This document shows, in pieces, positions 1 to 64,000 of a stretch of DNA of 64,000 bases (position 1 is the first letter of the stretch; each line of letters begins with the position of its first letter). Location of the stretch: NCBI RefSeq assembly GCF_001544015.1, contig NZ_AP014924.1, forward strand, positions 3,720,001 to 3,784,000, written 5' to 3'. The position numbers were made by a program, and so were the translations under genes. The notes under the pieces were generated by a model. It ran no database searches. It worked only from the letters and a program-made list of their open reading frames with translations, and was not told where the DNA came from. This DNA is from Limnochorda pilosa. Lineage in GTDB: Bacteria > Bacillota > Limnochordia > Limnochordales > Limnochordaceae.

Positions 1-2282
1 ACGCTGATATCCTGGCGTACGTGTGGTCGTTTCTTTCTAAGCCGACATCCAGCGGTGCCACCCTGCTCAATCCGAATGCAGCGACGGCCTCCTTCCTTTC
101 GGACGTCGCCGGTCAATACCATCTTCAGGTGCTGGTCACGGACATCCACGGGGCTACAGGCTCTGATGAGGTAGTGATTACCGCCAACACCGCACCCGTC
201 GCCAATGCCGGTCCAGACCAACTTGTACCTGTGGGGACAACCGTGCAGCTGGACGCTTCCGGCTCCTTCGATTCGGACGGAGACAACCTCGTGTACGAAT
301 GGAGCCTATCGGGCATGCCCGATAGCAGTAGCGCAGTGCTCTCCGATCCCGCTCTCCCCTCCCCCACTTTCGTCGTGGACGTCCCCGGCCAGTATCAGGC
401 AGATCTTGTTGTCAGTGACGGGCGAGAGTCGAGCTTCGACTCGACTATCGTCGTGGGAAACGCCGCCCCCGTCGCGAGTGCCGGGGCGGCTCAAGTCGTC
501 CCCGTGGGGAAAATAGTCCGCCTTGACGGCACCGGCTCCGACGACCCCGAAGGCGATGAGCTGGCCTACTCCTGGCGCTTCGTGTTCCTCCCCGCCGGAA
601 GCAACGCTTCGCTCGCTGGAGCGGATACGGACGCTCCAAGCTTCACCCCCGACGTCGCCGGGGAGTATGTACTGGAACTGGTTGTGAGCGATGGGCTGAG
701 TGAGAGCCCTCCCGATCGCGTTACCGTCACTGGGAACGGCCGCCCGGTTGCCGATGTGGGACCCGATCAGGAGGTGCTGCTGGGGGCAAAAGTAACCCTC
801 AACGGTGCAGGCTCAACCGACCCAGAAGGAGAGCCGCTGGCGTATGCGTGGGGCCTGACCGCACGCCCGGCAGGTAGCGAGGCGGCGCTGACCGGAGGCT
901 CCACTCCAGTGGCGACCCTCGTGCCCGACCGCCCTGGAACCTACGAGGTCACCCTCACGGTCGCCGATCCATGGGGCGGCACGGATGCAGCGACCGTAGC
1001 GATCCTAGCCCGTGCCAGGCCGGTCACCACATTCGACCATGCACCCGCAACGGATCTCACGACCGCCAGCGTCATCGCGTTCGCAGACTCCTCCAGTGAC
1101 GAGGACGGGGAAATCGTGGGCTGGGAGTGGGAGTTCGGCGACGGTGCGACCAGCAATCTCCAGAACCCCTCCCACCAGTACGCCGCGCCAGGAATCTACC
1201 ACGTGTCGCTCGTCGTGACGGATGATGATGACCTCTCAAGTAACCCGGTGCGCGCCACGCTCGCTGTCGGGACGCCCGGCGCGCCCGTTGAGGGCGTATT
1301 GAGCGAGCAAGCGCCCTCGGGGGACTACACCATGGATGCCTCGGCCCTGGGTGGCATCACGTTGGTGAAGTCCGGGCCTGGTACCCCCCTGATGACTGTC
1401 GCCAGCTACGGCGGCAATCCAGTTGCCGCAGGGGTGAAGCTTTTCGCAGGAGAGGGAAGCTACTTCGACGTCAACCTCGACTCAGGCGAGGGTGTCGATG
1501 CCGTCGAACTCTCCTGGGTGGCCGGGAGCGACGTCGATCCGAGCGACTTGCACCTGATGTGGCACGACGAGCCCGCCCGTACGTGGAAGCTCGTTTCTCC
1601 CCAGCAGGTGTCTGCGGGCACGAGCGGAGTCGTACGGGTCGTCGCCCGTCTCGACGGGGCTTCCTCCCCGACGGTGGCCCAGCTTACCGGGACGATCTTC
1701 GCGGGCGGGGCCAACGCGCCACCGGAGGTAACGATCCTGGCGCCAGAGGCCGGGGCAATGTGGGAAGGCGACAAGATCATCCGCTGGGCTGCCGCCGACC
1801 CCGACGGGGACGATGGCGCGGTGACGATCGACCTCGCCTATACCTCGGCGGGCGGCAACTGGGTCTCCATCGCAGCAGGCGTGGCGAACGTCGGGGAGCA
1901 CGAGTGGGATACTTCGGTGGTTCCGGCGGGCGGGATCTACCGCGTGCGGGTCACCGCGACGGACGCGCTCGGCGGCTCGGGTGAGGCCACCAGCGAGCCG
2001 TTCACCGTCGTGAAGATTGCCGGGCACGTGGCCCACGGGCCGAACCCCAGCTCCGACAGCGTGACCTTCTACTTCGCTGGCGGGGCCGCCGGTAGGCTCT
2101 ACGTCTACGATGCGGCGGGGAGGCTGGTCTGGCAGGCCAGGGTTCCGGAAGGTCTACCGTCTCTCCAGTGGGACCTGCGCAGCACCCAGGGAGCGATGCT
2201 CGGCAACGGGCTGTACCTCTACCTGCTTCAGCTGGATGACGGCACCCGCTCCGAGGTGAGAAGGCTGGTGATAGAACGTTGA
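1..2282 (+). CDS. PKD/Ig-like repeat surface protein, 5' end outside window
   Basis: The frame is open from base 3, so the gene begins upstream; the GTG at 21 is only an internal codon. About 760 residues are visible. Four beta-sandwich repeats of roughly 90-100 residues follow one another. The first three open with similar strings (PVANAGPDQ, PVASAGAAQ, PVADVGPDQ) and the fourth carries the PKD hallmark WEFGDG. Next comes a divergent beta-rich domain and another Ig-like module (PPEVTILAPEAG). The last 80 residues (HGPNPSSDSVTFYF to the end) resemble the FlgD-type Ig domain found at the C-terminus of many secreted multidomain proteins. The protein is probably extracellular and binds polysaccharide or protein; no catalytic residues are visible. 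It ends 15 bases before a PorV-like outer-membrane gene, so the two may be co-transcribed and functionally linked. The specific role is unknown. Confidence 0.8.
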   Translation, partial: ADILAYVWSFLSKPTSSGATLLNPNAATASFLSDVAGQYHLQVLVTDIHGATGSDEVVITANTAPVANAGPDQLVPVGTTVQLDASGSFDSDGDNLVYEWSLSGMPDSSSAVLSDPALPSPTFVVDVPGQYQADLVVSDGRESSFDSTIVVGNAAPVASAGAAQVVPVGKIVRLDGTGSDDPEGDELAYSWRFVFLPAGSNASLAGADTDAPSFTPDVAGEYVLELVVSDGLSESPPDRVTVTGNGRPVADVGPDQEVLLGAKVTLNGAGSTDPEGEPLAYAWGLTARPAGSEAALTGGSTPVATLVPDRPGTYEVTLTVADPWGGTDAATVAILARARPVTTFDHAPATDLTTASVIAFADSSSDEDGEIVGWEWEFGDGATSNLQNPSHQYAAPGIYHVSLVVTDDDDLSSNPVRATLAVGTPGAPVEGVLSEQAPSGDYTMDASALGGITLVKSGPGTPLMTVASYGGNPVAAGVKLFAGEGSYFDVNLDSGEGVDAVELSWVAGSDVDPSDLHLMWHDEPARTWKLVSPQQVSAGTSGVVRVVARLDGASSPTVAQLTGTIFAGGANAPPEVTILAPEAGAMWEGDKIIRWAAADPDGDDGAVTIDLAYTSAGGNWVSIAAGVANVGEHEWDTSVVPAGGIYRVRVTATDALGGSGEATSEPFTVVKIAGHVAHGPNPSSDSVTFYFAGGAAGRLYVYDAAGRLVWQARVPEGLPSLQWDLRSTQGAMLGNGLYLYLLQLDDGTRSEVRRLVIER

Positions 2283-2297
2283 GGGGGTCGCCTTGCG

Positions 2298-3242
2298 ATG
2301 CGTAGCCACCAGAAGACAGAGCGCGATGGCCGCGCGAGATGCATTGGAACGTGGCTCGCCCCCGGGCTCTTCCTCCTCTCCCTTGCCGCTTGGGCGCCGT
2401 GCTGGCCCGCGGCCGAGGCGCAGCAGGATCTCGCTGGCACCGCTGCCTACTTGCAGATCGGGATGGGGGCCCGGGCGCTCGCGATGGGCGGCGCCTTCGT
2501 GGCGGTGGTTGACGATGCGACGGCGCTCTACTATAACCCCGCGGGCCTGGCCGCCCTGAACGGGTACGAGGTCACGTCCTTCTACTCAACAGAGTACGGC
2601 GCCTCCAGCTACGGGGCCCTCGGGTTCGCAGGGCCGTCCTTCGGTCTTGGCCTCACCTACTTCACGTCCACAGGGATACCCGAAACGGATGCCTACGCCA
2701 ACGAAACGGGCCGCTTCGATCTCAAGGCGGGCTCGGGCATGCTCGGTTTCGGCACGCAGGTGGGCCCGCTTCTCCTGGGCACCAACGCCACCTACGTTGC
2801 GGACAAGCTTCACAGCGGCGCAGGAGCAGGCGTGACCGGGACCGTGGGCGCTTTGCTGAAGCTTGGCCCGGTGCGCCTGGGAGCTGCCGCCCGCCAGGTG
2901 GCGGGCGAGATGCGCTACGCCTCGGGCGCGGACCCCTTCGATCCGGTTTACGCCATTGGCGCCGCCGTCGAGGCGCGCGGCGTGACGCTTGCGGCCGAGT
3001 ACGAGGCGCTGGCCTTTGCGGGAGGCAGAACACAGCGCAGGTCCGCTCGCGCGGGGGCCGAGGCCTGGCTGGGAGGCTCTTTCGCCCTGAGGGCGGGGGC
3101 ATGGTACGATCTGGACAATGAGGAGCTGAACGCCAGCGCGGGCATGGGGGTCCGGATCGGCGCGGCCAGGATCGATTACGCCTACCACGCGCCCCAGCGG
3201 TTGGCCGGGACCCACAGGCTTTCGCTCAGCATTCTGCTGTGA
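2298..3242 (+). CDS. PorV/PorQ-like outer-membrane beta-barrel protein
   Basis: A 314-residue protein. An arginine-rich start and hydrophobic segment at about residues 20-38 end in AEAQQ, which fits a signal peptide. The mature start carries the signature of the PorV/UPF0164 (FadL-like) family: GMGARALAMGGAFVAV, then DDATALYYNPAGLA. The remainder alternates short amphipathic strands rich in Gly, Tyr and Ala, typical of a transmembrane barrel, and it ends in a strand (HRLSLSILL). The ATG at 2298 is preceded by a GAGGGG element at 2281-2286. In Bacteroidetes and related diderms PorV-like barrels shuttle secreted proteins that have C-terminal sorting domains. The upstream neighbour with a FlgD-like C-terminal domain would be a natural client, but that is inference. 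Presence of the gene argues that this spore-former has an outer membrane. Confidence 0.75.
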   Translation: MRSHQKTERDGRARCIGTWLAPGLFLLSLAAWAPCWPAAEAQQDLAGTAAYLQIGMGARALAMGGAFVAVVDDATALYYNPAGLAALNGYEVTSFYSTEYGASSYGALGFAGPSFGLGLTYFTSTGIPETDAYANETGRFDLKAGSGMLGFGTQVGPLLLGTNATYVADKLHSGAGAGVTGTVGALLKLGPVRLGAAARQVAGEMRYASGADPFDPVYAIGAAVEARGVTLAAEYEALAFAGGRTQRRSARAGAEAWLGGSFALRAGAWYDLDNEELNASAGMGVRIGAARIDYAYHAPQRLAGTHRLSLSILL

Positions 3243-3609
3243 GGCGCGTCGGGCTCCAAGGCGCTTCCTCCGCCCCTTTGGTGTTGCGGTGGGGCCCCTT
3301 ATGCGCATTTCCTTTTGGGGATTTTTCCTGGGTACCTGGTGCGCTCGCCGCGGGAGGCCTTGGCCGTTTCACGCCCCACCCACCTGCAGCCATCGGGTGG
3401 CCGGGCGCCTGGCCTCCGGCCCCTCGCGCCGTGCCGCCGCGCTCGGGCTGCGGCCACCTCCCCGGCCGACGCGGCGAAGAGCGGCGCCTCCTGGCAACGC
3501 GGCGTGGATCTGCCGGGTGATGGGATGGGATGATGATGGGCCACTCGCTTGCCGCGGGCCCGACGCGCGGCCCGTCGAACCGCCCAATCGCTCAAACGGG
3601 AAGGGGACG
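3243..3609. other. Gene-poor intergenic stretch
   Basis: There are 367 bases of very GC-rich DNA between the barrel gene and the SANT/Myb-type gene. Open frames run through it on both strands, but they have proline/arginine/alanine-rich translations, no ribosome binding site and no recognisable motif. The frame of the downstream gene is open back to 3289 but does not look coding before 3610. I see no RNA gene. Confidence 0.5.
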
Positions 3610-4371
3610 ATGTTTTTGGCGCGCTCTATTCACCGGTTCACCGAAGAGGAGGACCGCCTGATCCTTGAGGACTACTGGAACGCCGAGCGCAGGAACGAGG
3701 TAGTCCTGCGGCTGGCGGCCCGTCATAGCGCTGCCTCTATTCACTACCGGTACTACCAGCTTCTCAAGCGTCTCGGGTGGAAACCGGCTGACTACCGGGC
3801 GCACATGCAGCTGACCCGGGACGAGACGCTCCCGGACAGTCCGAACGCAGCGCCTGAGCCTCCTGGCGGAGCTTCTGGCTTAGTGGCCCAGCAGCCGAGC
3901 CCCACGCCGGAAGCGGTTGTAGAGGCTGCCCAGCGGGTTCTCGACCGGGTTCGGGAGCTGAGGCAGGTGCTCAGGCGGCGCTTCGCCGCCGAGGAGCAGC
4001 GCTACCGATCCATGGCCCTGCTGGTCGAGTCGCTCGCCCGCCTGGCCGGGATACCGAACTCCATTGAGGCGGTGCAGGCGCTCGAGGACATAGCCGTGCT
4101 TTCAGATGAGACAGCTGACCTCAAGCGGGAGATGCAGAGCATCGCGGGCGAGCAGGATCGCATCCGCAAAGCCCTCGACTTCTGGCTCGGGGATCTCCTG
4201 GCCGACGATGACCAGGACCGACCCTTGACCCTTGAGGAGGCCACCAGGCGCCTGCACCTTCTCGTCACGGCCGTTCGCCGCAGGAGGGGCCTCCCGGATT
4301 TGGAGCCGCCCGAGGAGGCGGCGGCGAGGGAAGAAGCAGCCCTCGCGGGCCTCGAGACGGCTCACCTGTGA
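3610..4371 (+). CDS. SANT/Myb-like DNA-binding protein (RsfA-like)
   Basis: A 253-residue protein starting at ATG 3610, which follows the purine-rich AAGGGGACG. Residues about 6-55 form a tryptophan-poor SANT/Myb-type helix-turn-helix (FTEEEDRLILEDYWN, then IHYRYYQLLKRLGW). This arrangement occurs in RsfA-type prespore regulators and in Myb-like phage/transposon proteins. A low-complexity linker rich in Pro, Ser and Ala follows, then a long helical second half (about residues 100-250) with charged heptad-like spacing, probably a coiled coil for oligomerisation. The frame is open upstream to 3289, but that part is proline/arginine-rich and has no ribosome binding site. It stands alone, with 150 bases before the next gene. 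A sporulation role is possible given the family, but unproven. Confidence 0.6.
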   Translation: MFLARSIHRFTEEEDRLILEDYWNAERRNEVVLRLAARHSAASIHYRYYQLLKRLGWKPADYRAHMQLTRDETLPDSPNAAPEPPGGASGLVAQQPSPTPEAVVEAAQRVLDRVRELRQVLRRRFAAEEQRYRSMALLVESLARLAGIPNSIEAVQALEDIAVLSDETADLKREMQSIAGEQDRIRKALDFWLGDLLADDDQDRPLTLEEATRRLHLLVTAVRRRRGLPDLEPPEEAAAREEAALAGLETAHL

Positions 4372-4525
4372 GGCGCCCGAATCATCGGAGCACGGCTGCT
4401 GAATTATCGCAAGGATAGTTGTGGAGAAACCTCGTAGCCACGGGATGAGCGCCAGAGCTCCGTCCGAGAAGGCTCCCAGCGTGGGAGCATGCTGGGCTCT
4501 ATGAAATGAAGAGGAGGAGATCGCG

Positions 4526-4954
4526 ATGCAGAACTGGCTGGTCGTGCTTGTCCTCGTCGGCCTCGTAGCGACGGTTGCAGTCCCGGCTGCGACTTACCAG
4601 CCGCCCGATGAGGGCATTACCATCACGGGCCGCGTGGTCAACGCGGAGGGCGAGCCGCTGCCAGCGACGGTCTCCGCGAGGCAGACGTGGGGCCGGGGCA
4701 TCTCAAGCACGGAGAATTACTGGAAGGTACCCCACTGGCGCATGCCGCAGACGCGCACCGACAGAGACGGGTACTTCGAGCTGCAGGGCCTCCACAACTA
4801 CCCCCAGATGGAGAACCACATGTACTACGTGGTCGCAAGGCCCGACGACACCAGCTACGATCGGTTCACCGGATTCTACGTGGACCTGACCAAATATGAG
4901 GACGGAGCGGTGGTGGACTGGGGCACGATCGTGGTCAACCGCACGCCGCGGTGA
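4526..4954 (+). CDS. Secreted carboxypeptidase-regulatory-like (CnaB-type) domain protein
   Basis: A 142-residue protein. Residues 5-22 are a hydrophobic signal sequence ending near AAT. The mature part begins with GITITGRVVNAEGEPLPATV, the opening of a carboxypeptidase regulatory-like or CnaB fold, and continues with TDRDGYFELQGL, the matching second strand pair seen in this fold. The ATG at 4526 follows GAGGAGGAG at an ideal distance. No sortase signal or second domain is present. Such single-domain proteins usually bind sugars or proteins at the cell surface; no enzyme activity is expected. Nothing nearby indicates a partner other than the envelope genes upstream. Confidence 0.65.
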   Translation: MQNWLVVLVLVGLVATVAVPAATYQPPDEGITITGRVVNAEGEPLPATVSARQTWGRGISSTENYWKVPHWRMPQTRTDRDGYFELQGLHNYPQMENHMYYVVARPDDTSYDRFTGFYVDLTKYEDGAVVDWGTIVVNRTPR

Positions 4955-5253
4955 TCACAGCAACGGAGCAGCCAGCACCGCGCGAGGTGTCCGGCCTGGC
5001 GCCCCTTGAGGCGGGCCCACGTGACGCTTAATCGGTGGGCGTCTTCGCGCCGAGAACGCGGCGTCGTCCGTCGTGAAGCCACAGTCGGCTTACCTCTCCT
5101 GAGCCCCATCTGTAGCTCCTGCGGCCTGAGCCGGAGGCCCTGGCTCCGCCAGCCACCGGCCGGAGGCCCCTTCAGACCGCCCTCCCCGCGGGGATGGGAT
5201 GGGAAGCACCCGGCGCCAGTGCCGCTCAACTAGACTCATGGAGGTGTGGCTCG

Positions 5254-5604
5254 GTGGATGGATTCGAGATCGACGAGGGGCTTCGTAGCCTCAAGGCCCT
5301 CTCCCTGCGCCTCGAGGAACAGTTTCGCGAGGCCGAGGAAGAGCTCGCGCGGCTTCGGGCGGAAGGTGGCCCGGGGGCACGTCGCCTTGAAGCGAAGATC
5401 TTTCGTCAGGAGTGTGAGTGCGCGCAGCATCGACGCGCGTGCCGCAGGATCCGCGATGCGATCCGGCTGTTCTCTGGAGCCTCTGAGTTCTTCGGGCGTG
5501 ATACGACCGTTGCCAAGATGGGGCTGGCCCCCGACCTGAGGCCGTGGACGCCGGAAGATGCCCCGGAGGATTTGGGCGGCCGGAGGTTTGGCTCTCCGGT
5601 ATGA
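5254..5604 (+). CDS. Small coiled-coil protein of unknown function
   Basis: A 116-residue protein. I place the start at GTG 5254 because GGAGGTG lies eight bases upstream (5240-5246); the open frame extends to 5194 but without coding character. Residues about 8-75 are strongly helical and charged (SLRLEEQFREAEEELARLRA, then HRRACRRIRDAIRL), predicting a coiled coil. A cysteine pair (ECECAQHRRAC) sits in the middle. The C-terminal 35 residues are proline-rich. No family is recognised. The preceding 300 bases hold no gene and the following 880 bases are gene-poor, so the gene stands alone. Confidence 0.5.
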   Translation: MDGFEIDEGLRSLKALSLRLEEQFREAEEELARLRAEGGPGARRLEAKIFRQECECAQHRRACRRIRDAIRLFSGASEFFGRDTTVAKMGLAPDLRPWTPEDAPEDLGGRRFGSPV

Positions 5605-6484
5605 CCTGCTTGAGAACGTCGACGTTTACCCCGCCCACTACCTGAACGCTCGGAACCGTCCGAATAGAGCACAGGACTGCGGGGAGACTCCGGCGATAGT
5701 GGCGAAGAGTGAACGCCCTCGCTCGTGCGCGGGCCACACGCGGCCCGGAGAAAGAGTTTTCGGCATTGCCGTTTGCAGCGAAGGCAGCCATGACCTAGCG
5801 ATGAGCGTACTTAGGGGTCTCAGGGTCCTCCCCGCCTGCTTCGAGTGCCCGGCGGTACCGTTCCAGGCTTGCCCCCGGGGAAACCGCATGTTCCTCGAGG
5901 TGCGGTTCCTTACGAACCGGAAGAGGCGGCACATCTGGCGCCTGCACCCTCAAGGGGCAATCCTGTGGTGGGCCTTTCACTTGGGGGGGAGTTCACACCC
6001 GACATGTAGTCCGGGGGCCAGTCACGATCAGGCCATCGACAACCAGACTACCTCCAGTCGGCCAGAGATGGGAGCACATTTCCCTCGGGAGAGGGCCGTC
6101 TAGAGCGGGCCACCGGTGCTTTTGGCCGAAGGGGACGGAACCAAACCGTTAGCCCCCCGAGCAGGTGCCTAGATTAGGCCTCCGCCATGCGCTGCGCGGG
6201 GGGAGATGCAGGGGGGCATGTCCGGCAGCGGCCCGGTAGAGGACCAAGCGACGGTCTGGTAGGGCTGACGGACGAGCAACGTCGTCGGGCGTCAGGAGGG
6301 CCGGTTCCGGTCAGCGACTCATCGCCCGATGTCCGCAGCGAGCTTGCTCAGCGGGACGCATCGACGACAGAGGGGGACCGATGCTCCCGGGACCAAACAT
6401 GTAGGGGGCTCGGCCACAGGTGCCGAAGTAGACAATAGCGAAGGCAATGCACTGGTCCCCATGGATTGGAGGGGTGATGCCAAC
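5605..6484. other. Gene-poor stretch of 880 bases
   Basis: No gene with a credible start, ribosome binding site and family could be supported here. The longest plus frame (5558-6103) has a composition that changes along its length and no Shine-Dalgarno sequence. One segment (about 5800-5960) has a slightly protein-like translation with three cysteines and an aromatic stretch, so a decayed gene is possible. No tRNA or clear terminator was seen. Confidence 0.45.
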
Positions 6485-7010
6485 GTGTCGATACGGGTGC
6501 GCGTGCTTACAGCTTTCCTAGTGCTTCTGTTCCCCATTCTCGCGTTGACCGCAACGGGGGCGTCCGCCGTTAAGACGGTTGCGGTGGTGGCCATCGAAAA
6601 CCGGTCAGGTCTAGCACTCCCTGACATCGAGCGAGCGGCTGAGGATCTTCTATCCTCTTTCCTGGCTCAGTACCCGGCGTTCAGCGTGGTCGAGCGAGCC
6701 CGGCCAGCTAGCCGAAGCTCCAAACGCCGGTGACCCAAGAAACACGGGAGCTGCTGAAACCGCTGGGCACCTGCATGTGGCCGAAGACTCCGAGGACTGG
6801 GGCGACGATGTCGATGCTCAGCCTGAAGTGACGCCAGCCCACGCGCGCTCGGATGATGCGTCCCAGTTCACCGACGCCATTCGCCAGCTCGAAGCCGCAG
6901 CTGAGCTCATCGAGCGTGTGCCGGAGATCGACCAGACGGGCCGCCAACGGATCATGGACGTCATTGGGCGGCTGAATGCGGTCATCTACAGGCGTCGCGA
7001 GGCCGCCTGA
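6485..7010 (+). pseudogene. CsgG/FlgO-like secreted lipoprotein-type gene, apparently frameshifted
   Basis: A GTG at 6485 follows GAGGGGTG and opens an 82-residue frame ending at TGA 6731-6733. Residues 1-28 form a signal peptide (FLVLLFPILALTATGASA). The mature part reads KTVAVVAIENRSG, then ERAAEDLLSSF, then FSVVERAR, the standard opening of the CsgG/FlgO/LpoB-like curli-assembly fold. After ERAR the frame loses that character and stops. A second frame, open across the junction and running to 7010, holds an acidic helical segment (AIRQLEAAAELIERV). I read this as one gene broken by a frameshift near 6700. An independent 77-residue gene starting at GTG 6777 is the alternative. Full-length family members are normally 200 residues or more, so even the joined product is short. 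Confidence 0.45.
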
Positions 7011-7551
7011 CGCCGAGTGCACGCGCTGGTCGTGGCCAAAGCATCGCACGCGACCACCGTGGTCACCTGAACGCAAGACAGCAAGCTGGGGAAAGGACTG
7101 AGACATGCGCAGACTTCCCGGATCTAGTTGACCGGGAGCGGGGCAACGAACCCTTGCTCCCGGTTTCCTGCTTTACCAGACGTCTCGTGTACACCACTTC
7201 GGATCTTCGGGTCTACCCATAATCGCCGGACGTGCCGGTGCCCGGACGTTGCCAGGCACCCAGAGCCAGACGCCCAAGGCCAGGCTATCGGGATAGCGGT
7301 CTGTGGACTCGCCTTTGAATCTGGCTGAGTGGAGCCTGTCGTGACGCTTCACCGAAGAATCAGCGCAGGCAGGGCTAGCATCGATAGCGGCCTGAACGAA
7401 GGGAGAGACTCATACCTCGGTCCCCAAACACTTGACGGTCTGGCGCCCTATAGCTCCGGAAGAAGGAGTCTCCCGGATGTTATGGAAGATCGATCGGCGG
7501 AGGCAGTAACCCGGGGCGCGCTATGCTGGACGAGGAGCTGGACCGCCAACC
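7011..7551. other. Gene-poor stretch of 540 bases
   Basis: I find no convincing coding frame. The plus frames at 7128 and 7329 lack ribosome binding sites and family motifs. The composition is less GC-rich than the chromosomal genes further right, matching the accessory character of this region. Confidence 0.45.
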
Positions 7552-8364
7552 ATGCTGGGATTGCTGATTACCATCGCGGGGCTCCTCATTCTCACAGCCA
7601 AGGAGTACATCGCTGGACACACCCGCCTGGCTAGGTACGAGAGGATCTCTCTAGTTCTACTTGTTCTGGGGCTATGTGTCGGAGTCCTTGGCAGTGTACG
7701 CCAGTATATTGAGAATCGCACGCTCGAAGAGCGCGTTGCTCAGCTCTACGCTCGTAGTGTCGAGGAGCTGCGTGATCTGGCTGATCTTGCCTTTGATCTT
7801 GGTACTCTTGCATCGGCGTACTTCGGCATCGTAGAGGAAGAGATGCTAGAAAAGGAGGATCCACGTAACGTTCGACCTGTGATTCTAGCCGACCTCCGAA
7901 GCGGGATCGAGGAACGGCACCGTGTGTTCGGCATCACGTTCGAGCAGGATTCGGAGGAACGCCTTAGGGAGGCCTTCCGTGGACAGCCCCGTGACAGTGA
8001 CTACTTTGAAGGCGTTGACCTGGTATATGGGTCGGGCTACTACCATTACCACGTCAGCATGGAGATCTGGGCCCAATCGCCCTCGACATCGCTGCATTAC
8101 TGGTTTGACGTAGGATGGATGATTGGCTACATAGAGCACCTCATGGAGACTGGAGTATATCAGCTAGACAGGGACAACCTAAACGACCTGGGTCAGGCCC
8201 TGATGCGCCTAGGGGCTGAGATCGGCATTCCTCGCAAGTCGTTTGAGACCTGGCTGGATGAGTTAGGTCAACTGTCGGGACGTGACGTACAGATTCGTAC
8301 GAACAGGCTTATGCATGACATCAGGCAATACAAGGAGACCGTATGGGATCTGAATCCTCGGTAA
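7552..8364 (+). CDS. Two-helix membrane protein with helical cytoplasmic domain, unknown
   Basis: A 270-residue protein. Two hydrophobic helices at about residues 2-20 and 33-50 (LLITIAGLLILTA and ISLVLLVLGLCVGVLG) anchor the N-terminus. A 220-residue soluble part follows, first helical and acidic (EERVAQLYARSVEELRDLAD), then with an aromatic patch (VYGSGYYHYHVSMEIW) and a final helical domain. No catalytic motif or family is recognised. A GAGGAG lies about 15 bases before the ATG, so initiation may be weak. The base composition is visibly less GC-rich than the housekeeping genes. Its position directly upstream of a winged-helix/HEPN-like gene and an R-M type pair makes a defence or stress role conceivable, but nothing in the sequence proves it. 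Confidence 0.6.
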   Translation: MLGLLITIAGLLILTAKEYIAGHTRLARYERISLVLLVLGLCVGVLGSVRQYIENRTLEERVAQLYARSVEELRDLADLAFDLGTLASAYFGIVEEEMLEKEDPRNVRPVILADLRSGIEERHRVFGITFEQDSEERLREAFRGQPRDSDYFEGVDLVYGSGYYHYHVSMEIWAQSPSTSLHYWFDVGWMIGYIEHLMETGVYQLDRDNLNDLGQALMRLGAEIGIPRKSFETWLDELGQLSGRDVQIRTNRLMHDIRQYKETVWDLNPR

Positions 8365-8474
8365 AGGCGCGGTGGCGCCCGACTGGAGCAAGGCTACGCG
8401 TTGCCCGTCAAGCCACAAGCAGGTCAGCGTAGCTCTATAGGAACGAGAGCGCCTGGGAGGAAGGGGGCTGCGAG

Positions 8475-9242
8475 GTGGCAGAGCTAACTCCCGACCAGCT
8501 GGAATTACTTCAAGGCCTAGCCGATGCCGTGCGACGGGTGCCGAAAGGGCAGCCGAAGGAGTTTCTTGCATCCTCCGACCAGGAAGGCTCCGAAGTCCTG
8601 GCACTAGCAGGGCACTACCGCCATCACGGGGTCTCGCCATCCGACCTTGAAGAGCTTGCGGATCAAGGGCTCGTGAGAATCACCGAGCGCAGGAGATACG
8701 GGGATCTGCTCTTCTCCGTGACCAATCGGGGGATGCAGGTCGCCGGCCTTGGAAGTCCGGCTGCCCTGGTTGAGAGACGGGTTCGGTTCGTTCAAGATCG
8801 GCTCCCTGAGCCATATCGCCTGGCACAGGACCTGATGGACCAGGCAGCTTCCAGGTTGAGCGATGCCCACGACGAGCATGACTACTCCGAGATCGGCCAC
8901 AAGTGCCGGGAGGCGATGCAGGAGTTTGCCGAGCAGCTCTACCAGCAGGTTGTGCCGGCTTCGCAACAGCGGACGCTGCCCAAGGACAAGACGGTCGATC
9001 GAACCAGGGCGGTGTTGGAGACCTGGAAACCCGAGGCGGGAGACACCACGGTTGCTCTCCTCGATGCGCTCCTCGTCTACTGGGGCGCCGTCAGCGATCT
9101 CGGCCATAAGGTAGAGCACCGATCGCAGAAGGCGGGCCGCCCCCTAACGCTCCAGGATGCCGAGAGGGCGGTGCTGTACACGTACCTGGTCATGGCAGAA
9201 CTGGCAGGCCTGGACCCCTCACTTGATGCTCCAGGATCCTAA
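8475..9242 (+). CDS. Winged-helix plus HEPN/Abi-like helical protein
   Basis: A 255-residue protein starting at GTG 8475 after GGAAGGGGG. Residues about 1-95 look like a winged-helix unit (SDLEELADQGLVRITERRR, then YGDLLFSVTNRGMQVAG). The rest is all-helical. Its C-terminus (DLGHKVEHRSQKAGRPLTLQDAERA.. in outline) resembles the Abi C-terminal/HEPN-like domains found in abortive-infection proteins: a conserved polar loop after a helix, then a helix that packs the core. The stop codon overlaps the stop of the converging methyltransferase gene (9239-9242), so the genes are tightly packed. A toxin or sensor role in phage defence is plausible; no RNase motif R-x4-6-H can be assigned with certainty. 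Confidence 0.5.
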   Translation: MAELTPDQLELLQGLADAVRRVPKGQPKEFLASSDQEGSEVLALAGHYRHHGVSPSDLEELADQGLVRITERRRYGDLLFSVTNRGMQVAGLGSPAALVERRVRFVQDRLPEPYRLAQDLMDQAASRLSDAHDEHDYSEIGHKCREAMQEFAEQLYQQVVPASQQRTLPKDKTVDRTRAVLETWKPEAGDTTVALLDALLVYWGAVSDLGHKVEHRSQKAGRPLTLQDAERAVLYTYLVMAELAGLDPSLDAPGS

Positions 9243-10657
9243 CTGAACATCTTTCCCTGCCCAATTCCGTTCTTCCCTGAGCCCGAATCCGCGCTGGTTA
9301 CTTGCAGCGGGGGTCCGTTGAAGACTACCTGCTTCCCCCGGGTCTCGTACGAAGAAGGCTCGTCCTCAAGGACTCGTGCCAAGAACCCATCTAGCGACTC
9401 CCCACCTTCAGTAACAACCCACAATCGCTTTAGGAGATCAAGCGTATCGGAGTAGCGTCGGATACCGTTCCATCGAGATCTCTGCGGATACAGCGCATCA
9501 AGGATGGCGCTGGCCTCGACGAGTGCACGGAAACCCGAGGGCGGATTGCTGAACATACCATCGAACATCGCCCAGACATCAGGCTTCAATTCCTTCATGC
9601 CATTCTCAGGCACTCTGCCCTTACAGCTCGGCTCAGCTGCATGCAACCTCCCAAGCTGCTTTTCGAGCGTCTCTCGAAGCATATCGACACGCAGGTGCTG
9701 CACCCATGCCTTGACCCGCTCCATCAAGTGCTCAAGCGGCACTTGACGTGGGCGGTTATCGAACCCCACAATCTTGACTAGCCCAGACCCAAGGCTATGT
9801 AGCTCATCACGCTGCTTGGTCCCAAGACGAAAAGCGGACTCCAAGGCGTATTCCTCCGAGATCTCTATGCCCACCCAGGAACGCCCAAGGCTTCTTGCCA
9901 CAGCGGGGGTCGTTCCACTCCCCGCAAAGGGATCCAAGACGACTTCACCCGGCCGGGAACAAGCCCGAATGATCCGCTCCGTGACCGACTCCGGGTAGAT
10001 CGCTATGTGAGAGGTCACACGCCGGTGGCCACCAAAGGCCACTCGGTCCTCGATCCACACATTCCCGGGGTTCTTGCCCCAAAGGTTGTTCCTCTTGTCG
10101 TAGGACCTAGACTGCTCCCTAACAGCATCAACATCGAAGTACGGCGCCAACTTGCCGTTGCCTGGCTTGACCCACCAAAGGATGGTTTCGTGGTTGTTCT
10201 TAAACTTACGGGCAAACGACATGCCCCCGAAATAGTACCAAATGACCCGATCCCAAAGGCGGAAGCCAGCATCCCGGAAAAGCCTGTAGGTAAGCATGTC
10301 GATAGGCACGATCTCCCGGTCCTGGCCAGCGTCTTCGCTGTACCCTGTCTGGAAGAAGAACGACCCGTCGGGCTTCAACACCCGGTAGCATTCGTTCACT
10401 ACACTCTCAAGAAAGGCTATGTATTCATCTAGCAGGCGATCGTCATCGACGGACTTGTAGGCCTTACCGATGTTATACGGCGGACTCGTATGTATCAGGT
10501 CCACCGAGTTGGCTGGAAAGGCCGGCAGGACGTCGAGACAATCACCATGAATCAAGCTGTCGAAATGAGCAACCTCGCCTTGGGCCAAGCGTTCCTTCGC
10601 TTGCGCCACAGTGACCAGAAAGGCTTTGCTGGCTGCCGAAACGATTTGCTCCGCCAT
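9239..10657 (-). CDS. Beta-class site-specific DNA methyltransferase (N4-C or N6-A)
   Basis: A 472-residue protein. The start at 10657 is preceded by a perfect AAGGAGG (plus coordinates 10664-10670). Motif IV is TSPPYN at residues 57-62; motif I, LDPFAGSGTT, follows at about 241-250. This IV-before-I order defines the beta class of amino-methyltransferases (PF01555). TSPPYN is more typical of N4-cytosine than N6-adenine enzymes, but this is not decisive. The last 200 residues are an extension with no recognised motif and may hold the target-recognition domain. The gene lies 24 bases downstream of a PLD-family nuclease on the same strand, so the pair is most simply a type II restriction-modification system in which this enzyme protects host DNA. 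It ends against the converging winged-helix/HEPN-like gene. Confidence 0.85.
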   Translation of the reverse strand: MAEQIVSAASKAFLVTVAQAKERLAQGEVAHFDSLIHGDCLDVLPAFPANSVDLIHTSPPYNIGKAYKSVDDDRLLDEYIAFLESVVNECYRVLKPDGSFFFQTGYSEDAGQDREIVPIDMLTYRLFRDAGFRLWDRVIWYYFGGMSFARKFKNNHETILWWVKPGNGKLAPYFDVDAVREQSRSYDKRNNLWGKNPGNVWIEDRVAFGGHRRVTSHIAIYPESVTERIIRACSRPGEVVLDPFAGSGTTPAVARSLGRSWVGIEISEEYALESAFRLGTKQRDELHSLGSGLVKIVGFDNRPRQVPLEHLMERVKAWVQHLRVDMLRETLEKQLGRLHAAEPSCKGRVPENGMKELKPDVWAMFDGMFSNPPSGFRALVEASAILDALYPQRSRWNGIRRYSDTLDLLKRLWVVTEGGESLDGFLARVLEDEPSSYETRGKQVVFNGPPLQVTSADSGSGKNGIGQGKMFS

Positions 10658-10681
10658 GATGCGCCTCCTTGGCGGAAGGCC

Positions 10682-11689
10682 CTATTCGATCTTGTGCTCA
10701 TCCAGAAAACGGGCGACTAGCGGCAAGGTCCTGCGGAAAGTTGAGCTTGCCCCACCACCTGTGGTCGTATACCCCCCCAGACTCTCCGGCAAGATGCGTC
10801 TCAGGACAGACAGGTCGAAGTCAGGCCCTTTGATGCCTGCGTGAGCATCCAGGAACTCTATCCACTTCTCCTCGACCTCACGACTCACTCGGGGGACATG
10901 ATTCACAGCAGTCTGGACAAGCCCAGGTCGTAATGAAGCGTAAGCCGGATGCAGCAAGAAGAGCACCGAGCCGTAATAGCTTTGTTTTACATGGCCTTGA
11001 AGGTTGCTGTGCCCCCTGTGCCTTGCGATTAATTCTCCCGCACTGCTCTCATTCCTTCTCTCCAGGAACACGATGAAATCCTCAAGGCGGGGCGCCCGTT
11101 CATGATCTATTTCGGGCTTCCTCGGCACAAGAAGGTCATCAGCGAGGTCAATAGCAGCCTGGAGCTCGCCTTGCGCCTCTTCAGGCACGAGTTGTCGATG
11201 CTCTGGGTATTTCTCTATCACGTCCTTTGTTGCGTCAACGAACGAACGGAAATCATCCACCGAAACCTCTTGGAGACGTGGGCGCATGATATCCACTAGG
11301 TGCGCCAGAGCCTCGGCTTCCTCGCCATCCATTTCCGCCATTGCCTCAACGTTTGTAAAGAAGGCCGCCAGGGTCAGGTTGGCGGAGCCCACGTACCCCC
11401 ACTTTCTATCCACCAGGTAGATCTTAGCGTGCAACGCTCTGTGCATCCGAAGCGTTACACGCCCGGCTCCTAGGCAATCTACTAGTTTCACAAGGGCAGC
11501 GGGATCGGAGACACCTGCAACAAAGTCGTTCGGGTTGAGCCGAGTCCAGAATTCGAGCCGACCATTTGCCGCAGGGACTACCCACGCTAGGGACTCCGCA
11601 CTATAGAACGGCGCCGACACCAAGACTTCCTCGCCAGATCGGCATTGTTGGCGGAGGAGTTCCTGCTTGGGGTAGGCAAATCTCACCAT
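10682..11689 (-). CDS. PLD-superfamily nuclease, likely restriction endonuclease
   Basis: A 335-residue protein with the start placed at ATG 11689 (MVRFAYPKQ); an upstream in-frame codon at 11746 adds only a non-conserved tail. One HKD motif is present: H87, K89 and D94 in HAKIYLVD, followed by the usual GSANLT. Enzymes of the NgoFVII/BfiI type carry a single HKD per chain and form the active site as a dimer. The remaining 230 residues are helical with no second HKD and would provide DNA recognition. It precedes the methyltransferase by 24 bases in the same direction, which supports a restriction role. It is divergent from the PIN/GIY-YIG gene, with 144 bases between the two start codons where promoters for both must lie. 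A non-restriction PLD nuclease is the alternative. Confidence 0.75.
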   Translation of the reverse strand: MVRFAYPKQELLRQQCRSGEEVLVSAPFYSAESLAWVVPAANGRLEFWTRLNPNDFVAGVSDPAALVKLVDCLGAGRVTLRMHRALHAKIYLVDRKWGYVGSANLTLAAFFTNVEAMAEMDGEEAEALAHLVDIMRPRLQEVSVDDFRSFVDATKDVIEKYPEHRQLVPEEAQGELQAAIDLADDLLVPRKPEIDHERAPRLEDFIVFLERRNESSAGELIARHRGHSNLQGHVKQSYYGSVLFLLHPAYASLRPGLVQTAVNHVPRVSREVEEKWIEFLDAHAGIKGPDFDLSVLRRILPESLGGYTTTGGGASSTFRRTLPLVARFLDEHKIE

Positions 11690-11833
11690 GACTCCACACC
11701 CTCCTTTCCCTGCCTGGACCCATACCACCAACCAATTGTCGCCCAAGAGGCAGATTCCTCTGCGTCGTGGAAGGGATTGGCATCACTCCTGCTGAACGTA
11801 GAGGGCGCACTCGCTCCTCCGGGGGATGCGGCA

Positions 11834-13447
11834 TTGAAGTACCTCCTATTGGACACCAACGTCTTCGTGGCCTGCACCAGGATGCGCATTGGCCATCACG
11901 ATGCTGGGCTGCTGGGCCGGCTCCGGCAGGCTCTCGAAGCAGGGGCTGCCCGCCTGCTGCTCCCGGAGATTGTGGTAAGGGAGTACTGGCGGGAAGAAGC
12001 ACAGACCTTCCAGGACGCACGGCGTGACAAAAACGACGTACTGAAGGCGATCGGGGACCTCTACTCCCGACGCAAGCCTCCCCAGGCCCTCATCGAGCTG
12101 ATCGAGAACGAGATGACGGCTCTGGAGCAAAACCGCAAAGCCGCCCACGAGGTCATCAGCGAGATCTTCCAGGCGCCTTATACCGTGAAGGTCCCCCTGA
12201 CGCCCGCGATCGTATTTGCTGCCTTCCAGCGGACTGCGGATGGGCGAAGGCCCGCCAACCCAGACGTGAACTACCTGCTTGATGCCGACGCCGTGATCGT
12301 CGAGAGCGTTGCGGCCTATCACAGGGATCACGGAGACCTTGAGCTAGTCTTGTGCACAGAGGACGCTGATTACTTTGAAGGCGACGCCCTGCATCCAGAA
12401 ATCGCCCAGGACCTGGCCCCGGGGACACGCATCTACAACAGCTTGGCGGACGTAGTCAGGCAGGAGCTAGACACCACGGTGTCCCGGGAGCAGGAGGAGG
12501 CTTACCTTAAGGGCTCTCTACGTGTGTCCTATGCCGTCGGCCAGCCTTCCCTGCTCACGGACATGTTCACAGCACTCGCCCGCATGCGCCAGGCTCAGGA
12601 GCAACTCAGCAAGCAAATCGTAGGCGCCCAGGGGATGAGGCTCGATGCGCTCGGCAGCACCGCCCGGTCCATTGGCAAGGCGCTCGAGGGGTATAACAGC
12701 ATGGTGCGCCTCCTTGGACAGCGGCTGGCCGAGTACCATCAGACCGCCCGGATGGTCGGGGCGGGAGTGGTCAGGGCCGCCGAGATCGCTCGCACCGCGA
12801 CAGATCACATGGGTCCCGCCTTACAGGGGATAGTGTCAGCCCAAGACTTTGTGGCACCTTTCCTGAGGACCGCGGCGGAGATTCAGCGGATCACTTCGTC
12901 GGTGGAGAGGCTTAAACCTCCGGAGGAATGGCTCGAGGAGGAAGCTGCGGAACCAGAGCCACCCAGGTACCGCCCGCCCTTTCACCCGCAAGAGGTCGAG
13001 GAGATGGGTTTCGAAGGCTTTGTGAAGGTTCGCCGGTTCCAGCGATTTGACCACATCCCCCCGGGGCCAGGGGCATACGTCGTGCTAAGAGAGTCGGCCT
13101 TTCCACCTGAATTCCTCCCGACAAGCCCCGCTGGACGGCCCAACGGAAAGGACCCCACCCTTCCGGTCGAGCGGCTTGAGAAGCTGTGGGTCGAGGGGAC
13201 GTACTTGCTATACATCGGAGAAAGCAAGAACCTTCCAGGGCGGGTCAAGAACCTCGTCCGCTTCGCTCAGGGGCGGCCGGCGCCTCACTGGAAGGGGAGA
13301 GCGGTCTGGCAGCTCAAGGATCACGCCGACCTGCTGGTAGCGTGGATGCACGATGAAGTCTACCATACAGTGCCGTACCGGGATGTTCTTCAAGCTTTCC
13401 GGGAAGCGTACGGCCAGCTGCCGTTCGGGAACCAGCGCGTGGACTAG
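11834..13447 (+). CDS. PIN-domain and GIY-YIG double-nuclease fusion protein
   Basis: A 537-residue protein. TTG 11834 is chosen as start because it directly precedes the first PIN strand (KYLLLDTNVFVA); the frame is open to 11645. The PIN fold covers residues 1-190: D7, E45 (LLPEIVV), D152 (DADAVIVES) and the CTEDADYF segment near 174-181 fit the acidic active site of a DUF4935-type PIN RNase. A helical linker spans about 240-375. The C-terminus is a GIY-YIG unit: GAY at 413-415, YIG at 460-462, arginine 470, then HWKGRAVWQL and a closing AYGQLPFGN. The expected catalytic glutamate near 516-524 is not certain; D516 or E524 may take its place. No transposase or partner lies between it and the restriction pair. 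Two unrelated nuclease folds in one chain suggest an RNA- or DNA-damaging effector. Confidence 0.75.
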   Translation: MKYLLLDTNVFVACTRMRIGHHDAGLLGRLRQALEAGAARLLLPEIVVREYWREEAQTFQDARRDKNDVLKAIGDLYSRRKPPQALIELIENEMTALEQNRKAAHEVISEIFQAPYTVKVPLTPAIVFAAFQRTADGRRPANPDVNYLLDADAVIVESVAAYHRDHGDLELVLCTEDADYFEGDALHPEIAQDLAPGTRIYNSLADVVRQELDTTVSREQEEAYLKGSLRVSYAVGQPSLLTDMFTALARMRQAQEQLSKQIVGAQGMRLDALGSTARSIGKALEGYNSMVRLLGQRLAEYHQTARMVGAGVVRAAEIARTATDHMGPALQGIVSAQDFVAPFLRTAAEIQRITSSVERLKPPEEWLEEEAAEPEPPRYRPPFHPQEVEEMGFEGFVKVRRFQRFDHIPPGPGAYVVLRESAFPPEFLPTSPAGRPNGKDPTLPVERLEKLWVEGTYLLYIGESKNLPGRVKNLVRFAQGRPAPHWKGRAVWQLKDHADLLVAWMHDEVYHTVPYRDVLQAFREAYGQLPFGNQRVD

Positions 13448-13547
13448 GATCCGCCGGAAATGCCCTTCTTATGGGTGAAAAGAGTTGTCACAGAGGGTGT
13501 GACAACCTTGACAGGCTTGTGGTCATGTGCCCTAACTGCTGTAAAAT

Positions 13548-13566
13548 GTGAGGACCTGGTCCTCAC
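13548..13566. repeat. 19-bp perfect palindrome beside the IS remnant
   Basis: GTGAGGACCTGGTCCTCAC has 9-bp arms around a single T. It lies about 20 bases beyond the 3' end of the transposase remnant and 100 bases beyond the PIN/GIY-YIG gene. It could be a relic of the insertion-sequence end or a hairpin that stops transcripts from either side. No T-run follows on either strand. Confidence 0.6.
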
Positions 13567-13584
13567 GCAGCGTGCGTCGTTTTC

Positions 13585-14360
13585 TCAACGGATTCCTCGC
13601 TTCGTGGCCCTCTGCAGCGTTGCGAAGACCAGCTTGAGGGCGCTATGCTCGGTCCAGAACCGGGGGAGCACCTTCGTGCGTCGTCGCTGCTCCTCGAAGC
13701 TCCGCTCGATCAGGTTCGTAGTGCGCACGTACTTCCGGTGGGCCTGGGGCACTTTCAGGTGATCAAGACTGGCCTCCAGATCGTCGGTGAAGGTACGTAC
13801 CGCGGAAGGGTAGGCGCGCTCGAACCGTTCCACAAAGCGAGGAGCGGCCTCCCTGCCGTCCGCATGGGTGGGACTCCCGCACCGCGACCAGGTGGGCCTT
13901 CACCTCGGGGCGCATCTCCTCCGGCACCTTGTCGAGGACGTTCGAGCCTTGTGGGCCCAGCAACGTACCCGCAGGCTCTTGGGCCCCATGTCTTCCACGG
14001 CGCGGATCAGCCCCGGAGCCCCCTCCGTGGTCGCCGTGAGTGGGGTCTGCAGACCCCGGCTCACCATGTCCCGGAGGAACTCGAGCCGGTTCGCGTAGCT
14101 CTCCTTGTTGCCCAGTGCGAGGTGCAGCAACACCCGCCGGCCGGTGATCCCCCAGGCGCAGAGGATGCCCTCTCGGGTGGTCCCTGTTCGACGCAGCGGC
14201 TCAAAGACGGCATCCAGGAAGAGGTAGACCAGATCATACTCAGCCAGGCTGCGGCCTCGGAAAGCCTCGTACTCCTCCCAGAGCGTCTCGGTGATCTCGT
14301 TCACCTCGGTCCGGGTGATCAGGCGACGGCCGTCGTCGTCCGTGAAAAGGACAGGAACTG
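13585..14360 (-). mobile_element. IS256-family (mutator-type) transposase remnant
   Basis: The minus strand from about 14360 to 13585 translates, over three frames, into the middle and C-terminal parts of a mutator-type transposase. Frame one contains YLFLDAVFEPLRR and ESYANRLEFLRDMVSRGL. A frameshift after CWAHK moves to a frame reading NVLDKVPEEMRPEVKAHL. A second shift leads to VRTTNLIERSFEEQRRRT, the strongly conserved C-terminal signature of the family, and the end at 13585. The N-terminal 130 or so residues are missing. Two frameshifts plus the truncation make it inactive. No terminal inverted repeats could be paired. It marks this stretch as a landing zone for mobile DNA. Confidence 0.85.
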
Positions 14361-14375
14361 AGTCCCGGCGACTCT

Positions 14376-14895
14376 ATGCCTTCCTACTTGGTCGCTACAT
14401 TGGTGAGGTTACTCGCGGACGCATGGCCCCTCCTGGACGGCGAAGGTGAAGGAGGCATGGAGGCGCAGGAGCTCCTGGGTCGCATCGAGCAAGTGACCTG
14501 GTCCCCACCCGTGCTGACGTTCTTAATCGAACGGCATGGCGTCATGGTGTGGGTCGACCTGTGCCGAATTCCAGTTCGGGATGCTGGACCTCGAGTGACT
14601 GCGGGCAGTCGTCTCCCGCACGGGTCGGAGACACGTTTACCCAATGGCACAGAGGGTGGGCGTCAAACGCTTGGCAGAAGACGTGGCGCGTGCGATTCGG
14701 GAGGGTCGTCGTTGTGACCCGCGGCTCACGTGGGGGGGCCGGAGCGCGTCGGCGTGATCGCCACGGAGGTCCTCCCCGCATCGTATCACGCGACCATGGC
14801 GGGGCAACGCAGGCGGCTGTGGAGGGCACTCGAGGAGATACTGGGGCCCTAAGGTTGGCGCCGCCAATCTGCCGGTCTATTTGTGCGGGGAGCAT
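14376..14895 (+). pseudogene. Unknown gene, broken by two frameshifts and two stops
   Basis: Coding-like peptide runs through successive frames. The first frame (from 14376) gives AQELLGRIEQVTWSPPVLTF and LIERHG. After about 14545 the next frame gives CAEFQFGMLDLE, a TGA stop at about 14596, then RHVYPMAQRV and LAEDVARAIREGRR. At a run of seven Gs near 14732 it shifts again to ERVGVIATEVLP and MAGQRRRLWRALEEILGP. That is followed by TAA (about 14849) and continued sense, GWRRQSAGLFVRG. One original gene of about 170 codons fits this well. The family is not recognised with confidence. It starts 16 bases from the transposase remnant, which may have removed its promoter. Confidence 0.65.
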
Positions 14896-15810
14896 GCCGA
14901 CGGCCCTGAGGCCCCCGGCGTCCTAGACTCGTGGAGGTAGCCTGCCTGGTTCGGTGCCCGATCGCGTCCGTACCGCTCATCCGGCCGCGGAGGCCGACGT
15001 TGTCCTGGGGCGCGTTGAAGCGCACTCCTAGCCGCCTTCTGGCTCTGCACCCGGCAAACCGTTCCTTATGAAGGGATAGCAATTCCTGCCATCAGCCGGT
15101 CCGGGGGCCGTGGGACACATTTCCGGGGGTACCCAGTCTGCTTCGGTTCCTTCGGCCGTTCATTTCACGCCCCACCCTCCTCTGGTATTCGGTTGCGCTG
15201 GGAAATGTAGAGCGCTGGCTTGGCCCCGCGACCAGCGTATGCCCAAGAGCAGGTACGAGAGACAGAAACTGGCACTTGATCCCGAAGGTCCCACCCGGGA
15301 ACGGTCCTGCTCGCGCCTTCCATGCCGATGCCGTGCCGTGGAAAGGAGCTGTGGTAGGCCATTTCGCGTGCGTGGCACCGCCTCACGGCTACGCCGTGTG
15401 CGCGGCAACTGGGAAACCAGTACCAGTCGCAAGCCGGTTCGTCTATATCCTAATACCGTGGTACCCAAGCAACTGTGTGATCTTGCTTCGACCGATGCGC
15501 CGATCACCCTCGCTCAACTTGCAGGGTGCGATCGCCCCATGCGCGGTCATGAGAAGCTGTGAAGCGAGGTTTTGCTGCACCGCTGGTGGGGCGCCACGAA
15601 CCGGCTCTGCCCTCGGGGCTCGCCCGCTCAAAGTTGTTCCCAACCGGAACCAGCACGCGCAGATGATGAGGCGTGACATCACCTCCCGCACGAGGCACGA
15701 CTACCGCCTCGCGAGCCAGTAGAAGGAATGCCGCACTCGCTATGGACGTTCCTCCACATGCGTGCTACTCTGGCATTACGAAGCCGTGATGTGTGGGAGG
15801 CGCCGGAACC
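14896..15810. other. Gene-poor stretch of about 900 bases
   Basis: No supported gene. Plus frames at 15110 and 15276 and minus frames at 15160 and 15443 overlap each other, lack ribosome binding sites and have no motif. Given the pseudogene and IS remnant to the left, this is probably decayed mobile DNA. Confidence 0.45.
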
Positions 15811-16038
15811 ATGGATCTGCGCTGCCCGAAGTGCAATGCCCTGATCGCTGAACGGGTGCCGCTAGATGACAAGGGCAACGTTGCCGTCGACCGAGAGCTG
15901 AGAATGGAGCTGGAGGAACCCGGCTCGGACACCTACCACATCCTCTGCCCCAACGAGGGCTGCGATGGCTACCTGCGCGCCGTGTCGACAACTACGAGGG
16001 CCGGGAACCCAGGCCTGCGGATCCTTCACGACGCCTGA
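15811..16038 (+). CDS. Small zinc-ribbon-like protein
   Basis: A 75-residue protein starting at ATG 15811, ten bases after GGAGG (15796-15800). CPKC at residues 5-8 and CPNEGC near 50-55 form two knuckles that would bind one zinc. The segment between them is a short acidic strand pair. No DNA-binding tail is visible. It opens a plus-strand run that continues with a HEPN-like and a membrane-anchored protein; the gaps of about 90 and 55 bases allow one transcript. Function unknown. Confidence 0.6.
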   Translation: MDLRCPKCNALIAERVPLDDKGNVAVDRELRMELEEPGSDTYHILCPNEGCDGYLRAVSTTTRAGNPGLRILHDA

Positions 16039-16125
16039 CGAACGGAGAATGCTCTGTCCTTCGACGCTCAGACTGCCCCCTTACGAGGACGCCTGGCGGT
16101 GATCCCTGAGCCAGGAGGGGTGGCA

Positions 16126-16668
16126 ATGTCCAAGGAAGGGTTCTCGTTGCCTAGCGATACCGACCGGTTCTTCGTGGGCGAGGATCGCTCCAGAAACGCC
16201 GTGATTAGGCGCCAGCCGTTCAAGATGCACACATACATCGAAGCCTACAAGGACGCCGCTGACACGCTGGTAGCGTCCACCCGCGGGGATTGGAGCCGGA
16301 TGGACCTCCTCGTCTTCCCCATCGCCTACTGTTACCGACAGCACTTCGAGCTGCAGCTCAAGGCTGCCCTGAAGGCAGCGCGCCGCGTTCTCGGGCCCCG
16401 TCGTCCAACGGAGCCAACCCATAACCTCGCCGCCCTGTGGCGCTCCCTGCGGTCGATCATCGAGGAGTTGGACGCCGGAGACCGGAAAGACCTCGACACG
16501 GTAACCAGGCTCATCGGGGAGCTGAACGAGGTAGATCCCAACTCCGAAGCGTTCCGGTACCCTACCTCCAAGAGCGGGGCTCCTTGGTTCCCTGACTCGC
16601 GCGTAATTGACCTGGAAAACCTTCGGGCCGTCGCCGACAAGCTGAGCTGCTTCCTCTGGGCGGTGTGA
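16126..16668 (+). CDS. HEPN-like all-helical protein
   Basis: A 180-residue protein. ATG 16126 follows AGGAGGGG (16113-16120); an in-frame codon at 16099 is less likely. The pattern FPIAYCYRQHFELQLKAALK, then HNLAALWRSL, and finally YPTSKSGAPWF is seen in small HEPN-like domains: two long antiparallel helices, a conserved H-x-L-x2-L-W helix, and a loop with Y-P. Such proteins are often toxins or parts of defence or nucleotide-signalling cassettes. A bona fide R-x4-6-H RNase motif is not clearly present. It stands between the Zn-ribbon protein and a membrane-anchored protein, all on the same strand. Confidence 0.5.
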   Translation: MSKEGFSLPSDTDRFFVGEDRSRNAVIRRQPFKMHTYIEAYKDAADTLVASTRGDWSRMDLLVFPIAYCYRQHFELQLKAALKAARRVLGPRRPTEPTHNLAALWRSLRSIIEELDAGDRKDLDTVTRLIGELNEVDPNSEAFRYPTSKSGAPWFPDSRVIDLENLRAVADKLSCFLWAV

Positions 16669-16722
16669 CCAGATCGACGATCTCGCATCGTATCGGGACC
16701 CGTAGGAGGCGAGACCACGGCT

Positions 16723-17349
16723 ATGACAGCCCTGCTGAACGTCCTTCGACCGGTTCTCGAACTCGCCGCGCTGGTGCTGGGCGTCGTGAACGGGACGTAC
16801 ATTCTCCGGCACTACCGCCGCGATCGCCCTAGGATCGAGGTCTCCTTCATCCATCCCGACGTCTACCAGTGGTGGTTCAGGCTCCCCCCTAGAGAGGACC
16901 AAGGGCACCCCGCCTGGCGCTTCGGGTTCCTGCTCTATATCGGAATCAGCAACAACGGGTTGGGAGCGGACACTCCGACATCCTGGCACCTGCACGTGCC
17001 CCAGAGGACTCGCCGTCGCGCCGAGCTGAAGCCCATCAACGTTTCGATGCCGACCTTCCAGCTTCCCACAGGTGATGGCAAGGTGTTCCCCGTCCTCGGG
17101 CAGGTCGACCCGATCTACCGCGGGGACCTGTGCGTCGAGCCCGGGAGATCCATCAGCGGGATGGCCTACTACCACCTAGGGGTGTGGGGAGATGCCGCGT
17201 GGGACCCGGTCATTCGGGACGGCAGGATTCACGCGGAGCTTGCCGTTGGGACCGTCCTGGGCCAGCGCGTGAGGGCGCCGGTTACCCTCACCGAGGTGCC
17301 CCTGGCAAAGGTCAAGGAGATGATCCCTGAGATCGAGAAGCTGCCGTGA
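16723..17349 (+). CDS. Membrane-anchored beta-rich protein, unknown
   Basis: A 208-residue protein. One hydrophobic helix at about residues 7-27 (LELAALVLGVVNGTYIL) is followed by basic residues (RHYRRDRPR), so the C-terminal part should lie in the cytoplasm. The soluble part is beta-rich (RIEVSFIHPDVYQWWFRL, then FGFLLYIGISNNG), resembling an immunoglobulin-like sensor, and ends in a short helix. No enzyme motif. The ATG at 16723 follows GTAGGAGGCG. It is 54 bases downstream of the HEPN-like gene and is probably in the same operon; anchored sensor plus HEPN partner is one reading. Confidence 0.5.
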   Translation: MTALLNVLRPVLELAALVLGVVNGTYILRHYRRDRPRIEVSFIHPDVYQWWFRLPPREDQGHPAWRFGFLLYIGISNNGLGADTPTSWHLHVPQRTRRRAELKPINVSMPTFQLPTGDGKVFPVLGQVDPIYRGDLCVEPGRSISGMAYYHLGVWGDAAWDPVIRDGRIHAELAVGTVLGQRVRAPVTLTEVPLAKVKEMIPEIEKLP

Positions 17350-17547
17350 GCGCTTCCTCGTCCGGCGGAGCGTCTTGTGGCTGATCCCCTCGGCCTTGGC
17401 GTTGTCGAGCTGCACCTGTGCCCCCCCATTCGTGGTCAGTTGGGCTTGCCCTCCCTAATTCTAGCAGACCGCGGGCAGGGCGACAGGGGTACGAACAGCA
17501 GGACACTCCCTCGACACCGCGAATGTACTAGCGGAGGTGAGTTCTGC

Positions 17548-18042
17548 ATGGCATTCCCATTCGGACGCCGTCGGAAGCACCCTCCCGAGACGGCTACGGT
17601 TCTTCGAGGCGGCAAGCCACAAGCTGCTGGCGAGGCGTGGCACGCGTCACAGTCTGGCGATCTCAGCCGCATGCTGCGCGCGCTGGACAAGCCCACGAAT
17701 CCCATTGACCGTCACTTCTTGCTCTTGAAGATAGTCGAGGCAACCTACAAGGAGAGGCAGAACCCCCCCATGCGGGACCTGTGCAAGCGCGTGGCCCAGA
17801 TGCACGTGGATGAGTTCCCGCGGATCGCTGCACCGTTGAAGAAGGACCTTGGAACGATGCCGCGCGTGCCCACCTTCGTGTGGCTGGCCAGCCTCCTGGC
17901 CGAGGACGGTGAGTACGACGCGGCGATCAAGGTGTGCCAGCTGGCTCAGCGTTATGGCCTTCGGGATGGGACCAAAGGCAGCTTTGAGGCTCGTATTGGC
18001 GGCATCAGGAAAGCCAAGCAGCGCGCTCAGCAGGAAAGGTAG
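17548..18042 (+). CDS. Small helical-repeat (TPR-like) protein, unknown
   Basis: A 164-residue protein. The start is set at ATG 17548, seven bases after GGAGGTGAG (17532-17540); the frame is open to 17377 but without coding character. The N-terminus is basic (FPFGRRRKH). Residues about 30-150 are helical with repeated short helix pairs (DLSRMLRALDK, then TFVWLASLLAEDGEYDAAIK, then VCQLAQRYGL), similar to tetratricopeptide packing. A basic tail (RKAKQRAQQER) ends it. The family is not recognised. It converges on the minus-strand RHH operon and is the last plus-strand gene before the integrative element. Confidence 0.5.
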   Translation: MAFPFGRRRKHPPETATVLRGGKPQAAGEAWHASQSGDLSRMLRALDKPTNPIDRHFLLLKIVEATYKERQNPPMRDLCKRVAQMHVDEFPRIAAPLKKDLGTMPRVPTFVWLASLLAEDGEYDAAIKVCQLAQRYGLRDGTKGSFEARIGGIRKAKQRAQQER

Positions 18043-18082
18043 GCGACTTACTGCAGGCGACCGCGGCCCGCCACGCAGCTGC

Positions 18083-18280
18083 TTACCTCGCCGCTGCCTT
18101 CTGCATGACCTGAGTCGACCACTTCCGCACGAGCGCGCGCAGTACTTTGCTCTTGGAGCCGTTCCGCGCCCCGAACTTCGCCTCCATGGCCCGGTCGAAG
18201 AGGTTCAGCAGCTCCGGCTCGCACCGCGCGAACAGGGCGGTGCTCTTCCGCTCCTCCAACGGCTTGCGCCGGTTCTCCAT
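18083..18280 (-). CDS. Small basic protein, possible RHH/mobilisation accessory
   Basis: A 65-residue protein whose ATG at 18280 follows AGGAGGTGG. It is rich in Arg and Lys, with a C-terminal helix (SKSKVLRALVRKWSTQVMQ) resembling the second helix of ribbon-helix-helix proteins. It lies 15 bases downstream of the larger RHH gene and shares its operon. It may be a DNA-binding partner or part of the element's partition or mobilisation module; this is inference. Confidence 0.5.
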   Translation of the reverse strand: MENRRKPLEERKSTALFARCEPELLNLFDRAMEAKFGARNGSKSKVLRALVRKWSTQVMQKAAAR

Positions 18281-18295
18281 GCTGTCGCCACCTCC

Positions 18296-18766
18296 TCAGT
18301 CGATGTTTACCACGTACTCCTCGCCTAGGGCCTCGACAGCCTCGGCTAGCACATCCTCCGGCACGGCCGCTCTTGCAGCCAGATCGTCCAGCGTCTCATA
18401 CACGTCGTAGAAGTTCCCATCGCTAGCCTCGATGAAATGCACCAGCTTGCCACCTGAGGTCAGGAAGACGTCGTGAATGGTTGTGGCCTCCTGGCCTTCC
18501 GCCAGCAACGCCCCAACGAAACGAACTTTCCGCTTTGACCCAGTAACGACCCCGCCGGAGATGATCGTGGTCTCAAGGACGTATTCTCTCATCCGGTCCT
18601 TAACCTCCTGCCGCGCGGCCTGCTTCCTCTCCTGCTCGTCTACGTACCTGCGCAGGGCCTCCGTCACGAGGCCTGACAGGCTATCGTCGCCACCCGCCAG
18701 CGCCTTGGCACGTTCCCACAGCTGCCCATCCCCGTCCCGGACGTAAAGGGTTACCTTCTTTGGCAT
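18296..18766 (-). CDS. Ribbon-helix-helix regulator with C-terminal domain
   Basis: A 156-residue protein. ATG 18766 (MPKKVTLYV) is chosen because GAGGTG precedes it and because an earlier start at 18781 would lie almost inside the promoter. Residues 1-45 are a ribbon-helix-helix: beta strand KKVTLYV, then ERAKALAGGDDSLSGLVTEA. The second part (residues about 60-156) is a mixed alpha/beta domain of unknown role (GSKRKVRFVGALLAEG, then GKLVHFIEASDGNFYDVYE). A strong promoter with an 18-bp palindrome over its -10 half lies 21-49 bases upstream, suggesting autorepression by the RHH domain. It heads a two-gene operon with the 65-residue gene. This could be a partition, maintenance or antitoxin-like module of the element. 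Confidence 0.65.
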   Translation of the reverse strand: MPKKVTLYVRDGDGQLWERAKALAGGDDSLSGLVTEALRRYVDEQERKQAARQEVKDRMREYVLETTIISGGVVTGSKRKVRFVGALLAEGQEATTIHDVFLTSGGKLVHFIEASDGNFYDVYETLDDLAARAAVPEDVLAEAVEALGEEYVVNID

Positions 18767-18786
18767 CGTGAACCACCTCAAGTGAC

Positions 18787-18815
18787 AGTATACGGCGCCG
18801 TATACGTAGTGTCAA
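18787..18815 (-). promoter_or_regulatory. Sigma-A promoter with palindromic operator
   Basis: On the minus strand TTGACA (18810-18815) is followed after exactly 17 bases by TATACT (18787-18792). The perfect palindrome GTATACGGCGCCGTATAC (18788-18805) covers the -10 and most of the spacer. Binding of a dimeric repressor there would block RNA polymerase; the RHH protein encoded 21 bases downstream is the obvious candidate. Confidence 0.8.
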
Positions 18816-18930
18816 GGGGGCAGCGTCACTTTTCGGCCGCACAGCCTCAGGCCCCATGAGGGGTGTTGGTCGCGCCGACCCCCTTCGGCGGGCAGGGGCT
18901 GGAGACCCGGAAATGCCCATGGGATGGACT

Positions 18931-19194
18931 GTATCACCTGTATCACCCCTGTGACACCACGGGTGATACGCCTCAAAGTCCGTGGCAGAGCCACTCTAGA
19001 GCACCTGTATCACCGTATCACCTTTCGTCACTAGCTCTTTCTTTGGGGGGCATATACCTCTTCCCGCGTGGATGTATGTCTCCCGAGAAGTTGGACCCTG
19101 CCGACGAAAAAGGTGATACGGTGATACGGGGCGTGCAAATGCGGTCCTGATGGGCTTTCCCGCGTATCACCCTGGGTGATACGGGGGGTGATAC
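18931..19194. repeat. Iteron-like cluster of ten GTATCACC octamers
   Basis: GTATCACC occurs at 18931, 18940, 19007, 19015 and 19164, and its complement GGTGATAC at 18962, 19112, 19120, 19175 and 19187. Copies come in pairs 8, 9 or 12 bases apart and as inverted pairs, including a perfect 19-mer GTATCACCCTGGGTGATAC at 19164-19182. The cluster fills the gap between the DUF927-like ATPase gene and the RHH operon. It fits an origin or partition site bound by an element-encoded protein. Confidence 0.75.
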
Positions 19195-19197
19195 GGG

Positions 19198-19228
19198 GGC
19201 ATAAAGAACGGGCGGTTGCCCGCCCGTC
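19198..19228 (-). terminator. Rho-independent terminator of the primase/ATPase operon
   Basis: ACGGGCGG (19208-19215) pairs with CCGCCCGT (19220-19227) around a four-base loop. On the minus strand the stem is followed by TTCTTTAT. It lies 24 bases after the stop of the ATPase gene. Confidence 0.7.
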
Positions 19229-19251
19229 GTCTGGTTACCGGCCCTCAGGTA

Positions 19252-20631
19252 TCACTCGCCGTGCTCATCGCCGAGCAGGTCGGCTTGACGGAAGACGATG
19301 CAGCGCGGGGACCCTAGGCTCTCGCCGTCGCGGCGCCTCAGGCGCACGGTCCGTGACGTCCTGCCGCTTGCGTCTGTGACGATCATCCCGGCTTCGTTCC
19401 ACGCCCTCCTGAGTGTGTCCAGGGACATGCCCCGGCTCTCGAGGAACCTGGCAAGCGCCTCGGGAAAAACGGCGATGCACTCCACACCGTCCACCACGGC
19501 CTTGCCGCCAACGTACTCGCTGGGGATCCGGTAGGTGACCCTGTCGTGGTAGCCCTCGCTGGCTACGGGCTCGAATCCAGCCACCTGCGCCTGGTGGGCT
19601 GCGACGTACTCCCTCACGATGTCGAGCCCCTGGTCCCGGACGTTATCGGCAGCGGGGATGCCCTCGACGATATCGCGCCAGGCCATGAGCGTGCAGGTCC
19701 GGGCGAGGTCCCTGGCGTCCTCGACCGCGCAAGCCTCGAGCATTGCCACGAGCCCGAGCCACCCGACGGCCACCCGCTTGGCGAGGCGAGCTGCCCTGCC
19801 CGCCTGCTCAGCGCCTACCCTCGCCATCGTGGTGAGCACCGCGCACATCGTGTCGTAGCGCTTCACCATCTCGTCCGGGCGCCGGACCACCAGGTCGTAG
19901 ATTACTGGCTTCGTCCGGTCGCCCATGTGCCCGTAATGCTGATGGACGATCTCCCGCAGCCGGTCGTTCTCCCTCGCGGCCTCCAGGGTCTTCTCCGTCC
20001 CGAGCGGCGGCTTGATCGTGAGCACCCGGTCTCTGACCCCCTCGGTCGTTCGAGCGTAGTCCAGAATGGACCTCTCCGCAGCGACGAATGCGATGACGTT
20101 GTACTCGGATGTGATCCTCATTGTTGCGTCCCGGTTCAGTCGCCCCCGGCCCCTGCCGAGGGCCAGGGCGTGGATGAAGGCCGTCAGCTCAGCGGCTGAC
20201 CGCTCATCGATGCGGGCCGTGCTCTTTGTGCCCTGCAGTTCTTCCAGGAACAGCGGGAGGTCATGCAGGAAAGCCATCTGGCTCTCCAGGTAGTTAAGCG
20301 TCCCGTTCCACGACCTGATGAGCCGCCCGACGGTGGGGTCGCCCCAGATCGACGCGACGGCCTCCATCGCCGTACTCTTGCCGATCCCCGCCCGCTCGTG
20401 TGGGTGCTCGACCACCCAGCCATGGATATCAAGCTTGCCCCGCTGCAGTAGAGGCATGATGAACCAGGTCCCCGCAGCGCTCCCGGCCTCCCACCCCAGC
20501 CGGGGCCACTTGTGGAATGCCTCCACCAGCGCATCACGCTGCACCTCGTAGCTCCCCCGGGGCATGAAGGAATCCCTGATAGCCCGCTCTTCGGCCGTCA
20601 GGTTCTCGGACCAAACCACCGTTTCTCCCAT
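19252..20631 (-). CDS. DUF927-like replication ATPase (helicase half)
   Basis: A 459-residue protein. Walker A is AGIGKST at residues 81-87 and a Walker B-like stretch LPLFLEEL is at about 125-132. SWNGTLNYLESQMAFLHDLP between them matches the DUF927 helicase-like family of plasmid, phage and ICE replication proteins. Residues about 390-459 look like a winged-helix end. It begins inside the 3' end of the primase gene (34-base overlap, other frame) with its own GGGGGAG and an ATG immediately after an in-frame TAG, so translation is probably coupled to the primase. In many relatives the N-terminal part of DUF927 belongs to the same chain, whereas here that part ends the primase protein. Predicted role: ATP-driven helicase starting replication of the element at the adjacent iteron-like repeats. 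Confidence 0.75.
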   Translation of the reverse strand: MGETVVWSENLTAEERAIRDSFMPRGSYEVQRDALVEAFHKWPRLGWEAGSAAGTWFIMPLLQRGKLDIHGWVVEHPHERAGIGKSTAMEAVASIWGDPTVGRLIRSWNGTLNYLESQMAFLHDLPLFLEELQGTKSTARIDERSAAELTAFIHALALGRGRGRLNRDATMRITSEYNVIAFVAAERSILDYARTTEGVRDRVLTIKPPLGTEKTLEAARENDRLREIVHQHYGHMGDRTKPVIYDLVVRRPDEMVKRYDTMCAVLTTMARVGAEQAGRAARLAKRVAVGWLGLVAMLEACAVEDARDLARTCTLMAWRDIVEGIPAADNVRDQGLDIVREYVAAHQAQVAGFEPVASEGYHDRVTYRIPSEYVGGKAVVDGVECIAVFPEALARFLESRGMSLDTLRRAWNEAGMIVTDASGRTSRTVRLRRRDGESLGSPRCIVFRQADLLGDEHGE

Positions 20632-22235
20632 CTACTTGTCTCCCCCGCAATCTCATGTGTGGTCATCATGTTGCCCGGGGCCCACCCCATGCGTCCGGCT
20701 ACCCGCTGCCTTGGCAGCTCCATCCGGTCCCTCAGGGCAGCAAGGTACCCCACGACCACCTTGGCGTTGAGGGAGTCCACGGGGAACCCCATGTCCGCCA
20801 GGGCCCGAATCTTCGTGTGGTCGAAGAGCACCGACCCCGGCACGTCTCTCTGGACCCACCGGCCCCGGTCGAGCCAGGCGAGGCGGTAGCTCACCCCGTC
20901 ATCATCCAGCCGCTCGTTCACCTGCACGAGTTGCACCACCGTGGCAATCACGGGGACGTGGCCATCTTCGGTCTCCCGGATCACCGTCTCGTTGGTGACG
21001 ATGTACGAGCCCACCCGGAGGGGCTGGTTCGGCACGGGGGCGCCGGGACAGTGCTGCCCAACCGTGTCGTCCCGGTCACCTGCCCCAACGACGTGCAGGC
21101 TAGCCCGGCGCCTCTGGGCCTCCAGCTCCCGCCGGGCCTTACCCACCTCGGCATCGAGGTCCCGGAGGTTCACCTTGCCCCGGAGGTTCCCGCGGGTCCG
21201 CTGCCATTCGGCGGGGTCCTCCTGCGCCAGCAGCGCCAGCGCCCCCAACGTGTCGGGCTCGAAGGCCGCTCCTGGGTCAGTCTTGGCGCGCTCGGCCAGA
21301 GAGAGCGCGACCTTCCTGGCCCCCTCGACGCCGTCGTCTGCCCCGCTCAGGGCCTTGCCGATGGTCATCTCTCCGTAGGTGTGCTCCCCATGCCTCTCAT
21401 CCCATTTTGGCCGCATCAACCCCGAATGGCGGAACAAACGATCGATGCGCTCGGGATCGTCGTCGGTCCAGTAGGCCAGGATCGAGCAGAGAGCGAGGTC
21501 GGCCTCGGAATGGCTACCCCAGTCCTCCCCCTCCCAGCCACCCTCCCAAAGCGTCCTGAACTTCTCGCCGTTCTTCACCGTGGCCGCTCGCTCGATGAGG
21601 CGGCGGTCGTCCTCGGTGAGGGGCTCATCGGAGTGGGCAGTCACGTCGACGGCCGGGGGGGACTCGGCCCCCAGGTACTCGTCCCGGAGCCACGTCAGGT
21701 CCCGGTCGACGATCTCAGCAGGCGCCAGATCGAGGCGGTGCCCGGTGACGACAAAGAATCGCTTGGTCTCGTACGCCTCAAGCCCCAGGCTGGAGTCCTT
21801 GTTCCTGCCCTCGGGCAGCTTGCCGCGAACGTAAACGCGGAGGCCCTCGCCCGACGGGGTAATCTCCGTGTAGCTGTTGAGGCGTTCAACGATGTCCTGG
21901 GCGAGCGGGGAGAGGATCAGCTCGCCCCCGGGGCTCTGCTCCAGGCAGTGGTCGATATCGATCCCGACGTAAGGGTCGCCATCCGTGACGACGAAGCCGA
22001 TGCCGTCCCACTCGCCGGACTCATACCCCTCCAAAACCCGATCAAAGGTAGTCCAGGTGGACGGGGAATCCGATTTCGCCTTCGACCCGGATAGCTGATA
22101 CGGGACCTTGGTCCACTTGCCACTCTCAATCAAACCGTAACGCCAAAGTACCCATTGCGGCCGCTCCTGCAGCTCCTGGGGGATCCCCTCGGCACGCACC
22201 GGGAGCGGGGTTGGCCTGGTAAGTTCCGCTGCCAT
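20598..22235 (-). CDS. Primase/polymerase-like replication protein
   Basis: A 545-residue protein; ATG 22235 follows GGAGAG. The N-terminus is of the type found in phage NrS-1-like primase-polymerases and related mobile-element primases: RPQWVLWRY, KVPYQLSG, then STWTTFDRVLEGYESG, GIGFVVTDGDPYVGIDIDHC. The IDIDH segment supplies the metal-binding acidic residues. The middle contains a helical module. The last 120 residues (SVLFDHTKIRALADMGFP.. in outline, ending in RVAGRMGW) match the start of the DUF927 domain whose ATPase half is encoded by the next gene. Together the two proteins should prime and unwind the element's DNA. Upstream lie 340 bases with an inverted repeat and a possible opposing RNA. 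Confidence 0.75.
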   Translation of the reverse strand: MAAELTRPTPLPVRAEGIPQELQERPQWVLWRYGLIESGKWTKVPYQLSGSKAKSDSPSTWTTFDRVLEGYESGEWDGIGFVVTDGDPYVGIDIDHCLEQSPGGELILSPLAQDIVERLNSYTEITPSGEGLRVYVRGKLPEGRNKDSSLGLEAYETKRFFVVTGHRLDLAPAEIVDRDLTWLRDEYLGAESPPAVDVTAHSDEPLTEDDRRLIERAATVKNGEKFRTLWEGGWEGEDWGSHSEADLALCSILAYWTDDDPERIDRLFRHSGLMRPKWDERHGEHTYGEMTIGKALSGADDGVEGARKVALSLAERAKTDPGAAFEPDTLGALALLAQEDPAEWQRTRGNLRGKVNLRDLDAEVGKARRELEAQRRRASLHVVGAGDRDDTVGQHCPGAPVPNQPLRVGSYIVTNETVIRETEDGHVPVIATVVQLVQVNERLDDDGVSYRLAWLDRGRWVQRDVPGSVLFDHTKIRALADMGFPVDSLNAKVVVGYLAALRDRMELPRQRVAGRMGWAPGNMMTTHEIAGETSRWEKRWFGPRT

Positions 22236-22394
22236 GATCGACTCTCCTCATGTCCCGACCGATAGAGGTCGCATGGGAATCGCTCCTTTCGCTTGGTTGG
22301 GTCGAATGTGAATTGCACCCGGTCTCCCGGGCCGCCGCCCTCGCCCAGCTGGGCAGCGTCGTGGTCCTGCTCTTGACCCGGCGGGCCACCGTGG

Positions 22395-22573
22395 TTGCAT
22401 CGTCTGCACCAGATGTGGTATACTCTTTATAGAGGGGTGACGACATCTGGTGGTGCTCCTCAACGGCGGGGTTCCTCGCCTAGCTCCTCCCCGCTGTGAC
22501 AATGGCAGCCCAGTGCCCTAGAAACTGGGACACACCCATCGCCCCCGGGCCAGTCACCCGGGGGTCTTGCTTT
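22395..22573 (+). ncRNA. Candidate structured plus-strand RNA (counter-transcript)
   Basis: On the plus strand TTGCAT (22395-22400) and TATACT (22419-22424) are 18 bases apart, a reasonable promoter. The following 120 bases can fold into several stems (CCCAGT with ACTGGG near 22510-22528; GCGGGG with CCCCGC near 22465-22495). They end in CCCCCGGG (22542-22549) paired with CCCGGGGG (22557-22564), then TCTTGCTTT. No convincing coding frame lies inside. It would run opposite to the message reading into the primase, as counter-transcribed replication-control RNAs do. Hypothetical. Confidence 0.35.
22407..22452. repeat. 10-bp inverted repeat flanking the plus-strand promoter
   Basis: CACCAGATGT (22407-22416) and ACATCTGGTG (22443-22452) are perfect inverted copies 26 bases apart, enclosing the TATACT box and likely transcription start. 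This geometry suits an operator bound by a dimer or DNA looping. Confidence 0.6.
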
Positions 22574-22577
22574 GCAG

Positions 22578-22880
22578 CTACCGTCGCCTCCGCAGCCGCC
22601 GGGGGGTACTGACATTGACAGTACCTCTTTCGGCAGCCTCAAGGGGGTCGGCATTGCCGACTCCCCTCGTGGCCGGGCCCTCCTCGTCGAACCCCCGGAA
22701 GACCCGCAGCTCTTTCGCTGCCTCCTTGAGGCCGTCGAGGCTCCCGTAGCGGCTGCGGATAGCGAGATCGAGCGCGGCTCTGAGGGCGTGGACGACGGAG
22801 ATGTTCTCGACCCGGGCCACGAGGCGGATAAGATCGGCCGTGGGCCGGTCGGCTCCTACAGACGACCAGCGGTCAGCCAT
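22578..22880 (-). CDS. Small helical protein of the integrative element, unknown
   Basis: A 100-residue protein. ATG 22880 is preceded by GGAGGAG and overlaps the stop of the upstream gene by eight bases, so they are translationally coupled. The N-terminal half is helical (TADLIRLVARVENISVVHAL, then RAALDLAIRSRYGSLDGLKE), suggesting a small HTH or oligomerisation domain. The tail is basic and low in complexity. No family recognised. Its place between the excisionase-like gene and the primase suggests a regulatory or replication accessory. Confidence 0.45.
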   Translation of the reverse strand: MADRWSSVGADRPTADLIRLVARVENISVVHALRAALDLAIRSRYGSLDGLKEAAKELRVFRGFDEEGPATRGVGNADPLEAAERGTVNVSTPRRLRRRR

Positions 22881-23088
22881 CGAGGGCCTCCTCCATCTCG
22901 CCCCACGCGGGCTCCGCCTGCAACTCGTCCTGGGGCAGCGGCTCACCCGTGTCTGGGTCGAGCCCGTGGGCCCGGCAATAGGCCCGCCAGGGGCTGGACC
23001 CGTCAGTTTTGGTGACGGGTCGCACCCAGGGGCCGGGGCCGAAAAGGGCCGTCATGAACCACCTGAAGGCTTCGTACCCCGTGGTCAC
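22873..23088 (-). CDS. Small protein of the integrative element, unknown
   Basis: A 71-residue protein. GTG 23088 overlaps the stop of the excisionase-like gene by four bases (GTGA) and its own stop overlaps the next gene, so all three are coupled. The sequence starts with an aromatic stretch (YEAFRWFMTALFGPGPW), then HGLDPDTGEPL and an acidic end. Small proteins with W-x-Y-C-x-A-H-G-L segments are common in phage replication regions, but no function can be assigned. Confidence 0.45.
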   Translation of the reverse strand: MTTGYEAFRWFMTALFGPGPWVRPVTKTDGSSPWRAYCRAHGLDPDTGEPLPQDELQAEPAWGEMEEALDG

Positions 23089-23318
23089 TGCGCCTCGCCA
23101 GCCGATTTGAATTCGACTCCAGGAACGATTCCAAAGCGGGCCAGCTGGCCGTCGACGAGACGGTCGATCCAGGCCTTGGGGAATCGGTAGGTCGGCCTCT
23201 TGCCGCCTGGCCGGATGTTGACACATGCGATCTCGCCACGGCGGATCATTTGGCTGAGCACGGCCTTGCTTATGCTGAGACGTTCACAGACGTAGTTTGC
23301 GTTGACCAATTCCTGCAT
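23085..23318 (-). CDS. Excisionase/MerR-like helix-turn-helix protein
   Basis: A 77-residue protein. ATG 23318 (MQELVNANYV) sits eight bases after GAGGGG; a GTG three codons earlier is possible. Residues 3-40 form a winged HTH of the excisionase (HTH_17) type: LVNANYVCERLSISKAVLSQ, then RRGEIACVNI. RPTYRFPKAWIDRLV completes the wing and last helix. Such proteins bind att sites to direct excision or repress the element's early promoter. It heads a coupled three-gene unit before the primase; an inverted repeat overlapping a TATAGT box lies just upstream. Confidence 0.7.
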   Translation of the reverse strand: MQELVNANYVCERLSISKAVLSQMIRRGEIACVNIRPGGKRPTYRFPKAWIDRLVDGQLARFGIVPGVEFKSAGEAQ

Positions 23319-23341
23319 GATTAACACCCCTCTCTGCCTTT

Positions 23342-23368
23342 ACTATACCACGAAAATCCCGTCGTGGT
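23342..23368 (-). promoter_or_regulatory. Candidate promoter/operator of the excisionase-like unit
   Basis: On the minus strand TATAGT (23342-23347) is a good -10 box, with no clear -35. ACCACGA (23347-23353) and TCGTGGT (23362-23368) form a 7-bp inverted repeat directly upstream, which could bind the HTH protein. Confidence 0.4.
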
Positions 23369-23517
23369 GCGGCATAGCTTGTCCGACCACAATTCGTCGG
23401 CAAGCTTGTAAACCAGTTTGCAGAGCCTGTTCTGGGTGTTTTGCCAAGATGCGGCATTGGAAGGGGGCTAAAAAAGTTTAGGCCCCGGTTGCCCGGGGCC
23501 CGCGCGTTGCGCAATTG

Positions 23518-23850
23518 CTACGGTCGCTTCCGCGACCCGATCGACAAGATTTCGTCCAGCGATGCAGCCGGTGCGTGGTCCGCGCACCACTCGCCGTGCC
23601 ACTCCTCCATCAGGTCGTGCAGTTCGTGGATGGCTCTGATTCCGGTCCCGCCTTCGTCCTTGCCTGAGAGGGCTCGCTCCGCCAGTTCCCGCTCGACGTC
23701 GGTCATTTCCCGCTCGAGGACGACCGGCTCCTCCATGAGCGGCAGGTCCAGCCGCTCGCCCGCGTAGACGGTCATCGTCACCTTGCCCGTGTCCAGGTCC
23801 GCTTCGTAGGCGAAGTAGGGGACGAGTTCTCCCGCAATCCGCCGATGCAC
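23518..23850 (-). CDS. Small acidic protein, unknown
   Basis: A 110-residue protein. GTG 23850 follows GGAGGTG at eight bases. The N-terminal half is a beta meander (VPYFAYEADLDTGKVTMTVY) and the C-terminal half is helical and acidic (ELAERALSGKDEGG, then HELHDLMEEWHGEW). No family recognised. It sits between the integrase/GNAT pair and the excisionase-like gene and belongs to the integrative element by position. Confidence 0.45.
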   Translation of the reverse strand: MHRRIAGELVPYFAYEADLDTGKVTMTVYAGERLDLPLMEEPVVLEREMTDVERELAERALSGKDEGGTGIRAIHELHDLMEEWHGEWCADHAPAASLDEILSIGSRKRP

Positions 23851-23963
23851 CTGTGACTCACCTCCTCTCGCCCGGACGGCCGCTACGCCGCGCTGGTTCC
23901 GCAGGGCGCGCGTCGCCCCGGAGCCGCGCAGTCGCGCGCGACAATACTGCTATTTGGTTTCGC

Positions 23964-24015
23964 TTACCGCTGGGATGGCTTACGCCTTAGGTTACCGTGT
24001 GGATGGCTTACGCCT
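23964..24015. repeat. Two imperfect direct repeats, 28-bp period
   Basis: TTACCG is followed by GGATGGCTTACGCCT at 23964-23987 and again at 23992-24015. The last 15 bases are identical and the spacing is 28 bases. They fall in a 360-base gene-free stretch between the GNAT gene and the small acidic gene. Binding sites for an element-encoded regulator are possible. Confidence 0.55.
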
Positions 24016-24212
24016 GGGCGGGCCGGTACGTGGGCGCTGATGTTGGGGGCCCGCAAGCACATTCTACCATGAGCGTTCGGCGGGTGCAAGAGCGCGAGGA
24101 GGAATTTCTACTCCTGGTGGCGAAGTTGTATAGTTGCGCCTTACGAGTCGCCCAGCTCCTCTCGACTGCCGGGGGGCGAGTCGAAGGCCCCGGTTCCCCG
24201 GGGCCCAGCCGC

Positions 24213-24800
24213 TCAAATGCTGTCCCTGTACCAGAGCCCGGTCGCTCCAAGCGGCCTAAACCCCTGCCGCTGGTAGAAGCCCCGGAGCCGCTCCACCATT
24301 TCCTCGGGTATCGCCTCCCCAGGATGGTAGCCCCACTCATCGGCGAATGGGAGCGGCTCCAGCAGCACGAGCCCGGCGTCGGCTGCCATGACCGGGAGGG
24401 CCGCCTCGAAGAAGCGCGTGCCCAGGCCCTGCGACCTGAGGTCCCGGCGGACGACGAAACGGCTGATGAATAGGAACGCGGGGAATGGGCCGAGGGCCGT
24501 GAGGAACTCGTCTCGTGGCTCGCCGCTCTCTGGGCCGAGCACGGCGACCGCGGCCCGTGCCAGGTCCTGGCTGACGAAATCCAGCGCATCCAAGAGGCGT
24601 ACCTCATCGGCATAACGATCCTCCCAGAGCCCGACGTCAACGCGCGTCGCGTGGATTTCCCCCACCTGCTCTTGCTCGGCACCAGTGGCGGCAGCGGCGC
24701 TCGTGAGCGTCGCAGACCGCTCCTCGAGGAACGGCCAGCTGAACGCGCCCGGCTCAAGGGAGTAGGTCGTCTCGCTCCAGTAGTGGACTGAGTACGCCAC
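24213..24800 (-). CDS. GNAT-family acetyltransferase
   Basis: A 195-residue protein. GTG 24800 follows GGGAGG at eight bases; GTG 24809, which overlaps the integrase stop by four bases, is the alternative. Motif A of the GNAT fold is RFVVRRDLRSQGLGTRFFEA (R-x2-G-x-G as RSQGLG), the acetyl-CoA pyrophosphate loop. The C-terminal strand-helix is RGFYQRQGFRPLG. The N-terminal 100 residues are less typical. Coupling with the integrase suggests it travels as part of the element's core; the acetyl acceptor is unknown. Confidence 0.7.
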   Translation of the reverse strand: MAYSVHYWSETTYSLEPGAFSWPFLEERSATLTSAAAATGAEQEQVGEIHATRVDVGLWEDRYADEVRLLDALDFVSQDLARAAVAVLGPESGEPRDEFLTALGPFPAFLFISRFVVRRDLRSQGLGTRFFEAALPVMAADAGLVLLEPLPFADEWGYHPGEAIPEEMVERLRGFYQRQGFRPLGATGLWYRDSI

Positions 24801-24805
24801 GCCGA

Positions 24806-25840
24806 TCACCTCCCGCCCTGCCCCAGCAGCTGCGCGAGCGGCCGCACCTGGTCGTACTGGTGCTGCAGCTCGTCGCTCAGGAGCCTGGTGTAGATCTCCG
24901 TCGTGGTGATGGACCGGTGCCCCAGGATGAGCTGGAGCGTGCGGATGTCCCTGGAGGCGAGGAGGTAGCGGTGCGCGAAGGTGTGCCTCAGCAGGTGGGG
25001 TCCCGCCTTGCGCCCGTCGACGCTCACCCCGGCCTCGGCGAACGCAGGCCGCACAACCTGGTGGTAGACCCCGGAGCTGCTGAGCGCCTGCCCACGGGTC
25101 AGCGAGGGGAAGAGCCACGGCGAGTCAGACCAGCCTGCCTGTTTCAACCATGCGGCCCTCCGCCGCAGGTAATAGCTGATCTTCGCCGCGTAGGCCCCGT
25201 CGTAGGGGATGTCCCTGGAGCGCCTAGTCTTGGTGATCGACGCGGGCACATGGATGATCCGGTCGCGGGTGTCCAGGTAGCCCACCTGGAGCTGCCTCGC
25301 CTCGCCAGAGCGCATGCCCGTGGCCAGCAGTGTCACGATGAGCATGTGGTTGCGCAGGCCCTCGAAGGTCCGCTTGTCGAACGCCCCGAGGAGCGCCAGG
25401 CACTCCTCGTCCGAGAGGGTCTGGGGGATCACATCTTCCTCCCTGAGCCGCCGGACGTACCGGGCCGGGTTCTTCTCGACGATCTCGAACTCCTCCATTA
25501 CGTTGAAGAGTCGCTTGAGCGCCCGGATATGCCCGTTCACGGAGGCCACCTCAAGGTCGCTGGCTTCGATGAGTTCGAGCTTGTAGGCCTCCAGCAGCTC
25601 GCGGTCGACCTCGCCGATGCGCTCGACCCCCTGCTCCTTGAGCCAGGTGACGAGCTGCTTCAAGCGGGACATGTACCACCTGCGGGTGCCTTCGGCCCGG
25701 CGGTTGGCGCGCAGGCCGTAATGGTCGAAGAAGCGCAGGGCCGCGTCGAGCGACTCTTGGGCATCTGCTCTCCGCGGGAGCGGGGTACCCCCCTGGCGGG
25801 AAACGGTTGCGCGGGCAACTCTTGCCCCGGCAGGCTGCAT
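24806..25840 (-). CDS. Tyrosine recombinase/integrase
   Basis: A 344-residue protein. ATG 25840 follows GGGAGG at nine bases; ATG 25867 in frame is weaker. The N-terminal SAM-like core-binding domain spans about residues 28-120 (TRRWYMSRLKQLVTWLKEQG). The catalytic domain contains the complete set: R177 (TGMRSGEA), K about 204, H282 and R285 (HLLRHTF), H308 (LGHRS) and nucleophile Y317 (EIYTR). It should be active. It ends at the GNAT gene (overlap or near-overlap). The gene points away from a truncated tRNA-Lys located 230 bases upstream of its start, the classic arrangement of an integrase and its attachment site. Confidence 0.9.
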   Translation of the reverse strand: MQPAGARVARATVSRQGGTPLPRRADAQESLDAALRFFDHYGLRANRRAEGTRRWYMSRLKQLVTWLKEQGVERIGEVDRELLEAYKLELIEASDLEVASVNGHIRALKRLFNVMEEFEIVEKNPARYVRRLREEDVIPQTLSDEECLALLGAFDKRTFEGLRNHMLIVTLLATGMRSGEARQLQVGYLDTRDRIIHVPASITKTRRSRDIPYDGAYAAKISYYLRRRAAWLKQAGWSDSPWLFPSLTRGQALSSSGVYHQVVRPAFAEAGVSVDGRKAGPHLLRHTFAHRYLLASRDIRTLQLILGHRSITTTEIYTRLLSDELQHQYDQVRPLAQLLGQGGR

Positions 25841-26070
25841 ATGGCCAAACCTCCCATGGTGTCCCATTCCTGGGAAAATGGCGGGGAATGGATACGAGGT
25901 TCGTTTTTTTTGCCTGCCACTGCCGAGGACCGATGAGGAGGGACATCGTGGAGGGTGATGTCCCCGTTGTTCCTGCGGGTTATTCAGTGGCCGTATGCTC
26001 GTGGCGGGGTCTTGGAGTGCCCTTCGTTAGGCCTTTCCTTTACCCCTCAGGGGTACTCTCCGTCACTGCG
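25841..26070. other. Probable attachment-site arm region of the integrative element
   Basis: A 230-base gene-free stretch between the integrase start and the cut tRNA-Lys. It contains GGGACATC (25940-25947) with GATGTCCC (25957-25964) as an inverted repeat, and TACCCCTGAGGGGTA (minus strand, near 26041-26055) as a small hairpin. No tRNA 3' half (T-loop GTTCGA-like) occurs here. Confidence 0.5.
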
Positions 26071-26113
26071 AAGGATTAAGAGTCCCCTGCTCTGCCGATT
26101 GAGCTAACGGCCC
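26071..26113 (-). tRNA. 5' half of tRNA-Lys(CTT), truncated at the anticodon arm
   Basis: On the minus strand GGGCCGT (acceptor), TA, GCTC-AATCGGCA-GAGC (D arm), A, GGGGA-CTCTTAA-TCCTT (anticodon arm, anticodon CTT) read as a normal tRNA-Lys. After that, variable loop, T arm and acceptor 3' strand are absent and unrelated sequence follows. Its promoter is intact. The break coincides with the integrase end of the element, so the anticodon arm was probably the integration crossover. The 3' half was not found elsewhere in the window by eye. Confidence 0.75.
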
Positions 26114-26163
26114 ATGTTTCACTGCAGGCTGGCGGCCCTGGCGGGCCCGCCACCGCAGAACCG

Positions 26164-26192
26164 AGTATACCTTTCGACCTTCCGCCCGTCAA
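26164..26192 (-). promoter_or_regulatory. Promoter of the truncated tRNA-Lys
   Basis: On the minus strand TTGACG (26187-26192), a 17-base spacer, then TATACT (26164-26169), about 50 bases before the tRNA 5' end. It is close to consensus for the housekeeping sigma factor and would now read into the integrative element. Confidence 0.7.
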
Positions 26193-26324
26193 GAGCCCGA
26201 CTCCGGCGCGCGGCGGGCACCCTCGCGGGCGCCCGCTGCGCGCTTCCTTTCCCACCCTCACGGGATCCGACGGTACCCTTGCCTCCGACCCGGAGATCCC
26301 CACCCCCGAGCCGTTCCCGCCTCG

Positions 26325-26843
26325 TCAGGCGGCTGCCTGGGTGCTGGCCCCCAGCCGATCCTTCAACCTCTGCCAGTAAGGCTGCAGCAAAGGCCGGACG
26401 AAGTAGTCCAGGCCGTAGTAGCCGGCTGCAACCCCTGCCCACAGGATGAGGATCTCCAGGGTGAAGAGCACCGGGTTGCTGCTGGTGGAGCCGGCCAGCA
26501 GGAAGTTCAGGTTCATGACGGCGCCCATCAGCGCTGCGAAGGCGGTAAAGACGCCCACAATGAGTGCGATGCCCACCAGGATCTCGCCAAGCACGATCAG
26601 GTAGCTGAAGAACGTGGCGTTGGGCACGGCGACGTTGTCGATGAACGATGCGTACCAGCCCTGCACCGCCGGGTGGTCTCCACTGGCCTTGGCCAGAACC
26701 CCCTTGAAAAAGCCGCTGATGGCCACGCCGGCGTTGGCCCCGAACCAGTTGGGGTCACCGGCCTTGTGAAGCCCGGCCTCGAGCCACGTGTAGCCCACGT
26801 AGACCCGCAGGAGCGTGAAGAGAATCCGCTTGATCGCCTGCAT
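26325..26843 (-). CDS. DoxX/DoxD-family membrane protein
   Basis: A 172-residue protein. ATG 26843 follows AAGGAGGT at seven bases. Four hydrophobic helices are visible: residues about 4-22 (RILFTLLRVYVGYTWLEAG), about 80-100 (FSYLIVLGEILVGIALIVG), about 103-120 and about 128-150 (FTLEILILWAGVAAGYYGL). The arrangement and the early Y-x-W-L-x-A-G-x-x-K motif match DoxX/TQO small-subunit-like proteins, which take part in thiosulfate:quinone oxidoreduction or redox stress membrane complexes. It stands alone between the tRNA-Lys remnant and tRNA-Met. The precise substrate cannot be told. Confidence 0.8.
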   Translation of the reverse strand: MQAIKRILFTLLRVYVGYTWLEAGLHKAGDPNWFGANAGVAISGFFKGVLAKASGDHPAVQGWYASFIDNVAVPNATFFSYLIVLGEILVGIALIVGVFTAFAALMGAVMNLNFLLAGSTSSNPVLFTLEILILWAGVAAGYYGLDYFVRPLLQPYWQRLKDRLGASTQAAA

Positions 26844-27073
26844 CAGTAGGACCTCCTTCCGGACCGGATCGGGTTGTGCACCGATCCCGGTTCCGCTTGC
26901 ATCCCTATTGTGCTCCGGTTCACACCCTAGGGAGAATGGCCGAATGTCCCGATTTGGGCGGGTCATCTCACCCGAACGGTCCGGGTCATGTCCTGGGTGG
27001 TATGACCCATACGCGCGCCGGGGCGGCCGCGGAAGGGCGCGCGCCGGCCGCAGGCCGTGGTGAGGAGGGCCCC

Positions 27074-27103
27074 TTGACCGTCTCGCACCCGACCGGCTAT
27101 AAT
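27074..27103 (+). promoter_or_regulatory. Promoter of tRNA-Met
   Basis: TTGACC (27074-27079) and a perfect TATAAT (27098-27103) are 18 bases apart, 14 bases before the tRNA 5' end. Confidence 0.8.
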
Positions 27104-27116
27104 GGCAGTCGTATAG

Positions 27117-27193
27117 GGCGGCGTAGCTCAGTTGGTCAGAGCATGCGGTTCATACCCGCAGGGTCGCTGGTTCGAATCCAGCCGCCGCTACCA
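27117..27193 (+). tRNA. tRNA-Met(CAT), elongator type
   Basis: 77 bases with encoded CCA. Acceptor GGCGGCG pairs with CGCCGCT, D arm GCTC/GAGC, anticodon arm TGCGG-TTCATAC-CCGCA with CAT at 27151-27153, T arm GCTGG-TTCGAAT-CCAGC. The three G-C pairs that mark the initiator anticodon stem are absent, so it is elongator Met (tRNA-Ile2 with modified CAT cannot be fully excluded). Confidence 0.93.
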
Positions 27194-27199
27194 GTCCCC

Positions 27200-27226
27200 C
27201 GGGGAGGGCGCCAGCCCTCCCCGTTT
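27200..27226 (+). terminator. Terminator after tRNA-Met
   Basis: CGGGGAGGGC (27200-27209) and GCCCTCCCCG (27214-27223) form a 10-bp stem with loop GCCA, followed by TTT. Confidence 0.75.
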
Positions 27227-27300
27227 GCGTCGGCCCTCGCCGGGGCTATGCGGCCGCAGGCGCCTGGAGGCATTGGTCGCCAGGGGCGCACAGCACCGCA

Positions 27301-27579
27301 CTACTCGGGCTCAGTCTCGGGGCCGCCCTGTCCGGCTTCGCCGGCGCCGTTCTCCTCAGACACGTCGTCAGGGGCGAACAGGCCCAGAGGGTCGCCCTCG
27401 AGCACGATGACCACCTGGTAGCCCTTGGTCTTGGCGCGATGGTAGAGGGTAGCCACGCTGGCCGGGCCGATCCCCAGGCGCCTGGCCACGTCCTGGTTCC
27501 CGTAGCCCATCTCCTTCAGTGCAACCACCTGGCGCTCCCGGAAGCTGAGCCGTTCCGCGCCCCGGATCTCGATCTGCAC
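27301..27579 (-). CDS. Small HTH (sigma region 4/LuxR-like) protein
   Basis: A 92-residue protein; GTG 27579 follows GGGAGG at eight bases. Residues 11-50 are a helix-turn-helix of the sigma-70 region 4/LuxR kind: FRERQVVALKEMGYGNQDVA, then RRLGIGPASVATLYHRAKTK. A beta-strand (YQVVIVLEGD) and an acidic disordered tail follow. Single-domain proteins of this type often regulate their own locus. A cluster of four DnaA-like boxes begins about 110 bases upstream, so its transcription may respond to DnaA. Target genes unknown. Confidence 0.65.
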   Translation of the reverse strand: MQIEIRGAERLSFRERQVVALKEMGYGNQDVARRLGIGPASVATLYHRAKTKGYQVVIVLEGDPLGLFAPDDVSEENGAGEAGQGGPETEPE

Positions 27580-27687
27580 CCGACGAGCCTCCCTGCCTGG
27601 GCCAGAGCCTCCATCTCCACACCCGCCGCGCCCGGGCCGCGCACCCCGTGTGCCAGCCCTGCTCCCACCCTCGGGTGCCGTTCTCAG

Positions 27688-27730
27688 TTATCCACAAGTT
27701 GTGGACATCCTGTGGACAAATCGTGGACAG
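27688..27730. promoter_or_regulatory. Cluster of four DnaA-box-like sites
   Basis: A perfect TTATCCACA (27688-27696) is followed by three sites in the opposite orientation: TGTGGACAT (27700-27708), TGTGGACAA (27711-27719) and CGTGGACAG (27722-27730), exactly 11 bases apart. All match the DnaA box within one or two bases. They lie upstream of the HTH gene, on its transcription side. Confidence 0.75.
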
Positions 27731-28078
27731 CACTCGCCCTCCTTGGTTCCACCCTCCAGGGCGGATCCCTCCCCCAAGCGTGTGCCGTAGTGAGGAGCGG
27801 AAGCCCGCCGCCTGTCCACCCCGGAACGCGCCGTGCCCTGGGGCAGAGAGGAGGAGTCCCCGGGGGGCGGATCGTAGTCACATGACGAGGGCGGGGTGCT
27901 CCGGCTCCGGGGAGTCCGAGGGGCGCCCTCCCGGAGGCCTGGAAGAAAGCGACGCGTGGGCCCCGCTTGAAGCGCGGGTCGTCCGTGGGGTAGCATGACC
28001 ACGGAGAGCCACGCGAGTACGCCCGAGACAGCGAGCCTCGGGAGGCTCTTCGGGCGGTATCACACCTATGCACCACGG

Positions 28079-28163
28079 GCCGGGGTGGCGGAACCGGCAG
28101 ACGCCGGGGACTTAAAATCCTCTGCCGCAAGGCGTGCGGGTTCGAATCCCGCCCCCGGCACCA
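28079..28163 (+). tRNA. tRNA-Leu(TAA)
   Basis: 85 bases with encoded CCA. Acceptor GCCGGGG/CCCCGGC, anticodon loop CTTAAAA with TAA at 28113-28115, a long class II variable arm (about TGCCGCAAGGCG), T arm GCGGG-TTCGAAT-CCCGC. The long variable arm and TAA anticodon define a leucine tRNA. Confidence 0.93.
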
Positions 28164-28179
28164 CGGCTTTCGAGGAATG

Positions 28180-28208
28180 GGCCCGTTGCCCCAAGGCGGC
28201 GGGCCTTT
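28180..28208 (+). terminator. Terminator after tRNA-Leu
   Basis: GGCCCG (28180-28185) pairs with CGGGCC (28200-28205), with further pairing of TTGCC and GGC inside, followed by TTT. Confidence 0.6.
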
Positions 28209-28356
28209 CCTCTATCGCCCGCTGTTCCCCTTCCGCCTCGCGAGGCGGGCACGGCGAAGCGGCGGCACGTAGGGTGGAGGGGCGCTCGCAGGGCGTCCTC
28301 TGGACAGCCCGACGCGCCGGCGGGCGCGAGCCTGCCTGGCCGGAGAAGAGGCGTGG

Positions 28357-28938
28357 ATGGCGATGGAGACCTGGGCAAGGACTCAGACCATGGCTCCCGA
28401 GGAGGCGGAGCGGTTCCTTCGCGACGCGCTCAACCGGGAACGTCAGGCGAGAGGGTGCCCAACCTTGGCATCCGATGAGGCGCTGACCGCCGTGGCCCGC
28501 TCTCGGGCGGAAGACATGGCGGCCAAGGGCTACTTTGGCCACGTCTCGCCCTCGGGGGAGTCGCCCTACCGCCTCATGCTCGCCCAGGGGCTGGAGCCGC
28601 GCTGGTGGGGCGAGAACCTGGGCCTGGGGGCCTGCCCCCGCGAGATCCACGCTGCGCTGTCGTCTGCGAACTTTTCGCAGGATAGAGGGTTCAGTCGTTG
28701 GGTGTTCCCGATGGGCCCACGTATGGACGCCCGTCGATGCCCAACGCCTCTGGCTCGATGGGCGGGTCGTCAGCACGATCGTCGTGGGGGAGCCGTTCCG
28801 AAGGGAGCGGCTCGGTGCGAAAGACGGGCTCGAGAAGCAGCTCCTCCACGTCGTATACAGGATTCTTCCACAAATGCCGGCTGTATCTCGCTCGCAGGCC
28901 CTATGTCGGACTCTTGCGCGCCTCCTTCGAAGGTATAA
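28357..28938 (+). pseudogene. CAP/SCP-domain protein, C-terminal half disrupted
   Basis: ATG 28357 after GAGAAGAGG opens a 193-residue frame. Residues about 12-105 are a clear CAP/SCP domain of the kind in secreted spore or wall proteins: DALNRERQARGCPTLASDEA, VARSRAEDMAAKGYFGHVSP, then WWGENLGLG with the conserved G-E-N. Directly after REIHAALSS the expected closing (a-S-P-G-H-R-x-N-I-L stretch) is replaced by a less GC-rich, non-homologous sequence from about 28667 that reads as low-complexity. No signal peptide is visible either. I regard it as a broken gene in which the tail was replaced or frameshifted; an unusual short CAP protein is less likely. Its remaining tail overlaps the region where the promoter of the next operon lies. 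Confidence 0.55.
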
Positions 28939-29032
28939 TGATGCTGATTCCTATCAGTCAGGCGGTTCCCGGCGCCTGGCGGGGTCGCGCGCCCCGGCGG
29001 GGCGTCCTTCTGCCGTCAGGGAGGCTCAACCG

Positions 29033-30811
29033 ATGGCGGTCCATGAACTCAGCATCAAACTGGCCGGCGAAGCCGGCCAGGGCGTCGAATCCAACGGCGC
29101 CGGCTTCGCTCGCGCCGCAGCCCGTGCGGGCCTCTACGTCTACACGGCCAGTGACTACATGTCGCGCATCCGTGGCGGGCACAACTCGTACCTGCTGCGC
29201 ATCAGCGACCAGAAGGCGCGGGTCCATCGCGACTCGGTCCACCTCCTCCTGGCCTTCAACCCTCACGCCATCACCGCCCACCTGCACGAGGTGGTCCCAG
29301 GGGGCGCCATCATCGTCGACGAGGGCATGCGGATTCCAGAGGACCCGGTGAAGGCGGCGGGGCTCCAGCTCTTCCCGCTGCCTCTCAAGGATCTGGCCGA
29401 GAGGGTCGGGGGCAGCAAGATCATGCTCAACACCGCGGCGCTGGGCGCCACGGCCGCGGTAACGGGCTTCGACCTGGCCTACGTGGAGGGCGTGATCCGC
29501 GACAACTTCGGTTCCAAGAAGGGCGCGGCCGTAGCCGAGGCCAACCTCAAGGTGGCGCGCGCCGCGTACGAGCTGGCGGGCGACCGGTACGGGCGGCGGT
29601 TTCCGTGGAAGCTGCACGCCGTGGAGGATGCGCCCCGGCGCTACCTCCTGAACGGCAACCAGGCCCTGGCCATGGGAGCGCTGGCCGGCGGTTGCCGGTT
29701 CATCTCAGCCTACCCGATGACGCCGGCCTCGTCCATCTTCGAGTGGCTGACGGCCCACGCGCAACGCTTCAACGTCGTGAGCAAGCAGATGGAGGACGAG
29801 ATCGCCGCGGTCACCATGGCCATCGGTGCGGCCTACGTGGGCGCCCGGGCCATGACGGCCACCTCGGGGGGAGGCTTCTCCTTGATGGTGGAGGCGCTGG
29901 GCCTGGCGGGCATGGCCGAGGTACCGCTGGTGGTGGTGGATGCCCAGCGGCCGGGGCCGTCGACGGGCATGCCCACCCGCAGCGACCAGGGCGACCTGCT
30001 CTTCGTGACCCACGCGTCCCAGGGGGAGTTCCCGCGCCTCATCCTGGCCCCCGGAAACGTGCGCCAGTGCTTCGAGGCGGGGTACCGGGCCTTCAACCTA
30101 GCCGAGCGGTACCAGACACCGGTCATCGTCCTCACCAATGGCTTCCTGGCCAGCAGCCTGGAGACCGTGGACGCCCAGGACCTGCCCTTCGATGAGGTCC
30201 GAATCGACCGGGGCGAGCTGCTGGACGCCGCGGCCCTCGACGGGCTCGAGGAGCCTTATGCCCGCTTCCGGGTCACCGAGAGCGGCGTTTCGCCCCGAGC
30301 TCTGCCCGGCCATCCCAAGGCCGTGTACACGACCCCCAGCGACGAGCACACCGAGTACGGCGCCTTCGAGAGCGAGGACGTCGCCAACCGGCTCCAGCAG
30401 CAGCCGAAGCGCATGCGGAAGCTGGAGGCGGCCCGGGCGGAGATGAACGGCCCCTCCCTCTACGGGCCCGGCGAGGCCGACGTGACCCTGGTGGGTTGGG
30501 GCTCCACCCTGGGTGCCCTGCAGGAGGCGGTCGACGAGCTGAACCGCTCGCGACCGGGTTCAGCCAACCTTCTGCACTTCACGGATCTCTGGCCCTTCCC
30601 CGCGTCGGCCGAAGGGGCCCTGGCCCGAGCGCGCCAGCTCGTGGTCGTCGAGGAGAACCAGACGGGCCAGTTTGCCCGGCTGCTCCGAGCCGAGACGGGC
30701 CGCCGGCCGGATCACCTCATCACCCGGATCGACGGGCGCGCCATGACGCCCGACTACATCCTCGAGAACCTCAAAGAGGTGGCGCTCCATGTTGGATCTC
30801 AAGCTGTATAA
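29033..30811 (+). CDS. korA: 2-oxoacid:ferredoxin oxidoreductase, fused gamma-alpha subunit
   Basis: A 592-residue protein; ATG 29033 follows GGGAGG. The N-terminal 190 residues are the gamma domain (AGEAGQGVESNGAGFARAAA, then RGGHNSYLLR). From about 200 the alpha/pyrimidine-binding domain begins (NGNQALAMGALAGGCRFISA, YPMTPASSIFEWL) and continues to the C-terminal CoA-binding transketolase-like fold. With the beta subunit downstream (23-base overlap) this forms the two-subunit KorAB-type enzyme. That enzyme oxidises 2-oxoglutarate or a similar 2-oxoacid to its acyl-CoA with reduction of ferredoxin, in the cytoplasm. Substrate choice (2-oxoglutarate versus pyruvate) cannot be read from sequence by eye. 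A perfect TATAAT at 28934-28939, without a clear -35, may start the operon. Confidence 0.88.
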   Translation: MAVHELSIKLAGEAGQGVESNGAGFARAAARAGLYVYTASDYMSRIRGGHNSYLLRISDQKARVHRDSVHLLLAFNPHAITAHLHEVVPGGAIIVDEGMRIPEDPVKAAGLQLFPLPLKDLAERVGGSKIMLNTAALGATAAVTGFDLAYVEGVIRDNFGSKKGAAVAEANLKVARAAYELAGDRYGRRFPWKLHAVEDAPRRYLLNGNQALAMGALAGGCRFISAYPMTPASSIFEWLTAHAQRFNVVSKQMEDEIAAVTMAIGAAYVGARAMTATSGGGFSLMVEALGLAGMAEVPLVVVDAQRPGPSTGMPTRSDQGDLLFVTHASQGEFPRLILAPGNVRQCFEAGYRAFNLAERYQTPVIVLTNGFLASSLETVDAQDLPFDEVRIDRGELLDAAALDGLEEPYARFRVTESGVSPRALPGHPKAVYTTPSDEHTEYGAFESEDVANRLQQQPKRMRKLEAARAEMNGPSLYGPGEADVTLVGWGSTLGALQEAVDELNRSRPGSANLLHFTDLWPFPASAEGALARARQLVVVEENQTGQFARLLRAETGRRPDHLITRIDGRAMTPDYILENLKEVALHVGSQAV

Positions 30812-31661
30812 GAGCGAAAACAAGCCCACGTGGTGCCCGGGCTGCGGCGACTTCGGCATCCTCAACGCGGTGAAGCAGGCGCTGGCCGACCTGGAGATCT
30901 GGCCCCACGAGGTCCTCTTCGTCTCCGGGATCGGGTGCGGCAGCAAGCTCCCCGACTACATCAACGCCAACGGTTTCACGACCGTCCACGGCCGGGCCCT
31001 GCCCGTGGCCCAGGGAGCGAAGCTGGCCCATCCCGGCCTCCACGTGGTCGCGGTGACCGGGGACGGCGACGGCTACGGCATCGGGGGGAACCACTTCCTT
31101 CACGCCATCCGTCGCAACATCGACATCACCCACATCGTGGAGGACAACCTGGTCTACGGGCTCACCAAGGGCCAGTACTCACCCACCTCGGCCAAGGGCT
31201 TCGTCTCCAGCACCACGCCTGAGGGCGCGATCGAGCGGGCGGTCAACCCCCTGGCCCTGGCCTTGGCCAACGGTGCGACCTTCGTCGCCCGGGGGTTCTC
31301 GGGTGACCCCAAGCACCTGGCGAGCCTCTTCGCCCAGGCCCTCAAGCACCCAGGCTACGCCCTGGTGGACGTCCTGCAGCCGTGCGTCATCTACAACCGG
31401 CTGAACACCTACGACTTCTACGAGCAGCGGGTCTACCGTCTGGAGGAAGACGCGAACTACGATCCGCACGACCCCGAGCAGGCCTGGCAGCGGGCCCACG
31501 AGTGGGGCGAGCGGATCCCCATCGGCGTTCTCTACCAGGAAAGCGGGGTACCCACCTACGAGGAGCAGGTGCCGGCCCTGGCGCAGGGCGGGCCAGCGCA
31601 GCGGCCCATGCCCCCCCTCACCGAGGCCGAGCGCGAGGCGCTCCTGGCCGAGCTGGTGTAG
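30789..31661 (+). CDS. korB: 2-oxoacid:ferredoxin oxidoreductase, beta subunit
   Basis: A 290-residue thiamine-diphosphate subunit. WCPGCGDFG (residues 15-23), GIGCGSK (about 48-54) and a later QPC supply the four cysteines for the single [4Fe-4S] cluster of KorB-type subunits. GDGDGYGIGGNH near residue 97 followed by N-x-V-Y-G-L-T-K-G-Q is the ThDP/Mg motif. The start lies inside the end of korA (overlap of 23 bases), so translation is coupled and equal amounts are expected. It converges on the DUF501-Ppx gene with a hairpin between them. Confidence 0.9.
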   Translation: MLDLKLYKSENKPTWCPGCGDFGILNAVKQALADLEIWPHEVLFVSGIGCGSKLPDYINANGFTTVHGRALPVAQGAKLAHPGLHVVAVTGDGDGYGIGGNHFLHAIRRNIDITHIVEDNLVYGLTKGQYSPTSAKGFVSSTTPEGAIERAVNPLALALANGATFVARGFSGDPKHLASLFAQALKHPGYALVDVLQPCVIYNRLNTYDFYEQRVYRLEEDANYDPHDPEQAWQRAHEWGERIPIGVLYQESGVPTYEEQVPALAQGGPAQRPMPPLTEAEREALLAELV

Positions 31662-31684
31662 GGGAGAACGGCGGCTGTCTCTGG

Positions 31685-31706
31685 GGCCGGGGAGGATTCC
31701 CCGGCC
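31685..31706. terminator. Hairpin between converging korB and DUF501-ppx genes
   Basis: GGCCGGGGA (31685-31693) and TCCCCGGCC (31698-31706) form a perfect 9-bp stem around GGAT. No T-run follows, but the site between converging genes suggests a bidirectional terminator. Confidence 0.5.
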
Positions 31707-33245
31707 TCAGCGCGCCCACCCGTCATCACGCCCGGCAGCGTCCAGCAGGCCGGCCATCAGGTCCCACTCGCTGACGAGCACCTGCACGGCCCCCAGCCAC
31801 TCTGCCAGGCGCCACAGCACGGTCGCCCCTGCCAAGATCACGGGGGCCCGCTCCGGCTGAAGCCCGGGAAGCCGGCGCACCCCTTCGAGCGAAAGGGCGG
31901 CCAGGCGGTCGACCCAGGCGCCCAGGTCCTTCACCGCCAGGCCGTAACCGTGCACTCGATCCGGGCGGTAGCGGCGTAGGCCCTGCTCCATGGCTGCCAG
32001 CGAGGTGGCGGTCCCCCCCACGACCACCAGGGGAAGCCGGACCGCCGCGCCCTGCCATGGGGCCATGGCGCGGGGAAGCTGTCCCTCCAGCCACTGGGTC
32101 AGCTCACGCACCCGGGCGGGCGTGGTGCCCGTGTCGAAGCGGCGGGACAGGCGAAGCGCGCCCCAAGGCAGGCTCAGCAGCTCCTGCGGCCCCCGGTCCA
32201 GGCTCCCCCGGGCCAGCTCGACGCTGCCGCCGCCCAGATCCATCACCACACCCGGGCCCGCAGCCCCAAGGCCGACCATCGCCCCACGGAAGGTGTGGCG
32301 GGCTTCATCCTCGCCGCTCAGCACCTGCAGCGCCGCGCCTGTGGCCTGCCGGACCCGGCCGGCCAGCTCCTGCCCATTCGTCGCCTCGCGCACGGCGCTG
32401 GTCCCCACCACGAGGACCCGGGCTGCGCCCACCCTGCGGGCGCGATCTGCCAGGCGCTGGGCGGCCTCTAGGCTCCGTTCGAGGGCAGGACCGCCCAGCC
32501 TGCCTTCCTGCAGGCCCTCACCCAGACGCGTCACCCAGAGGTGCTGCTCGACCACCCGGAGGCCTTCGGGAATCCGGTCGGCCACCAGGGCGCGGACGGA
32601 ATGGCTTCCCAGCTCGACCACCGCGGAGCGTTCCGCCCGGGGAGCCTGGCGGGCGTGCAGGGGGCGACCCCGCCCATCGGCACACCCGCAGACCAGGCTA
32701 CCGTCCAGCGGCACCGCGCTCCGGCGCAGGAGCTCGGCCACCCGCCGCCCCACGTACCCGTCCCCCAGGGCCAGGTGGTGCGCCAGGTGCGCATGAAGGC
32801 ACTTCACCCCCGGGCCTTCCCTTCCCCCCACACCACTTCGGCCCAGGCGGGTCCACAGACGGGGGTTGTCAGCCTGCAGGCGGTGACGCTCGCGTGGCCC
32901 CAACAGCCGGCGTCGGATCAGGGAGTCAAGGCGGTCGGCCCGGGCCTCGGCCGCGGCCGCGTCCGGGTTCGACGCCACTTCCCGGCCCAGGGCTCGGATC
33001 CAGCCTTGGGACTCGAGGCGTGCGACCTCGTAGACCAGGAGGGGACAGACCAACCAGAAGAGGGTGGGCATGGGAGGGTCGCCCGACGGAGGGAGCGGAT
33101 GGTTGGCGACCACCTGGGGTCTTCCGAAGCGGCAACGGGTCGCGACGCCGGCGATGGGGCTCGGCGATCGCCCGAGGACCGCCGCCACGAAGCGCTCGTC
33201 GGCCTCGCCGGCGGGCTCCAGGCCCCAGAGACCTGCGCGCGTCAA
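31707..33245 (-). CDS. DUF501 / Ppx-GppA phosphatase fusion protein
   Basis: A 512-residue protein starting at TTG 33245 (weak ribosome binding site). Residues about 15-180 are a DUF501 domain: AAVLGRSPSPIAGVATRCRF, then PMPTLFWLVCPLLVYEVARL, with CLHAHLAHHLALGDGYVG ahead of its end and two further cysteines. From about 207 an exopolyphosphatase/pppGpp phosphohydrolase follows: VVELGSHSVRALV (phosphate-1 motif), VLVVGTSAVREATNG, LSGEDEARHTFRGA and VVMDLGGGSVELA (phosphate-2 motif). In Actinobacteria DUF501 and ppx are separate neighbours after divIC; here they are one chain, two genes after divIC. Likely role: hydrolysis of polyphosphate or (p)ppGpp, with DUF501 of unknown role. Confidence 0.8.
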   Translation of the reverse strand: MTRAGLWGLEPAGEADERFVAAVLGRSPSPIAGVATRCRFGRPQVVANHPLPPSGDPPMPTLFWLVCPLLVYEVARLESQGWIRALGREVASNPDAAAAEARADRLDSLIRRRLLGPRERHRLQADNPRLWTRLGRSGVGGREGPGVKCLHAHLAHHLALGDGYVGRRVAELLRRSAVPLDGSLVCGCADGRGRPLHARQAPRAERSAVVELGSHSVRALVADRIPEGLRVVEQHLWVTRLGEGLQEGRLGGPALERSLEAAQRLADRARRVGAARVLVVGTSAVREATNGQELAGRVRQATGAALQVLSGEDEARHTFRGAMVGLGAAGPGVVMDLGGGSVELARGSLDRGPQELLSLPWGALRLSRRFDTGTTPARVRELTQWLEGQLPRAMAPWQGAAVRLPLVVVGGTATSLAAMEQGLRRYRPDRVHGYGLAVKDLGAWVDRLAALSLEGVRRLPGLQPERAPVILAGATVLWRLAEWLGAVQVLVSEWDLMAGLLDAAGRDDGWAR

Positions 33246-33329
33246 CGGGCCCAGCCCCCCGACGTGTCGAGACCGGAGGCCGCGCCGCTGGAAGGATGGG
33301 GTGGCTTCATCCGCCGCTGAAGGGTGCGA

Positions 33330-33716
33330 TCAGAAATCGTGCCGCGTTCCACGTCCACCGCGCTTGGAGTCGAGGCTACGCTTGAGGGAGGCCTGGCGCT
33401 CCTCGCTGTCGCGCATGAAGCGCTTCAGCTTGGACTCGAAGGACTTGCTGCCCCGACCGCCCCCACCGCCCCGGCGGGGACGGTCGTTGGCCACCCGCCG
33501 GATCGATAGACCGATCTTCCCGTCGCGGACGTTGATGACCCGGACCTTGACCACGTCGTTCATCTTGACGTACTGGTTGATGTCTTCGACGTACTGGTCG
33601 GCCACTTCAGAGATGTGGACCAAGCCGGTCTGCCCGTTTCCGAGGTCGACGAAGGCCCCGAAGTTGGTGATCCCGGTGACCTTTCCCTCGACGATACTAC
33701 CCACTTCAATCGACAT
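33330..33716 (-). CDS. yabR: S1-domain RNA-binding protein (YabR/CvfD family)
   Basis: A 128-residue protein. Residues 3-72 are an S1 OB-fold: VGSIVEGKVTGITNFGAFVD, GQTGLVHISEVAD, then VKMNDVVKVRVINVRDGKIG. A Gly/Arg linker and a basic helical tail (KLKRFMRDSEERQASLKRSL) follow, as in Bacillus YabR/CvfD, which binds ribosomes and affects translation. Place after divIC matches Bacillus order. Start at ATG 33716. Confidence 0.88.
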   Translation of the reverse strand: MSIEVGSIVEGKVTGITNFGAFVDLGNGQTGLVHISEVADQYVEDINQYVKMNDVVKVRVINVRDGKIGLSIRRVANDRPRRGGGGGRGSKSFESKLKRFMRDSEERQASLKRSLDSKRGGRGTRHDF

Positions 33717-33795
33717 ACAGGAACCAGGGTCCTCCCCTGTACTTTGTCCGAGGCGGGCTCGGCTATCGCATTATACCCTGCGGCCCGACGCAGTG

Positions 33796-34116
33796 TCAAC
33801 GCGATTCCGTTGCGGACTCGTCTTCCTGGGCCGGGACCACTTGGTACCGCTCCTCTCCCGGCTTCACCAGTCCCAGTTCTTCCCGGGCCTTTCGCTCCAC
33901 GTACGCGTCCGACCGCATCTCAGACACCTCGGCCTCCAGCTGCGCGGCGCGGCCCCGGGTGGCGTCGAGGTCTGCCTGCAGCGCCTCCATCTCGCGCTCC
34001 AACCCGCGCTGCGCGACGAACCCCTGGATCCAACGGATCCCCAGCGACAGCAGCACCACCGTGAGCAGGAGCGCGAAGAACCGGTTGGTGACCTTGAACC
34101 GCCGCCTCGAAGCCAC
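33796..34116 (-). CDS. divIC: Septum formation initiator DivIC/FtsB-like
   Basis: A 106-residue protein. Basic N-terminus (SRRRFKVTNR), one membrane helix at about residues 12-30 (FFALLLTVVLLSLGIRWI) and an extracytoplasmic coiled coil (LEREMEALQADLDATRGRAA, QLEAEVSEM). It ends in the family's K-A-R-E-E-L-G-L-V-K-P-G-E motif. It joins FtsL and DivIB in the divisome. Sits between yabQ and yabR as in Bacillus. Confidence 0.88.
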   Translation of the reverse strand: MASRRRFKVTNRFFALLLTVVLLSLGIRWIQGFVAQRGLEREMEALQADLDATRGRAAQLEAEVSEMRSDAYVERKAREELGLVKPGEERYQVVPAQEDESATESR

Positions 34117-34170
34117 GCTACCACCCCCGGCTCCGCCCCTTCGGCGCCGGGGGTGGCCGCTCCTCCCCGA

Positions 34171-34656
34171 TCAGCGGCGGCCGCCGCGTCCCACCCAGCC
34201 CGACTGCCAGAGAAGGGGCGCCCTGCGAGCGCGCGGCCCTGACGGCCCGGCCCATCGCAGGGCCGCCAGCCGAGCCACCCGGGTCGCGGGCCAGCGAGCT
34301 GCGCCCGCGCCCAGGGCCGCCATCTGGCGAAAGACGGCGCCCACCCAGGCGGAACCTTCCAGCAGCACCCAGGTGACCAGAGGGCTCACGAGTTGCACGT
34401 ACAGGAAGAACCCGAGGCCGGCGGCGACGAAGAGGTAGAGGCGGAGGCTGGCCCAGTTGGCCAGGGTGAGGAGCAGCATCATGCTGGGACCTGCGACAAG
34501 CCAGAAGAGCCCGTCCACCACCGCGCTCCAGCGGCGGAACTCCATGCGCAGGAGGCGGTACAGGTCGAAGAGGAACCCGCCGGCCATCCCGGCCCCCGCG
34601 ACGGCCAGGAAGGACATGAGCTGATGTGCCAGGCTTTCCACGGGAAGCACCCCCAT
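34171..34656 (-). CDS. yabQ: Spore cortex biosynthesis membrane protein YabQ
   Basis: A 161-residue protein; ATG 34656. Four to five hydrophobic helices occupy residues 10-105 (HQLMSFLAVAGAGMAGGFLF, DGLFWLVAGPSMMLLLTLAN, LRLYLFVAAGLGFFLYVQLV). The D-x-Y-R-x-x-R motif (DLYRLLRMEFRRW) after helix one is typical of YabQ. The tail is basic. YabQ localises to the forespore outer membrane and is required for cortex formation. Neighbours yabP and divIC confirm the assignment. Confidence 0.85.
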   Translation of the reverse strand: MGVLPVESLAHQLMSFLAVAGAGMAGGFLFDLYRLLRMEFRRWSAVVDGLFWLVAGPSMMLLLTLANWASLRLYLFVAAGLGFFLYVQLVSPLVTWVLLEGSAWVGAVFRQMAALGAGAARWPATRVARLAALRWAGPSGPRARRAPLLWQSGWVGRGGRR

Positions 34657-34813
34657 CGAGCGGAGCCCCGCACCTGGCGGCCATACCGGGTGCGGGCCTC
34701 CTTCTGAGCCCTACATGGTATGGGCGGTGCCTGGGTGGGGGTGCATGGCCCCGCGGTCACCGGTTCCGGGCGCGCCGGGGGCCCGGGGGGGACGCCGTGC
34801 CTTCCGTCGCGTT

Positions 34814-35107
34814 CTAGCGGAAGAGGCGTTTCAACAGGTTGCGCCCTTTCTGGGCGGAGCCCTCTCCAAGGTACTGAAGCTGCTGGACCTCCCCCTTCAC
34901 CAGCAGGAGTCCGCTCTCGACGTTGAGCTCCGCGATGTGCATCCCCGCGCCCTGGATCAGGAGGCCGCCCATCTCCGTGCGCAGGACGATCTCCTTCTCA
35001 TCGAAGCTCTCCACGTCGGCCACCCCGGTCACCTGAAGGTGCTGGCGCTGCAGGAGGTGCAGCTCGTGCCGGCGGCGCAACCCTTCGTCCGGCCGGTCCG
35101 CAGCCAA
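34814..35107 (-). CDS. yabP: Spore protein YabP
   Basis: A 97-residue protein. TTG 35107 is chosen because GAGGAGG lies seven bases upstream and the length then matches YabP (about 100). The frame runs back to ATG 35167. The core HLQVTGVADVESFDEKEIVL, RTEMGGLLIQGAGMHI, LNVESGLLLVKGEVQQLQYL matches Bacillus YabP strand for strand, and the end GRNLLKRLFR matches its basic terminus. YabP is made in the mother cell and supports spore assembly with YabQ, encoded next. The 64-base gap to the spoIID-like gene may hold its promoter. Confidence 0.82.
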   Translation of the reverse strand: MAADRPDEGLRRRHELHLLQRQHLQVTGVADVESFDEKEIVLRTEMGGLLIQGAGMHIAELNVESGLLLVKGEVQQLQYLGEGSAQKGRNLLKRLFR

Positions 35108-35170
35108 GGGGCGCCCTCCTCTCCTCGACCTCCTTTCCCATCGATACGTGCCCCGCGGGCGGGGCATGCC

Positions 35171-36103
35171 TCACCTCCAGCGCTTCTCGATCTCCACGTC
35201 CTTGAAGAACGTCTGCACGATCTCCTCGGGGCTCTTGCCCTCCTTGGCCAGCATCAACGCGTCCCACTGGCTGAGGCCCACCCCGTGCCCGAAGCCGGTT
35301 CCCTCGATCTGGAGGCTGCCGCCCTGCACGTCGAAGCGGGTCACCTTGGACGATTTCATCCGCTCGGGATCCAGGGCCTTGCGGAAATCCGGACCCGTGA
35401 CCGTGATCGGACCCCGGTCGGTGGTGATCTCCACCTGGGTGATCCGACCCGTCGGCCCCGTCCGGGCCGCGAGGTCCCGGATCGCACCCACGTCCTGGCC
35501 CAGGCCGGCCAGGGCCCTGCGCACCTCTTCGAGGGGCACCGTGAGCGACCACTGACGGTACTCGTCCGGGACGTAGGGATTGGATGCAAGCCGGACCGTC
35601 TTGATGTAGGGCGGCTCGCTCTCCTGGAACGCCAGGCCCTCCCGGGCCGAGGCGGTCTCGCCGCCGGCATAGGCATGGAACCAGCCGCGGATCACCTTGC
35701 CCTGGTACGTCAGCACCTTGCCCCGCGTCTCCTCCACGGCCCGCCGGATCACGTCGGTCACCTGGTCAGGCCTGAACGCCTGGGCCTCTTCGAAGTCGGT
35801 GGAGATCCGATTCCCCTCGTGGCTGTTGAGGTACTCGAGGGTAAAGGAACGGGCCAGGAGCGCCTGGGCCGCGTAGGCTTCCTTGGGCCATCCCGCCCGC
35901 ATCTCCCCCGCCACGACGCCGGCCACATACTCCTCGATCCCCATGCGCGCGGTGCGACCGTCCTCCCCCACCACCTCCACCTGGGGCTCTTCCTCCAGGC
36001 GCCGTCCCTCTCCCCTGGGCCACACCAGCACCGCGAGAAGAACGGCCGCGACCAAGCCAAGCACCCACCACGTGCGCCTGCCGGCTGCAGGGGCCACCCC
36101 CAA
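35171..36103 (-). CDS. SpoIID/LytB-domain protein (cell-wall lytic, sporulation)
   Basis: A 310-residue protein. N-terminal membrane anchor at about residues 12-30 ([17 protein letters not shown]). The SpoIID domain includes [15 protein letters not shown] (residues about 54-68), [40 protein letters not shown] and near the end [22 protein letters not shown]-x(n)-W, as in catalytic SpoIID, is present. It would degrade septal peptidoglycan during engulfment. Whether this is SpoIID itself or the paralog LytB/CwlB-type cannot be settled, because the usual spoIIQ/murA context is absent. It lies upstream of yabP in the same direction and may share its transcript. Confidence 0.85.
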
Positions 36104-36303
36104 ATCCCTCCCCAGCGTCTTTCGGTGTAAAGCTTGATCAGAAGGGCGTTTCCTCTATCCCCCGCAGGCGAACAAAGCGCGCGGTAGACGAGGAAAGGGC
36201 CGTCACCACGGGTTTTATTTGGTATGGAAGGTGCACTCTGGAAGGAGATTACCAAGCAGAGGCGAAAAGATGCCTCGAACTCCAGCTTGGAGGAGGGAAC
36301 GGC

Positions 36304-36582
36304 GTGAACAAGAGCGAGCTCATCTCGAAGGTAGCAGACAAGGCAGGTCTCACCAAGAAGGTGGCCGGAGAGACGGTGGAGTCGGTCCTCTCGGCCATTG
36401 CCGACGCGCTTTCCCAGGGCGACAAGGTGACCCTGGTAGGCTTCGGCACCTTCGAGGTGCGCGACCGCGCGGCCCGCAAGGGCGTCAACCCTGCCACGGG
36501 CAGCACCATCAGCATCCCGGCCAGCCGGGTCCCCGCCTTCAAAGCGGGCAAGTCCCTGAAGGAAGCCGTCGCGAAGAAGTAG
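36304..36582 (+). CDS. hbs: Histone-like DNA-binding protein HU
   Basis: A 92-residue protein from GTG 36304 after [28 protein letters not shown] opens the HU fold. [40 protein letters not shown] and GKSLKEAV complete the beta-arm with the conserved R-x-N-P-x-T-G (here KGVNPATG). HU compacts and bends DNA without sequence preference. In Bacillus hbs lies elsewhere, whereas near mazG it is found in many clostridia and other Firmicutes. A terminator follows. Confidence 0.95.
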
Positions 36583-36625
36583 GATCGTGGCAGACTGTTA
36601 GCTGGAGCAGTCTTTCCGTGGCTTA

Positions 36626-36660
36626 GGAAGAGCCCGTCGGGCACCCGGTGGGCTCTTTCC
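36626..36660 (+). terminator. Terminator after hbs
   Basis: AAGAGCCC (36628-36635) pairs with GGGCTCTT (36650-36657), with an inner CGGG/CCCG stem, followed by TCC. mazG starts 30 bases later. Confidence 0.6.
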
Positions 36661-36689
36661 ATCAGCCGCAGAGCGCAGGAGGTGGGGCG

Positions 36690-37484
36690 ATGGACGCGGT
36701 CCGGGAGTTGGCGGCGGTGATGGAACGCCTGCGTGGACCTGGAGGCTGCCCCTGGGATCGGGAGCAGACGCACCGCTCGCTGGCCCGCTACCTGATCGAG
36801 GAGGCATACGAGGCCGCCGACGCCCTGGAACAGGGCGATACCGCTGCAGCGGTGGAGGAGTTGGGCGATGTCCTCCTCCAGATCGTCTTCCACGCCCAGA
36901 TCGGCCGCGAGGAGGGGGCCTACGACCTCGAGGTGATCGCCCGGCGGCTGGTCGAGAAGCTGGTCCGCCGCCACCCCCACGTCTTCGGCGACGTGGTCGT
37001 TGCGGGCGCGGCGGAGGTCGTGGCCAACTGGGAGGCCATCAAGGAGGGGGAACGGGCCAGTCAGAGCGCCGAGCAGGCGCCGCCCTCGCTCATGGACGGC
37101 GTTCCCCTGGCGCTTCCTGCCCTGGCTCGGGCCGATGCCGTCCAGCGACGCGCCGCCCGGGTGGGGTTCGATTGGGCCGACCCGTCAGGGCCCCGGGCCA
37201 AAGTGGACGAAGAGCTGGGCGAGCTCGACCGCGAACTGGAAGCGGGCGCCTCGGAAGGAGCCGCCCGGGAGCTGGGGGACCTGCTCTTCTCGGTGGTCAA
37301 CCTGGCCCGCAAGACCTCCATCGACGCGGAAGCCGCGTTGCGGGAGGCGGTCCGCCGCTTCGAAGACCGTTTCCGCCAAATCGAGCGCTCGGCGGTCGCC
37401 GGGGGCAAGCGCCTGGACGAGATGGACCTGGCCCAGCTGGACCGGCTCTGGGACGAAGCGAAGGCACGCGAGACCGAGCCCTGA
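36690..37484 (+). CDS. mazG: Nucleoside triphosphate pyrophosphohydrolase MazG
   Basis: A 264-residue protein; ATG 36690 after GGAGGTGGGG. Both MazG domains are present: CPWDREQTHRSLARYLIEEA with EEAYE, ELGDVLLQIVFHAQIGREEG and VKRRHPHVFGDV-like LVRRHPHVFGDV; and the second EEL GELD (EELGELDREL) with ELGDLLFSVVNLARKTSIDA. The E-x-x-E and E-x-x-D motifs bind magnesium. The enzyme clears abnormal or excess NTPs. It converges on spoVT, with the stops 22 bases apart. Confidence 0.92.
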   Translation: MDAVRELAAVMERLRGPGGCPWDREQTHRSLARYLIEEAYEAADALEQGDTAAAVEELGDVLLQIVFHAQIGREEGAYDLEVIARRLVEKLVRRHPHVFGDVVVAGAAEVVANWEAIKEGERASQSAEQAPPSLMDGVPLALPALARADAVQRRAARVGFDWADPSGPRAKVDEELGELDRELEAGASEGAARELGDLLFSVVNLARKTSIDAEAALREAVRRFEDRFRQIERSAVAGGKRLDEMDLAQLDRLWDEAKARETEP

Positions 37485-37506
37485 GCTGACAGGGCTTCTC
37501 CTGCTC

Positions 37507-38043
37507 CTACTGCTCCATCTGCTTCCCGAGGAAGGCTGCCGCGGTTTCGACCAGCTTCCGCTCCAGGTCCCCCATCACGACCCCTTGCTGGTCGCTGGCC
37601 AGGGCCACCGAGCCCACCGGATCGCCCTCGGAGACGATGGGCGCGATGGCCTGGCTTCTGAAGGGCCATGCCTCCGGTAGCTTCTCCGTTCCGACCCCGG
37701 GCAGCAGGAGGCTGCGGCGGGTGGTGCACGCGTGCTCGATCACGGGCGGAACAGGCTTACCGATCCAGTCCTTCTTCCCTGTGCCGGCAACCGCCACCAC
37801 CACGTCCCGGTCGGTCACCAGGGCGATGTGCCCCGTCGATTCGTGAAGGGAGTCGGCGTACTCCTGCGCGAAGTCCGAGAGCTCCTCCAGGGCGGAGTAC
37901 TTCTTCAGGATCACCTCTCCGTCCCGGTCGACGAAGATCTCGAGCGGGTCCCCCTCCCGGATGCGCAGGGTCCGCCGGATCTCCTTGGGAATGACCACGC
38001 GGCCCAGGTCATCAATCCGGCGCACGATGCCCGTAGCCTTCAT
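37507..38043 (-). CDS. spoVT: Stage V sporulation regulator SpoVT
   Basis: A 178-residue protein from ATG 38043 after GAGGAGGGG. Residues 1-52 are the AbrB-type swapped-hairpin DNA-binding domain (MKATGIVRRIDDLGRVVIPK, EIRRTLRIREGDPLEIFVD). The rest is a GAF-like sensor (HIALVTDRDVVVAVAGTGKK, ending with GVVMGDLERKLVETAAAFLG). SpoVT controls late forespore genes. It follows mfd (31 bases) as in Bacillus. Confidence 0.93.
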   Translation of the reverse strand: MKATGIVRRIDDLGRVVIPKEIRRTLRIREGDPLEIFVDRDGEVILKKYSALEELSDFAQEYADSLHESTGHIALVTDRDVVVAVAGTGKKDWIGKPVPPVIEHACTTRRSLLLPGVGTEKLPEAWPFRSQAIAPIVSEGDPVGSVALASDQQGVVMGDLERKLVETAAAFLGKQMEQ

Positions 38044-38074
38044 CCCCACCCCTCCTCGAGGTCCCTCACAGCTC

Positions 38075-41000
38075 TCATTGGCCGCTGGCGACGGGCCAGC
38101 TCTCCCGCAGGTCCGCCAGGATCCCCTCCAGCATCCCCAGGAGCTCGGCGTCTCCCATGCCGTAACGCCGGATGGTGAGCTGGCTGGTTCGCGCAGGGAC
38201 GAGGGCCAGCCGTCCCCGGTACTTGCGCGTGAGCGGCAGAAGACCCTCGTAGGGAAGCCGCAAACCCTGGTGCCACCGCACGTGCACCCGGTCGCCCTGG
38301 GCGCTGACCGAGCTGACCCCCAGCTCCCTGGCCAGCACCTTGACACGGGCCACGGTGAGGAGATTCGTCACCGGCTCAGGCGGTGGGCCGAACCGATCCG
38401 TCAGCTCCGCCGCCAGCTCGTCCGCTTCCTCGAGGGTGCGGATCCCGACCACCTTCTTGTAGACCTCGACCTTCTGCTGCGAGTCGCCAATGTAGCCTTC
38501 ATTGACGTACGCGTCGACGTTGAGGTCCAGCACCGGTTCGGGCGGCTGGGCTGCCTCCGTCCCCCGAAGCTCCCGGATCGACTCGGCCAAGAGCCGGGTG
38601 TAGAGCTCGAAACCCACCGAGGCGATGAAGCCATGCTGCTCAGGACCCAGGAGGTTGCCCGCGCCCCGGATCTCCAGGTCGCGCATCGCGATCTTGAAGC
38701 CGGAGCCCAGGTCGGTGAACTCCCTCAGGGCCTGAAGGCGCTTCTCGGCGTCCTCGGACAGTATCTTCTCCGGGCGGTAGGTAAAATACGCGTAGGCGAC
38801 CCGGTTGCTCCGCCCCACCCGGCCCCGAAGCTGGTAGAGCTGCGCCAGGCCCATGCGGTCCGCGTCCCAGACGATCAGCGTGTTCACGTTGGCTATGTCC
38901 ATGCCCGTCTCGATGATGGTGGAGCAGACGAGTACGTCGTACTCCCCCTCGAGGAAGTCGAGCATGACCCGCTCCAGGCGATTCTCCTCCATCTGGCCGT
39001 GGGCGACCGCGACGCGGGCCTCGGGCACGAGCTCCTGGATCTCGCGCGCCTTGCGGTCGATGGACTGGACGTGGTTGTAGACGAAGTACACCTGTCCCTG
39101 CCGGGCCAGCTCGCGCAGGATCGCCTCACGGACCGTCTCGGGGTCGTACTCGACCACGTAGGTCCGTACCGGTGTGCGATCCTCGGGAGGGGTCTCGATG
39201 ACGCTCATGTCCCGCACCCCCGCCAGCGCCATGTGCAGGGTCCGCGGGATGGGGGTGGCCGTGAGGGTCAGCACGTCCACGGACGTGCGCAGCTCCTTCA
39301 GCCGTTCCTTCTGCGCCACGCCGAACCGCTGCTCCTCGTCCACCACCACCAGGCCCAGGTCCTTGAAGACCACGTCCCTCGAGAGGAGACGATGCGTTCC
39401 GATGACGACGTCGATGGCACCGGTGCGGAGGCCGTCGAGGACGGCCTTCTGCTCCCCCGGCGTCTGAAAGCGGGAGAGCGTGGCGATGCCGACGGGATAC
39501 CGCTCGAAGCGCTCGCGGAAGGTGCGGTGGTGTTGCTGGGCCAGGATGGTGGTGGGCACGAGCACCACCACCTGCTTCCCGTCCATGACGGCCTTGAAGG
39601 CCGCCCGGATGGCCACTTCGGTCTTGCCGAAGCCCACGTCGCCGCAGAGGAGACGGTCCATGGGGCGATCGTGCTCCATGTCGCGCTTGACCTCGCGGAT
39701 CGCCCGGAGCTGGTCGAGGGTCTCCTCGTAGGGGAAAGCGTCCTCGAACTCGGCTTGCCAGACGGTGTCGGGGCTGAAGTGGAAGCCCCTGGCCGCCTCC
39801 CGCTCCGCGTAGAGCTTGAGGAGGCCTTCGGCCATCTCCCGGACGGACTCCTTCACCCGCTTCTTCACCCGGGCCCACTCGCTGCCGCCCAGCTTGTAGA
39901 TGCGCGGAGCCTGCCCGTCGGCACCGATGTACTTCTGCAGCAGGTCGAGCTGGTCGGTGGGGACGTAGAGCCGGTCGTTGCCGGCGTACTCCACCACCAG
40001 GTAGTCCTTGTGGACGTCCCCGATGGCCAGCGTCTCCAGCCCCACGTACCGGCCGATCCCGTGGTTGACGTGGACCACGAAATCGCCCGGCCGCAGGTCC
40101 GGCAGCTCGTCGATGTGTGCCCCGTCCTCGTCCCGGCGGACGACGCCCAGACGGCGGCGTCGCTTGGCTTGGCCGATGACCTCCAGGTCGCTCAGCACCA
40201 CGAGCTTCAGATCACCGTAGACGAGGCCGGCGTGTAAGGTTCCGACGGTCGCCACCGCGTTGCCCGGCTTCAGCTCGTCGACCACCGAGGGGACGAAGAG
40301 CGCCGGAACGTCCTGCTCACGCAGCGCGTCCACCGCCCGGCGGGCCCGGTCCTCCGTGGCCAACACCAGAAGGACCCGGTTCCCCTCCCGCGCCCAGCGC
40401 CGGATCTGGCTGGAGAGCTGGTCCATCCGCCCGTGGTAGAGGTCGGGGCTGCGCATCTCGATGCGGTGGGAGCGGCTGGGCTCCAGCTCCACCAGCCGCT
40501 TGTTCAGGCTGGAGAGGCAGGCGAGCGGGTGCCTTCTGGCCGCGGCGAGGAGGTCCGGCCACTCCAGGAAGAGCCCCGCCTCCCCCGGAAGCGCCCGGCC
40601 GGCCTCGAGCTTCTGGCTTAGCTGTTCGCCGATCTCCAGGTGCCATTGGTTCAGGCGGTCCTTGACGTGGTCCGGCTCGTCGAGCACCACCAGACCGTGG
40701 CCCAGGTGGTCCAGAAGGGTGGCCGGCGCGGGGTGGAAGAAGGCCAAATACTGGGCCATGCCGTCGAAGATCTCCCCGCGGGCCAGGCGGTCGGCGTGAA
40801 GGGCCCCCCTGCGTCGCGCCGCCTCCGCCTCCTGCCGGCGGCCCAGGTGCTCCAGGCGGGCGGCTTGCGCCTCCCATGCTTGCCGGATACGCTCCGCCGG
40901 CTCCTCCCGCCCGTCCGGCGGAAGGGGGCACTCTGTCAGGGGTGGTACCAGGGCCTCTTGCAGGGAGACGGCCGAACGCTGGGTGGCAGGATCGAACGCA

Positions 41001-41635
41001 CGGATCGACTCGACCTCGTCCCCGGCCAGCTCCACGCGGATGGGCGCGTCTGCCCCGCCGGGAAAGACGTCGAGGATGTCTCCACGGATGGCGAACGCGC
41101 CCGGTCCCTCAACCCTGGCCTCACGCTGGTACCCCATGGCCGCCAGCCGTACGGGTACCTCCTCCAGGGGGACCTGCACCCCGACCCGTAGGGGCAACGG
41201 CAGCGAGCGGAAGATCTCGGCGGGCACCATCCGTCCCGCGGCGGCGTCCACCGGCGCCACCACCAGGGTGGGGCGCCCGGCAGCCAGGCGGCTCAGGGCG
41301 GCCATCCGTCGCCCGGTCAGCTCCGCGCTGGGGCGCGCTTCCTCGTCCGGCAGGGTGTCCAGCGCTGGGAAGATCTGGACCTGGCCTGCCGGCAGCAGGC
41401 TCGAGAGCTGCTCGTAGACGCGCTCTGCCTGGTAGGCGCTGGAGGCGATCCAGAGGGCCGACGCCCCCTTCCTGAGGGACCGAAGGCGCTGCCACAACGC
41501 GGCCAGCACGACGCACTTCTCTCCCTCCGAGAGGCCGGGAAGCCAGATCGGGCGCGACGCATCGTCCAGGGCCGTCCCCAGCGTCTCGATGTGTCGCGAG
41601 ACCTCGAATAGATGCAATAGTCCGGGAATTGCCAA
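38075..41635 (-). CDS. mfd: Transcription-repair coupling factor Mfd
   Basis: A 1186-residue protein, near the usual 1150-1180. TTG 41635 is the first in-frame start after a purine-rich stretch; an ATG four bases upstream is out of frame. Domain order: UvrB-like N-terminus, the RNA-polymerase-interacting domain ([20 protein letters not shown]), the translocase with Walker [20 protein letters not shown] (residues about 660-680), [28 protein letters not shown], and C-terminal TRCF domain. It displaces stalled RNA polymerase and recruits UvrA. It lies between pth and spoVT, as in Bacillus. Confidence 0.96.
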
Positions 41636-41811
41636 CCATGCACCGTCCTCTCAGCGACACCGCTCCGCGCGCGCGAACCAGGACCGGTCTCACGCGCCGG
41701 GGGGATGGGAAGCGAAGGCGTCCTCACGACACGACCATTATAGCGATCGGCTGATCACGGCGTCAAGGAACAGCCAACGTGAAAAGCCGATCAACACGCC
41801 ATTCCAGCCCG

Positions 41812-42405
41812 TCACGCCCCTTCGGGCGCCTCCTTGGCCACTTCCACCGGACCATTGTACCGCGACATGGCCGGTCCAATCCCATCCCGCGCCCAGCAGA
41901 GAATGGCATCCACCGCCCGCTCCAGCGCCGCCTCCAGCGTGCGCCACTCGACCGCGGTGAAGCGTCCCAGCACGTGGTCCACCATCCGCCCTGGATCGCC
42001 CGGGTCGCCCACTCCCACCCGCAAGCGAGGGTACGCCTGGCTGCCCAGGTGGGCTTCCACCGACCTCAGGCCGTTGTGCCCCCCGGCCGAGCCGCCGGCA
42101 CGCATCCGCAACGTCCCCAGGGGTAGGTGGACGTCGTCGGCGACCAGCATGAGCCGCTCCAGCGGGAGCTGCTGAGGCCTGTGGCGGGCCACCGCCCTGC
42201 CGCTCTCGTTCATGAAGGTGAGGGGACGGACCAGGAGCAGCTCCTCGCCCTCCAGGTCCGCCGTCAGGGTGCTAGCCAGGCGGGCGTCTCTCCAGGCCCG
42301 CGCGCCCAGCCGCGACGCCAGCCGCTCGACCACCTCAAAGCCCACGTTGTGCCGGGTGCGGTGGTAGCGGCTGCCCGGATTGCCCAGCCCGACGACCATC
42401 CGCAT
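41812..42405 (-). CDS. pth: Peptidyl-tRNA hydrolase
   Basis: A 197-residue protein from ATG 42405 (MRMVVGLGNPGSRYHRTRHN). GLGNPG and H-N (catalytic His20 region), FMNESGRAV, DDVHLPLG and GGSAGGHNGLRSVEAHLGS are family signatures. It frees peptidyl-tRNAs from stalled ribosomes. Ten bases separate it from ctc. In Bacillus this gene is named spoVC. Confidence 0.95.
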   Translation of the reverse strand: MRMVVGLGNPGSRYHRTRHNVGFEVVERLASRLGARAWRDARLASTLTADLEGEELLLVRPLTFMNESGRAVARHRPQQLPLERLMLVADDVHLPLGTLRMRAGGSAGGHNGLRSVEAHLGSQAYPRLRVGVGDPGDPGRMVDHVLGRFTAVEWRTLEAALERAVDAILCWARDGIGPAMSRYNGPVEVAKEAPEGA

Positions 42406-42414
42406 GGCAGGCGG

Positions 42415-43047
42415 CTACGCCTCGGGCTGCTCGCCAGGCTCGGGCTTCGCCGCGCGCTCCTCAGCCTCGGCTTCGGCAGCCTCGGCGGCCGGCTTGCTGG
42501 GTTCGAGCACCGAGACGACCACCTCGTCAGGCGAATCCAGGATGACCACGCCTTCCGGCACCTGGAGGTCGCGCACGTGCAGGCTCTGTCCGAGGGTCAA
42601 GCCCGAGAGGTCGGCAAGGACGGCTTCCGGAATGCGCTGCGGGAGGGACTTCACCTCGACGGCATGCACGATCTCGCTGATGATGCCTCCATCGTTGGGC
42701 CGCCGGTCGCGGCCTTCGAACCGAACGGGCACCCGGGAGACCACCGGGCGGTCCATGGGAACCCGGTACAAGTCCGCGTGCTCGAAGGAGCCCCGCACGG
42801 GATGCCGGCTCAGGTCCTTGATGAGGACCGTATGCCGGTCCGGGCGACCTTGGATCTCTACCTCCACCAGGTGTGCGGAACCCGCTTTCTCGTACACCTT
42901 GGCCAGAAGCTGCTGATCGACGGCCAGAGCCTCGCTCTCGATGCCCGGTCCGTAGAGGACGGCCGGCACCTGCCCGGCGGCGCGCAAGCGCCGGCTCGCG
43001 CCCTTGCCCGGGTCGCGGGGGACGGCGGTCAGGGTGAACACAGCCAC
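42415..43047 (-). CDS. ctc: Ribosomal protein bL25 (Ctc, general stress type)
   Basis: A 210-residue TL5/CTC protein. The N-terminal 5S rRNA-binding domain is ASRRLRAAGQVPAVLYGPGI; HTVLIKDLSRHPVRGSFEHA and DLYRVPMDRPV are the L25 core. The C-terminal domain follows, with an Ala/Glu-rich tail (AAEAAEAEAEERAAKPEP). Located between prs and pth as in Bacillus. Confidence 0.93.
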   Translation of the reverse strand: MAVFTLTAVPRDPGKGASRRLRAAGQVPAVLYGPGIESEALAVDQQLLAKVYEKAGSAHLVEVEIQGRPDRHTVLIKDLSRHPVRGSFEHADLYRVPMDRPVVSRVPVRFEGRDRRPNDGGIISEIVHAVEVKSLPQRIPEAVLADLSGLTLGQSLHVRDLQVPEGVVILDSPDEVVVSVLEPSKPAAEAAEAEAEERAAKPEPGEQPEA

Positions 43048-43118
43048 GTTCGCCCCTCCTTTACCTATTCAACGCCCTCCATTCTAGCCCGCGCCCGGCG
43101 CCCGGTCAATTGGGCAGG

Positions 43119-44072
43119 TCAGACTTCGAAGAGCTGGCTCACGGAGATCTCCTCGAAGATGTGCCGGATTGCCTGGGCGAACAGCGGCGCCACGGTGAGC
43201 ACCCGCACCTTACCGTTGGCCCGCTCGGGCGGGAGAGGGATGCTGTCGGTCACCACGATCTCCTTCAAGACCGAGCGCTCCAAGCGCTGATAGGCGTCCC
43301 CCGAGAAGACAGGATGGGTGGCGCAGGCGTAGACCTCCCGGGCCCCTTCGGCCAGCAGGGCCTCCGCGGCCTTGATGATGGTACCACCCGTGTCGATGAT
43401 GTCGTCCATCAGGATGGCGACGCCGCCCCCCACCTCGCCGATGACGTGCATGATCTCGGCGACGTTGGGGCTGGGCCGGCGCTTGTCCATGATGGCCAGG
43501 GGCGCGTGCAGTCTCTCCGAGAGTTCCCGGGCCCGGGCGACGCCGCCCACGTCGGGCGAGACCACCACCATCTCCCCCAGGTTCTTGTCCAGGAAGTAGC
43601 GAGTCAGGATGGGCAGCGCCTTGAGGTTGTCCACGGGACCGTCGAAGAAACCCTGGATCTGGCCCGCGTGCAGGTCCATGGTGAGGATGCGGTCGGCACC
43701 GGCGGTGGTGATCAGGTCGGCCACGAGCTTGGCCACGATCGGGTCGTGGGGCGCGAGCTTCCGGTCCTGACGGGCGTACCCGTAGTAGGGGATGACGGCC
43801 GTGATGGACTTGGCCGAAGCGCGCTTGAGCGCGTCGATCATGATCAGGATCTCCATCAGGTTGGTATCCGCCGGCGCGCAGGTGGGCTGGATGACGAAGC
43901 ACTCGGCGCCCCGAACCGTCTCCCCGATGCGGACGTTGATCTCGCCGTCCTGGAAGCGTCCCACCTCCGCCTTGCCCATGGGAAGCTCCAGGTACCTCGC
44001 GATGTCGTTGGCGAGCTTCGGGTTGGCTGTTCCCGTGAAGAGACGGATCTTCTTGCGGTACTCGTAGTTCAT
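43119..44072 (-). CDS. prs: Ribose-phosphate pyrophosphokinase
   Basis: A 317-residue protein from ATG 44072 (MNYEYRKKIRLFTGTANPKL); the frame extends to 44597 but the conserved start is here. IPYYGYARQDRKLAPHDPI, TMDLHAGQIQGFFDGPVDNL and the PRPP loop LMDDIIDTGGTI are diagnostic. It makes PRPP from ribose-5-phosphate and ATP for nucleotide, His and Trp synthesis. Its ATG overlaps the glmU stop by four bases (ATGA). Confidence 0.96.
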   Translation of the reverse strand: MNYEYRKKIRLFTGTANPKLANDIARYLELPMGKAEVGRFQDGEINVRIGETVRGAECFVIQPTCAPADTNLMEILIMIDALKRASAKSITAVIPYYGYARQDRKLAPHDPIVAKLVADLITTAGADRILTMDLHAGQIQGFFDGPVDNLKALPILTRYFLDKNLGEMVVVSPDVGGVARARELSERLHAPLAIMDKRRPSPNVAEIMHVIGEVGGGVAILMDDIIDTGGTIIKAAEALLAEGAREVYACATHPVFSGDAYQRLERSVLKEIVVTDSIPLPPERANGKVRVLTVAPLFAQAIRHIFEEISVSQLFEV

Positions 44073-45481
44073 CGCTCGCCTGCCCCCCTCTCCCCGTCGT
44101 TCGACCGCCTGCGCCCCGCCCAGCGTTCCACGTTCCGCTGGCGCCCGCGGCCGATGGCCAGGGCCTCGGCCGGGACCCGGCGGGTGATGACCGACCCCGC
44201 GGCCACGTAGGCGCCCTCGCCTACGGTCACCGGGGCGACCAGGCTCGAGTTGCTGCCGATGAAGGCATCGTCCCCGACGACGGTCCGGTGCTTCTGCCGG
44301 CCGTCGTAGTTGCAGGTGATGGTGCCCGCGCCGACGTTGACGCCCGCGCCCAGGGTCGCGTCGCCCACGTAGCTCAGGTGCGGCACCTTGGTGCCCGCTC
44401 CGATCGTGCTGTTCTTCACCTCGACGAAGTCCCCCACCTTGACCCGCGCCGCGAGCCGGGCCCCCGGACGCAGGTAGGCGAAAGGACCGATGCGGCAGGC
44501 CTCTCCCACGTCCGCCTCCAGGAGGACGCTCATCTGCACCTCGACGTCGTCGCCCAACCGGCTGTCCACGAGTCGGGCGTTGGGCCCCAGCCGACACCGC
44601 GCCCCCACGCGGGTGCGCCCTTCCAGGAAGGTGAAGGGGAGCAGCACCGTGTCCTGCCCGAGCTCCACCTCCTCGTCTACGAAGGTGGTGTCGGGGTCGA
44701 TCACGGTGACGCCCTGAACCATCCAGTGTTCCAGGATGCGGCGCCGCAGGACTTTCTCGGCCCGAGCGAGCTGGACCCGATCGTTGATGCCTTGGATCTC
44801 CTCAGCGTCCTCGAGGCGGACGGTCTCCACGCCGCCCTCGCGGGCCAGCCTGGCCACCGCGTCGGGCAGGTAGTACTCTCCCTGCCGGTTGGCGGCCTCC
44901 ACCTCGGGAAGCACCCGGCGCAAGGCGGCCAGATCGAAGAGGTAGAGGCCGGCGTTGATCTCGCGCACGCGCCGGGTTTCGGGGTCGGCGTCCTTCTCCT
45001 CCACGACGCGCACGAACCGCCCGCCGGCAGGGTCCCGAACGATGCGACCGTAGCCCGTGGGGTCGGCTGCTTCGGCCGTAAGCAGGGTGCAGAGCGTCTC
45101 CCCCGGCCTGTGGGCCTCGTGCAGGCGCCGAACGGTGCCGGCGCGAAGGAGCGGGGTATCCCCGTAGGCCACCAGCACGGTGCCCGATACCACTCCGTCC
45201 AGGGCCGCCATCGCCTGAAGGACCGCGTGGGCGGTACCCAGGGGCTCGGCCTGCCGCGCAACCCGCAGGATGACCCCGGGAACCTCCCCCGCTACCCGGG
45301 CCACCTCTTCGGCCTGGTGACCCACCACCACCACCTGGCGATGGAACCCCGCGTCCCGGAGGACCGCCTGAACCTTCTGTAGCATGGGCTGCCCTCCGAC
45401 GGGGTGCAGGACCTTCGCTCGCTCTGAGCGCATGCGCGTGCCCAGACCTGCCGCCAGGACGACCGCCCAGGCCTCTTCCAT
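44069..45481 (-). CDS. glmU: Bifunctional UDP-GlcNAc pyrophosphorylase/GlcN-1-P acetyltransferase
   Basis: A 470-residue protein from ATG 45481. The uridyltransferase starts MEEAWAVVLAAGLGTRMRSE and contains LVAYGDTPLLR and GYGRIVRDP. From residue about 255 a left-handed beta-helix of hexapeptide repeats forms the acetyltransferase (GPFAYLRPGARLAARVKVGD, LSYVGDATLGAGVNVGAGTI and the N-Y-D-G-x-x-K-H-x-T motif). It supplies UDP-GlcNAc for peptidoglycan. It is followed by prs as in Bacillus. spoVG, usually upstream, is absent; ytaF stands there instead. Confidence 0.95.
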   Translation of the reverse strand: MEEAWAVVLAAGLGTRMRSERAKVLHPVGGQPMLQKVQAVLRDAGFHRQVVVVGHQAEEVARVAGEVPGVILRVARQAEPLGTAHAVLQAMAALDGVVSGTVLVAYGDTPLLRAGTVRRLHEAHRPGETLCTLLTAEAADPTGYGRIVRDPAGGRFVRVVEEKDADPETRRVREINAGLYLFDLAALRRVLPEVEAANRQGEYYLPDAVARLAREGGVETVRLEDAEEIQGINDRVQLARAEKVLRRRILEHWMVQGVTVIDPDTTFVDEEVELGQDTVLLPFTFLEGRTRVGARCRLGPNARLVDSRLGDDVEVQMSVLLEADVGEACRIGPFAYLRPGARLAARVKVGDFVEVKNSTIGAGTKVPHLSYVGDATLGAGVNVGAGTITCNYDGRQKHRTVVGDDAFIGSNSSLVAPVTVGEGAYVAAGSVITRRVPAEALAIGRGRQRNVERWAGRRRSNDGERGAGER

Positions 45482-45638
45482 GGGACCGTCTCGCCTCCCC
45501 GCCTCACCCGGTGCCGCGCGAAGGTGCGCCGCCTTCGTCGGTCCGATCCTTACCGTACCCCTTCCGGGCCATGCCCCACCTTCTTCACCCACCGTCCAGT
45601 TCCTGCGCCCCCGTTCCTTCCAGGCAGCTCCTGTGGTG

Positions 45639-46268
45639 TCACGGGCCCACCCTTCCGATCTGGGCCAGCCCCAGGATGACCAGGATCAGCCCCGGTAGCA
45701 ACCGTTGCCTACCGCGGGACCACCGTGCCCCCAGGCGGGTCGCGAGCTCCATGCCCGTCCGGGTGAGGGTGTAGAGGCCGAGGCCCACCCATGCCGGCAG
45801 CAGCGGCGTTACCGGCAACCCGGCCATGGCCAGTCCCACCCCGACGGCATCCAGGGAGAGCGCGACGCCCAGGATCAGGGCCTCGGCCGGTTCGATGCGG
45901 CCGGAAAGGTCTCGATCCGCCCGGGCTGGGTCCACCAGCACCTGGATCACCAGACCCACCTGCGGGAGAGAAAAGGAGAGGAGCGGGCCTTTCTGGCCGG
46001 CGTGGGCCTCCCCCCACCCCTGGAGCAGCCTCCAGAGGCCCACCGCGAGGAGCACCCAGCCTGAGAGTGCACGGCCCGAGACGAAGGTGAGACCGGTCAC
46101 CAGCCGGGCGGCTGCCATGGAGGCACCGAGCCCCACCGCGCTGCAGGCGGCCAGGGTCAACAGCGAGCGCCCGGGTACCTGGATGCGCCGCGCCCCGAAG
46201 GAGAGACCCACGAAGAAGCCGTCCAGGCTCAGGGCCACCACCAGCGAGAGGACTTCCCATGCGTTCAT
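45639..46268 (-). CDS. ytaF: Sporulation membrane protein YtaF (MntP superfamily)
   Basis: A 209-residue protein; ATG 46268 (MNAWEVLSLVVALSLDGFFV). Six hydrophobic helices are visible. Helix pairs with conserved S-L-D (ALSLDGFFVGLSFGARRI and VALSLDAVGVGLAMAG) identify the MntP/YtaF superfamily. The cytoplasmic D-P-x-x-A-D-x-D-x-S-G-x-I segment (DPARADRDLSGRIEPAEALI) is characteristic of YtaF. Its function in sporulation is poorly defined. In Bacillus ytaF lies elsewhere; here it sits where spoVG would be, between tRNA-Gln and glmU. Confidence 0.85.
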   Translation of the reverse strand: MNAWEVLSLVVALSLDGFFVGLSFGARRIQVPGRSLLTLAACSAVGLGASMAAARLVTGLTFVSGRALSGWVLLAVGLWRLLQGWGEAHAGQKGPLLSFSLPQVGLVIQVLVDPARADRDLSGRIEPAEALILGVALSLDAVGVGLAMAGLPVTPLLPAWVGLGLYTLTRTGMELATRLGARWSRGRQRLLPGLILVILGLAQIGRVGP

Positions 46269-46378
46269 GTCATCGCCCCCGTCCGGCCCCATCCTATGAG
46301 CGGGGTCCGGAAGGGGTCGGGGGGGGTGAGGCTCCGGGGTTCTACCGGCGGATGCTCGCTGCACCCTCCCCGCGAGCG

Positions 46379-46410
46379 CGCGAGGCCGGAGGGAGCCCTC
46401 CGGCCTCGCG
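46379..46410. repeat. Strong 15-bp hairpin without T-run
   Basis: CGCGAGGCCGGAGGG (46379-46393) and CCCTCCGGCCTCGCG (46396-46410) are perfect inverted copies separated by two bases. It lies between tRNA-Gln and ytaF; no T-stretch follows on either strand. It may limit read-through from the tRNA. Confidence 0.6.
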
Positions 46411-46483
46411 AAAGGGGTATGGGCCGCCGCATCTCCCCACGGCTGGAGCCGGAGGCCTGCGACGGCCGCGCCTTCGTCAGCTA

Positions 46484-46558
46484 TGGCTGGGGCGGCAGGG
46501 CTCGAACCTGCAATCCGAGATCCAAAGTCTCGTGTGTTACCGGTTACACCACGCCCCA
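46484..46558 (-). tRNA. tRNA-Gln(TTG)
   Basis: 75 bases with encoded CCA. Acceptor TGGGGCG/CGCCCCA, D arm with GGTGTAACCGGTAACAC, anticodon loop CTTTGGA with anticodon TTG, T arm GCAGG-TTCGAGC-CCTGC. Promoter is at 46570-46599. Confidence 0.93.
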
Positions 46559-46569
46559 CCGGCGCCCCC

Positions 46570-46599
46570 ATTCTAGCAGGCCCGGCGCGCGCCTGTCAA
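46570..46599 (-). promoter_or_regulatory. Promoter of tRNA-Gln
   Basis: On the minus strand TTGACA (46594-46599), 18 bases, TAGAAT (46570-46575), 12 bases before the tRNA 5' end. Confidence 0.75.
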
Positions 46600-46615
46600 C
46601 GAACGGTCGGACGCG

Positions 46616-47467
46616 TCAGGCCAGCCGGCTGGTCCCTGCCGCCGCGGCCGGAGGGCAGCCGGGCAGACGGGGGCTCATCCGCACCCGTACCCGCCGTTCG
46701 TCCACGTCCACCTGCTCGATGAGGGCCACCGCCACGTACTCCTTCAGTCGCTTCTCGGCCGGCTCCGCCGTCTCGATGAGGACCCCCACGCCGACGGGCT
46801 CCACCTCGAACTCGCGCGCCAAGTCCACCAGCCCGCGGGCGCTTCCGCCGTTGCGCATGAAGTCGTCCACGATCAGGAGCCGGTGAACCCCCTCCAGGGC
46901 CTTCTTGGCCAGGGTCATGGTCTCCACCCGCGCCCCTGAGCTCGACAGGTAGTTCATGGTGACCACAGGACCCTCCGAGAGCCTGGCCGAGCGGCGCACC
47001 ATCACCAGGGGGACCCGCAGGGCCCGGGCGGTCATGAGGGCGATGGGGATGCCGCGGGCCTCGACGGTCATCACGGCCTCGGGGCCCCGGTCGCGGAAGA
47101 GGGTGGCGAAGAGGCGGCCGATGCGTTCCAGGAGAACGGGGTCGGCCACCAGGTCGCCCAGGTAGAGGAACCCCCCGGCGAGGATGCGACGCGGATCGGT
47201 CAGGCGCCGGCAGAGCTCGTTGGCCAGCTCCGTCGCCTCGCCTGCGGTCATGAGCGGCAGGAAGCGTATCCCGCCGCCGGCGCCCACCCGGCTCTCGACC
47301 ACGCCGGCCCCCTCCGCCGCCAGGACCTCGCGAACCAGGGCCACGTCCTCGCTGAGGGACGACTTGGCCGCCCCGAACTCCGTGGCGAGATCGTCCAGGT
47401 TCCACCAGCGCCCGGGTTCCTCGATGAGGCGGCGGGTGAGGGCCACAACCCTCTGGCTTCGCCGCAT
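46616..47467 (-). CDS. purR: pur operon repressor PurR
   Basis: A 283-residue protein. The N-terminal winged helix (RRSQRVVALTRRLIEEPGRW, NLDDLATEFGAAKSSLSEDV) is fused to a PRT-fold domain whose PRPP motif is LLIVDDFMRNGGSARG. VVTMNYLSSSGARVETM matches the PurR family. It binds PurBoxes upstream of purine genes and is released by PRPP. Start at ATG 47467; the nucleotidyltransferase gene upstream ends four bases before it. The C-terminus has an extended Pro/Ala-rich tail. Confidence 0.92.
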   Translation of the reverse strand: MRRSQRVVALTRRLIEEPGRWWNLDDLATEFGAAKSSLSEDVALVREVLAAEGAGVVESRVGAGGGIRFLPLMTAGEATELANELCRRLTDPRRILAGGFLYLGDLVADPVLLERIGRLFATLFRDRGPEAVMTVEARGIPIALMTARALRVPLVMVRRSARLSEGPVVTMNYLSSSGARVETMTLAKKALEGVHRLLIVDDFMRNGGSARGLVDLAREFEVEPVGVGVLIETAEPAEKRLKEYVAVALIEQVDVDERRVRVRMSPRLPGCPPAAAAGTSRLA

Positions 47468-47470
47468 GGC

Positions 47471-48268
47471 CTAGGAACGCCCCGTGGAGACCGGCCCGGC
47501 CGCGAGGGCGGTTCGCGCCAGCTCCAGGTCGCTGGGTTTGTCGACGTCCACACCGATCTCGGCGTAGGGGGTAAAGACCGCCCGGCCCTTCAGGCCGAGC
47601 ATGTCGTAGATCCTCCTGGCCACATCGTCCGTCGACAGACGGTTCACCGCCAGCTTCACGATCACGCGCGGGCCCAGGAGACGGCTCATGCGCAGCGGGT
47701 TCTTGCGGAGGGTCACCGCCTCCTCCAGGAAGGTGCCGCACCGGTCGATGACGTCGCCCCGGAGCAGGAAGAGGTTGCCGCCCGTCACCACCCCGTCCTT
47801 CAGCCGCATGTAGGTGCGCTCCACCCCCGGGTAGGCGGCCTCGCTCCGCTCGCGCAGCACCACGGGGTAGTAGACGTCCAGCTCGCCCATCTGCCGGCAG
47901 CGGGTGAGGAAATCGTCCACGGCTTCCGGGGTCAGCAAGGGGATGTCAGAGGTGGAGACCAGGATGGGATCCGTCCGGTTCATGCTCCCCAGGTGCTCGA
48001 TGCCCGCCCGCACGTTGGCCATCACGTCAGGTCCCGGAGCGATCCGCTCCGCCCGACGGTAGAGAGCGACAACGGGGTCGAGCTCCTGGGGCCCCACCAC
48101 CACCAGACGGCCCACCTGCCCGCTCCCCTGCAGGGCGTCCAGAACGTAGGTCACCATGGGCCGCCCAGCGATCTCGATCAGGGCCTCGTAAGGCGCCGGG
48201 CTGACCTCGCGCAGTCGCCCCGTGTTGGGGGCGCCCGCCAGAACCACCGCGTCCACCAACCGCCCCAC
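47471..48268 (-). CDS. NTP-transferase-fold nucleotidyltransferase
   Basis: A 265-residue protein from GTG 48268. The fold of MobA/IspD-type nucleotidyltransferases is evident: DAVVLAGAPNTGRLREVSPA (an altered form of the usual L-A-G-G-x-x-x-R-M loop), ALIEIAGRPMVTYVLDALQG, then ISTSDIPLLTPEAV-like LVSTSDIPLLTPEAVDDFL and a C-terminal VDVDKPSDLELA. Placement just upstream of purR is shared by many Clostridia. Substrate unknown. The altered first loop makes molybdenum cofactor or CDP-ME use unlikely. Confidence 0.8.
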   Translation of the reverse strand: MGRLVDAVVLAGAPNTGRLREVSPAPYEALIEIAGRPMVTYVLDALQGSGQVGRLVVVGPQELDPVVALYRRAERIAPGPDVMANVRAGIEHLGSMNRTDPILVSTSDIPLLTPEAVDDFLTRCRQMGELDVYYPVVLRERSEAAYPGVERTYMRLKDGVVTGGNLFLLRGDVIDRCGTFLEEAVTLRKNPLRMSRLLGPRVIVKLAVNRLSTDDVARRIYDMLGLKGRAVFTPYAEIGVDVDKPSDLELARTALAAGPVSTGRS

Positions 48269-48312
48269 CTCCCGACTTCGCCAGCCCCTCCGCGGCCCGA
48301 TTTCGGGGTGCG

Positions 48313-49032
48313 CTAGCCGAGCCCGCCGCGGTGCCGCCTGGCCGTCTCTTCCTCCTGCGAGATGAGCAGCATCAGCGCCTGCTCCGCGCTCTCGATGTGG
48401 GCCTTGGCCGTACGGCGGGCGAGCTCCGGGTCGCGGGCGCGCATCGCCTCCACCAGGGCGTAATGCTCCTTGAGGGAGGTGCGAGCTCGAGTCGGATGGG
48501 CCAGGGTACGGGTGCGGAAGCGCTGGATCTGCTCGCTCAGGAGGCTGGTCATCTGGCCGAGGCGCGCGTTCCGGCTCGCCCGGTAGATCAGCTCGTGGAA
48601 GTAGGTGTCGCGCGAGACCAGCTCGTCCATGTCCTCGCCGCCGATGACCTCGCCGATGGCGATCAGGGCGCGCTCCAGCTCGTCGAGCTCCTCGTCGGTG
48701 GCCCGCTCCGCGGCCAGTTCGGCGGCCAGCGCCTCCAGCGCCCCGCGGATCTCGAAGACGTCGGCCACGTCCTTGAGGGAGATGTCGGCCACGTACGCAC
48801 CCTTGCGGGGGATCATCACCACGAAGCCCTCGAGCTCCAGCTTCCGGATGGCCTCCCGGACCGGTGTGCGGCTGACGCCCAGATCCTCCGCGAGCTGGAT
48901 CTCCATCAGGCGCTCGCCCGGATGGAGCTCACCGGCGATGATCGCTGCTCGCAGCCGCTCGAAGACGAGCTCGCGCAGGGGCTTGTACTGGTCCAACTTG
49001 ATGGGAGAGAGCCTCCGGGTCGTACGGTTCAC
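48313..49032 (-). CDS. GntR-family (FadR/FCD type) transcription regulator
   Basis: A 239-residue protein. The winged helix is YKPLRELVFERLRAAIIAGE, LHPGERLMEIQLAEDLGVSR, TPVREAIRKLELEGFVV. The FCD ligand domain includes FEIRGALEALAAELAAERAT, RDTYFHELIYRASRNARLGQ and LKEHYALVEAMRARDPELAR with metal-binding D/H residues. A GntR at this place between purR and ispE occurs in several clostridia. Effector unknown. Start ATG 49032. Confidence 0.9.
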   Translation of the reverse strand: MNRTTRRLSPIKLDQYKPLRELVFERLRAAIIAGELHPGERLMEIQLAEDLGVSRTPVREAIRKLELEGFVVMIPRKGAYVADISLKDVADVFEIRGALEALAAELAAERATDEELDELERALIAIGEVIGGEDMDELVSRDTYFHELIYRASRNARLGQMTSLLSEQIQRFRTRTLAHPTRARTSLKEHYALVEAMRARDPELARRTAKAHIESAEQALMLLISQEEETARRHRGGLG

Positions 49033-49077
49033 GGGTCAGTCCCCCTGGGCGGCGGCCTCCGCGTTCATCCCACTATA

Positions 49078-50010
49078 TCAGGAATTGCGATCCGGGGTCA
49101 ATCGAGGGCTGCCGCGGTCGCCGGGCAGGGTTTCGACCGCCGCCGCCCGATATCCCGCCGTCGCCAGGGTTCCCGACAGGGTCCTGGCTGCCTCGCCGCC
49201 GGCGGCGAGCCCCACCAGCGTGGGGCCGCTCCCGCTCACCACGACGCCCAGGGCCCCCTCTCGGGCCATTCTGGCCGCGAGTGGGGCCAGCTCAGGGAGG
49301 GCCCGGTACGCGACGGGCTCCAGGTCGTTGAAGAGCTTCGCGCCCAGCGCCGCCCGATCCCCGCGACGCCAGGCCGCCAGCGCTCCGTCGATCCGCCCTC
49401 GGGCTGCTTCCAGGTCGCCCGGCTGGCGTCGCGCCCGGTCGAGCTCCTGGTAAGCCCAGGCGGTCGATAGGCGCGCCCCCCGGGGGGAGGCCAGCACCAG
49501 CGCGAGCCGCGGCAGGTCCCCCAGGGGGGTAAGCTGCTCACCCACCCCTTCCATGAGGGCTGCACCGCCCCGCAGGCAGAAGGGGACATCCGCTCCCAAC
49601 CGGAGGCCTAGCCGGGCCAGCTCCTCGTCACCCCAGTCGAGGCCCCACCACCGGCTCAGGCCCACGAGGACGGCGGCCGCGTCGGCGGAGCCACCGGCCA
49701 GCCCCGCCTCCACCGGGATGCGCTTCTCGATCGTGATGCGCACGCGGGGCTCCCGGCCCGCGGCCTGCGCCAGGAGCGCCGCAGCCCGGTGGGCGAGGTT
49801 GGCCCCGCCGGCCGGAACGGCCGGGTCGTCACAGACCACTTCGAGCGCCGGGGCCGGCTGGATCTCGACCCGGTCCTCCAGGTCTACCGCCACGGCCAGG
49901 CTCAAGATCGGGTGGTAGCCGTCCGGGCGGCGCGGCCCCACCGCCAGGCAGAGATTCACCTTGGCCGGCGCCCTGAGAACCATTGGAGCGCCGGAGCCGT
50001 CGAGGGACAT
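49078..50010 (-). CDS. ispE: 4-diphosphocytidyl-2-C-methyl-D-erythritol kinase
   Basis: A 310-residue GHMP kinase. ATG 50010 overlaps the dacF stop by one base; the conserved part starts at VLRAPAKVNLCLAVGPRRPD, with GYHPILSLAVAVDL. The ATP motif PVEAGLAGGSADAAAVLVG and the C-terminal GVVVSGSGPTLVGL follow. It phosphorylates CDP-ME in the non-mevalonate isoprenoid pathway. Confidence 0.95.
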   Translation of the reverse strand: MSLDGSGAPMVLRAPAKVNLCLAVGPRRPDGYHPILSLAVAVDLEDRVEIQPAPALEVVCDDPAVPAGGANLAHRAAALLAQAAGREPRVRITIEKRIPVEAGLAGGSADAAAVLVGLSRWWGLDWGDEELARLGLRLGADVPFCLRGGAALMEGVGEQLTPLGDLPRLALVLASPRGARLSTAWAYQELDRARRQPGDLEAARGRIDGALAAWRRGDRAALGAKLFNDLEPVAYRALPELAPLAARMAREGALGVVVSGSGPTLVGLAAGGEAARTLSGTLATAGYRAAAVETLPGDRGSPRLTPDRNS

Positions 50011-51260
50011 CAGGCCAGGCCCAGCAAGGACCGGATTCCGTTCCAGATCCACTGGAACGCACCCCCGATGGCACCTGAGACGCCGCCCCAGACCCTGCGC
50101 CACACCCGCGCGAAGAAGCCCGCCCGTTCCACGTCGCGCGCCGCCACCACGGGCATCTGGGCTACCGGCCGGTCCTGGATCAGGGCGACCACCCGGCCCA
50201 CCGTGTCGCCCCGCTTCAGGGGCGGCTTCACGTTGGCCTGCAGCTCCAGGCTCCGCCGCAGGTCGCCCTGGTGGCCCCGGGGAACCAGCACCCGCAGGTC
50301 CGCGGCCGCCTCCACCGTGAACCGCTCGGGGTTGCCGTCGACCAGGCGCATCTCGCCCACCGGCTCGCCCTGCCGCGCCGCCACGGCGGGTTCGAAGGCC
50401 CGGAAGCCGTAGTTGAGCAGCTGGGTGATCTGCTGGTTGCGGTCGCTTTCGGAGCGGGTGCCCATCACCACTGCCACCAGGCGGATCCCGTCCTGCTCCG
50501 CGGTGGCGGCCAGGTGGTACCCCGCCTCAGCCGTGTGCCCCGTCTTCATGCCGTCCAGCCCAGGGTAGCTCCCCAGGAGGGTGTTGGTGTTGTAGAGGAC
50601 GAAGCGGGGCTGCTGGCGGAAGACCTTCTGCCGGACCGAGGTCCACTCGAGCACCTTGGGATGGGCCAGGAGGGCCCGGGTCATGCTGGCCACGTCCCGG
50701 GGCGTGGTCATGCCCGGCCTCTTCTCTTGGGGAACCGGCAAGCCGGTCGCGTCGGCGAAGTAGGTGCCGCTGAGGCCCAGCTCTTGAGCCCGGAGGTTCA
50801 TCTGCTCCACGAAGGCGGCCTCGGTGCCGAAGAGGTGCTCGGCCAGGGCCACCGCCGCGTCGTTTCCCGAGGCGACGGCCACCGCTTCGATCATCTCGGC
50901 CAGGGTGTGGGTCTCTCCCGGCGCCAGGAAGACCTGCGACCCACCCATCCCCGCGGCGTACTCGCTGGTCACCACAGGCTCGTCCAGGGAGACCCGCCCC
51001 GAGTCCAACGCCTCCATCACCAGGAGCAAGGTCATGATCTTCGCCAGGCTCGCGGGAGGCGTCTCCTTGTCCGGGTTCTTCTCGTACAGGACCTGTCCGG
51101 TGTCGGCCTCCACCAGGATGGCCGCGGGGGCGGCCACCTCGAAGCTCTGGGCGACCGCCCACCCGGGGGCCAGGAGGGCCGCCACCAGGAGGCCCACGGC
51201 CAGGGCCGCTCCGGGGCCTGTCCGACCCGTGCCGACCCGCCGGCGTCGTCCGTACGTCAC
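50010..51260 (-). CDS. dacF: D-alanyl-D-alanine carboxypeptidase (DacF type)
   Basis: A 416-residue protein from GTG 51260, four bases overlapping the upstream aminotransferase stop. Signal peptide at residues 19-38 (ALAVGLLVAALLAPGWAVAQ). Penicillin-binding motifs: SLAK (in PPASLAKIMTLLL), SGN (AVASGNDAAVALAEHLFG) and KTG (LDGMKTGHT). A C-terminal PBP5-like domain and an amphipathic/hydrophobic end (WIWNGIRSLLGLA) anchor it. It trims pentapeptide side chains; DacF-type enzymes act in spore cortex formation. Confidence 0.92.
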   Translation of the reverse strand: MTYGRRRRVGTGRTGPGAALAVGLLVAALLAPGWAVAQSFEVAAPAAILVEADTGQVLYEKNPDKETPPASLAKIMTLLLVMEALDSGRVSLDEPVVTSEYAAGMGGSQVFLAPGETHTLAEMIEAVAVASGNDAAVALAEHLFGTEAAFVEQMNLRAQELGLSGTYFADATGLPVPQEKRPGMTTPRDVASMTRALLAHPKVLEWTSVRQKVFRQQPRFVLYNTNTLLGSYPGLDGMKTGHTAEAGYHLAATAEQDGIRLVAVVMGTRSESDRNQQITQLLNYGFRAFEPAVAARQGEPVGEMRLVDGNPERFTVEAAADLRVLVPRGHQGDLRRSLELQANVKPPLKRGDTVGRVVALIQDRPVAQMPVVAARDVERAGFFARVWRRVWGGVSGAIGGAFQWIWNGIRSLLGLA

Positions 51261-52432
51261 GCTGCCTCCTCCTTCCGGAGGGCTTCCAGGAAGAGCTCGG
51301 CGGGCGACCCCGCGAGCGGGACGGCATCCGCCCGGCAGCGGGCCTCCAGGGCGCGCATGAAGCGGAAGAGCCGGTCCTCCCTGGCGCCGGCCCCCATGTG
51401 GCCCACCCGCCAGAGCCGCCCCTCCAGCTCGGCCAGCGATCCGGCCATCATGACGCCCTGTTCCTCCCACATCCGGCGCCGGAACGCCCGGTCGTCGACC
51501 CCCTCGGGTACGAGAAACGCAGTGACGCTCGAGGCCGCATGCTCCTCGGGAGCATAGACCCGGAAGCCGGCTCCCCGCAGGGCCACCCGCACCGCCCGGC
51601 TCAGACGGCGGTGGCGGGCGAAGGCTGCCTCCAGGCCCTCGGCCAGGAGCGCGTCGCACGCCGCGCCGAGGGCGGCCATCTCGGCTGCGGCCGGGGTGTA
51701 GGGGAAGAAACGGTCGCGCGCATCCAGCCACGTGCGCTTCCACTCGAGGAGATTGGCGTAGAAGGCGGGGATTCGGGTCTTCCGCCGCCCCACCTTCTCC
51801 CAGGCCCGGTCCGACACGGAGACCAAGGCCAACCCGGTTGGGGCGGAGAGCGCTTTCTGCGACGCGCCCAGCACCACGTCCGCCCCCCAGGCGTCCGTCT
51901 CGACCGGATCGGCCGCCAGGGAGGAGACCGCGTCCACGATGCTGATCACCTGGTGCTCGCCCAGGACCCGGAGCAACCCTTCCACCGGGTTGAGGAGCCC
52001 CGTGGGCGTCTCGCAATGGACCAGGGTCGCCACCCGCACGCGCGGGTTGGCGGCCAGCGCCTCCTCCACCTTCTCGGGCGCCAGCACCTGGTCGAAGGGC
52101 GCCTCCACGTAGACGGGCCTCGCCCCGTACCGCTCCACCAGGTCGCCGAAGCCGCGGCCGAAGAGCCCGTTGCTCAGGACGAGCACCGGCTCATCCGGCT
52201 CGACCAGGCTGGCCACGGCCGCGTCCAGCCCCAGCATGCCCTCCCCGGTCAGGACCAGTACCGGCCGCCGGGTGCCCATGATGCGGCCGAGCTTCTGACC
52301 GAGCTCGTCGTAGAAACGGTAGAAGTCCGGGTCGAGATCGGGGTTGGTGGTGGGGCGGCCCAGGGCTCGTCGCACCGGCTCCTCCACCTCCGTGGGACCC
52401 GGTGTCATCAGCAACCGATCGTCCCGCTGCAC
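51257..52432 (-). CDS. Class V aminotransferase (alanine-glyoxylate type)
   Basis: A 391-residue protein from GTG 52432. The start LLMTPGPTEVEEPVRRALGR and N-x-D-P-D-F are typical of serine/alanine-glyoxylate aminotransferases. The PLP lysine is in GASQKALSAPTGLAL (residue about 200), with preceding D in IVDAVSSLAADP, and GHMG near the C-terminus (RVGHMGAGA). It transfers an amino group to glyoxylate or a related acceptor. It heads an operon with dacF and ispE, an arrangement without obvious metabolic logic. Confidence 0.88.
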   Translation of the reverse strand: MQRDDRLLMTPGPTEVEEPVRRALGRPTTNPDLDPDFYRFYDELGQKLGRIMGTRRPVLVLTGEGMLGLDAAVASLVEPDEPVLVLSNGLFGRGFGDLVERYGARPVYVEAPFDQVLAPEKVEEALAANPRVRVATLVHCETPTGLLNPVEGLLRVLGEHQVISIVDAVSSLAADPVETDAWGADVVLGASQKALSAPTGLALVSVSDRAWEKVGRRKTRIPAFYANLLEWKRTWLDARDRFFPYTPAAAEMAALGAACDALLAEGLEAAFARHRRLSRAVRVALRGAGFRVYAPEEHAASSVTAFLVPEGVDDRAFRRRMWEEQGVMMAGSLAELEGRLWRVGHMGAGAREDRLFRFMRALEARCRADAVPLAGSPAELFLEALRKEEAA

Positions 52433-52547
52433 TCGGGCCGTTCCTCCTCGCTATAGCCTCCCCCCTTATTTGGCCGCCCTGCCGGGAATTCCTGGCGACG
52501 ACGCCGCGAGTGGGTGCACCCTGGGGACCGGATCCGTTCCAAACCGG

Positions 52548-54236
52548 TCAGGCCCCGACCCTTGCCGGCGCGGGACGGGGTCCCGGCAGGCAGACCTTTC
52601 GAAGCTGGTGAAGGGCCGCGTCGGGGTCCTCTGCGTCCTGGAGGCTGGGATTACACGCCCGTACGTCGTCCTCTCCGACCCCATAGCGCTGGGCGAGCCC
52701 CCACAGCGTGTCGTCCTCTTCCACCCGCACGAAGGTGTAGGTCGCCGGGGGGCGTGCGTCGGACGGCAGGCTGACCGCCTCGGCGACGGCCTCAGGCGTC
52801 ACCAGCCGCAGCAAGCGCCCGTGCAGCCGGAGGTCGGCGCGGATCTCGGTGGTCTCCCGGTTGATCAGGTCGGCCACCGGGTGTTCCACCTCGGCCCAGA
52901 GCTGCGCCTCCATCTCCGGTTCCGCCCCGGGGGCGGGCATCTCCACCTCCACCTGGAGCGCATTGGGCCACGGGTGGTAGTGGAGCGGGCGCGAGTCGTC
53001 GTCCACCCGGGCGGCGTAGAGCAGGCCGCACGCCACCACCAGCCGGGCGGTCACCCGGTCGGTGCCCACCTGGACGGTCTCCAGGAACGGCCGGGCGGTG
53101 ACATCGACGACCTGCTCGATGAGCGGCTTGCCCCGGGGGAGCTCCAGGACCGCCGAGGCCTCCTGCCGGCGCTCCAGGTCGGCCACCAGCTCGACCACGG
53201 GGCGGCTCACCCGGCGTTCCACCACCTCTTCCCCCTCGGCGCGCACCCCGGCGGCCAGGTTGAGGGTGGACCTCCGAAGCGGCCTGGCCACGAAGCGAGG
53301 GCGACTTTCGACCCAAACGCGGCGCCCCTGGTCCCTTAGGGTCGCATCCACCTGGAACGCCAAGGGGATGAGCTCTGCCTCCATCCCGTCCTCCAGGCCG
53401 GCGCTGGCCGCCTCCATCTCAAAGGGCGTCTCCGCCTGGAAACGGGCGAGCAACGCCTGGCCCTCCACGGGGTTGGCCGGCGCGTACAGCACCCGGTAGC
53501 CCATGTCCACCTGCGCGTGCAATCGACCGTCCTCCACCTGGACCGCCCCCACCCGGGGAACAGCCTCCGCCCGCAGGATCCGCTCGGCAGGCGGGTGGTA
53601 CTCCCCCAGGGCCAGCTCACCCGCGGCGTGCCCTTCCACCGTCACCTCAGGAACGAGGCTGATCGCCCGGAGCTGGAGAGGCTCGAGGATGGCGCCCGGC
53701 GGCAGCGGGCCCTCGGCCACGGGCTGCATGCTGGCAGTGTAGGCGTACGAGGCGACCCGCGCCTCCAGGACCGCGTCGATGTCCACCTGCCGGCCTCCCG
53801 CCGCCAGATCCCACTCCACCTCCCGGGCGACCACGTCCACCTGGACCCCGTCGTCGGGGCCGGTTCCTTCCGCATCCACCAGCAGGGTGAAGGGGACGCC
53901 GCCGATCCAGGTGGCGCTGAAGAGGCGCTCCGCCGGCTGCTCCCCGTAGACCTCCCCCGCGTCGGCAAAGGGCTCCGTGCCCCGCCGTGAACCCGCCTCC
54001 ACCGGGGCGGCGTAGGTCAGCCGCACGGTGCACGCACCTTCGAGCAGGATGCGATCGGGCTCAGGGTGGGCACGGTAGCGGTCCGGCAGGACCTCCAGCA
54101 ACACCACCCGGTGGGCGGGGGGCAGGTGCGCCGGCAGGTTCACCGATCCTTCCACCACCGTCCGGGCCGTACCACCCCCCCGCCGCTCGCGTACGGAAAG
54201 AGGTTTCTCGCGCAGACGCAGCTTCACTCGACTCAC
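52548..54236 (-). CDS. sipL: Spore coat/exosporium morphogenetic protein SipL (SPOCS + LysM)
   Basis: A 562-residue protein. Several SPOCS (DUF3794) beta-rich repeats fill residues 1-480, for example VEGSVNLPAHLPPAHRVVLL and VTARPFLETVQVGTDRVTAR. The last 75 residues form a LysM domain: YTFVRVEEDDTLWGLAQRYG, then DVRACNPSLQD. In Clostridioides SipL binds SpoIVA through LysM and drives coat assembly. The place between veg and ispE, with spore/wall genes beside it, matches clostridial order. Length is close to the 520 residues of known SipL. Confidence 0.85.
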   Translation of the reverse strand: MSRVKLRLREKPLSVRERRGGGTARTVVEGSVNLPAHLPPAHRVVLLEVLPDRYRAHPEPDRILLEGACTVRLTYAAPVEAGSRRGTEPFADAGEVYGEQPAERLFSATWIGGVPFTLLVDAEGTGPDDGVQVDVVAREVEWDLAAGGRQVDIDAVLEARVASYAYTASMQPVAEGPLPPGAILEPLQLRAISLVPEVTVEGHAAGELALGEYHPPAERILRAEAVPRVGAVQVEDGRLHAQVDMGYRVLYAPANPVEGQALLARFQAETPFEMEAASAGLEDGMEAELIPLAFQVDATLRDQGRRVWVESRPRFVARPLRRSTLNLAAGVRAEGEEVVERRVSRPVVELVADLERRQEASAVLELPRGKPLIEQVVDVTARPFLETVQVGTDRVTARLVVACGLLYAARVDDDSRPLHYHPWPNALQVEVEMPAPGAEPEMEAQLWAEVEHPVADLINRETTEIRADLRLHGRLLRLVTPEAVAEAVSLPSDARPPATYTFVRVEEDDTLWGLAQRYGVGEDDVRACNPSLQDAEDPDAALHQLRKVCLPGPRPAPARVGA

Positions 54237-54303
54237 CCTCCAGGAGGCCAGGTGCCCCCGTAGCGGCAGGGTTTGACGCCCGGGAGCTCGTGTCCATCAA
54301 GGT

Positions 54304-55608
54304 CTATGCGCCCACGGCCGGGGGTATGTCCGCGGAGCCCCGCGTTCCCGGGTGCCAGGGGCTCAGCGGCCCAGGAAGCACCCGGCCGGCGCGCGGGTCC
54401 TCGCCCCCCAGGGCTGCCAGGACGACCCCCGCGAGCCTCGCTCGGGCCACCCGCCGGAGCACCTGCTCCACGCTGCGGGCCGAGGGGAGCCAGTACTGCT
54501 GCTCGTCCGAGCCGTGCCGCACCTGGAACGTGAGCGCGCCCCAGCGGTCGTCCCAGCGCAACCGGCGCGCGTGCTTCAGGGCCTCCACCCGGGCGGCGCG
54601 GAACGAGAGCACGGCCGGGCCCTCCAGCGGACGGTCGGGTCCAAGCGTCCACTGCAGGGCTCCCAGCGGCAGCTCCACCAGCACCTTGTAGCTCGGGGAC
54701 CGGCTTGCGCGAGAGAAGACGGGATCCAGCGCGGCCGCCCCCGCGGCGCTCGGGGGGCTCTCCCCCGGGAGGGGCCTGCGCGCCAGCACCAGAAGATCGA
54801 CGTTGCGCGCCAACAGCCCGTCGGGCAGGTCATCGGCCCAGGCCGGCCAGATGGAGGGGCGCCGGGCCAGGTCGCGCGTGGCGAGGAGCAGGACGCCCCG
54901 GCGACTCAGGGCCTCGCGGAGCGCCGCGAGCAGCTTCAACCAGCGCCGCCCATCTCCAGGCAGCACCGGTTCCAGGTCCACGTCGACCGCGATGGGATGG
55001 AAGCGATCCACCACCCGGAGGATGGCCGAGACCAGCTCGCGCCGGGCCCGCCGGCCCGGAGCGCTTCGCGTCTCCGCCGGAGCCGGGCCGGTTTCCGTCC
55101 TTGCGGGCTGGGTCTCGGGCGCTTCACGGGTCTCGAGGGCCGGGCCGCGGGTGATGCGCCAGGCCCAGGGGGGCACGCCCGCCTCGCCCGCGCCGGCCTG
55201 CTCCAGCTCCTCCGCCCACGCGCCCGCCCCCCGAGGCTGCCCCGGTTGCAGAGGGTCGAACCGGGTGGGCCGCACGACCGCGCTGGCGAAGGGGTAGGCG
55301 CGGGCCCAGCGCTCCAGCGAGAAGGGGAGCGCGGGATCGACGACACCCAGGACAACGTGCTGCCCCCCGAGACGCACGGCCGGCTCGCGCAACAGGTGGA
55401 AGAGGTCCGGCCCCGCCGCGCCGTCAGGGAAGAGGCCGTAGCGCCGCTGGCACTCCCGGACGGCCTGGCGGGTGAGGAGCCCGTACCGGCCGTCCATGGG
55501 GCCAGGGTCGAAGCCCAGGCGCGCCAGGTCTTCCTGCAGGGTCCGGACCGCCTGGCCGCGGGCTCCCAGCGCCAGGACGCGGCGGTGGTGTCCCCACGGT
55601 GGGTGCAC
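54304..55608 (-). CDS. PG-binding plus GH18-like protein (spore/wall)
   Basis: A 434-residue protein; GTG 55608 follows GAGGGAGG. Residues about 10-75 are a peptidoglycan-binding domain 1 (GARGQAVRTLQEDLARLGFD, YGLLTRQAVRECQRRYGLFP). The rest is a TIM-barrel-like region related to YaaH/GH18 spore germination proteins. HPIAVDVDLEPVLPGD carries the D-x-D-x-E arrangement of GH18 enzymes (E as acid) in a shortened form. A low-complexity insert (ETREAPETQPARTETGPAPA) interrupts it. No signal peptide. It may be a cortex-lytic or muropeptide-binding spore protein. Confidence 0.65.
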   Translation of the reverse strand: MHPPWGHHRRVLALGARGQAVRTLQEDLARLGFDPGPMDGRYGLLTRQAVRECQRRYGLFPDGAAGPDLFHLLREPAVRLGGQHVVLGVVDPALPFSLERWARAYPFASAVVRPTRFDPLQPGQPRGAGAWAEELEQAGAGEAGVPPWAWRITRGPALETREAPETQPARTETGPAPAETRSAPGRRARRELVSAILRVVDRFHPIAVDVDLEPVLPGDGRRWLKLLAALREALSRRGVLLLATRDLARRPSIWPAWADDLPDGLLARNVDLLVLARRPLPGESPPSAAGAAALDPVFSRASRSPSYKVLVELPLGALQWTLGPDRPLEGPAVLSFRAARVEALKHARRLRWDDRWGALTFQVRHGSDEQQYWLPSARSVEQVLRRVARARLAGVVLAALGGEDPRAGRVLPGPLSPWHPGTRGSADIPPAVGA

Positions 55609-55670
55609 GGGCGAGCCTCCCTCCCACGTCCCATCCCACCGTATGAGACGACCGGCGGCAGGATTCCCTG

Positions 55671-56639
55671 CTAGACCAGGTCGACGTTCAGGGCATCCAG
55701 CACCGCACCGATGGGGTTGGCGAGGGAGGCGCGATCCGAGCCGGCGAAGAGCAGGCCCACCGCCCGGTCGCCGCTCGCCAGCAGCGACCCCGAGTCTCCC
55801 CCCTCCACCATGGGGGTGGTGAGGATCTGTTCCTCGAACCAGACGGGGTCCGTGTCGGACATGTACACCTTCATGGTCACGTGGGTCGCCTGCACCTCGC
55901 CCCGGGTGACCGCCGACGTCCGCCCCGACTTGGCTACCCGCATCCCCGGCTCCGCCTCCACGACTCCCTGGATCCGCCCGAGACCGAGGATTTCGGGCGA
56001 GACCCAGGCCCGTTCGTTCGGGCGGGCCACCGCGGCATCGACCAGGTTGGCATCCACCCCCACCGCTTCCGCCGGCAGGCCCCGGGCGACGCCCAGAACA
56101 CGGCTCCACCAGGACGCCGGGGCCCTTCGACGCTGAAGGGGCACGAACCGCACCAGCTCACCGATGCGGTCGCGCTCCACCGTGCCGCCGTCGTGCGCGC
56201 CCGGCTGAAGGACAGGGTCGCCGGCGCGCGCCCGGGTGTCCCGGCCGTCGGTGCCGCCGGCGAGGACATGGTTGTTGGAAAGAATGAGCCATTCGCCGGT
56301 GGTCCGGTCGCGCACGATCGCGCCGAGAGTGCCTGCGCTCACGTGGTAGTGGCCGATGCTTACGCCGCCGGGGGCCGGCCGTACTCTCCGGGTGCGCAGG
56401 GAGAGGGCGCGCACCCGCCCCACCTCGATGACGTCGGTGAGCGCCGTCTCAACCCGCCCAGGCACCATGGCCCTGGGACTCAGCTCCTCGGGGGGCAGCT
56501 TCTGCTCCACGTAGATGCAGAGGGCCCGGGTCCCGGTGGAGCCACCCCGCTGGTTTTTCCAGCCGAGCCCGCACCCCACCACGTTGGGCCGCTGGAGGAT
56601 GTGCCGCCGGTTCTTCCGGAGGATGGTCAGCAGGTCCAT
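55671..56639 (-). CDS. Trypsin-like serine protease (chymotrypsin fold)
   Basis: A 322-residue protein; ATG 56639 after GGAAGG. The catalytic His is in LILSNNHVLAGG; the nucleophile is MVEGGDSGSLLASGDRAVGL (G-D-S-G-S). An Asp between them (VGVDANLVDAAV) is a candidate for the triad. There is no signal sequence: the start DLLTILRKNRRHILQRPNVV resembles that of intracellular homologs in Bacillus-like spore-formers ('NHV..GDSGS' proteins). Possibly processes spore coat or germination proteins encoded around it. Confidence 0.75.
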   Translation of the reverse strand: MDLLTILRKNRRHILQRPNVVGCGLGWKNQRGGSTGTRALCIYVEQKLPPEELSPRAMVPGRVETALTDVIEVGRVRALSLRTRRVRPAPGGVSIGHYHVSAGTLGAIVRDRTTGEWLILSNNHVLAGGTDGRDTRARAGDPVLQPGAHDGGTVERDRIGELVRFVPLQRRRAPASWWSRVLGVARGLPAEAVGVDANLVDAAVARPNERAWVSPEILGLGRIQGVVEAEPGMRVAKSGRTSAVTRGEVQATHVTMKVYMSDTDPVWFEEQILTTPMVEGGDSGSLLASGDRAVGLLFAGSDRASLANPIGAVLDALNVDLV

Positions 56640-56745
56640 GGGCGCCGCCTTCCTTTCCACCGGCAGCCTATGGCCGGTGGGGCCTGGGCGGCCTAGACCC
56701 CACCTCCTGATTGGCGCGTCCCCGCCGGTACCGGAGGCATAGGGT

Positions 56746-57162
56746 ATGGGAGCAGAGATCGGCTGGGGGCTGAACGAGGTGCGGTGGAGCGAGGAGCATC
56801 GGGTCGCGCCGCGTCGAGAGGCTTGGCGCATCTGGCGAGCCGACCACGGCCGCCCCGCGCCGGATCTTCAGGGGCGGCCGCCCGTCCAGAACGACCACCG
56901 CGGGAGCCTGTCGGTGGAGGCCTCCGCGGCGCTCTCTTCCGAAGAGCCCGTGCTTTGGCACCAGGTGAGCCGGGGTGAAGACTGGTCCGGGCTGGTGGCC
57001 CGTTACAACGTGGCGGATCCCTCGGCGCTCCTGGCGGCCAACGGGTTGGTGGAGGCCGGGCCCCTTGTACCCGGGGAGTGGGTCTGCGTGCCATGCCGGC
57101 TGGTGAGGCCCGTGTGGGAGATCGACCCCGAGGGCGGAAGCGAGGAGGACGCGGATGGCTAG
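56746..57162 (+). CDS. Small LysM-domain protein
   Basis: A 138-residue protein; ATG 56746 follows CCGGAGG. Residues about 67-115 form a LysM unit: LWHQVSRGEDWSGLVARYNV, DPSALLAANGLV, GPLVPGEWVCVPC. The N-terminal 60 residues are unassigned and basic (HRVAPRREAWRIWRADH). It starts 107 bases from the divergent protease gene, and its stop overlaps the next gene by eight bases. A spore-envelope role is likely by analogy with LysM coat proteins. Confidence 0.65.
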   Translation: MGAEIGWGLNEVRWSEEHRVAPRREAWRIWRADHGRPAPDLQGRPPVQNDHRGSLSVEASAALSSEEPVLWHQVSRGEDWSGLVARYNVADPSALLAANGLVEAGPLVPGEWVCVPCRLVRPVWEIDPEGGSEEDADG

Positions 57163-58108
57163 CCAGGTCCTGCACTTCCCTCTCGCCCCGCCCGAGGCAC
57201 ACCCCTACACCCACCCCGGCGGGCCGGCGGCGCGTGCGCGGGGCGAGTTCCGGCTGCGTCTGTGGGCCGATGGTACCGGCGCCGGCCTCACCAGGGCGGA
57301 GCGGCTGCGCATGGTCAACAACGAGGGAGGGTACTACCAGACCTGGCTGGTCGCCGACGTGCGGGTGCCGCGACGCGTGGATCCTGCCGATCTGGAGGCC
57401 CTGCCGCGGGTCCATCCCGAGGCGAACCGGCCCGGGTCCGTCTTCACCCTGGACGGGCAGCGGCCGCGGCCCCTACCGGCCGCGGGGGTTCCCAACACCG
57501 TGTGGCTCGCGGTGCGGGCGGGAGCGTGGGGTACCGACGAGACCGGCCGTCAACCCGGAGCGCGCTGGTTCCTGAACGACTTCAGCAACTGGTGCTTCTG
57601 GCTACCCGAGGGGTGGGGCGAGCCGCCGCCTCCCCTCGCCGACGATCCGGGCGCCCCCCGGGATCCGGACGCGCCGGAGCTCGGAGCCGCCCGCGGCCTG
57701 CCGTCAGGCCTGGCCCTGCAGATCCTCACGGACCTCTTCGTCGGCCGGGCGACGGTGCTGCCCGAGGTACCGGCGGATCCGCCTTTGGCCCGGCTCCAGG
57801 CCCTCTGGGAGAGGCGTGTGCGCCCCCTGGATTCGGACGGCGACGGCCTTCTCGGCTACCGGGACGCAGTGGGGACGCGGGGGCTCTTCCTGGATCCGCT
57901 CGCGTTCTCGCGGGTGATCGTGACGCGTGAGGTCCCGTCGTCTGCGACCGTGCCCCGCCTCTACCCCACCACCGCCGCGGTCGTGCTGGCAGGGTGGCGC
58001 GAGGGCGCCGCGCTCGTGGACACGGTGGAGCCGGAACCGAACGAACCCCCGGCCGACGGGGCCGAACGGGACCCTGATCCTCTTCCCGAGGTTCCTGCCG
58101 CTGGATAG
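57155..58108 (+). CDS. Unknown protein of the spore/wall cluster
   Basis: A 317-residue protein starting ATG 57155 inside the end of the LysM gene (coupled). It contains a beta-rich domain at about residues 30-155 (EFRLRLWADGTGAGL, MVNNEGGYYQTWLVADVRVP, WFLNDFSNWCFWLPEGW), a proline-rich linker, then a second part with DSDGDGLLGYRDAV (an EF-hand-like calcium loop) and a final acidic tail. No recognised family and no signal peptide. The neighbours suggest an envelope or spore-layer function. Confidence 0.6.
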   Translation: MASQVLHFPLAPPEAHPYTHPGGPAARARGEFRLRLWADGTGAGLTRAERLRMVNNEGGYYQTWLVADVRVPRRVDPADLEALPRVHPEANRPGSVFTLDGQRPRPLPAAGVPNTVWLAVRAGAWGTDETGRQPGARWFLNDFSNWCFWLPEGWGEPPPPLADDPGAPRDPDAPELGAARGLPSGLALQILTDLFVGRATVLPEVPADPPLARLQALWERRVRPLDSDGDGLLGYRDAVGTRGLFLDPLAFSRVIVTREVPSSATVPRLYPTTAAVVLAGWREGAALVDTVEPEPNEPPADGAERDPDPLPEVPAAG

Positions 58109-58127
58109 CCTGAGGGAGGGAAGGCGC

Positions 58128-58802
58128 TTGCAGCCCCTGGAAGCGGAGAGGATCGCACGGGAGATCGACATCCTCGAGGAGCGCCGCGCTCTGGCCCAGG
58201 AGGAAGCCGCCTGGTGCCAGGCCCAAGCGCCGGTCTTTCGGAGCGCGACCGCCGGTCGCCGCCGGGAGATGGAGGCGGCCGGGTTCGCGCCCCCAGGCGG
58301 TGGAGGCGTGCCGTTGGACGGGTGGCTCCAATGGCTGGATCGCCTGGCGCCTCTCCTGGAGGCGATGGGACCCCCGTCCGGGCCTCTCGCGAAGATCTTG
58401 ACCCTCTGGAGGCAGGTGAAAGGAGTGCAAGCCGTGATGGGCGGACACGAGGATCGGTCGGGAGCCTCCCCGGGCCGGAAGCCGTCCGTGAGCGAGCTGG
58501 CCTCTCTGGTCCAGCGCGGGGCTGCGGGAGGGGAGGATCCCATGGGCCTGGCCCAGGGACAGAAGCTGGATCCCGAGTCGGCAAGCTTCTTGCGGTCCCT
58601 GGGCGTGGAAGCGAGCGCGGGCGAGGAGATGACCGAGGCCTTGCGGCGCATCGCAACCGGACTCAACGCCGGCCAGAAGGCCGAGCTGAAGGAGAAGGCA
58701 TCCAAGCTCCTGGAAGGGCTCCTGGGCGCTGCGCCCGGCGGGCCCCGGGGACGGGCGGGAGATCCAAGGTCAGCGGGCGGACCTCCGGGAGCCCGCGCCT
58801 GA
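58128..58802 (+). CDS. Helical protein of the spore/wall cluster, unknown
   Basis: A 224-residue protein; TTG 58128 follows GAGGGAGGGAAGG, 19 bases after the preceding stop. The N-terminal 35 residues are helical and charged (LEAERIAREIDILEERRALA), then a Cys and Gly-rich part, then more helices (MTEALRRIATGLNAGQKAEL, KEKASKLLEGLLGA). Resembles small spore-associated helical proteins in style but no family is recognised. Its frame is open upstream to 57927 in the other gene's sequence, which is not used. Confidence 0.5.
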   Translation: MQPLEAERIAREIDILEERRALAQEEAAWCQAQAPVFRSATAGRRREMEAAGFAPPGGGGVPLDGWLQWLDRLAPLLEAMGPPSGPLAKILTLWRQVKGVQAVMGGHEDRSGASPGRKPSVSELASLVQRGAAGGEDPMGLAQGQKLDPESASFLRSLGVEASAGEEMTEALRRIATGLNAGQKAELKEKASKLLEGLLGAAPGGPRGRAGDPRSAGGPPGARA

Positions 58803-58821
58803 GGCGCGGCACCCCTCGTCG

Positions 58822-58867
58822 TGGAATAGAAGAAGACGTCCCTTGCCACCATGTGGGAAGAGACGTC
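58822..58867 (-). terminator. Terminator after veg
   Basis: On the minus strand GACGTC, a CTT and CCAC segment pairs with GTGG, AAG and GACGTC (58835-58867), then TTCTTCTATT follows. Confidence 0.75.
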
Positions 58868-58891
58868 CGTGCGAGCGGGAAGAGGATTGGG

Positions 58892-59161
58892 TCAGAGGTT
58901 GACGACACCGACCCTGTTCTCGTCGACGGTAAGTTCCACCGTCTCCGTCAGGACGTCGGCGTAGGTGTAGGAGAGCCGGCGCACCGAGTCCGAGCCTTCG
59001 AGTCTCACCACGAAGAGCTTGGGGTAGGTGCGCTCGATGACCCCTTCGGTCTCGATCACCTTGCGACGCCCCCGGTTGGCCCGTACCTTGACGCGCTTGC
59101 CGACGCACGCCTCGACGCGAGCCCGAATCTCCTCCAGGGCGTTGGTCCGGTCGATCGCCAA
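58892..59161 (-). CDS. veg: Veg protein (biofilm/sporulation-associated small protein)
   Basis: An 89-residue protein. TTG 59161 is preferred: AGGAAGG lies eight bases upstream and the mature length matches Bacillus Veg (86). ATG 59206 would lie within the -10 box of the second promoter. VEACVGKRVKVRANRGRRKV, IETEGVIERTYPKLFVVRL and LSYTYADVLTETVELTV match Veg closely. Two strong promoters precede it. Veg is abundant and modulates biofilm matrix genes in Bacillus. Confidence 0.9.
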   Translation of the reverse strand: MAIDRTNALEEIRARVEACVGKRVKVRANRGRRKVIETEGVIERTYPKLFVVRLEGSDSVRRLSYTYADVLTETVELTVDENRVGVVNL

Positions 59162-59196
59162 GGGCATCACCTTCCTGGCATTCTGGAACTGGTCGT

Positions 59197-59225
59197 ATTC
59201 TACCACAGGCCGGGGCTCGTGTCAA
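59197..59225 (-). promoter_or_regulatory. veg promoter P2 (proximal)
   Basis: On the minus strand TTGACA (59220-59225), 17 bases, TAGAAT (59197-59202). The expected transcript starts near 59190, about 30 bases before the TTG start of veg. Confidence 0.85.
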
Positions 59226-59236
59226 CATAACCGCGT

Positions 59237-59266
59237 ATTATAGCAGAGGGCTCGAATTCGTGTCAA
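59237..59266 (-). promoter_or_regulatory. veg promoter P1 (distal)
   Basis: On the minus strand TTGACA (59261-59266), 18 bases, TATAAT (59237-59242), in tandem with P2. Both begin with TTGACACGA, which suggests a duplication. Confidence 0.85.
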
Positions 59267-59275
59267 GCACAAGGT

Positions 59276-59316
59276 GAAGAAAAAACCGTGGCCGGGAGCC
59301 GCAGGCTCCCGGCCAC
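59276..59316 (-). terminator. Strong terminator of the ykuK-like gene
   Basis: GTGGCCGGGAGCC (59288-59300), loop of three, GGCTCCCGGCCAC (59304-59316): a perfect 13-bp stem. On the minus strand it is followed by GGTTTTTTCTT. Confidence 0.9.
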
Positions 59317-59334
59317 CTCCCTTGCGGCCGTGCG

Positions 59335-59808
59335 CTACTTGGTGTACTTGTCGGCCACGGTGCTGGCGCCGTAGGAGTCGGGCTTGATGCGGGCGTCGAA
59401 GCCGCTGCCCGAGACCATGCCCACGACTTCCCGAATGAGGTCCTTCGTCTCGCCGTTCTCACCCACGTCCAGGTGGATCTCGACGTTCAGGTCGGCGTAG
59501 CCGTTCTCGGCCAGTTTCTCGGCCAGGCGGCTGGCAAGCCCCAGGCTGCGCGAGGTCTCGTAGAAGATGCGCTGCCGGAGGGACCGGCCCAGGGATTCCT
59601 TCTCACGGGTATAGTAGTACCGCGCGCCCTTCCCGTGCCGGTATACGATGAGGGCCGTCACGAAACAGGTTTCACCGTCGGTCACCTGGGAGTCGGTGCC
59701 GACGATGATCTTGTACCGGTTGTCGGGCTGCTCGTGGACGTAGGCGATCAGGTCGGCAAACGCCTCGTCGAAGCCCATCCGCCCCTTGCTGGGGCTTATG
59801 AAGGTCAT
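59335..59808 (-). CDS. YkuK-like RNase H fold protein (DUF458)
   Basis: A 157-residue protein; start set at ATG 59808 because a TTGCGG-17-TATAAT promoter occupies 59849-59877, so starts at 59850 or 59877 lie in the promoter. The RNase H-like core is RYKIIVGTDSQVTDG, CFVTALIVYRHGKGARYYYT and later VEIHLDVGENGETKDLIREV, with acidic residues in place. YkuK family proteins are of unknown substrate. Not usually next to rsmA; it stands between rsmA and veg where Bacillus has yabG. Confidence 0.8.
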   Translation of the reverse strand: MTFISPSKGRMGFDEAFADLIAYVHEQPDNRYKIIVGTDSQVTDGETCFVTALIVYRHGKGARYYYTREKESLGRSLRQRIFYETSRSLGLASRLAEKLAENGYADLNVEIHLDVGENGETKDLIREVVGMVSGSGFDARIKPDSYGASTVADKYTK

Positions 59809-59848
59809 GGTCACCACCGGCCCGAACGTATCGACTGCTTGCAGGGTC

Positions 59849-59877
59849 ATTATACTTCCAAGAGCGCGAACCCGCAA
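59849..59877 (-). promoter_or_regulatory. Promoter of the ykuK-like gene
   Basis: On the minus strand TTGCGG (59872-59877), 17 bases, TATAAT (59849-59854). It rules out the two upstream start codons of the gene. Confidence 0.65.
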
Positions 59878-59955
59878 GGAATCGGGGGTAAGGAGGAGGC
59901 CTCCCGTCCCCAGGGCATGTCCTGACCTTTCCCTGCCTCCTGCACCAGCCCTTGG

Positions 59956-60855
59956 TCATTCACCCAGGAGCTGGCGGGTCAGCCGGGCGTACTCCGCCAG
60001 GTCGAGGGTTTCGGCGCGGCGGACCGGATCGATACCGGACCGTTCCAGGGCCTGATCGACCGCCTCCCGGGACCAGAAGCCGCCCCTTCCCCTAAGCGCC
60101 TGCCGGAGGGTCTTCCGGCGCTGCCCGAAGGCGACCCGGATCACCCGAAACAGGCTGTCGCGAGGAAGGGCTTCCATCCCCGGGTACGGGCGAAACTCAA
60201 GGCGTACCACCGCCGACTCCACTTCAGGCCGGGGCCAGAAAACCGTCGCTGGCACCCGCGCCACCAGGCGGGCGTCTGCATGGTAGGCCACCAGGCAACT
60301 GAGCGCCCCATACGTCCGGCTCCCGGGCACCGCCGTGATCCGCTCGGCCACCTCCCGCTGCACCATGACCACGCCGCGCTCCCAGGGGACCTCGCTCTCC
60401 AGCAAGCCCGCCAGCACAGGGGCCGTCACCGCGTAGGGCAGGTTCGCGACCAGCTTCGGCCGGGGTTCCTCAGGCCCTCGCGCCCATGGGCCTGGCTCCT
60501 GCCGCTGCTCGATCGCCCACTGCAGGAGCTCGTTCCAGCGGACGGTCCGGGCGTCGGCCTTCACCAGCACCAGCCGTGGGTCTGCCCCCAGGTGGTCGCG
60601 CAAGGCCCGAGCCAGAATGGGGTCACGTTCCACGGCGACCACCAGACCGGACCTCGCCAGGAGCTCCTGGGTGAGGGCGCCGAAGCCGGGACCCACTTCC
60701 ACGACGGTCTCGGTACCCCGCAGCTCGGCCGCCGCCACCACCTTCCGAACGATGTTGCCATCGATGAGGAAGTTCTGGCCCAAGTGGCGGTTGGGCCGGA
60801 GGCCGTATTCGGCCGCCAGTTGCCGGATCCTCGCCGGGCTCGCCAGGTCACCCAC
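59956..60855 (-). CDS. rsmA: 16S rRNA (A1518/A1519) dimethyltransferase RsmA/KsgA
   Basis: A 299-residue protein from GTG 60855. RPNRHLGQNFLIDGNIVRKV, motif I VVEVGPGFGALTQELLARSG, and motif IV LVANLPYAVTAP with N-L-P-Y are diagnostic. FGQRRKTLRQAL near the C-terminus binds RNA. It dimethylates two adenines of 16S rRNA. Placed after yabE as in Bacillus, but without the rnmV gene usually between them. Confidence 0.95.
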   Translation of the reverse strand: MGDLASPARIRQLAAEYGLRPNRHLGQNFLIDGNIVRKVVAAAELRGTETVVEVGPGFGALTQELLARSGLVVAVERDPILARALRDHLGADPRLVLVKADARTVRWNELLQWAIEQRQEPGPWARGPEEPRPKLVANLPYAVTAPVLAGLLESEVPWERGVVMVQREVAERITAVPGSRTYGALSCLVAYHADARLVARVPATVFWPRPEVESAVVRLEFRPYPGMEALPRDSLFRVIRVAFGQRRKTLRQALRGRGGFWSREAVDQALERSGIDPVRRAETLDLAEYARLTRQLLGE

Positions 60856-60877
60856 GCCGGTCGTCAGGTCCCCCCGC

Positions 60878-61921
60878 CTACTCGTCCAGGACGTACACCT
60901 TCACATACTGCCGTCCGAACCGCAACGCCTCACCCAGGTCCTCGTAAAGGAGATCGATGCGCCGCCCCTTGATGGCGGCTCCCACGTCGGCGGCCACCCC
61001 GAGCCCGTACCCCGGAATGTAGAGGTGGCTTCCCAAGGGGATGACCGTGGGATCCACGGCCACCACGCCCCGCCGCGCCACCACGCCGGTCGCGGTGAGG
61101 CCGTCGGTGTACGGGGCCGTGCTCTCGGGCCCGGGCGTGTACGCCGTGGCCAGCACTTCCAGGACCCGGCTGAACCGCTTGGGGCCCTGGGGTGTGCGGA
61201 CGACCTGGGCCCCCCCTTGCCGCTGGCCGATCCCCACAATCTTCGCCACCGGTTCCTGCACCCGCTCGCGGGCCAGCTCCCGGCGCTCTACCAGGTTCCC
61301 GTCCTCAAATCGCAGTTCGACGTGAACCCGGTCGAGCCCATCGCGGCCCTGCCGGATGACCCGCGTCGAGCCCGCGGCCAGGGTGGGCTCGGCCCAGCGC
61401 AGCACGTCGTGGGGAACGGTCTGCTCCTCCCACCGCTCTTCCAGCCGCACGCGAACCACCTGGACCGTCGCGGGACCGGGAAGCCGCGTGTCGAGCGCCG
61501 GCGTCACCTCGTCGAGAGCGCCGAGCTCGACCCCCGCCTCGCGCAGCAACTCGCCGACGGTCGAGGCCGCCGTCTGCAGCCGGACCTCGCGGCCTCCCAC
61601 CCTCAGCGCCACGGGGAACGCCTTGCGGACCTCGATGAGCAACCCCCGGGTGACGGGTGCCGTCAGGCCAGGGTAGACCCGGTCGTCGTCGCCCAGCTCC
61701 ACGGAAACCTCTGCGAGGACGCCTGCCACCGTGGGCTTGAGGGTGGCCTGGGTGAGACGGGTGCCGTCAACGCTGACGGTAACCTCCTTCACGGCCCAAC
61801 CTGGGGCGGCGGCGGCGAGGCCCCCCAAGACCGCGACCAGCACCACACCCTTCAGTATGCCGCGCCATCCGGCTGAGCCCAGGGGACTCCCGTCAGCTTT
61901 CCGGCTGCGGGCTGCCGTCAT
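60878..61921 (-). CDS. yabE: YabE-like cell-wall protein (DUF348, G5, 3D domains)
   Basis: A 347-residue protein; ATG 61921. Signal/anchor at residues about 21-43 (GILKGVVLVAVLGGLAAAAP). Two ubiquitin-like DUF348 repeats (TVSVDGTRLTQATLKPTVAG, VALRVGGREVRLQTAASTVG), then a G5 domain (about residues 175-250) and a C-terminal 3D domain with ATAYTPGPESTAP, GVVAVDPTVIPLG and AADVGAAIKGRRIDLL (the three aspartates). It is probably a lytic transglycosylase-like resuscitation factor. Overlaps the upstream small gene. Confidence 0.92.
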   Translation of the reverse strand: MTAARSRKADGSPLGSAGWRGILKGVVLVAVLGGLAAAAPGWAVKEVTVSVDGTRLTQATLKPTVAGVLAEVSVELGDDDRVYPGLTAPVTRGLLIEVRKAFPVALRVGGREVRLQTAASTVGELLREAGVELGALDEVTPALDTRLPGPATVQVVRVRLEERWEEQTVPHDVLRWAEPTLAAGSTRVIRQGRDGLDRVHVELRFEDGNLVERRELARERVQEPVAKIVGIGQRQGGAQVVRTPQGPKRFSRVLEVLATAYTPGPESTAPYTDGLTATGVVARRGVVAVDPTVIPLGSHLYIPGYGLGVAADVGAAIKGRRIDLLYEDLGEALRFGRQYVKVYVLDE

Positions 61922-62129
61922 TCCGTCTCCCCCCTCCGGGCGGCTCCTGCAGCGCCTGAAACCGGCCCAGGGTCGTTCGGAGCTGCGCCTCGTCCACCTC
62001 GTCCAGGCGGTCGAGGAGCTGGATGACCTCCTCAAGCTCCTTTTCGGTGATCAACCCCCGTTGCTGAAGCCGCTCGTAGGCGCCGATGAAGCGGATCTTG
62101 ATGCGTTCGGCCTCCAGGTCGGGCGTCAT
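61893..62129 (-). CDS. Small helical protein between dnaB and yabE
   Basis: A 78-residue protein; ATG 62129 overlaps the dnaB stop by four bases (ATGA) and its end overlaps yabE by 29 bases. Helical (ERIKIRFIGAYERLQQRGLI, EVIQLLDRLDEVDEAQLRTT), with a basic tail. No family recognised. Compact overlap on both sides supports translation. Confidence 0.55.
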   Translation of the reverse strand: MTPDLEAERIKIRFIGAYERLQQRGLITEKELEEVIQLLDRLDEVDEAQLRTTLGRFQALQEPPGGGRRNDGSPQPES

Positions 62130-63535
62130 CGCGGCTCTTCCTCGGGTGTGACCTCGATGAAACGCGTGTACTCCCGGATGAACCGGAGCTTCGCGGAGCC
62201 GGTGGGCCCTTTCCGCTGCTTCGCGACGATCACCTCGACCTCGCCCTCGGTCCCCTGCTCCCGCGCCCGTTCCGGGTAGTAGTAGTCGTCCCGGTACAGG
62301 AAGATCACGACGTCCGCGAACTCCTCGATGTTTCCCGAGTCCCGCAGGTCCGACATGACGGGGCGCTTGTTCTCCCGGGACTCCACCCCGCGGTTCAGCT
62401 GGGAGAGCAGGATAACCGGCAGGTCCAGCTCTCCGGCCAGGTCGCGGATCTCACGCACCATGTCGCCCACCACCAGCGCCCAGTTCTTGGTGCTCTCCCG
62501 GGGCGGGCGAATGAGCTGCAGGTAGTCGATGACGATGAGCCCCAGGCCCGGGTTCTGCGCCTTCACCTTCCGCGCCTTGGCCCGCATCTCGGCGGTGGTG
62601 AGGCCGCGCCGGTCGATGACCTTGATCGGCAGCGGGTAAAGCTCGTTGAAGATGCTCTGGGTCTGGGCGAACTTGGCATCGTCCATGCGCGTGGAGTACT
62701 CCAGGGAGGAGACCGGCGTCCCCGTCTGGTGCAGCCGGAAGAGCTCGCTGATCACGATGCGGTCCCCGATCTGCTCGTCGTCCATCTCGAGGGAGAAGAT
62801 GAGGACGGGGACCTTGCGCTTGGCCACGTTCACCGCGAAGTTGAGGGCCAGCGCGGTCTTCCCCATAGAGGGGCGCCCCGCCAGGATGATGAGGTCTTTG
62901 GCCTTGAAGCCGGTGGTCAGGTAGTCGATGGCGGGATAACGCACCAGGAGCCCGTAGGAATGGGTGCCCTCGCGGCGTTCCATGAGCCGCACGTAGCACC
63001 GGCCCAGGATCTCCATGAGGTCCTTCACTTCCTCTTCCAGACCCGCCGCCTCCTGGGCGGCCTCGAAGATGATCTCCTGGGCCCGGGCCTGGTACTCGGC
63101 CACGGTGCCCTCGGTCTCCTGAAGCACCATCTGCTCGATGGCCTGCGCCGCCTCCAGCAGGCGCCGGCGGGCGTACGCGGCCAGGAGGAGCTCCGTGCTG
63201 GGTTCCAGCTCCCCCGGGCTGGTGAAGCTTTCGGTGAGGTCCAGGAGCACCCGCTCGATATCGGGGAAAGCCCGTTCCTTGCGCAATTGATCGTAGACAC
63301 GGCTGTAGGAGAGGCGACCGTGGCCTCCATAGAGGGTAAGGATCGCCTCGAAGACCCGCCGGGTGACCCGGTCCTGGAAATGGTGCGGCTTCAGCCGGTC
63401 GATGACCCGATCCACCTGCTCGGGGTACTGGATGAGGATACCCAGCACCCGCCGCTCGGCCTCAGGGTCGCTGAGACGACCTCGCTGGGCCGCGCCCGGG
63501 GGGCCTGCGGGCTGGGGAACGACTTCAGTACTCAT
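62126..63535 (-). CDS. dnaB: Replicative DNA helicase DnaB (Bacillus DnaC)
   Basis: A 469-residue protein from ATG 63535. The N-terminal DnaB domain (RRVLGILIQYPEQVDRVIDR) and a RecA-like core with Walker A LAGRPSMGKTALALNFAVNV, VIDYLQLIRPPRES and ILLSQLNRGVESRENKRPVM with the usual arginine finger region. It unwinds DNA at the replication fork. Start overlaps the DnaD-like gene by 11 bases. Confidence 0.95.
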   Translation of the reverse strand: MSTEVVPQPAGPPGAAQRGRLSDPEAERRVLGILIQYPEQVDRVIDRLKPHHFQDRVTRRVFEAILTLYGGHGRLSYSRVYDQLRKERAFPDIERVLLDLTESFTSPGELEPSTELLLAAYARRRLLEAAQAIEQMVLQETEGTVAEYQARAQEIIFEAAQEAAGLEEEVKDLMEILGRCYVRLMERREGTHSYGLLVRYPAIDYLTTGFKAKDLIILAGRPSMGKTALALNFAVNVAKRKVPVLIFSLEMDDEQIGDRIVISELFRLHQTGTPVSSLEYSTRMDDAKFAQTQSIFNELYPLPIKVIDRRGLTTAEMRAKARKVKAQNPGLGLIVIDYLQLIRPPRESTKNWALVVGDMVREIRDLAGELDLPVILLSQLNRGVESRENKRPVMSDLRDSGNIEEFADVVIFLYRDDYYYPERAREQGTEGEVEVIVAKQRKGPTGSAKLRFIREYTRFIEVTPEEEPR

Positions 63536-64000
63536 CGGGGTAGAGCTCCTTCCATCGAGCCACCTGACCCGGGTCCACGGGGCGGTAGGCCGAGGCGTTG
63601 GCGGCGCCTTCGGGCAGCCGGCTGGCCGGCGGGCGCGCGGGCCGCCCGAAGGGCGCGCCGGGTCCCCGTTGACTGCCGCGCCGGCCGGGTACGTCCAGAA
63701 GCTCGTCCAGCTGGCCCTTGTCCGCCAGGTCTTCCAGGGTGCGAACTCCGTCGTTGTACCAGTTGCGCAGGATACCCTCGACGTAGCTCATTCGGGGCCG
63801 GGGCGCCTGAACCGCAGCCTGCCGTACCGCCACAGCGATGACGTCGGCGCTCATGCCCATGGTCTCAAGCCAGTAGCGCAGCCGCTCGTACTGGGCCTCC
63901 CCCAGGAGCCCGATCCACTTGTGGTAGATGGCCACCACCGCTTGGAGGTCGGCGGCCTCGTCCACCGGGACCGCGCCCGGAGGTTCGTCGGCCCCCGCCT
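63525..64000 (-). CDS. DnaD/DnaB_2-domain primosome protein, N-terminus outside window
   Basis: About 157 residues are visible; the frame stays open to the window edge, and GTG 63965 may be internal. The DnaD C-terminal domain is seen (AVVAIYHKWIGLLGEAQYER, then YVEGILRNWYNDGV with the Y-x3-I-L-x2-W motif). A low-complexity Pro/Ala/Arg linker and YPDEY end follow. It would load DnaB. Directly upstream of dnaB and overlapping it. Confidence 0.75.
   Translation of the reverse strand, partial: AGADEPPGAVPVDEAADLQAVVAIYHKWIGLLGEAQYERLRYWLETMGMSADVIAVAVRQAAVQAPRPRMSYVEGILRNWYNDGVRTLEDLADKGQLDELLDVPGRRGSQRGPGAPFGRPARPPASRLPEGAANASAYRPVDPGQVARWKELYPDEY

Follow-up and report, generated by a model that had tools for sequence, protein, structure and literature searches.

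We found ten exact copies of the octamer GTATCACC at positions 18931-19194 of the window, the 64,000-nucleotide stretch of Limnochorda pilosa DNA analysed here. With a probability of roughly 0.9, this segment serves as replication origin for a 35.6-kb island at tRNA-Lys(CTT), where the C-terminal domain of the island's own DUF927 helicase would bind it. The sequence-only reading had placed the origin of an autonomous element here. The origin part of that proposal is supported by the position of the array, its dyad, its core, the homology of the adjacent helicase to SaPI Rep and Cch, and the recurrence of such arrays with different iterons at other DUF927 loci; the element, however, is an integrated 35.6-kb island and not a free replicon as it stands. 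The origin of PICIs is located 3' of rep and has an A+T-rich region between two sets of iterons, and the pri-rep-ori module was tested for function on a plasmid (PMC6092414). The C-terminal domain of SaPI Rep binds the iterons downstream of the rep gene, and SaPIbov1 Rep has a relative in Cch, which is a DUF927 protein (PMC7581432). As far as its sequence goes, the array has the features of a SaPI/PICI origin, and we consider it most likely that the island's DUF927-helicase origin is built on the SaPI/PICI plan, which is itself already published.

Ten octamers in mirror order around an A+T-richer core

The octamers stand at 18931+, 18940+, 18962-, 19007+, 19015+, 19112-, 19120-, 19164+, 19175- and 19187-, that is, five per strand in 264 bp, just as the sequence-only reading had counted them. 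No other exact copy of GTATCACC occurs in the 64-kb window, and one 7/8 copy was found at 19249. Dinucleotide-preserving shuffles yielded a mean of 0.84 copies per window and never more than 4. The 3.82-Mb genome contains 37 copies in total, and the 27 outside the array are single and dispersed, with no second cluster found in the genome; the octamers are thus not spread evenly through the genome, the outcome that had been named beforehand as speaking against the proposal. Separately, the octamers may resemble the type I iterons of P4, which have the sequence GGTGAACA.

The sites fall into a left set (18931-19022) and a right set (19112-19194), whose order, >><>> followed by <<><<, is its own mirror image and forms an exact dyad. 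Five mirror pairs were reached with p = 0.012 when positions and orientations were both randomised and with p = 0.25 when the orientations alone were shuffled, so that the mirror order in the window's locus is modest evidence by itself. The inner tandem pairs, 19007/19015 and 19112/19120, each advance in a step of 8 bp and form the perfect 19-bp inverted pair (19007-19025 and 19109-19127) that had been seen before; this pair belongs to a 22-bp inverted repeat with 95% identity. In addition, a perfect 19-nt palindrome, GTATCACCC-T-GGGTGATAC, lies at 19164-19182.

Between the inner pairs lies a putative melting region of 89 bp (19023-19111), with a G+C fraction of 0.52 against 0.67-0.68 (67.5% for the window), and its ends bear the inverted motifs TTTCGTC and GACGAAA. 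The 83-bp segment at 19026-19108 is within the weakest 2.4% of the 83-bp stretches in the window, and the weakest 40 bp of the region overlap the left inner iteron pair. Five sites on either side thus flank an A+T-richer core, as the two iteron sets do in PICI and SaPI origins. The array lies in an intergenic gap of 482 bp, bordered by the stop codon of the helicase gene at 19252 and by the next gene at 18769. Only 57 bp separate it from that stop codon, which places it immediately 3' of the putative initiator gene, again as in PICIs and SaPIs.

The helicase, its split domain and the island

The helicase ORF (19252-20631, minus strand) carries the Walker A motif GIGKST and matches Pfam DUF927 (4e-14), NCBIfam SCCmet_Cch1 (3.3e-17), the SCCmec Cch structure PDB 5dgk (3.2e-12) and the pathogenicity-island Rep structure PDB 8tch (1.5e-7), as expected of a self-loading helicase of the Rep/Cch type. 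A profile of the helicase family matched 8tch nearly end to end (1.6e-55) and 5dgk also over nearly its whole length, and a profile of the C-terminal part alone still found 5dgk (4.5e-7) and, weakly, 8tch (0.002). The homology to Cch and Rep therefore covers both the helicase core and the C-terminal domain, and we propose, by analogy, that the C-terminal ~150 aa may be the iteron-binding domain. The ORF scores 62 of 700 bits, below the SCCmet_Cch1 equivalog cut-off, and is therefore a relative of Cch rather than Cch itself. AlphaFold2 run on the helicase ORF alone, without an alignment, gave a pLDDT of 39, too poor to use. Searches of the viral contigs with this ORF or with a relative's ORF as query found no relatives.

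The gene upstream (20598-22235, minus strand) encodes an NrS-1-like primase-polymerase and, in addition, the N-terminal part of the DUF927 domain. It overlaps the helicase ORF by 34 nt (20598-20631), so that one DUF927 domain is spread over two ORFs and split on its Walker A side. The primase/ATPase pair described earlier is correctly placed beside the array, with the refinement that its two members share a single split domain. This arrangement, in which the N-terminal region and half of DUF927 sit on a separate ORF fused to a primase-polymerase, differs from that of Cch and Rep; the inclusion of the first part of DUF927 in the primase ORF likewise sets the island apart from SaPIs and PICIs. 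Since the DUF927 gene of a distant relative (locus L035, genome G165) is divided in a comparable way, the split gene is probably genuine, and a sequencing error is an unlikely cause. Both ORFs have clean codon statistics. In L035, we also observed eight GTACACA copies in the stretch that separates the gene's two halves (2351-2516) and a weaker array of seven TGTAACA copies after the DUF927 gene (620-892).

Farther upstream on the same strand are an HTH_17/excisionase-like gene (23085-23327) and a tyrosine integrase gene (24806-25867); the integrase, excisionase-like, primase-polymerase and helicase genes are all on the minus strand. The right attachment repeat (26073-26113), 206 bp beyond the integrase gene, corresponds to 41 nt in the 5' half of tRNA-Lys(CTT). 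No convincing pair of attachment repeats was found within the window alone, the partner being outside it: an identical 41-bp copy lies inside the intact tRNA-Lys gene at genome positions 3710493-3710533 and marks the left end, 9.5 kb outside the window. A genome of the same genus (G001) has a complete tRNA-Lys gene beside the same right flank. The 41-bp repeats together with this comparison indicate an island of ~35.6 kb that extends 9.5 kb past the left edge of the window. The duplicated part of the tRNA gene is its 5' half; the half usually duplicated is the 3' one.

The island has an integrase, an excisionase-like gene and a putative pri-rep-ori module, as a PICI does, and it also contains transposase fragments and genes for methyltransferase, PLD, PIN and Schlafen-type proteins. 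The cargo at window positions 9239-13447 and at 6760-9185 of L094 looks defence-like, with two N6/N4 methyltransferases, one of which carries an Mrr-like domain, and PLD-like, PIN and Schlafen/AlbA_2 proteins. Among the ORFs tested against Pfam and PHROGs, we recognised no terS or other terminase, capsid-morphogenesis or phage-interference gene and no Stl/AlpA-type control. The island may be composite, and it is not classed as a PICI. Its likeness to SaPIs and PICIs lies in an origin directly 3' of the initiator helicase gene with two sets of short iterons flanking an A+T-rich region, in the primase gene alongside, and in the integrase and excisionase-like genes; it differs from them in an iteron sequence of its own, in its setting as a 35.6-kb tRNA-Lys island, and in the lack of a recognised terminase, capsid or PICI regulator gene among the genes tested. 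A Cch locus of Staphylococcus epidermidis, unlike the island, has no comparable iteron array, which counts against the origin reading.

Arrays at other DUF927 loci

To compare the array with related elements, as the sequence-only reading had suggested, we collected 27 DUF927 loci, the window's own included, from Bacillota genomes and plasmid records and scored 8-mer clusters in 700 bp around the helicase stop, using 717 ORFs of the same loci as controls. A cluster scoring at least 18 was present directly 3' of the helicase gene, the same place as in the window, at 13 of the 27 loci (the window's locus among these 13) and at none of the 717 control genes; at a threshold of 15, the counts were 14/27 and 3/717. 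The 8-mer scan detected no cluster at eight of the loci, a further point against; some of the contigs stop short, and certain DUF927 genes may be non-initiators. Streptomyces plasmids pFP4 and NZ_CP108092 also carry such an array.

The octamer varies by locus (GTTCCCC, GTTCCCA, GTAACCAG, GTACCACT, TGTAACCCC, GTCTCCAC, TGTCCCGG and others), and most of these, put in one orientation, fit the theme GTNNCC[A/C], which was read by eye. No near-identical array was found in 73 genomes of the class or in plasmids. The geometry recurs: clusters in the relatives hold their 8-mers in two orientations, with an inner pair or triple pointing one way, a core, an inner set pointing the opposite way, and outer sites. 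The G+C content of the core was below that of its own locus in 14/14 clusters examined, the difference being small in three with cores of 24-36 bp. At L036 and L037, long inverted repeats (such as CATTCCGACA...TGTCGGAATG in L036) stand at the borders of the melting cores, and the mirror plan at these two loci reaches inside the iteron sets. Similarity of the iterons tracks similarity of the helicases (Mantel p = 0.001 for the core domain and 0.007 for the C-terminal domain), a correlation that is no stronger for the C-terminal domain than for the core; it shows co-inheritance and does not by itself single out the C-terminal domain as the reader.

A comparable layout was also seen beyond this family. 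Among the viral contigs searched, only L137 has at least four GTATCACC copies together; there (8120-8300), pairs of the octamer flank an A+T-rich core directly after genes for a RepB-like primase and a VapE-type P-loop helicase. The VapE-type protein belongs to another helicase family, and the layout is the same; the search pattern itself included a GTATCACC pair, so the independent evidence from this contig is position and core alone, not the shared octamer. For the archaeal plasmid pRN1, of the primase-helicase type, PMC4234260 reports that the minimal replicon requires sequence downstream of the primase-helicase gene, a likeness in position to the window array.

The survey of DUF927 loci inclines us to the view that an origin with a melting core flanked by two mirror-symmetric iteron sets, directly 3' of the helicase gene, is general to replicons with DUF927 self-loading helicases rather than peculiar to PICIs. 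Such origins would be found in tRNA islands, phage-like plasmids and satellites across Bacillota and Actinomycetota, with iterons that drift within GTNNCC[A/C] and a dyad geometry that stays fixed. This generalisation depends on a single scan method, applied to loci of two phyla.

Competing readings and a proposed mechanism

The sequence-only reading had also offered a partition centre next to an RHH operon, and the array could accordingly be a parS-like site or an operator array bound by its RHH-like neighbour, in the manner of the omega heptads of pSM19035. GTATCACC does contain ATCAC, which is the core of the omega heptad, and the RHH-like gene (18296-18769, minus strand), the first gene after the origin, does adjoin the array. 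Its position was thus correctly described, but the RHH assignment is weak: at E<=0.001 the small protein hit none of the families of Pfam, PHROG or NCBIfam, and phmmer gave CopG chains alone, at E = 0.05. The gene has its own minus-strand promoter (TTGACA-17-TATACT, 18787-18815, 11/12 consensus bases), which overlaps a perfect 18-bp palindrome, GTATACGGCGCCGTATAC (18788-18805), that occurs once in the window and is unrelated to the octamer. This palindrome is probably the gene's own operator, which suggests autoregulation. Moreover, the gene was not found in any other of 73 genomes of the class, arrays elsewhere follow DUF927 genes with different neighbours (an integrase gene in NZ_CP108092, hypothetical genes in pFP4), the iterons of the relatives lack ATCAC, and the proteins tested included no recognised ParA-like one, the partner expected at an omega/parS site. 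Given this separate operator and the lack of conservation of the gene, we rejected the partition reading, which is very improbable. We give even less credence to a classical iteron plasmid system, in which a separate RepA-type initiator, or host DnaA, would bind the array as an origin or as a locus of copy-number control. Iterons beside replication genes are typical of such plasmids, and the array does adjoin replication genes, but the annotated genes include no recognised RepA-type initiator, the sites are short (8 bp) and face both ways in a dyad, unlike long direct repeats, and the helicase belongs in its own right to the self-loading initiator class.

A different possibility, compatible with an origin and concerning its present activity alone, is that the array was once functional in a replicon that is now broken. 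The split of the DUF927 domain at its Walker A side would fit such decay, as would the transposase fragments and many non-mobile genes that lie between the attachment repeats of a composite 35.6-kb island. On the other hand, all ten iterons are exact, both DUF927 ORFs keep the codon statistics of clean genes, the integrase and excisionase-like genes are intact, and the distant relative has a comparable split; we therefore regard a dead origin as unlikely, though it deserves more weight than the two readings above.

For the origin of the island, we propose a mechanism modelled on the SaPI and Cch literature. The island would be excised by its own integrase and would replicate only after this excision. 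On the ten GTATCACC iterons, contacted by its C-terminal domain, the DUF927 helicase would form two hexameric rings of opposite orientation, with a single ring on each half-cluster. The helicase would melt the A+T-richer core that the inner tandem pairs enclose and unwind the DNA bidirectionally, and priming would be done by the primase-polymerase of the neighbouring ORF.

For a mobile island from a Bacillota lineage that has been little studied, the array is a concrete origin candidate. It suggests a rule for the origins of DUF927 replicons, namely a two-orientation octamer array directly 3' of the helicase gene. With about a dozen initiator/iteron pairs now available, the code by which this helicase family reads DNA becomes testable, as does the proposed double-ring loading geometry.
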